A stretch of DNA of 34,544 bases from Krasilnikovozyma curviuscula (taxonomy: Eukaryota > Basidiomycota > Tremellomycetes > Cystofilobasidiales > Mrakiaceae): the NCBI GenBank assembly GCA_014825775.1, contig MVAQ01000228.1, forward strand, positions 1-34,544. The letters are read 5' to 3'. Position 1 is the first letter of the stretch, and every line of letters begins with the position of its first letter. Position numbers and translations under genes: made by a program. The notes beneath the pieces were generated by a model, which was not told the origin of the DNA, ran no database searches, and was given only the letters and a program-made list of their open reading frames with translations. This document shows positions 1 to 34,544 of the stretch, piece by piece.

Positions 1-967
1 CCATAGTTGACTGCCTTCCCAGAACCATGCATAATACATGTCAGGCGAGAATTGCTGCTGGGTGTTGATAGTCAGGACTTTTGGGGATCCAGAACCAGCT
101 GAAGATTCGCCCTTGTCCACTCGCAGGAAGAAAGTTCTGCGGGATGTCAAGTACAGAATGATCGCAACGGTAATCAGTGTAAAGAAAAGACATCCCTTTC
201 GGGGATTATGAGAATGTCAAAATCACTTACAATGGAATCAAGCTACCCATGATAGATGCAGCCTCTTCTTCGTTCGTTGCTTTGGGGGCCCTTCTCAGCT
301 TAGCATATGCCGGAGATAGTATTGCTTTCAATGCTGATTTGCCTATCACACAATGCGTGTCAGTACGGCGTGGTAGGCCATTCATTAGAAGAGCGAGGAA
401 AGACCACCAAGCTTGCGCCTGTAGTCGCGGTTGATTGCACTCCAAACTATCTCAACTCATTACATTGATAACTTGAGTTTGCAATATCATCATGGTTACT
501 TACCTTTGAAGTAATCCACTCGTTTTCCGTTAAGGACACCGCTTCTAATTTTTGGTCCATGTTTTCCTCGTAAAAAAGATATCACGGCCTTTTGTTCAGC
601 AGCAGCCTGAGATAAGGATGATTGAAGCAAAATTGTCGTCAATGGGCCAATGTTCGATATCCCATCGATCAGTCGGGAGGGCACGAGGATTCGAAGCGTG
701 ACGTTGGATCAACCAACAAGTAGGCGAAAGTACACCCAGTAAAACAAAAGACGGTGTGAGTACACATGTTAATAAGAGTAACAATACAGAGTAGTGTCAG
801 ATGTCCAGAGCTAGCGGCATTGCTTCGCTTGAGAAAATGACGGACTGACCTTTTTTCTACGACGGTGGAATGAGGGATGAGAAAGGAAGCGTTGAAACCG
901 TGGTAAGCTTTATCTTCCAAAGATTGGAGGAATCCTATCGAAAACCAGCTCACTGATTTTCTTCCAT
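1..967 (-). CDS. SEC62: Sec62, ER preprotein translocation subunit (N-terminal part, cut by window edge)
   Basis: Sec62 works with Sec61/Sec63 in post-translational protein import into the ER. Three exons are clear on the minus strand: 606-504, 342-231 and 136-1. They join in phase and give the family hallmark GVLNGKRVDYFKGKSALK, then LSPAYAKLR, then TFFLRVDKG and MYYAWFWEGSQL. These are the conserved cytosolic N-terminal domain; the two membrane segments lie beyond base 1. The introns are 503-343 and 230-137. The very N-terminus is less certain: a model that fits phase uses an ATG at 967 (exon 967-954), a 7-nt exon at 856-850 and then the acceptor at 607. Identity is firm; the first two tiny exons are inference. 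The gene runs in the same direction as PPE1, which lies upstream of it. Confidence 0.88.
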
Positions 968-1165
968 CTCGAAAATTGCGTTTGCAGCCTCGCAAGTAGT
1001 TGTTGGACGTCACAGGTCGTCTGCCAGCCAGCCGCGACGCCCCGAGCCAGTGTCGACAGTTTGTGCTGCCAAATTCAAGTTTCTCTAACGGTGGCCCAGC
1101 TTGCGCATTTATACCTTCAACTTAGTCAAACTAACTGCATAAGTACATGTTGTAAGCTTACGCTC

Positions 1166-2856
1166 CTAGCTCCCAACTTTCCTGATCGATGCCAATTTGA
1201 GAGCCAGCGCACTCCCGTCATTGCGCTTCCAAAAACAGACCAACGCTTCTGCAAGCTTTTGAGGTTGGTCTTGCTGAACATGGTGGCCACAGTCATGAAT
1301 GATGAGGTGCTGAAACTTTCCTGCAACCCACGAAATCGAATACGATCAGTTTGTTCTATGAGATGGTGGATCGTCTAACTCACCCATCATCTGACCTGCC
1401 ATCAGCTCCGAGTCCATTCTGTCTTGGTCTGCAACCACCAGCATTTTTGCCGTACGAACTGAGAGAAACTTCTTCGAAAGTCCTGAATACCAGGATTCCC
1501 AATATGGCGCAGTCGCTACGAGATCTGTAGTCCATGTCAGCCTTGGCCCTGAGTCCTTGTCTGAAATGCGGTGTATTGGTACAAGATAAGATGGAACTGA
1601 GAGCTGAGCTGAAATTTTGGAGCGGAGAGTGCGAGAGCTGAGGCTGAGACAATGACAAACGAGGCTACTCAGCTTTCGGCCCCTGGCTTCCGACAGGAAC
1701 ATGAAAAAAACTCTGAAACGTTAGGCAGACCTGATACGTACTGCCACCATATTGCTTCCTGTATATCTGTAAAACTTTGAGGTCTGTTTGACAAAATTCC
1801 AGGCATTGAAGGCAGTGCTTCCATCGCAGAGCCTGAAACGGCAATATTAAAATGTTTTGAGTAACGCAATGAATCAACAAGTAATAGAAGAAACAACTGT
1901 GAGCTTACCTTCAACTACATCAATAACACAAACGCCAGTGACCTTGTAACCTTTGGCTTGTAATATCGGCACTGCGTCCACCATTGGCGCTGCACCCATG
2001 CTGTGACCGCAGAGAACGAGAGACGGTGCTGCCTTCGGATCTGGGAAAATTGAACACAAAATGTGAACCGAATCTGAGACAAGTACTTGAAGGGATAGGT
2101 CTAGGCGAGCAGTTGATGAGTCTGGTGGTTTCATGGACGCAGAAGATGCTGAAGGGGTGCGACCTTAAATGCGACGCCCAGAAAAACCAGGTAGAGATTA
2201 GTAACTTCCGCCGTCAAACATTCGCAATGTTGGCCGTAGCCGGAGGTTCACCATGTCCTCTAACATCCCAGCTAACGCATCCCAGCTCCCCGTTTGTGCT
2301 TTCACGCACGTACCGGGCCAGCTCAGCCCAGGCCAAAGCCGATTCTCCACCACCATGGTGCAACACAAGGACGCTCTGTTTGGTCCGGTCAGCGACCGGT
2401 AGCGAAGATGAGGAAGGAAACTGTGTGAGGCTGTGGAGGTCGCGCAGCGTAGTATAGACTTCGAACGGTGGGAATTTGGATGACGATGTGGTATTTTGGC
2501 CCGGAGGCGGATTGAGAGTAAATGAATGATGATAATATGCCGGGAACGGGTCAATGGGTTGCAAGTTTCTGATTGGGTTTACTCTCGTCGAAAGAGGGTT
2601 TTGATGGGAAGGCGAAGACGAAGAAGAGCTGGGAGAATTGTAGGATCATTCAGACAAGTCCGAAAATATATATTCATTGACTGAAGACGGACAACCTAGG
2701 AAGAACTTACCCCAATTCGGGCAGATGGTCCTCCTCTTCGTCCTCCTCCTCCTTCTGTGGCTGGTGCTGCTGTTCACTCATCCATGGAGCTTTTGTCTCG
2801 ACTTGGAAGGCCTTCATCTTTGCTCGAAGAAATTCAGAGGGCTGGTTTCTAGACAT
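1166..2856 (-). CDS. PPE1: Protein phosphatase methylesterase 1 (PP2A demethylation)
   Basis: Alpha/beta hydrolase that removes the C-terminal methyl ester from the PP2A catalytic subunit (cytosol/nucleus). Exons on the minus strand: 2856-2711, 2628-2252, 2148-1909, 1832-1742, 1637-1384, 1320-1166; 420 aa, all phases agree. The N-terminus starts MSRNQPSEF and holds a run of acidic and Gln residues. Seen in order: oxyanion region LHHGGGESALAWAEL, RGH, nucleophile elbow GHSMG (Ser about 224), VIDVVEG with the catalytic Asp (about 251), EAIWWHSRTLRS, APYWESWYSGLSKKFL, and CGHHVQQD with the catalytic His (about 382). So the Ser-Asp-His triad is intact. The exon 2/3 junction (2252|2148) is the least certain. 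It relies on donor GTGAAC and makes RGHA where the family usually has RGHG. Length and motif order match the family. Confidence 0.9.
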
Positions 2857-3031
2857 GTCTGCTACAGGAAACCCGGCTGCTGGAACTTTTGATTATGGGA
2901 GAGAGAGTGAGGTCATGGCACCTATGAGACTTGCAGTAAAGTCATCTCCAATTAAACATATATTTCACAAAAATAAAGGGACCTATACGAGTCGCTCATC
3001 TCACCAAGCAATCTGAAGACCCTTTTTCTCA

Positions 3032-3778
3032 TCAAGCTAATATTTGTCTGATGCCTAGTTCAAGATCCAACAGCGATGCGCGTGCGTCGTTGGGCGTCTT
3101 TCCACTGAGGGATATTGAGGCAATGTTGGGAACTGCAGACGGTAAAAGATCAGGGGGGAGAGAGAGAGACAGATAGATGGGTTTCGACAGTCGTTTGGCT
3201 GAGGTGAGTAGATAATTGAGCCCCAAACCGAAAAAATCAGGAGCTGTTTCCACCAAAAAAATCAAACATGCTATTGGACACGTCCAATTCTACTCACAGA
3301 GCCTCTGTGCCATACCCAACGCTAGATCATCTGCTCCAGACTGAGACCTCAGTATCTGAGATCCATGAGAGGCTTTTCCTTTCTGGGGAAACAAAGAGAG
3401 GCGAGATGGATGGACTCAGAACAAAGACCTTAAAACGGCTTTGATCTGCCACGACACTAACTGGTAACGTCAGTCCTATGGCAAAGTCCCCTCCTAGCCT
3501 AGTAGAACCGATGATTCGTTGGTTCTTGTCGATGCATCCGACCCAGAGCAACGCTGACGATTCCAAAGCTGTCAAGTAAATGATGAATCTTGTGGACCCT
3601 TCTTTGGTCGAGACGATGTGGGTCGACGTTTGTATCATTGGTGTGTCTGAGAAAAGAATTTGATGCAGAAAACAGCTTGAAGTCGAGATGGTGTTGACAG
3701 TTTGAAGACATCGAACGTCCACAATGTCGCAAATGACAACACCCGGCATATGATACCAGCTTGTTCGAAGCGGATCAT
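3032..3778 (-). CDS. PSMG4: Proteasome assembly chaperone 4 family protein (PAC4/PSMG4-like)
   Basis: PAC4, as a heterodimer with PAC3, helps assemble the 20S proteasome alpha ring. Three exons are supported: up to 3646-3462, 3382-3298 and 3198-3032, with matching phases. They encode a strand ending in the family signature SSALLWVG, then KGKASHGSQ, GADDLALGMAQRLSKRL (human PSMG4 has a similar GLAQRLARK), KPIYLSLSLPP, and an Asp/Leu-rich C-terminal helix ending RQILA. The 5' end is unresolved. A 22-nt first exon 3778-3757 spliced to 3646 gives 152 aa; an in-frame Met at 3638 gives 142 aa; an unspliced start at 3797 gives 195 aa. I prefer the spliced model because it removes a stretch with no family likeness. 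The gene sits head-to-tail between NUP42 and PPE1. Confidence 0.72.
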
Positions 3779-3829
3779 AATGAGCTTGACCCAACATTCA
3801 TCAGATGTAATACAATAATATGAAGTGCA

Positions 3830-5903
3830 CTATCTTAGGGACAGCGGAACACCCCCTACTGGAATCCGTAACACATCGAATTCATCCGCCTCCCAGGCCC
3901 CTCGGACGAGCGCTGGTAAAGATTCTAACGCAGGCAGCAGCGACTCATATGGGTCCTTTAAAACAGCCACTACCGATGGTTTGATTCCACCAATCGGAAG
4001 CGCCGAGCTAAAAGAGCTTGCTCCAAATGCAGATTGCGGCGTTGAAACTGTGGGGCTTGAGAAAGAGGAGGTGCCAAAGACCGACGTAGTGGGGGCTGTA
4101 GTTAATAAAGCTTGTTGTAGTGGCGTGGCACCGAATGCTGAAGCTGGAGCTGGGCTGGAAGACGCAAAGGCTGAAGCGACAGGTGGCGCAGACGGCTGTT
4201 GAGGATGAGAGAATGCCCCAAAGGAACTATCTGCAGCCGGTATGACTGGCGGTTGACCGAAGGCTGTTACGGACGATGTGGTATTGGTTGGAATTAAAGG
4301 TTGTGCGGCTGATTGGCCAAAGGCGGAAGGCTGACCGAATGCTGACGGCTTCCCAAAGGCACCGAACCCACCAGTTGATATCCCAGAACTTGGTGCAGGT
4401 ATTGGCATTGAAGCCGATGGCTGACCAAATGGTGAGGAGGTTGTGGCTGCCTTGCCCGCAAAAGCTCCAAATGCGCTGGCGGAGGGAGCTGCAGCACCAA
4501 ACGTGCTGGGAGTACCAAATGCACTACCGGTTGTTGATTGGCCGAAATTAGATGGTTGACCAAATGAGGATGGTGGTGCCGTTGTCGATGGCTTGGATGT
4601 TGCAAAGGCACCAAAAGCACTGGGTGTGGAGGCTGCTCCAAGTGAAGGTCTGGCAGTAGTAACACCAAACGCTGACTGGCCGAACCCAGAGCCTCCAAAT
4701 GCAGAAGTGTTCGTTACTGGCTTTAAGCTCGATCCCTCGAAAGCTTTACCTCCGCCCCCTCCAAAAACAGAAGGGGCACCAAACATACTTGTTGCACCAA
4801 AGGGAGTTTTTGCAACTTGTGATGTTGGGAATGCTGAAGAAGGAGGTGTGGTAGTTGCTGGTCCGAACGAGCTGGGCGCCCCAAAAGCGGATGAGGGAGC
4901 TGTTGAAGGTGTAGATTTGTTCGCAAAGGCACCAAACGCAGACGATGCGCCAAACACACTGCTGCCGGTGGAAGGCGCTGTACTGTTGCTTGAGAATGCA
5001 CCGAACCCACTCGATGAGCCGAACGCTGGCTTTGATGTTGAGGTTGAGGGTGCTCCAAAAGCAGATGTGGTTCCAAAAGTCGACTGGGGCGCGCTGGAGG
5101 ATCCAAAGGATGAGGTTGTAGACGATGAGGTTATCGCTGAGCCATAGAAGTTCGAAAGAGTTTGCGGTATAGAGCTTTGGAGAGATGAGTAAGTTTGGGC
5201 TGCGGAGTTGATTAGGTTATTCTCTTGTTGAAACTATTAAAATTGACACACAGAACATTTATCAGGACCGTGTTGCTCGAGAAGATAATAATGAGTCTTA
5301 GAGGCTCACATATTGATCCGGTTGCATGATTTTTGTGGACATCCTCAGTTCTTCTGGTGAAACATCTAGTGTTGACACAATATTCTTTTGCGAGGAAGGA
5401 CCGTAACTGCTGAGGGGATACGTCGGCTTCTCATCTATAATGTCAACTCTAACCGCAGCTTCACTGTGTTATATCATGGTGTTGACAAAAGAAAGGTCAG
5501 AAGCTGTTGGAAACGTAGGAATGTACCATAGGACTTACGATATTTTGAGCTGCGAAGGTTCTGTCGCTGCTGCTATTGAAGGCCTTGTTGATGAGACGAA
5601 TCTGTTATTGTTGTTACTACTGCTGTTATTCCAAGAGGATCCTGCGTGGTGAGGGAGGTCAGCACAGCTAGTACCATCGAAACGACGAGAGAATGAAATT
5701 GCTCACCTCCAAAGGCCGTTGACTTGCCATTCGCCTCTGAGCCCTCCAATCCAGGAGGGTGAGCATTCCTACAGCTGGACCCAAATGAGCATTTACCCTT
5801 CAGGTAGAAAGAGCAGACTTGGCCTTGGCCAGGCTGAATGAATATTGCAAGGAGTGAGCAGCAGCGTGCAAGCACGAAAGAAGCAATGAACAGTACTTAC
5901 CAT
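3830..5903 (-). CDS. NUP42: FG-repeat nucleoporin with CCCH zinc finger (NUP42/Rip1-like)
   Basis: Cytoplasmic-face nucleoporin that anchors Gle1/Dbp5 for mRNA export. Exons on the minus strand: 5903-5901, 5833-5707, 5641-5539, 5463-5310, 5221-3830; 592 aa. A single CCCH finger sits at the extreme N-terminus (C8-x7-C16-x5-C22-x3-H26, in VCSFYLKGKCSFGSSC). An Asn/Ser-rich linker and a conserved-looking segment (DEKPTYPLSSYGP, LDVSPEELRM) follow, then about 350 residues with roughly 30 FG dipeptides, mostly AFG and FGAF. The C-terminus (EADEFDVLRIP, then V and P residues) resembles the Gle1-binding tail of Nup42. The first exon is only the ATG; its donor GTAAGT directly follows the start codon. 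The CCCH finger plus FG plus tail order distinguishes it from Nup98-type FG proteins. Confidence 0.85.
3990..5110 (-). repeat. FG-repeat coding tract within NUP42
   Basis: Low-complexity protein-coding repeat with about 30 FG dipeptides spaced by Ser, Thr, Ala, Pro and Gln. Frequent units are SAFGA, SAFGQPS and GAFGAF. The DNA repeats are imperfect (variants of CAAAGGCACC on the plus strand), so the repeat is maintained at protein level rather than by recent DNA duplication. Confidence 0.85.
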
Positions 5904-6027
5904 GCTGCAGGAAAGAGGGAAAATACCCGTGCGTTGAGGTCTTCGATCTCTGTGATCTACACTGCCTGGCGACTTGATGGTTTCACGGGAAGCTGCCGTT
6001 CGAGTTGCGGCGCGACCGTTCGCTGAA

Positions 6028-6037
6028 CTAAATAAAA
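6028..6037 (+). promoter_or_regulatory. Possible AT-rich core promoter element upstream of the secreted protein
   Basis: A CTAAATAAAA element lies about 115 bp before the start codon at 6151. It is followed by a pyrimidine-rich leader without an ATG. It is a weak TATA-like match supported only by position. Confidence 0.3.
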
Positions 6038-6150
6038 CTCAGTGGGTCTTCCTTCCCTTTTTTTATCATTCTGCTTTTCCCTCCCAACCACGACGACGAC
6101 CAAACTCAAATTAAGTTTCACATCCTCACTTACTAGTTCCTCCCATCACA

Positions 6151-7301
6151 ATGATTTCCTCCCTCGTCTCGTTTGTTGCTCTCTCCGTCGTCTCCTCCCT
6201 CCTAGCCAACGCACAGGGCACTATCAACTCACCTTCTGGTGTTGTATTCTGTGAGCCTACCTTGCTCACCTGGTCAGGAGGAGTCACTCCTTATGCCTCA
6301 GTCGAGATCTGTGCGTAAATTTTTGTATAGCCATCTCGAAACTAGACATTGACAGCTTTGTTTTTTTTTTTTTCGCCGTCGTGGATTTATTATTGCAGTG
6401 CCTGGCGGTGAAGTCTCTGCTAGCCCTCTCGAGGTTCTTCTCACCGATACGAACTTGACTTCCCTAACTTGTGAGTATTCTCATGTATTCCCTTCACTAT
6501 CGTTCCATTGAGGAACGAAAAAAGCTTGTGGGCGACGAAGCCCAACTGGAACAACAGCCTGCGGACTGCGAGTTGTGTCCCCTATTTTGACTTTTGATTA
6601 TTCCGATGACGGTGATGGACGAGCTCTTACTTCTTCCTTTTCTCACTTACAGGGACTTGTAACGTTGCTCCTTCCACTTATGTGTACGCCTACAATTTCA
6701 TCATTTCTCCATCATCCGTGGTGTGAATTTGCGTGCGGTGACAGATATTGACCAACAAACTCCTGGCCGCTCTTTCACCTGCTCTATTCACAGTACCTTT
6801 GCTCTCAAGGATGGCTCTGGTGCTCTCTCTTACAGTGCCGCAGTCCTCATTGGAGGTACAGCCAACTCGACGTGTGCTTCGGTCAACAGCACGGTGACTG
6901 GTGTGGCTAGCATCGCTTCTACGTGAGTCAAGTCATTCCTTGTACCCAGTAGCTAATCACTCAAAGGCACTTTCATCGCCGTCTGCGCATATGACTTCTG
7001 CAGTGCTGCGTCAACTGCTGGGTCTACGACTGTCACTAGTACAACCTCAACTTCTACTACCACCACTAGTAAGTAGCAGGGTTACAACTCTTATGTTGGG
7101 TTCTGACGCAAGTTCTTGCCCCGCCCAGGCTCAACTTCTTCATCGCAAACAACCAGCACTGTTGCAACTACCTCCACCACCACCAGCGCCGCCGCCAGCT
7201 CTACTACCACCTCAGCTGCACCATTCTCCTACAATGTCAATCCCCGAGCTCTTTTGGCTGTTCTCCTCTTCTCAGCCTTCTACTTGAGTGGATCTTTGTG
7301 A
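6151..7301 (+). CDS. Small secreted Ser/Thr-rich protein, probably GPI-anchored
   Basis: Six exons: 6151-6310, 6399-6470, 6653-6683, 6794-6922, 7004-7068, 7129-7301; 209 aa. It begins with a clear signal peptide (MISSLVSFVALSV, cleavage likely after LANA). A compact extracellular domain follows, with short motifs FCEPTLLTWSGG, LPGGEVSASPLE, TWTCNV and FALKDGSG. This pattern is common in fungal cell-surface proteins of unknown function. It ends with a long Ser/Thr-rich stalk and a hydrophobic tail (RALLAVLLFSAFYL), as expected for GPI attachment. Exon 3 is only 31 nt. The third intron could be ended earlier by another AG, but only the acceptor at 6793 keeps the frame and the family pattern. 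No enzyme motif is visible. It is divergent from NUP42, with 247 bp between the start codons. Confidence 0.8.
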
Positions 7302-8006
7302 TCGGCCCTCGGTTCCTTACTTTTTTCTGCTTCTGCTCGAAACAAGATGTTTATGTCCTTCTGGCTACAATAGAGAATATTGAATTTAATCTCATAGTTC
7401 ACCAGCAAAGTCTCATCTCGATATGCAAAGCCTGACTGAATTGCTGTTTTTGTCCTATCACAACCGAAGTACACGTTGATATGATGCTTTTTTCCTCCTA
7501 GTATTCAATGAACCTCAAACAAGCTGCATCCTGCAGAACGAAAAGAAAATCGGACGCCACCGACTGGAATGCGTTCCGCCGGTCGTCGAAATAGTCTATT
7601 TGGATGAAGATGAACCTAGATTGACTTCGAACTACGTCTTCGGGTCTCACCCAGAAAGGTTGAAGTTGAATCCTAGCCATCTCTCTCTCTCTCTTCTTGC
7701 ATAAGGACCTGGTTGACTCCAAAGCCAAGTGAGCCTGAAGCAGATTCCGAAACTGCAGGGTCAAGTCGCAGTCATCGCCGTCCTTTTCCCTATCAAAAGT
7801 TACAAGCTATCTGTCTGGTTGGTATACTACGTTGTTGAATCTCTCACTATCTATCAAACATCTTGATGTGCTATGTCCCTCTCTGACCCCTGTTCCATTC
7901 GATTTAGCATCGAATTCGCCCCCAAGCTAAACAAAAGCAACAGAGCAGCTCACTTTACTCCCTCCACTCTCCCTTCAAACCACCTCGTCTCTCCATCTTG
8001 AACATC
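7302..8006. other. Intergenic region, 3' flank of secreted protein and G alpha promoter
   Basis: No gene is supported. It contains a (CT)7 run at 7681-7694 and a pyrimidine-rich stretch just before the G alpha start. The open frames here are short and have no family likeness. Confidence 0.6.
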
Positions 8007-9826
8007 ATGGGCTGTGCTGGATCAGTTGAGTCGAATGACGTTGCTGCGAAGCAGAGTGAGTGTTCCCTATTCGTCTTCTGCTTGAACTTTACTTCACCTC
8101 CGCGCAAGAGGCTTTGTCTCCGCCTCCGCACTGTGTGTCCACTCACCTAGCTCAAATTCCCGATTTTTGCACTTCCCACAGAGAACGCAGAAATTGACAA
8201 CGAGCTAAAAAAGGATAGGCAGGCTTTGAGGCATGAAGTCAAAGTACGTGCTGTTGGAGGAGTCCGTCTGGCTAAGCACATCCGTTGCGAATCTGATCGT
8301 CTTCTGTCCCACTCTAGATGCTTCTGTTGGGAGCTGGAGAATCAGGAAAAAGTACGGTCTTGAAGCAATTCAAGCTTATCCATCAAGGGTATGCAGCATC
8401 TATTCCGAAACTATCGTTAGATTGTCAGTCTGAAGGAAGCTGATCGTTTCTCGTTCTTTCTGCATCAATTCAGAACGTATTCTGAGCTGGAGCGAGACTC
8501 TTATAGAGAAATTATCTTTAGTAACACAGTTCAGTCTATGAGGTGAGAGCGTTGTATAGCTGTTTCGATTCTCATCCACAGAAGTCGTCACAAACGTTGA
8601 AGCTCATTAGGTCCTGACTCCTTACTCTATTGATTGTCCTTTAAAAGAGTTCTTTTGGATGGTATGGAAGCCATGGATATCAAACTAGGAGATCGATCCA
8701 ACTCGGAACATGTGGAGGAAATCCTCGCCTCGCCGATGCAGATTGAAGGAAGCCTACCGCCGGAAATCGGGGTTGCAGTGAAAGCTCTCTGGAATGATGA
8801 AGGTGTTCAAGAAGCGTTCCGAAGGAAGAACGAAATGCAGCTGAACGACTCTGCACCTTAGTAAGCTACAGTCTACCTTATTTTCGGTTTCTGACTGACT
8901 GTTTTGAATTTGCGATAGCTACTTTGACGCTATTGCTAGGCTTTCTTCTGAGTCTTACCGCCCAACTGATCAAGATATTCTTCGATCTCGAGTCAAGACT
9001 ACAGGTATTACGGAAACTATCTTCAAAATCGGCGATCTGACGTATAAGCTCTACGATGTCGGTGGACAGAGGTGAGTAATTTATTTATGGTCGTTTCATT
9101 TAATGGCGAAACCAATCCATCCTACTGTTTTCTTTTTCTATGATCTCTACTTGAACGGCAGGTCAGAACGTAAAAAATGGGCAAGTTGCTTGGAAAATGT
9201 GGATGCACACCACAGAGATGACTGACGACTTCGCTCCTTCTCGCTGTACAGATCCACTGTTTTGAGAATGTGACAGCCATCATCTTTCTTGTTGCTATAT
9301 CTGAGTACGATCAGTCGTTGTATGAAGATGAGTCGATCAATAGGATACAGGAAGCGTTGACCCTCTTCGACTCCATCTGCAATTCAAGGTGGTTTGTCAG
9401 AACGAGGTGAGCTTTTACAAAGTTTTAATGATCCTTTCTTTTTGCGAAGGAAGACTGATGTTTGAGTCGGCGGCTCTCCTTCAGTATCATCCTGTTTCTC
9501 AACAAAATCGATCTCTTTCGCGAAAAGATCCTTGTTTCGCCCATATCAGACTTTTTTGAAGACTTCACTGGTGGCTCCAACTACGACCTGGTAAGTCTGT
9601 TGTTTTCGATTCCCGGCATATATCCGCTGTCTGATAAGTTTGTCTCTGGACCATGTAGGCTTGTAAATATATCGAGGATCGTTTCGTGTCCTTGAATCAA
9701 TCTCATCAGAAAACAGTGTACTGTCACTACACATCTGCGGTTGACACCAAACAGGTGGCTTTTGTACTGTCAGCTGTCAACGACATCATCGTACAGATCA
9801 TGCTCAGAGACAGTGGTTTAATTTAG
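8007..9826 (+). CDS. Heterotrimeric G protein alpha subunit (adenylate-cyclase/nutrient type likely)
   Basis: Ten exons: 8007-8055, 8182-8243, 8318-8388, 8474-8542, 8648-8860, 8919-9071, 9162-9180, 9252-9406, 9485-9590, 9659-9826; 354 aa, the usual length. MGCAGS gives Gly2 for myristoylation and Cys3 for palmitoylation. P-loop GAGESGKST (residues 42-50), switch [12 protein letters not shown] with Arg179, switch II DVGGQRSE with Gln205, then [22 protein letters not shown] and NKID (270-273) are all present. [14 protein letters not shown] residues and the lack of a Cys four from the end (DSGLI) point to the fungal class III/Gpa2-Gpa3-like group; this subclass is inference. The usual TCAT guanine motif reads TSAV (324-327). 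Exon 7 is 19 nt, and the intron after it (9181-9251) starts with GC, not GT. Strict homology to GGQRSERKKWIHCFENV forces that junction. Confidence 0.93.
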
Positions 9827-11015
9827 GCGGGTCACACTCTATGTCTCGTTCCCATACAGCCTATATACCTTTAAATTGAAAGTTTTATACCATGCATGTC
9901 CAAATTTTCAGTTGCTCATGTGAAAAGTATTACGAAAACAATATCTGGTTAAAAATACGAATCGCAGTACACTTCAGGTACAATTTCTTTCGAATGCATC
10001 ATCAGCCCCATGATTTGACGTTACGTAGCTACCTACTATTTCTACACGGATGGTGTTCCCGGTCTCGACTTTATGAATCCGTCCAGAAATCACGGTGTCT
10101 TCAAAGATCAGAGCGAGATCCTGTAATAAATAAGTTGAGACCGCTTCTGCCAACCTAAACAGACAAAAAGAAAAGCTTCAAAAAGTGTCAATATGATAAG
10201 AAGACATGGGAAAAGATCAGGAGATGGTTCAACAAAGGGATATGACTACTGGGAACTTTAAACTTTGCTCTATTTTCAACTTTGCAGAGATGTGGTTCTC
10301 CGCCAACGACATTGAGATCATTCCAAATACTTCAAGCCTTCGGTGAAGGATTGGAAAGAGAGTGATAGATGGATCTGTCAGTGCTGCTTAGCAGGCCTAC
10401 GTGATCAAAGATGCCCCGAGCTTAGAGTGGACCTTCAGTCAGATGAGATGGGTTGGATTGATCGCAACCTCTCTTAACCCCCATGATATCAGCACACAAC
10501 GAGAATTTCCATGTTTTCTTTTTTCTCTTCAAACGAAGCTATTCAAGGACAACGCAACTGAATCTCGTGGAAGTACGAACGCACGCAACCCCTGTCATAA
10601 TGACAGAGCACTGGATGCTAATTTGGCGGAGTGTCCGCCAGCATCTTTTCCAATAAGAAGCCTAACCCATTTTTGGAGTACCCTAAGTTATTTCTGCTCT
10701 AAAAGGGGGATTTGTCAACATTGTTGAATTGCATTGCGCTTGTGGTCATTAAACTCGGCTGTGATTTTGTAGATTCTATTGGAGTATTTAGCCCTCGATG
10801 CCAGCAAAATTCCATTTGCTTTCACTGACATATTCCAAAGAATATCTTGCGGTGTGTAGGTGAGTTTGCTCTGAAGAAAGCAGTCAGAGTCTCGTAGGGC
10901 TGACCTCCGCGAAAGGTCGCAAAAGTCGGACGGCGCGAAAGTCAGAGAAGGCCACTGGCCTTTTCGAAACGCCGCCCGCCAAAGGTGTTCTGCCAACCAG
11001 CTTCATCTCGCAGCT
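9827..11015. other. Intergenic region between G alpha and ATP2
   Basis: 1.2 kb with no supported gene on either strand. It holds the 3' flank of the G alpha gene and the ATP2 promoter. The stretch 10890-11000 is G/C- and A-rich with repeated GCGAAAG motifs close to the ATP2 start. No TATA box is obvious there. A 5'-UTR intron cannot be ruled out (a GTGAGT occurs near 10860). Confidence 0.5.
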
Positions 11016-13650
<2,635 letters not shown>

Positions 13651-14710
13651 GCTCCTTATGTTATAGGTGATGGATGGAGTCTAGATTAGTGTAGAGAGTC
13701 AAAAAAATGGCATGTAGGCAGGCAATTGGGCCGAAATCAGTCAACAAAGGCGCGCACTTCCGCTCACGAGATAAGAAGCATATAATTCTACTTTCAAAAT
13801 CTCATCCACACCACGTCTCGACATAGAAGAAAGATTAAGATCAAGCGTATACCTATTAAATGTTGGAACGAGGGTACCCTCTCATTACCGTTCCCTGCTT
13901 ATCCATCACAACATGATGGTGTCGACCTTTCTATTGACTCAGCGGATTCAGGTTCTCTGACTGACCGTGGTCGTTTGGGTCACACACTTTATTGGAAGTG
14001 GTAGCAGGGGATACTTAAGAGAGTATGAAGATTGGAAGTGAACGGAAGCAATGCTGACTTTTCTCGACAGATCGAGTGCCAGTGTGTACTTGCTGACCTG
14101 TCTGTCCAACGTCGCCAGAAGTGAAAAGTCTTTTCAGCGCTCCTTTCTGAGTGGTCTTCACACGGACCGAAAAACCCACACCATGACGCTCGATGAGGGT
14201 AGGAAAGGGTGGGAAAAGGTAGGAAATATCAACAGGGGAACGAAACAACAACAACCTCAGTTGTTGAGACTCCGACTCATCTGCTGCCATGCCCCCTGTC
14301 CTCTGCTGTGGAGAGTTTTCATCTGCATCCTGCCTTTGGAAAAGGAAAAACTCCTAACGCGGAAGAAGAGATAGCCCAACAGTCCACTCTATACAGCATG
14401 GGCTGGGATTTACTCTCTGTTTGCGAAACGACAAGGAGCGTTTTGTGGCGTCGGTGTCGTTGCCCTACTCAGTGACTTCTCGTTCTCATCCCACTCCGTT
14501 TTTTTTCCTTCAGCTTGTGAATCCCTGTCTTCGCTATTTCCTTTCGACCAGCACCACGATCAAGAAACCAAGTATAAAGGAGAGAGAATTACAGCTTCCA
14601 TCCCCATCCTTCATCTTCATCTCACTTGCCCCTCTCCGCGTTCCTGCCGCCAATCCTCACCAACAACCTAAGTCAGTTTCCTCTTTGCAACAACCTACTA
14701 CAAAAAAGTC
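13651..14710. other. Intergenic region, ATP2 3' flank and Clp1 promoter/leader
   Basis: About 1 kb without a supported gene. The right-hand 200 bp are pyrimidine-rich and contain a TATA box. The transcribed leader after it (about 14600-14710) has no ATG, which supports 14711 as the start codon. Open frames at 14015-14475 on both strands have no family likeness. Confidence 0.55.
14573..14579 (+). promoter_or_regulatory. TATA box of the Clp1-like gene
   Basis: A canonical TATAAAG lies 138 bp upstream of the start codon at 14711. It is followed by an ATG-free C/T/A-rich leader. The strong core promoter suits an inducible gene; this is inference from position and sequence. Confidence 0.5.
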
Positions 14711-16144
14711 ATGAGCGCAGCAAGCTTGTTTCCCTCTTATTCAGCCGCAGTGTCTCCGATCTCTTTGTCCCACGACAAAGAGAACCAGCAGCTCCAACAA
14801 AAACAACAACGACAGCAATTACGCCTCCGCTCGAAGCAACGCACGACGACCCTCGACTCATCTTTCTCTCCCTCCCATTCCCCTTCAAAGACTTTTATCT
14901 CATCCCCATCCACTGTGAGAAGAAGAGGCCTCCCGTACACTCGACCATCGTCCCCCATCCAGAGGGAAAACGCCGCTTCCCCTCGTCCGCTCCAGCTCCC
15001 AGCCAAGCAACAATACCAGCCTTGCTTGCTCTCTCCTCGTATTTTTACCGAAAACAGCAACTCTCAACAGCAACAACAGCTGTACACTTTCAGCAGTGAC
15101 AGTGTCAGGGGCAATGCGAGTAAGAGTTTTGTGGCGGTTGACAAGGGTGTCAAAAGACAATCTGCTGTTCTACAGGACCAACAGAAGCGAGCTTACTTGC
15201 CGTTAAAGCTACCTCGCCCTATAGATATTCCTCAAGTTGAGCTAGGCACTGAATTCATAGCAGGCGAAACTGTCGTGAGCTCTAGTTTTTTCCGACACGA
15301 CAAGGTCCAGGCGCAATATTGACGACTTTTCTGGTTTGTCTTCTCAGCCCATCACTTTCATACTTGAAAAACTCTCAAGACTAGGCCCATCTCTACTGGA
15401 AGCAGCTTCACATTCCTATCTCACTCAGCTAACTCCCGCTCGCCCTCTGCCTTCCGCACTGGAGTACGGTCACACGCCGTCAGGAGCTGACGGGGTTGTT
15501 CCCCCAGACTACGTTCTGGCTGTATCTCAAGACTTACCTTCATCTCCACCGAATCACCAACACACTGGAATCTTACTCCCGATCCATTCGATCATCTATC
15601 GCGCTCAGTGCGCCTATTTCCCCAGAATCGACTTCAACTCTCATCGCGATTTGACCTCAGCGTCATCTTCAACCACAACCCAACTACCAGTACTCAGGGT
15701 TAAAATTCCATCACCATCCACTCTTCCGTTGCTGAACGCGTATCTCTACACACAGCGGCCCGACACACTTCTCTTCGCTCTTCTCGACCCTCCTTCCTCC
15801 TCCTCATCATCATCCATACCCAAAGCCCGATCTGATCTGGCTCACTACATGGCTGAGAGAATGACTGCTGGTGAGGTCCTTAGCCGGATCCAGACAGTGC
15901 ATGGAGTTTGGGAGAATGTGTGCTCGCTGGGAATGGGAGAGGACATGGTCTGGAAAGCGTTGGATACAGCTTGGGATGTGCTGATTGCTTCCATCTCGGT
16001 AAGCTCCTATTCTAGCTGGTTGTTGAAGGAAAACTCTGTTTACTGATGTCTAACTTGGATTTTTGCGCTTGATAGCTACTTCAGGCGAGAGCAAGAGTAG
16101 AGAGCATTCATCACCGTCTTCCAACTGTCGCTTGTCGTCAGTAA
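14711..16144 (+). CDS. CLP1: Clp1-like (clampless1) protein, basidiomycete sexual-development factor
   Basis: Clp1 is a basidiomycete-specific protein required after mating for clamp formation or dikaryotic growth, usually under control of the mating-type homeodomain complex. Exons: 14711-15304, 15348-15998, 16076-16144; 437 aa. The first half is disordered, rich in Gln and Ser, with the family-like segment LKLPRPIDIPQVELGTEFI. The second half has ILEKLSRLGPSLLEAASHSYL, LPIHSIIYRAQCAYFP, LRVKIPSPSTLPLLNAYLYT and VHGVWENVCSLGMGEDMVW, then AWDVLIASI. These are recalled Clp1 family patterns, so the assignment is good but from memory. Intron 1 is only 43 nt; without removing it there would appear to be two separate genes. 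A Ser8 run occurs near the middle. The C-terminal exon encodes LLQARARVESIHHRLP. Confidence 0.75.
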
Positions 16145-17037
16145 TGATTAGTCATGCCAAACTTCCCCGAGTCACAACTTCGTCAGTCAAAATAATGAAA
16201 AGTAATTATTCAAGTTCACCTTTGTTTCATTCTCCTTTGTTTTTATTTGGTTTGCGGCCTTAATCGCTTTAGAATACCACCATGCTCGCTTTCTTGATTC
16301 CCTCAACGATGATACACCATAACTAAGCCCCTTTGATACCAATTACTTTCTTCATTCCTCTGCCCTAGCTGTAAACTAAGTGACGAGGTGAATCAAATTT
16401 ACTCGTGTCATCTAACCAACCCTTAATTCTGAAGTTTTCTTTTCGATATCTCACATGCAATATATTGAGGGGTGGAGTTTTATTCTACGCCAGTAGCTGG
16501 TGGTTAAAAATAGAACCAGGTGTGACTCAGGTTAGATGGACATCATCAAGCTACAGTCGATCGAGCGAGTGACTTTGCTGAGATGACGCCCTCCTTACAA
16601 CGTACAACCGGTGCACTCCTGGTCTAAATATTTGTTCTGTGTTGAAACAAGGTAAATAGTTGGTAAGGTTGAGAACTGAAGGTAAAGCTACATGCAGCTT
16701 ATCTTGTGAGCGTGAGTCCTCGCTTCTGTTTTGACTTAATTTTCGGCCCGATTGCCTGCGAAGTCCTTTCTATTTGTCGAAATGTTTTACTGATCTAGAA
16801 TACAGCTTGAACCCATGATATGAAGGAGTTAAAGCAGCGAAAGAAGTACTTTGGCAATCTGTCGAACAACACTTTGTACGTGCTCCCCATGGAGATAATG
16901 GGTGTACTTCGCGGTCCAGTCAACCATCATTCTGACAGGTTAGATAGAATTGCAAAACATCATGGCAATCACTAGTTATCTACAAAAAATGAGAGCGTCC
17001 CAGGCGAGTTGATGTGCCTGTATTTAAAACGTTGTAT
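16145..17037. other. Intergenic region between convergent Clp1-like and MEMO1 genes
   Basis: About 0.9 kb of AT-rich sequence between two convergent gene ends. I see no coding potential and no RNA gene. A short tandem repeat (17020-17046) touches the MEMO1 stop codon. Confidence 0.55.
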
Positions 17038-17046
17038 TTAAAACGT
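17020..17046. repeat. Two-copy 13-bp tandem repeat at the MEMO1 3' end
   Basis: GTATTTAAAACGT occurs at 17020-17032 and again at 17034-17046. The right copy supplies the TAA stop and the last codons of MEMO1 on the minus strand. The left copy would supply a near-identical alternative end. It is a simple slippage-type duplication. Confidence 0.8.
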
Positions 17047-18269
17047 GACCCAACCAGCAACATAACTGACGCTGCTGCCTCCCACATTGTCAACCTCCTC
17101 GCTCCTCTCATATCGAATGAAGCCACTTTTAACCTTATCAATATGTGCCAATGCACCCAGAAGGACGCCTATGGGATGTCGACCACAGATGGTATTCTTC
17201 GTTTTCTTGAGATACATGTCGAAATTCCTATGCGCTTCCGCTGGATTGGGTGAAGCTGACGAAGGGATGGTCAAAAGAGTGAGTGCTTCGAGGTCTAGTT
17301 GACGGATGGACTCGTGAATTGGTTGCTGGATGCTGGACGACGACGAGAGTGAGATCGAGGGTGAGGTTGCGGTGGGGGTGTAGCGGGTATAGGAGAAGCG
17401 TTTACCCCAATGGCAGAAGTCGGAACTGACCTGAGAGCGTTCAACAAGGAAAATGGGGTTGGTAAGCGTTTCCTCGCATTGGTTAGACCCTGAGGGATGA
17501 AGTTTCGGTACTCACGATCACTCGAGTACCTTCCTCAGCAAAATATGGCGCCAACAAACTTCCAAATTTCTCTTCCTTGTCCTTTGAGATGCTACCGATC
17601 AATATGGGCACGATCTTAATCCTCGGCGAGGAGGGGATGAAAAGCTTGAAAATGAAAGGAAGGTGCATTTCGATTGAGTGTTCATCCTCATCTTGACCAA
17701 CTGACATTGTTGAGAACTGAGAAGTAGCTTTGAGTTTATTGATAGCTGAGGTGGAACAAAAGAGAATAATGAGAATAAGAGACAGGACGAAAGGGAAATC
17801 CCCTTAATGACAGAGCATTTACTGACTCTCTTTATCAAGCTCGAGGTCACCTAGAGGTGTTTTATAAACGTCACAACTTGAGAGAGCACATCCGTCCAAG
17901 TAATACTTATGAGAGGGACCAAGAATGAAGACCCGATCCCTTCAATGATAGTCCTCTTCGGAATCAGCTCGAATCCTAAACGCAATGCGCTTTGGAGATA
18001 GCTTACACTTTCTCAGTATCTAGACTCCTGTACGCCCATCCGGCAGTAGGACCAGAGTAGCTGTACCCGGCGTGTGGTCCAATGATAGCTCTGCAACCCT
18101 TGATGGGGGGTGAGAAGTCGTGCTCCGCTGGGGAACCCAAGACTGCCGGTGGGATAGACGAGGACGGCGGCACGGAGGAGAGGTAGCGGGTCAGGTCAGC
18201 ATCCAGACGCGTGGATGACGAGGGGTACCAAGAGTTCGAATGGTAAGCTTGTCGGATTGTTTGGGGCAT
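17038..18269 (-). CDS. MEMO1: MEMO1 family protein (class III dioxygenase-like fold)
   Basis: MEMO proteins (yeast Mho1) share the fold of extradiol dioxygenases; human MEMO1 has been linked to cell motility and metal/redox handling. Exons on the minus strand: 18269-18007, 17939-17827, 17745-17516, 17430-17038; 332 aa, phases agree. It starts [16 protein letters not shown], the usual family N-terminus; an upstream in-frame Met at 18317 is less likely. Conserved residues are visible in order: [19 protein letters not shown] (His66), [19 protein letters not shown] (His98), [27 protein letters not shown] (Asp206, His209), and [17 protein letters not shown] (Cys). So the putative metal site is complete. 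A Ser/Thr-rich insert follows the CHWG motif. It lies 254 bp downstream of, and in the same direction as, the methyltransferase gene. Confidence 0.93.
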
Positions 18270-18523
18270 CTTGAAAGATTGGAGTTGAAACTCGTTCCAA
18301 ATCTGCCCTGACCGCAAAGGCTAGCTATATATTAGGACTTTTCGCCACGACAATCGAGATGGAACTAGCAACACACTTGAGTCGTAGTCCACAGTTGGGT
18401 TGGACGGTGTATCTGAGCGTACCCTCTCTTAAGAAGACATTGGCACCTGAAGCGTAAGACTTCGCTGCGCAACCTCCTCTCAGATAAATTGTTTTTTTAC
18501 ACAAGCTCGACAATCATGTATAA

Positions 18524-19790
18524 CTAGATTCTTTTAGCCACTATCAAATGTGTTGAGCCAGCAGTCTCAATGAAGGTGTCATTGGTCCAACCTGGAGTAC
18601 GATGCGTAATTAGAGGTCATCGCAACAACAGCGAGTAACAGCAGAACGTACCGGTGATCTCCTTCACCTTTCTAAAACATTTCTTAACCACGTCTTCCTC
18701 AGTTCCCACCTTATCAGGGTTGGCTATTCTCCACCGAGTAACCATCGAAGCGGTTCCCAAGGCCCTCTCCAAATCTCCCAGTCTCTCTTGAGATGGGTCC
18801 AAGAACTTACCTGAGGGATCAGAAGGGACACCATTCACATCCCAATCTTTTCTAAAGATATTAGTCGACCAGGATGGACCCTTTGGTGTGAAACGAGGCT
18901 CGGTGTACCCATTTCGAGATAGCAGATTGCCTTCCGTAGCGTATGGGCCCAGATCAACGTCCTCCAGATGAGAGAACTAAAATTTGAAGGCGCAGAGAAT
19001 ATAAATGGGTTCAGAACGTCGAGAATCGAAAGCCATAGAACCTCAATTCGATCTTGGACACTCACGAGAGCCTGAATTTCAGCAGCACGAGGGTGAGAGT
19101 TCGGGTCTAGATAACTTAGAATTAGTCTTGGAATGGGAGAGAGGAGAGAGAGAGAGAGAAGGATGTATGTATGGAAGCTTACTGATATAGGAGGAAGCAC
19201 AAGTCCAGAGTGCAACTGATCCACCTGGCTTCAGCATCTGCTCTGCTTGAGGCCACCAATCTCCAAACCAATGGGCTACAGTATGAAAGTGAAGTGAGAT
19301 TCGACAGAACTGTTAAGTGTCGATTTTAAGAAACCTCAATTACCAGCCATTGCGACGATGATAAGATCGACCTTGCCGATATATTCTGGACAGGCCTCAG
19401 CGAGCTCTTCAGCGCTGGAGACTCTGTAGACAATATCCGATCCAGTTTTGGTTGTTCCTCCGATGTTCTGGGCGATCATCTCACGGGAGTGATCTGTTGC
19501 GATGACTAGGTCAAACTCTCTCTGTTCCGGAACCCCATGATCCCAACCATCGAAGGTCACCTCGTGTGTCTAGGATGACAGAGAAGACTACTCACAGCGA
19601 CGACTTGAGTACTATTTCCAGGTCCACAGCCAACATCCAGTAGGACGCCGAACTGGCCTCCGGTTGCAGCGTGTTGCGAAAGGACCGTCTGGAGGAGACT
19701 TCCGCTATACTGGCCCCTGCCCTGAGCGTAAGCAACCGCTTTCTCTGCGTCGTAAGCCTTGAAAGTGCTGTCTGCGTTGGTGTTCGTCAT
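18524..19790 (-). CDS. SAM-dependent methyltransferase, trans-aconitate methyltransferase-like
   Basis: Class I methyltransferase of the fungal Tmt1/Crg1 kind, which methylate small carboxylates; the exact substrate cannot be read from sequence. Exons on the minus strand: 19790-19596, 19560-19344, 19275-19183, 19106-19066, 18976-18652, 18591-18524; 312 aa. N-terminus MTNTNADSTFKAYDAEKA, then AYAQGRGQYSGSLLQTVL, SAM-binding motif I LLDVGCGPGNST, LVIATDHSREMIA, DLIIVAMAGAHWFGDWW, MLKPGGSVALWTCASS, and a C-terminal half ending GSTHLIVAKRI. Exon 4 is 41 nt. Its 5' end faces the first zinc-cluster transcription factor with 395 bp between them. A TATATAAA element precedes it. Confidence 0.85.
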
Positions 19791-20185
19791 TGAGTGGTGG
19801 GAGGGAGAGAGATACCACCCACATTGCCAGTCTGATAATAATAAAAATCAGGAAAAAGCGAGTCAAAACATAAAAAAAAACATCAGTAGCGGCACCGGGA
19901 GAGATTCCCCACATGGTTGTCTGCTGAAGGACAAGGCAGCCGTTCTATTTATATACTAAGCAGACAGCTCCGAGAACCAGACGCCAACTCCTATCGAGTC
20001 GAGACAGGAGTAGCAATTACGAACAATTAGCTGTCTTCCGATGACATAACAGATTCACGCTTCCTCGCGACGGCGGCCTCGCTTCTTATACGCATGAACA
20101 AAACATATCTCAGTTCCTAACCACATCTGCCCAGACTAGCCAACGAACTCATCCAGCATTGTACATAGACCCGACACCGGTCCCC
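19791..20185. other. Divergent intergenic promoter region (methyltransferase / transcription factor 1)
   Basis: 395 bp between two divergent start codons. It contains one minus-strand TATA element and an A-rich stretch near 19855-19880. No gene is seen in it. Confidence 0.6.
19948..19955 (-). promoter_or_regulatory. TATA box of the methyltransferase gene
   Basis: The minus strand reads TATATAAA here, about 160 bp upstream of the methyltransferase ATG at 19790. Confidence 0.45.
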
Positions 20186-23058
20186 ATGAACGACACAGTA
20201 GCCCTCAACCTCATATCCTTCGATGGCCCAGCGCTCGCTCTGCTCGACACCTGCCTCCCCATCGAAACGTCCAGCCAAGGGTCAGTCGAAGCAGCAGCCA
20301 AGAGGGACAGAGCAGAATCAGACAGTGACTCTAGTGATGAAAGCCCGCAGAGTAGAAAGGAGCCAGGTCAGTTCTTCTCCCTTTGCTGGCTACACAGTCA
20401 CAGTCACGGTTTTTAGCTTACACCGCCACTTAAATGACCTCACACCGATCGGATCTCACTGAATATGCTAGATGGGAGACAGGACGAAGGGACTCAAGGA
20501 GCTCAGCCTCAGAAGAAGAAGAGGAAGCAGGTGCGTTCAGCAGACCATAGCTGTTCCTTCGCACTCTGGTGGCCCAGCGTAAACTCTGGCTTCGTCTGAT
20601 CTTCGTCTTCGTGCGCACCCAGTTCTCAGCCTGTGACCAATGTCGTGAGAAGAGAGTGAAATGCACACTTCAGGAGGTGGGCAGTGACAAGGGCTTCTGC
20701 AAGCGCTGTGAAAACAAAGGACTAGAGTGGTGAGCTCCTGTGTAGGTATCGTTCTTTGAGAGTTCCATCTCCGACCACCTTCCCCCTTTCTCGGTCACGC
20801 CAGTACAAAAATCAAAATTCATTCTAAGAAGACTCGACGACCCCGGAAATTAGCTGCAGACAAAGCCCTAGCCTCGACACCTCATCCCTCTACTTCCAAC
20901 AGTTCTACTGGCAACACCCCATCAGGGGGTCATTCACCTCTCAGCTCCCTTTCTGAATCATGTTCCACATCTCACATTATCTCCCAAAGGGAACTTGGTA
21001 GAAGCTTAGGAAAAGATTTGGTCAAGTCGTTCGCCGAGAAGTGGGTCCATCTCTCCACCGGCTGCCACACCAATACTTTCGCTGATTTTTACTTACCACC
21101 TACGTTAACTTTCTAGAATTATGTTACGCGGAGTGTAAGCTTATTCTGAGCTCTCAAATTCCGACTTTTCCAACTGATTGATCTTATGAGTCTCTTCAGC
21201 ATGCTCGCCAATGAGACCATCACAGAGCTGAACGATTGTGTGGAGGTGTCGTTGTACACTGAGGGACTCGCTGACAGTTTTAGAGACAAAGGAGGAAGTC
21301 TTGGCGCTGGTAAGAATTTAGTCTTGCCTTGATGGTGAAGGCAATTACTAACGTCAATGTTGAGTTAGCCATCGTCGCATGCGGTGCTAGATTCAGCTCC
21401 AACCCCTTCATCGTTCCGCCCGGAACGCCTAGACATCTGGCTGGTATTGAGAGAGAGAGAATCTGTCAAGCTCTTCTCGATCGGGCACTTAAAGTGATGG
21501 ATGTCGAGGGTATAATGAGGAAGGTTGGACCTGAGATTGTTCAAACTATGAAGCTGATCCTTCCGTTGCTCAGGTGGAGAGAGCGCGTGGCAATGGACCC
21601 AGAAGTGAAGAAAGTGAGTTCCCACAATGCGACAGATACGTCTACTATTTGGCTGATTTCAACTACTAAAATTCCAGGCGGCTACAAGTGAACACAACAT
21701 CATCGCTGGCGTGATCAAGCTGCAGATGGGAATCGAATTCGAGATGAAGGGTTGGAAGTCTGATCATAAAAATGCTGATGATGAGCAAATGTGGTGGGAG
21801 ACTTTGTCCGTGGCACTGAAAAATCGTACTGATGATGGAAAGGTTATTGCTCATCCAGCGTGAGTTGACTTTCACCCAGTTTTGATTATGGGTATGAGAA
21901 ATGACAAGAACTTCTCTTCCGATGTCAAGTTGGAACACTCGCATCCTTTCGCATTTCCCATACCTTCCAGCCGCTGAAATTGACCTTCCTTACCTCAACA
22001 CCGACACTATGAGAACCCTCGTCGGTATCCACATCATTCGAACCATCCAGGGCGTCCAAGACAAATTCAACTCCGTCCTTGAAGGAAAGGAACCTGAAGA
22101 ATACATGAACGTCTTGAAAGACTCAGCAGACAAGGCCTGGAACTCTTTGAGAAATATCTGCGAATGGTGCAATCAATACAGCCCGTACTTTGCACCCACT
22201 GAAGACACGATGGGGTTCATCAAGACCCCCGATGGGAAACCGGCACACGCCTCCATGTGGACCATCTTCTTGTCTTTCTTCCCAGCCATGACTTGTATCA
22301 GAATTGACAGGGTTATCTCGACTTACCACGCTCTGGCGCCTGATACCTTTGGAACTCTGGCGAAGACAAGTTTCGAGATAACTCTGGCTGCGTGCCGATG
22401 GTGCGCCGTCTCGATACAAAAGATTCTGTCAACCAACGTCCTCATGGCAGGTCAGTTTCTCATTCAACTGCTTTTGAGGATCGTTTCGGCTGACCATCTC
22501 TGCTATACCTCTGCCTGCAGGCCATGAGTTTATCATCGCCGACATTCATCAGATTGCCAAGTGGCTGGCAGTTGCACCTGTTCAACCAGCTATTGGATGG
22601 ACCAAAGCATCCAAAGAATTTGAGGTCAATGCCATGATTGAAGGAATCAAGCAGCTCGCTTTCGCTTGGAATTTCTCAAGTCACATCTCGCAGGTTGAAG
22701 AGGTCAATCATAGCGTTCTCACTAATGCTAAACAATCTCTTTCACTGAAAATTTTCTCTATTTTCTTCAGGCTTTCTCCCAAACGAAACCTCTCGACGAC
22801 ATGAATGAACCTGACTTCGATGCCTTCATGACGGCAACAGGAAATTCTCTTGCAAACTTCACTTGGCCCAACTTCGCAGACTCTTCTATGCTAGTCGAAG
22901 GGGTTGATGTTCCTTCTCTGAATGAAGCGGTGGTGTCGATATTGAGCGACCCTCTGTTGTCGGATGCTGCTCTTGAAGCCGAGGTGCATGACAGAGTGGA
23001 GCACACCGAATTTGGATCCATTTTCGGTGCGGTTGTAGCTGACTTCGATGACTTTTGA
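20186..23058 (+). CDS. Zn2Cys6 fungal transcription factor, tandem paralog 1
   Basis: Exons: 20186-20366, 20472-20530, 20623-20729, 20804-21040, 21117-21134, 21200-21309, 21369-21613, 21678-21859, 21930-22450, 22521-22702, 22771-23058; 709 aa. An acidic N-terminal region leads to an NLS-like QPQKKKRKQ directly before a zinc cluster: C84-x2-C87-x6-C94-x11-C106-x2-C109-x6-C116 (CDQCREKRVKC). A Ser/Thr linker and a long regulatory domain follow (ACGARFSSNP, GTPRHLAGIERERICQ, RTLVGIHIIRTI, LSFFPAMTC), ending VVADFDDF. This regulatory domain is shared with the next gene and I cannot assign a target. Exon 5 is 18 nt, but paralog 2 has the same peptide length without that intron, which confirms it. 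The start is the first ATG; an in-frame TTG further upstream is not a start. Confidence 0.9.
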
Positions 23059-23278
23059 TTTGACTATCATTCCATTTTACGGTGTATACATTACTTTTGT
23101 TATATATCTGGTTAGCCCCCTTGTCCTTGTTTTGTTTTTGATTTCCTGGGAAGCGGTGGCGGCGTCCACGCGAAGCGAAAATCGACCTAAGGAGGAACAA
23201 ATTTATATCCCTGCACTGCCAGTCTCAAATGATGACCTTCACCGCCAACGATCACTTGTTTATAATACAGAAGTACCA

Positions 23279-26200
23279 ATGTCGTTAATGATGTACCAAT
23301 CTTCCAGCCATCCGAGCCAGCATTTCGAGCAGCAGCTTAACAGCACCTCCTCCGCCTCATACTTTCTAATTGATCCAAACTCCCCGGAAGCTGGCAACAC
23401 CAACAAGAGGCGTCGTGAAGATTCTCCCTTTGAGAGCGATTGTAGCGACGACGGCTCTCACATTACAGTAGGCTAGTATTCAATTTCCCCTATATTCATA
23501 GAGGCAAGTCTGTTATGCTGATACTCAATCTCCTTGGATATATCAACCCTCGAATACATCAATCAGGTGCTGGAACTGTTGAAATAACCGAGAAGAAGAA
23601 ACGAAAGCAGGTCGGTCGTTAATCGCGATCCCACTCTCCATGCTCATGTCCAGTTTCAACTCACTGATGCGTCCTCCCCATTCGTCGTCTTCTTCATGTC
23701 ATCAATTGTGAACCAGTTTGTAGCTTGTGACCCTTGTCGAGAGAAGAGAGTTAGATGCAATTTGCTAGCGCTCCAAGAAGCTGGGAGCGAGAAGAGGATA
23801 TGTGGGAGATGCGAGAGCAAAGGTAATTACCAATTGTCCACCTTTCGCCAAATCAAGCTATGTCTGACTTGGAATATCTTGCCGGTGATTATTTTGGTGG
23901 GATTGTGTTCTCCCTAGGGCTCGCGTGGTAGGACTCAAGCGTTTGTTGTTCACCAGGTGCACGGCTGACAGGTTGATACTTTTCTTCAGTACAAAATTTA
24001 AAATAGCGTCAAAGAAGCCACGGAAGCCTAGGAGGCCAGCTCGACCGACAGTATCTACTATTAACGCGCTTCAATTAGATGCTTCGGGTTCAAGCACGCC
24101 TGCTAGCGGTAGTTCTAGCAACTCGCCTCTCACGCTCAGTGTGCTTTCTGAGACTTCGTCAATTTCTCACCTCTCTCAACATGCAATGGCTAGAGCTTTA
24201 GGTCAAGATCTTGTCAAGTCTTTTATCAACAAGTGAGTTAGTAAATCATGCCGGTGACAACGATGGCATTGGCTAAAGTCTGTTTGACAGGGTTCACTTC
24301 CACAAGATACTTATCCCCAACAAGACCCTTTTTGAACTGCACGAGTGTGTTGAAGTCTCGTTGCTTTCCGAACAGGTCGGCGGTCTCCAAGGAAGAGGCG
24401 GTTCGCTAGGAGCAGGTAATTACTGCTTGCTTCTCAACGAATTGCGTGTTTCACTCACTTTATCGTTTTGATGTAGCAATTGTAGCATGTGGGGCTCGGT
24501 TCAGCTCCAATCCTCTCATCGTGAATGCAGGTACACCGCGTCATCTCGTTGGAATTGAACGAGAAAGCGTTTGTCAGGTACTTCTTGAACGTGCTCTCCA
24601 CGTCATTGATGTCGAAGGGATGATGCGGATGGTCGGCACCGAGTCTATTCAAACCATGAAGCTTCTTCTACCATTGCTGCGTTGGAGAGCTAAAGTTGCC
24701 GATGATCCGACAAAAAGAAAAGTCAGTCATCTCGCTGTTTATAAATCTATTAGACGAAAACCCACTAAAAGAACAATATTCTCAATAGGATGCATTAAAA
24801 CAACACAGAGTATTGACTGGGATCATGCTGCTGCATTTGCAGCTGGAGTGGGAAGAGAAAGGCCTAGAGAAGCCTAAAGACGAAGGCGACGAAGACGACT
24901 CAGAAATTTGGTGGGAAACTATCACGAAAGCTTTGACCAAAGCTTCATCCAGCAAAGACGGAAGTATTGTGGCTCATCCAAAGTAGGCATGGTTCTCTTC
25001 AAATAGCTGAATAAGCAACCATGACACCTGATGTTCAATATGAATTACAGATGGAGTACCAGGCTATTCTCACACTTTCCTCATCTACCTGACTCGACAA
25101 TCAACACGTCCGTCGTATCTAAAGTTACGATGAGAACCCTAATAGGAATACACATCGTCAGGACTCTGGTGACTCTGGAAAAGAGGTTTAACGCCATTTT
25201 TGAAGGGCGGGAGCCGAACGAGTTTCTGAGTATATTGGAGGTTGAGGCTGAAGCAGCTTGGGCAAAGCTTCGACAACTCTGTGAATGGACTTTGGAGACC
25301 GGAAAACATATGCCGCTGACCGAAGATGACATCGGATTCCAAAAGGTTGGTCCGCTGTCTGGTTCATGGAACGAAGACTCACTATTTGGACTTGACTTGA
25401 TTCATTTGAAGGCTGCCCGTCCTCTATCTGAAGCGTCCCAGAACAGCATCTGGTCGGTATTTTTATCCTTCTTCCCTGCTGCTTCTTGCATTAACATCCA
25501 CCGGTGAGTGCAACTTTGTCATTGTGTTTCCATCCGCGGTAATTGATACATACAACATTATCCATGCTTCTCAGGATCGTGTCAACCTACAGCTCGCTTT
25601 GTCCCGAAGCTTTCGGCGCACTTTCTCAGAAAAGTTTCGAAATCACTCTGGCTGCCAATCGTCGTTGTGCTCTGTCGATGGGCAAAGTATTAGGGTCTGA
25701 TGTCCTCCTGTCCAACGGCAACGAATACATCCTCAAAGATCTGCCGACCATCGCTTCTTGGTTGGCATCTGCTCCAGTTCGCCCCGATATAGGCTGGACT
25801 AAAATAGTTAAAGCGCAAGAGACTAACTTCTTACTGGAAGGGATGAGAAGACTGGGCTTCTCATGGAACTGTGGAAAATATATTCCTGAAGTCTTAATGG
25901 CAAGTTCTTTTCTGAACGGGTATACTGGAAATTGCATTGACTCACTTACTGATATCTGGCTCTATAGGCTTTAGCTCATGCAAAGCCTTTGGACGATATA
26001 ATCGAGCCAGATTTCCCCATCACTAACAGCTCTGTCATTTTCTCCCCCGCAGTAGACTTCGATGGATGGCCGTCGTTTTTTTCATCGCTAGGTCACCAAG
26101 CTAGCACAAACATTTCTACACTCCCTGAATTTACAAGTGGGGTTTCGACTTCCGAATTTCCCTGGAGCTCGAATTTGGAAAACAAGTTCTGGCAACAGAG

Positions 26201-26279
26201 CAATGGCAGCCAGATGCAGCTTCCGGCTGGCTTTGAGTCTTTGTTTTCTGATGTCATAACAGACTTTACCGAATTTTAA
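23279..26279 (+). CDS. Zn2Cys6 fungal transcription factor, tandem paralog 2
   Basis: Exons: about 23279-23441 (or -23467), 23567-23610 (or 23593-), 23717-23822, 23918-23927, 23990-24232, 24291-24415, 24477-24721, 24789-24982, 25051-25345, 25412-25503, 25575-25899, 25968-26279; about 717 aa. The first junction is ambiguous; both options keep the frame. KKKRKQ precedes the zinc cluster C73-x2-C76-x6-C83-x14-C98-x2-C101-x6-C108. The sixth Cys is made from a 10-nt exon plus the next exon, exactly where paralog 1 has GLEC. The regulatory domain aligns along its length with paralog 1 (ACGARFSSNP, RTLIGIHIVRTL, LSFFPAASC, KPLDDI) and ends VITDFTEF. The last intron begins with GC. Target genes are unknown; it is probably a regulator of the same pathway as paralog 1 or a diverged duplicate. 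Confidence 0.85.
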
Positions 26280-26500
26280 AAAATGCTTTTCTTGTTCGTA
26301 GTAAACATCGTCACTACATCGTCACTGCTGTCCGAGTGACTCGTCCATACCCATTAGTTTCTCTATACCTTGCCTTAATTCTATCTGTACCGATTTATAT
26401 ACCATTACCAAGGCATTATCAAATTCTGCTACACAAGGAAGAGAGCGATGTCCTCTTATTTGAATGAAAGAGAGACTAAGCACTGGTAGCATTGCAGGGG

Positions 26501-27606
26501 TTAAGTCGCTGGGCGCAAAGCTCTCAGCCTGAGTACATGTGAAGAAGAACCGACATCAGATTCGGAATACCCAAAATTCGATCCAGGGTGAATGTGAACT
26601 GAAACCAACCTGTCTGCTAATCTATCATCCTCCTCGCCGACTTTCTCAGTTGCAGCTGGCTCCACCGCAAGGTTCTTCTTCACGCCTTCTAGTCCACCTT
26701 GGCCAAGCTCATGCTGAATTTCCAAACCAGCCTCATCAGCAACCTGCTGCATCAGCAAATCCACTTGGTCCTGTGGTGTCGTGGTAGCTGTAGTAGATGA
26801 CATTGTTGATTCCATGTACGAAGTTTGGACGTCCAAGTCGGTGAATTGAGATTCAAACTTGTCCATCACTAGTGAAATCTTGGTCCCACCAACCAAGGAA
26901 ACATTTTGAAAGAAAAAAAAGGCGGACATGTTAGCCAGAGATACACCTACACACACGCACAAGGAGCGAACTGAACCTGTGCTTACCCTCTCCAGGTTCA
27001 TGTTCTCCATAGCTTTGTCCATCCCTCGAACAACGTTTGTCATGCTTCCAGTCACCTATATTAAGGCCAATCATTTGATAGTCTGAGCCATTGTTCAACA
27101 TAGGTCTTCATTCGGTGTCGCTTACCTGCTTCATCGTCACCGCCGTCTCGACTCGACTGGCGACGGCATCGATCCTACTGCCCAGCCTCAGGAGATTTAG
27201 AGCTTCATTCTTCTTCCTGATGACGTTCGAAGCGTATATTCTAGCGCCTTCTGTGTTGCCCTGTTGCAGAGCCTGTTATGGGACGAAAAAAGGCGTTGTG
27301 AGGAGACTTGATGTGAGGGTAGATAAGCATCAAACGAGACATTTCTTCTCTCACCTTCTTCAGCTTTGCCTTTTCTGCATTTTCATCCTTTTGTGCCTTC
27401 TTTGACTGACGCTGGAGCTGCTTGGCGGTGAACTGGAAGCAAAAGAGCAAGGACAGCGTCAGAGAGGATCTTACCAGTGGAAAGCAGATTGATTACCTTC
27501 AGGTTAAATAGGGATTCTGGAAGCAGGCAGTTGTTCAGTTTCTCAAACTACTTTCAGAATCAAGAGAGAGTATGAGAGATCTGTACTTACTTTCGAGTGC
27601 ACTCAT
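26501..27606 (-). CDS. DID2: ESCRT-III associated protein Did2/Vps46 (CHMP1)
   Basis: ESCRT-III subunit that recruits and regulates the AAA ATPase Vps4 during multivesicular body sorting at endosomes. Exons on the minus strand: 27606-27591, 27516-27497, 27432-27355, 27272-27126, 27055-26987, 26878-26610, 26528-26501; 208 aa. It starts [20 protein letters not shown], followed by the basic helix [87 protein letters not shown] and [20 protein letters not shown]. The C-terminal [12 protein letters not shown] is a good MIM1 motif for binding the Vps4 MIT domain. These features are specific to CHMP1/Did2 rather than Vps2. Exons 1 and 2 are only 16 and 20 nt. It is divergent from PNG1, with 215 bp between start codons. 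Confidence 0.95.
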
Positions 27607-27821
27607 CGTGAGAAATAATAGAGGATGGCGTTGTGAAGCACCTCGAACTGGAATCGTCGGAACGACAGGTTCCCCAGTGACGATCATTTCGCCTAGAAAT
27701 CCCAAATTGTGAGAGGACATTGTCTACTGCCTATGTTCTTCAAATCTTTATGAAATGCCCTCGTTCTAGTTCTCACCTATTAGATCAACCGACTGCTATT
27801 CCTCTTCGCCTTGCCCTTGGA

Positions 27822-29995
27822 ATGTCCAGCTACTCACAGCTTGTGGATGGTTACATCTCTCACTGTCTGAGGCAGCACATATCTGTTGGGATACCCAAGT
27901 CTCCAAGTTCAGCGGAAATCTTTGTGTTGGGTCAACTCCTTGCTAGAGAAACAAGCTCGACAACTGACACCCTCCAGGTGACAGCAGATCCAAATCTCTT
28001 TCACCATATCGCCCGCCTCGATAAAAGCTCCGACGAGTATGAAGATAGAAAGCTGCTTGCCCTAGCCTTCAAGGAGCTACCAGAAGATTTCCTCTCAAGC
28101 CCCACACCACCGCTGCCATCGCACGTCCCTAAAGACGATCCCCCATCAGCCCTTGCTTACAAGCTCGTCACTTGGTTCCATAAGTGTTATTTCAAATGGG
28201 TGGATCCGGTAATTTGCGAGGCATGCAACGGTAAAACACAGTCGATTCGAGTCGATGGCCCTTCTTCCCCAGACGAAGTGTCGGGAAAAGCAGGACGTGT
28301 CGAAATTCATGAGTGCCAAAGCTGCTACCACTTGACTAGATTCCCGAGGTACAACAGTCTACCTCACTTGATCAGGTCAAGGATTGGCCGCTGCGGAGAA
28401 TTCGCCTTTGTGTTCCAATTCTTCCTGCGCGCGCTGGGATTACGAGCTCGCTATGTCTGGAAGTGAGTCATGACGCTCAAAGTAAAGCCTAATCAAGCTC
28501 ACACCACTGACACTCTGTGTATTTTAGTGCTGAGGATCACGTGTGGAACGAATACTTCTCTAAGAGCTTGAACAGATACGTCCACATCGATTCGACGGAA
28601 GGAAGTATCAATACGCCTCTAATCTACAGTAGAGGTTGGGGAAAGAAAATGACATGGGTTCTTTCGTTTGGAATTGAGGGGGCTAGAAACGTTTCAAGAG
28701 GATATGGTGCTACTGGCGGGCCGGGAGTAGAAGATGTGGAACGAGTAAGTAAAACTTAGCCAGGAACTCTGCAATATCAATGACTGACATATCAAAACGT
28801 AAAACCAGGTACTTGGCAGCATCACATCTAATCGTCGGTCATCTCTCTCTTCTCCGCAGCAATCAAATCTCGAGGAGTCAGATCTCGTCGAACTTGCATG
28901 GCTGCAAGATGATGAAGGCAGACTAGAAGAAGCGAAACATCAAGAGATGACTGGGAGGACCTCAGGATCTCTTGAATGGAGGAGAAACCGAGGTGAAATA
29001 GCAAGGTATTCAGCTTCATCTACTTCTGGAAAGTCCGTTCTTTCAGAGGCGGACTTCGACCTTCTGAAAGCACGTAGCCATCACATTTGGACGCTAGGGC
29101 CACCTCCTGCAAGCTCCAAATCTTTAACTTTAACGTCACCACCTACATTAAATGGCTCAGCGAAACTCCTTCCAGGCACCTCCTTCAACCCAACTCCAAT
29201 CATCAGATTAACATCTTCGGCCCCCTCTCAAACATCGTCCTCATTCGTTCCAACTTCCATCTCAGCTTCAGATTCGTTTATGTGCGAGTTCTCTTTCAGG
29301 ATATCAACACCATCGAAGAGCGTTGGTGCTGATGGCATGGCGTTCATCGTCCATTCCTCACCAGAAGGGCCTTCCGCAGTGGGAGAGGGGGGGCACGGGT
29401 TAGGCTATGGTGGGATCACTCCTGGATGGTTGGTCTCATATTCTCTTCTATGGGATCATCTCATCCTTCACTGACCTCTGTCTCTCGTTACAGGGCGGTC
29501 GAGATAGACACATATCAAACGCAAGATCGGACTCAAGACCCGCCTTGTCCACATATCTCGCTCCACTCACCGCCCGACCCTCACCACTCCAACAGCTTGG
29601 CTTGCACCTCTTCCCCAGATCATCTACCGCCCCTGGTAGATGGAAGAGAGTACAGGATGAGGATCAGATGGAATTCTCAAAATAGAAAAGTGGAGGTATG
29701 GCTCGGTGACTCGATTGAAGCTGGATTCACTTTTATCTTTGGGAAGGAAGGTGTTGGTTTGGCAGCTAAGGAAGAGGAACGGGTTTGGATAGGAGTGACT
29801 GCCAGTTGTGGTGGTCTCTTTGAATCTGTGAGTTTTTCTTTGCTCTTTCTTGGTTGTAGCGTTAATATAAAAGTGGTGGGCTCGAGAAATGGGATCGATC
29901 GGTGGTCGATATATGGACAGAAGGCAAGCTGACATCGATTATGGACTGATTTCGTTTAGCATGACGTTCTAAAGTGGGACTTGTGGATACTATAA
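27822..29995 (+). CDS. PNG1: Peptide:N-glycanase (PNG1) fused to a C-terminal L-type lectin domain
   Basis: Png1 removes N-glycans from misfolded glycoproteins exported from the ER to the cytosol. Exons: 27822-28462, 28528-28744, 28809-29428, 29494-29827, 29960-29995; 615 aa. An in-frame ATG at 27750 is an alternative start. Residues 1-340 are the transglutaminase-like core: zinc-binding pairs C132-x2-C135 and C165-x2-C168, and an intact triad Cys191 (GRCGEF), His218 (EDHVWNEY), Asp235 (HIDSTEG), then RGWGKKMTWVLSF and the usual fungal tail GRTSGSLEWRRNRGE. Residues about 378-615 look like an L-type (legume/bacterial) lectin: DGMAFIVHS, GGHGLGYGGI, AVEIDTY (Glu496, Asp498), DPPCPHISL (Asp508, His513), EYRMRIRWN, WIGVTASCGG and HDVLKWDLWIL. 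Exon 3 alone contains both the Png1 tail and the start of the lectin, so the fusion is read directly. The lectin assignment is by motif memory. Confidence 0.88.
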
Positions 29996-30333
29996 ACTGA
30001 TGTTGAACGATTCCGTTGAAGTTTCCTGCGAGCTTGAGCCAATAGGAAGCGCCAACAACTTTGTTTTGGTTTTGACGTTGCGGCCGCACCGCCAACGCAA
30101 GCGTCCTCGCCACAGCAAGGAAACGGCAAAACGACGAACCTAGCTGACTTCCGTTTTGACTCAATCAGCAGCTTCAGAACTTCTCTTAGAGAGTAAACTT
30201 TTCACGTCGATTGAGGTTTCCCTCGAATGTGAGCTTTGCTCGATGGTTTTTGCTTCAAAGCTTCTGATCAGAAGTTTTCATTTTTTTTTTGGCTGCTTCT
30301 GACAACTTTGCCGACCGCCAGTTCTTTCTACGG
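29996..30333. other. Intergenic region between PNG1 and the PPR gene
   Basis: 338 bp. Holds the PNG1 3' flank and the promoter of the PPR gene. A GCGGCCGCACCGCC-like GC-rich patch lies near 30080. No gene is seen. Confidence 0.5.
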
Positions 30334-33300
30334 ATGCTTGTTCTCCTCAAGGGGGCAGCCCAAGTCAGAAATGCAGCCAGTCCCATCGTCAGGATCGCAT
30401 CCCAGCCCGTGCTGCAGTCGGATGGCACAAAACCCCTGCCAGGCGTCGCAGGCAGACGAGCAGCGATAGCATACAAACGAAACCTGCAATCTTCATCAAA
30501 ACAATCATTGATATCCCTCTTGCCAACAGAGAGACCTGGCTCAAGCAATTTCACTATCGAAACCCTCAGCCCCCAGTGCAGCAGCTCACTTACCCTTTCC
30601 CAGGTTCAAGCTAGGTTCAAGCATGCATTCGCAGAAGGTGATGCTGAGCATCAGGTGGAAGGACATGACGAGGAGGGAAGGCACATAGAAGGAGAGGATG
30701 GTCGTCTGGTAGAGCTGGAGGAAGAAGGTGAAGTCCGTTCGGAGGAGCTGAAGCACAGGCCTGCCGCAGAACGGGAGGTAGACTACACTACCACCAAATC
30801 AGCTACTCCAATCAGAAGGAAGCAACCTCAACAGCCCAAATTGAAGAGCCTGGCCTCCCCAGTACCTCCCAGCACCCATTCCCACAGCCTCGACCTCGAC
30901 CTCGCATACCGACAAAACATCCAGGATTTGACCTTCCACCCTTCCCTTCACCACACCATCAAGGGTTATATCGCCAAAGCATCCGGAAAATCAGCTATCC
31001 CAGTATCGACTGATACATTCAATGTTGCTTTGACCGCCCTCACTGCTGCCAGAAAGCCTCGCCAGCCTATCACCCAAATTCTCCAAACTTACAACGCTTT
31101 GCTGGAAAGGAACGGCATCCCAGACCTTCGAACATACGAGACCCTCATCACTTTGCTATGTACCAGAGATGCCGAGGTTTCTCAGTTGCTTGAAGAGTCT
31201 TCAAATCGAAAACTCGAAGATCAGTTGGCGTTCGCGCCGAGTCGTCCGTTGTTCACTAATTGGGTCCAATCTGACGATGAATCTGTAAGTTTGAGACTCC
31301 CGAAGCTTAATTTTTGAATGTAGTTTGATTACTAATTGTTTCTTTGCTCACTTTTCAGAAATTACCTTTGCGCAATGACCAAGCGCTGAAGCAGGAGCAG
31401 AATCTTACTTCAGCTAGAACCCTGTTACTTGCCACCGTCGCTACATTTCCGAACGAGAAACTTTCAATCTACGTTTATAACGCGGTACTCAACTCACTGG
31501 CTCGACATTCTCTTGTGGAAACGTCTATCAAAGTGTTTGCTCAGATGGAGAGAGCTCAGATCTCACCAACATATGAGACCTTCAAGAGCTTGGTTGATGT
31601 GTATGCATCGGTAAAGGATGTTACCGGCGCATTAGAGGTGTTCGAAGAATTTGATAAGGTTCACAGAGAGGGTGGGATTGACACCCAATCAAGGTATGTG
31701 AACCTCGATTCCCGGATCGGAGACTTCTTCACTTTCTAACTTCACTTTGTATTTATCTTTTGATGCAGTCCTCTTGGAAGTGTTGTTGTTTGGAATGCGT
31801 TAATTAATGCCCACATTTGTGTCGGCGATGCAGCTTCGGCTTTAGTCTTAGTTGACCAGATGTCCAGCGCTACCTCGCCTGATCAGTTTGTGCCACCAAT
31901 TACCCCATCAACCATCACAACACTCATTACTAGCTTCACCAAGAATGGAGATCTTGAAACTGCTCTTGAGTGGTACCGCCGATCTCTGCCAGTGACTCAT
32001 GGTCTTCCCGAATCCGACCCAGCAACTTCGCAGTCAGAGTTCTTACCACTCGAAGCTCAAGCCCATAGATTCCTGCTCAACCACAGCTATTTCAACAATG
32101 ATCCGGCAACCTATCACTATGTGTACTCTCAATGCCCAGACGAGGTATTGACACATGTCGACTTGGAAAGGGAACTCTGCATGAGGATCTACGAGGCGAT
32201 GACTACGAAGGAAACAGAGTCAGCGAAGCTACATGTTCAATCCATCATCTCGAGCATACTGCGTGCTCAAAAGTCTTCTCCGAACTTGGTCATTCCTTGC
32301 TCCGTTGCAGAGCCTCTGCTTCCTTTGATGTTACAATATGGCTTCGTTGGCGAAGCTGCATCGCTCATGGATCTCACTCTTCAGTCATCATTCTCGCAAC
32401 GCAACACCACAATTCAGTACTCATTATCGTCTTTTGTCGCCTCGTGCGTTCGTCGCGTGATCGATGAGTCCTGGCCAACTTCGTCATCCGTGGAAGCTCT
32501 TTCGTTGGTTCAGTCTTGGTTGCTCTCGGCTCAAACCAAACGAGTTGTGCTAGACTACTTCTCCGAATTTGAACTTGGTCTCATCAACTTGTATCACAGA
32601 ATCAAGTCGGACAACGACATCGCTCAACTTAACTTCAGTCTTTCAACGTGGAAGCTCTTCATAAGAGCCGCCAGAGGCACCGACAGACGTACCTTCCAAG
32701 CGTTCGCCGAAACGAATAATCTACCAGATAATCATCAATGGGCGCTTCAAGAGGTGCTGGAAGACGTGGTTGCAGTTTCTAGATCTGAAAACCCTTCTGG
32801 GGGCAAGGTGGATTTGCCAACTCTCATTACAATCGCCCCAACGCTTATTGGTATTCTTGGAACTGATTCGGCTCATCAGCTCCTATCTGCCGTTAACGAC
32901 CAGTATGCAATCTCAGTGTCCGAAGAACTTTCAATGTCTGAAGTTGGCACCTTTGACGCACCGTTGAACGTCATGGCACCAGAATTCCGACCAGTTTCAC
33001 AGGCGTCTTTTAAAGAACCGACGCTCAAGTACGACGATCGTCTATCCATGGAAGTCAACAAGGATCGTGGACGCTCTTCCAAAGGTGGAGGGGCGTACAA
33101 GACAATCAACGCAATGGGTTCTTACAACGTTTTGAAAGCGGGCGTCAAACAGGGTTTCACCGTGTCACCAACCGATCTTGCGTGGCTCCTCGAAGCTCTG
33201 TCTAGAGAGAATGTCAGCCGTAACATCATTCTCGACGTTATAGCCCTTGCACACCAGGGTATTGAGGAACTCTTGGACACTATCCCAGCCAAAAAATCTG

Positions 33301-34502
33301 CTTGGATTGCTGTTGAAAATGCTTGCATCATTGCATTCGCTTCACTCGAGGACCTCAAAACCGCTAACTTTCACAGAATCAGGCTCATTGATAGTGGCTC
33401 TTCCCCTACCGCAGCTGCATACGCAGCTTTGATCCAGCGAGCTGTTGACACGACCGATGATGCTTCTGTCGCAATGGCTTTGTATACTGAAAGTCGCCAG
33501 TTAAGTGTAAAACCAACCCAATTTCTCTTCAATACTACTTTGGCCAAGCTTTCTCATGCTCGAAAAGCCGAACAGGCAATGACTGTCTTTGACGACATGA
33601 TTGCTTCTAGAGTTGCTCCGTCGGCTATCACTTACGGGACTCTGATCGTGAGTCATTGAGCGTTCTGATCTTGCAACAGCTCCCCTAACCAATCTTTTTT
33701 TCTTCGACGTGTGGTCAGAATGCCCACTGTCGTGTCGGCAATATCGCTAAAGCTGAACAACTCTTTGTCGAGATGCTGCAAAGCAATTTCTCCGCAATGA
33801 GAGCTGTACCTTTCAAGTCAGTACAGCTTCTATAATATCCTTGTTCTGTGTAGTGATACTGAAAATATTATCCTACAATTTACAGTACCATGATCCAGTA
33901 CTTTGTTCATACTGAGCCAAACAGAAACAAAGCTACTCAATACTATGATGCTCTCCTCACGGCTGGTCTCAAGCCGTCCCCACACACCTACAAACTCCTC
34001 ATGGAGTCTTTCGCTCTCATCAGCCCACCCGATCTTGAGGCAATGAAGCGAACATTCAAGGAGCTGGAGAATGACAAGGCGTCAGAGATTCAAGGTACTC
34101 ATTGGGCGACTATGATTAATGCGTACGGTACTATTGCCAATGGTGAGTACGCTGTCAAGAGATTTCGTGACTTCCTGCGAACTGATGACTAACTTACTTC
34201 TTTGGTACCCACAGATGTCGACACTGCTATCTCTATTTTTGACTCCATATCTCGGCACCCAGCTTCCAAGGATCCATCCCGTCTCGCCCCTCTTCCTGAT
34301 CCAGTCTGTTGGGAAACAATCCTCAACGTCCTCATTACTCATAAGAGGTTCGGCGATTTCGATAGATACATCTCCGAAATGGAGAAGTCCAACTTGAAAT
34401 CAACCGCATACGTTCAGAATGTCATTATTAAGGGTTTCGCCGCTCGAGGTGAAATCGAGAAAGCCAGAGAGACGTTTGAAGCAATGATTGATCCACCAAT
34501 TG
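30334..34502 (+). CDS. Large pentatricopeptide-repeat protein, probably mitochondrial (3' end beyond window)
   Basis: PPR proteins bind organellar RNA and act in its processing, stability or translation. Exons seen: 30334-31284, 31359-31693, 31769-33647, 33719-33816, 33886-34142, 34215-34502; about 1269 codons so far, and the gene continues. The N-terminus (MLVLLKGAAQVRNAASPIVRIA) is basic, hydrophobic and low in acid, as for a mitochondrial presequence. Repeat-like helical pairs occur throughout: TFNVALTALTAARK, YVYNAVLNSLARHSLVETSIKVF, YETFKSLVDVYASVKDVTGAL, VVVWNALINAHICVGDAASAL, ITYGTLINAHCRVGNIAKAE and TYKLLMESFALI. I cannot tell which fungal PPR factor this is. The start is the ATG at 30334; the same frame is open upstream but without an ATG. 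Confidence 0.85.
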
Positions 34503-34507
34503 GTGAG

Positions 34508-34532
34508 TTTTTTTTTTTTTTTTTTTTTTTTT
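34508..34532. repeat. Homopolymer run of 25 T in a PPR intron
   Basis: An uninterrupted run of T follows the donor GTGAG of the last visible PPR intron, close to the window end. The exact length may be unreliable because of sequencing slippage. Confidence 0.85.
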
Positions 34533-34544
34533 GGCTTTTTATTA

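What the first reader, a model, noticed from the sequence alone, without database searches (positions are those of the whole stretch)
27822..29995. Peptide:N-glycanase fused to an L-type lectin
A catalytically intact Png1 (Cys191, His218, Asp235, two CxxC pairs) runs straight into a domain with the order of an L-type lectin: DGMAF, GLGYGGI, VEIDTY, DPPCPHI, strand RMRIRWN, and VTASCGG-x4-HDVLKW near the end. The Glu-x-Asp, Asp and His that bind metal in legume lectins appear kept (496, 498, 508, 513); the sugar-contacting Asn of ConA (Asn14 region) is not obvious. Animal PNGases carry a different C-terminal sugar-binding domain (PAW), so this would be an independent way to give the enzyme a glycan-binding arm. 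I do not know how widespread it is in basidiomycetes.
Basis: partly seen in the sequence, partly recalled or inferred. Interest (0 to 1): 0.8.

Follow-up and report, generated by a model that had tools for sequence, protein, structure and literature searches.

The report
Deglycosylating enzyme with ancient lectin arm
This fungal gene encodes the cell's sugar-stripping enzyme for misfolded proteins with a sugar-binding-type domain attached, a layout already reported in slime moulds that looks inherited from early fungi and amoebae rather than newly invented.

Summary
Window 27822-29995 (+) encodes a 615-residue cytosolic peptide:N-glycanase (Png1) with intact Cys-His-Asp triad and four zinc cysteines, running in frame into an L-type lectin domain (PF18483, E 6e-25, above cut-off). 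'Independent invention' is not supported: the same fusion occurs in Amoebozoa, Heterolobosea, Ichthyosporea, chytrids, Blastocladiomycota, Mucoromycota and other basidiomycete yeasts (96 of 171 PNGase-core proteins collected), and was published for Dictyostelium and Naegleria in 2012. PNGase lectins form one side of the lectin tree (92/96, not quite starred) and share residues rare in stand-alone lectins; one AU test (p 0.161) leaves separate origin open. A motif, GRxSGSxEWRxxRGE, ends the core; lectin, PAW, jacalin or PUL may follow, and 35 of 68 lectin-less proteins with the motif stop within 24 residues of it. Most likely the lectin is ancestral, lost in many Dikarya and kept here, with PAW in its place in animals. 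Four of five metal ligands and the loop A Asp and loop B Gly are kept, but the Asn that touches calcium and sugar is Thr here, and Ser/Thr in most collected PNGase lectins. Glycan binding is likely but unproven.

The parts
27822..28462 (+). exon 1 (aa 1-213): N-terminal region, zinc cysteines C132/C135/C165/C168, catalytic C191 (codon 28392-28394)
28528..28744 (+). exon 2 (aa 214-286): catalytic H218 (28538-28540) and D235 (28589-28591)
28809..29428 (+). exon 3 (aa 287-492): core tail, hinge motif, first half of the lectin including ADG (D461) and GEGG (G480/G481)
28953..28997 (+). hinge motif GRTSGSLEWRRNRGE (aa 335-349), after which different C-terminal domains follow in different PNGases
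   Evidence: coincides with the first positions (1-20) of the Pfam PAW model
29145..29428 (+). L-type lectin domain, first half (PF18483 match starts at aa 399)
29494..29827 (+). exon 4 (aa 493-604): metal and sugar loop E496, D498, T502 (in the ConA Asn14 place), D508, H513; HHSNSL; TASCGGLFES
29960..29995 (+). exon 5 (aa 605-615): last lectin strand HDVLKWDLWIL and stop
28463..28527 (+). intron 1 (65 bp, GT-AG); retention gives an immediate stop
28745..28808 (+). intron 2 (64 bp, GT-AG); retention gives an early stop
29429..29493 (+). intron 3 (65 bp, GT-AG, donor GTTGGT) inside the lectin; the junction GW|AVEIDTY matches Mrakia GWVVEVDTY
29828..29959 (+). intron 4 (132 bp, GT-AG)

Best explanation
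The gene is the fungus's cytosolic PNGase (Png1/NGLY1 family). Shown by sequence: zinc-ribbon and transglutaminase-fold core with intact triad, a widely kept hinge, then an L-type lectin domain. Inferred: the core cleaves the Asn-GlcNAc bond of misfolded glycoproteins pulled out of the ER, and the lectin arm holds the high-mannose part of the same glycan to raise substrate affinity, doing the job that PAW is proposed to do in animals. Inferred too: the lectin arm is an old inheritance (at least the fungal stem, probably older), lost in Ascomycota and Agaricomycetes by truncation just after the hinge, and retained in Tremellomycetes-like and some Pucciniomycotina yeasts.
For: Domains and catalytic residues. 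In the 22.4-Mb genome the only two places found for this lectin family are two exons of this gene. Fused relatives in named species of seven groups (96 of 171 TG-core proteins, window included). PNGase lectins are one side of the lectin tree, support 92/96. Shared marks, counted without gapped rows: Ser/Thr at position 502 in 5/5 of the basidiomycete set (window, P0001, P0002, P0026 and the unnamed P0025) and 73/87 other PNGase lectins against 2/25 lone; D504 5/5, 73/85, 2/16; H523 5/5, 77/86, 1/17; Q/E603 5/5, 86/87, 6/22. The 45 highest-scoring matches printed for the window's lectin, itself included, are all PNGase lectins. The core tree puts lectin-bearing basidiomycetes inside Dikarya (99, quick tree); grouping them with Mucoromycota is rejected (p-AU 3e-6) and so is one clade of them apart from lectin-less basidiomycetes (p-AU 0.022; both groups named after seeing the tree). 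The hinge is present in 159 of 171; 35 of the 68 lectin-less proteins with it end within 24 aa of it. Four of five metal ligands are kept.
Against: ConA Asn14 is Thr502 here and Asn stands there in only 12 of the 96 PNGase lectins; that Asn contacts calcium and sugar, so binding may be weak or altered. The lectin tree does not formally reject basidiomycete lectins grouping with lone bacterial ones (p-AU 0.161), and its 92/96 split is below the starred level; it holds no ERGIC-53 or legume lectins. Some non-fungal PNGases lack the lectin too: P0181 Selaginella, P0177 (prefix suggests the ichthyosporean Ichthyophonus), P0162/P0163/P0180 with PUL only, so an older ancestry than fungi is less sure. 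Lectin-less relatives of P0025 (P0032, P0033, P0038) are unnamed gene calls that could be truncated predictions, and they weigh on the 0.022 test.
Confidence: 0.8

Rival explanations
1. The lectin domain is present but no longer binds sugar; it serves as a scaffold, a stabiliser of the core or a binder of another ligand.
For: The calcium- and sugar-contacting Asn is Thr here and Ser or Thr in 78 of 96 PNGase lectins; L-type lectin domains without monosaccharide binding are described (arcelin 1, DORN1: PMC5008829 passages). Cytosolic calcium is low (general knowledge).
Against: Asp461 (94/96), Gly481 (93/96), E496 (94/96), D498 (93/96), D508 (86/96) and H513 (90/96) are kept across PNGase lectins, which is hard to explain without selection on the site; Ser/Thr or D504 might replace Asn (inference).
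Confidence: 0.25
2. The lectin was joined to Png1 independently in basidiomycete yeasts.
For: Lectin-less Agaricomycetes and Ascomycota lie around them in the core tree; the AU test does not reject basidiomycete lectins grouping with lone lectins (p 0.161).
Against: Same hinge, lectin starting a median of 33 residues after it (range 15-64), best tree, shared residues and best matches all among PNGase lectins.
Confidence: 0.08
3. The whole gene came by horizontal transfer from Mucoromycota or an amoeba.
For: Those groups carry the fusion.
Against: The core sequence nests in Dikarya (99) and the grouping with nine Mucoromycota/Calcarisporiella rows is rejected (p-AU 3e-6). Amoebae were not tested this way.
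Confidence: 0.02
4. Annotation artefact: Png1 ends before the lectin, which is a separate gene or pseudogene.
For: No RNA evidence; intron 3 has a non-consensus donor GTTGGT.
Against: Open frame over 318 codons, homology runs across the junctions, fusions annotated independently in Mrakia, Naematelia, Kwoniella and others.
Confidence: 0.03

Closest known systems
Dictyostelium discoideum PNGase (Q55FC8) and Naegleria gruberi PNGase
   Same: PNGase core followed by a C-terminal legume-lectin-type domain (PMC3502110, passages; P0119 DDB_G0268168, presumably the same protein, and P0121 N. gruberi confirmed by Pfam)
   Different: P0121 adds a PUL domain; both are far from fungi; P0119 and P0121 have Thr at the Asn14 place as here, other loop positions differ
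Mrakia frigida, Naematelia encephala, Kwoniella shivajii PNGases (P0001, P0002, P0026)
   Same: same architecture; Mrakia lectin 50% identical over 209 aa
   Different: sequence divergence only; database names are a PNGase (UniRef, Mrakia), 'hypothetical' or 'uncharacterized' protein and 'transglutaminase-like domain'
Animal NGLY1 with PAW
   Same: same core and same hinge motif; C-terminal beta-sandwich reported to bind mannose (PMC9102325 passages)
   Different: PAW shows no sequence kinship with the lectin; window matches only PAW positions 1-20, below cut-off
Bacterial L-type lectins (PF18483), and PDB 7elv 'legume lectin'
   Same: same domain family; profile E 5.7e-36 to 7elv
   Different: not joined to a PNGase; 17 of 25 lone lectins collected keep the Asn that PNGase lectins mostly lack
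ERGIC-53/Emp46-type ER lectins (PF03388)
   Same: L-type lectin superfamily, profile match
   Different: window scores below the PF03388 cut-off; the genome's own member lies elsewhere (C297)

Membership tests
Cytosolic PNGase (Png1/NGLY1) | Transglutaminase-fold core with Cys-His-Asp triad | tested here: met
   PF01841 E 3.6e-10 above cut-off; aligned to 1x3w, 3esw, 2f4m; C191/H218/D235 invariant in five proteins
Cytosolic PNGase (Png1/NGLY1) | two CxxC zinc pairs | tested here: met
   C132, C135, C165, C168 invariant in five proteins
Cytosolic PNGase (Png1/NGLY1) | deglycosylates denatured glycoproteins | not testable with these tools
   no assay
L-type lectin domain (PF18483/PF00139) | profile match over most of the domain above the curated cut-off | tested here: met
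   PF18483 positions 11-209 of 215, 88.7 bits against 78.3; PF00139 49.1 against 26.3
L-type lectin domain (PF18483/PF00139) | beta-sandwich fold | tested here: inconclusive
   sequence profile aligns to solved L-type lectins across the domain; structure prediction not available
L-type lectin domain (PF18483/PF00139) | metal ligands Glu, Asp, Asp, His | tested here: met
   E496, D498, D508, H513
L-type lectin domain (PF18483/PF00139) | loop C Asn contacting calcium and sugar (ConA Asn14 place; semi-conserved, not universal per PMC5008829 passages) | tested here: not met
   T502; Ser 59, Thr 19, Asn 12 of 96 PNGase lectins. Lowers 'works like ConA', not membership of the domain family
L-type lectin domain (PF18483/PF00139) | loop A Asp and loop B Gly of the sugar site | tested here: met
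   D461, G480/G481 (alignments to legume lectins)
L-type lectin domain (PF18483/PF00139) | sugar binding | not testable with these tools
   no assay
PAW domain (PF04721) | profile match over the domain | tested here: not met
   18.2 bits against 31.4, positions 1-20 of 197 only; hhalign probability 0.2%
ERGIC-53-like lectin (PF03388) | profile match above cut-off | tested here: not met
   19.3 bits (23.2 for the domain alone) against 24

The most novel reading that the evidence does not exclude
Cytosolic PNGase ancestrally carried an L-type lectin arm. The conserved hinge GRxSGSxEWRxxRGE acts as a fixed socket at which eukaryotes have kept (amoebae, Heterolobosea, Ichthyosporea, early fungi, some basidiomycete yeasts), swapped (PAW in animals; jacalin-type lectin or PUL in some eukaryotes not named by the databases) or discarded (Ascomycota, Agaricomycetes) the arm. 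The PNGase lectins share a modified calcium/sugar loop (Ser/Thr for Asn14, a conserved Asp two residues on) that may be an adaptation to low cytosolic calcium. This would make them a distinct cytosolic branch of a lectin fold otherwise known mainly from the ER, Golgi and outside the cell.
Probability: 0.5. Interest if true: 0.55.

Novelty: new member of a known kind. Interest (0 to 1): 0.4.

Why it matters
A 2022 review (PMC9102325; its part '5. Evolutionary Relationships of NGLY1' read, passages elsewhere) states that fungal PNGases hold only the transglutaminase domain, which does not fit the early fungi and basidiomycete yeasts found here. If the lectin arm is ancestral, the animal PAW domain replaced it, and lectin-bearing and lectin-less fungal pairs become a natural experiment on what a glycan-binding arm does for this enzyme. 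A conserved hinge followed by different sugar-binding domains also gives a concrete boundary for swap experiments between NGLY1 homologues.

Tried and rejected
Independent fusion: disfavoured by trees, residues and hinge spacing, though one AU test leaves it open. Transfer of the whole gene from Mucoromycota: rejected. PAW as a diverged L-type lectin: no sequence kinship; the folds were not compared. A close bacterial donor: one genome-contig scan with six short peptide patterns gave one Planctomycetia locus at 29% identity. RNA elements: none in the window at gathering scores and none at E up to 0.01 in 27500-30300. NCBIfam (bacterial and archaeal models): no hit. F5/8 domains in P0179 and P0185 lie N-terminal to the core, so they are not at the hinge. 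GH85 ENGase: no match in the held assembly (the control rang in one of 14 genomes); a gene cut by many introns could be missed.

Literature: nine searches, seen as listings. I opened five papers, by passages: PMC3502110, PMC9102325 (plus one section), PMC12355970 (no PNGase mentioned), PMC5008829, PMC3188802 (PNGase only as a reagent). PMC3502110 is the only one in which I saw a PNGase with a legume-lectin domain. The library holds open-licence papers only, so this is no proof of absence elsewhere.

Dropped rows and biases: the core tree used 74 of 171 TG-bearing proteins; the lectin tree 41 of 96 PNGase lectins and 24 of 25 lone ones (P0020 dropped as too short). Rows were chosen by me for having names or representing an architecture. 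One search lists the best 120 of 1892 hits to a lectin-bearing query and searches scored only part of their candidates, so counts are not prevalences. The AU tests used groups named after the tree was seen and a quick tree. Creolimax, Physarum and Ichthyophonus are my reading of accession prefixes; group names such as Heterolobosea, Ichthyosporea and Blastocladiomycota are assigned from general knowledge.

Full report
What is there. The window belongs to a 22.4-Mb, 387-contig genome; the nearest named protein found is from Mrakia frigida, so it is most likely a Tremellomycete-type basidiomycete yeast (inference). The gene at 27822-29995 (+) has five exons and four GT-AG introns and encodes 615 residues. 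Homology runs across the junctions: RYVW|NAEDHVW, VER|VLGSITSNRR (weaker), GW|AVEIDTY and ES|HDVLKW. The 318 codons of exons 3-4 stay open where 0 of 20000 single-letter shuffles do.

The enzyme. The core matches Transglut_core above its cut-off and yeast and mouse PNGase structures at E 5e-43 to 7e-41. The triad C191, H218, D235 and four zinc cysteines are invariant in the first five homologues aligned, window included. It is the only Transglut_core match found in the genome by a six-frame search.

The lectin. Residues 399-605 match PF18483 at 6.3e-25 and 438-611 match PF00139 at 6.8e-13, both above cut-off. A profile of 88 related PNGases (83 lectin-bearing and 5 lectin-less fungal rows, window not included) matches solved L-type lectins: 7elv 5.7e-36, pea lectin 4.9e-18, ERGIC-53 5.8e-18, ConA 2.2e-15. 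In the genome the family is found only in this gene, at two exons, each below the cut-off on its own; an ERGIC-53-like gene (PF03388) lies on another contig.

How widespread. Three protein searches and a local scan of the 195 proteins they listed plus the window found a PNGase core in 171 and a lectin of this type in 96 of those, three of them only partial matches (P0027, P0141, P0173). Named carriers: Arcella, Acanthamoeba, Balamuthia, Pelomyxa, Planoprotostelium, Dictyostelium, Cavenderia, Acytostelium (Amoebozoa); Naegleria, Willaertia, Acrasis (Heterolobosea); Sphaeroforma (Ichthyosporea); Mucor, Rhizopus, Phycomyces, Umbelopsis and others (Mucoromycota); chytrids such as Spizellomyces and Chytriomyces; Paraphysoderma and Sorochytrium (Blastocladiomycota); and Mrakia, Naematelia, Kwoniella and Phenoliferia (partial) among basidiomycetes. 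The named Agaricomycetes, Dacryopinax and Ascomycota in the lists lack it. So do Selaginella (P0181), a PUB-bearing protein whose prefix suggests Ichthyophonus (P0177), and several proteins with PUL alone. The lists are ranked by score to lectin-bearing queries and capped, so they do not measure prevalence.

Hinge. The core ends in GRxSGSxEWRxxRGE (window 335-349). With a loose pattern it is found in 159 of 171 core proteins: 91 of 96 with lectin and 68 of 75 without. The lectin starts a median of 33 residues later (15-64). Of the 68, 35 end within 24 residues of it; 20 of these 35 bear a fungal name. A Pfam scan of 30 of the 75 lectin-less proteins, chosen by me, found PAW in 13, PUL in 5 and jacalin in 5; in the jacalin and PUL cases mapped (P0165, P0178, P0162, P0163) the domain follows the hinge. 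The first 20 or so positions of the Pfam PAW model are this hinge, which explains weak PAW matches in lectin-bearing proteins. PAW and the lectin show no sequence kinship.

Ancestry. In the core tree (74 of 171 rows, quick method) Dikarya form one side of a branch at 99, with lectin-bearing basidiomycetes inside; the lectin label needs 12 changes on this tree, of which starred branches force only 3. Holding the six lectin-bearing basidiomycete rows together is rejected at p-AU 0.022, and joining them to nine Mucoromycota/Calcarisporiella rows at 3e-6; both groups were named after the tree was seen. In the lectin tree (65 rows) all 41 PNGase lectins are one side of a branch at 92/96, just under the starred level. 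Forcing basidiomycete lectins with the 24 lone lectins is not rejected (p-AU 0.161), which counts against certainty. Shared residues lean the other way: see Best explanation. Since the early fungi and amoebae listed carry it, loss in Ascomycota and Agaricomycetes is the simplest history (inference; trees without an outgroup cannot tell gain from loss).

Sugar site. Across the 96 PNGase lectins, Asp at 461 is kept in 94, Gly at 481 in 93, Glu 496 in 94, Asp 498 in 93, Asp 508 in 86, His 513 in 90. The place of ConA Asn14 (window Thr502) is Ser in 59, Thr in 19, Asn in 12; in 25 lone lectins it is Asn in 17. The mapping agrees with the alignment to legume lectin 3ipv; the ConA numbering is recalled. 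The canonical site is described in PMC5008829 (passages), which also notes that its residues are not universal. So the metal scaffold looks to be under selection, while the sugar contact is altered across most of the family.

Mechanism. Most likely the arm holds high-mannose glycans of retrotranslocated proteins while the core cuts at Asn, as proposed for PAW. GH47 mannosidase family members are present in the genome and no GH85 ENGase was found, so PNGase may be the main cytosolic N-glycan release enzyme here (inference). Sugar binding is not shown.

Known or new. Dictyostelium PNGase was described with a 223-residue C-terminal legume-lectin domain, and Naegleria likewise, in 2012 (PMC3502110, passages). 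A 2022 review says that fungi hold only the core (PMC9102325, passages, one section in full). The basidiomycete case is a new member of a known kind; the ancient-arm-and-socket picture is the part that may be new.

Noticed in passing
window 26501-27492 (-): ESCRT-III gene next to PNG1 on the other strand, CHMP1/Did2-like by eye; a hand-spliced piece matches Snf7 (PF03357, E 2e-12).
   Followed up: partly
window 31764-33659 (+): Pentatricopeptide-repeat protein (PPR_2, E 7e-15) downstream of PNG1; frame 30268-31317 may be its first exon.
   Followed up: no
window 12798-13385 (+): Last part of a V-type ATPase alpha/beta subunit (PF22919 E 8e-16).
   Followed up: no
window 3830-5233 (-): Long open frame rich in SAFG/FG repeats, nucleoporin-like by eye; no Pfam match.
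   Followed up: no
P0165, P0169, P0171, P0176, P0178: PNGases with a jacalin-type lectin domain (mapped after the hinge in P0165 and P0178), sources unnamed: another sugar-binding arm at the same place.
   Followed up: partly
P0003, P0006, P0121, P0088 and others: PNGases with a PUL domain in addition to the lectin; in P0121 it follows the lectin. PUL is known from p97/Cdc48 partners (general knowledge).
   Followed up: no
own genome: No GH85 ENGase found by a six-frame family search of the held assembly.
   Followed up: partly
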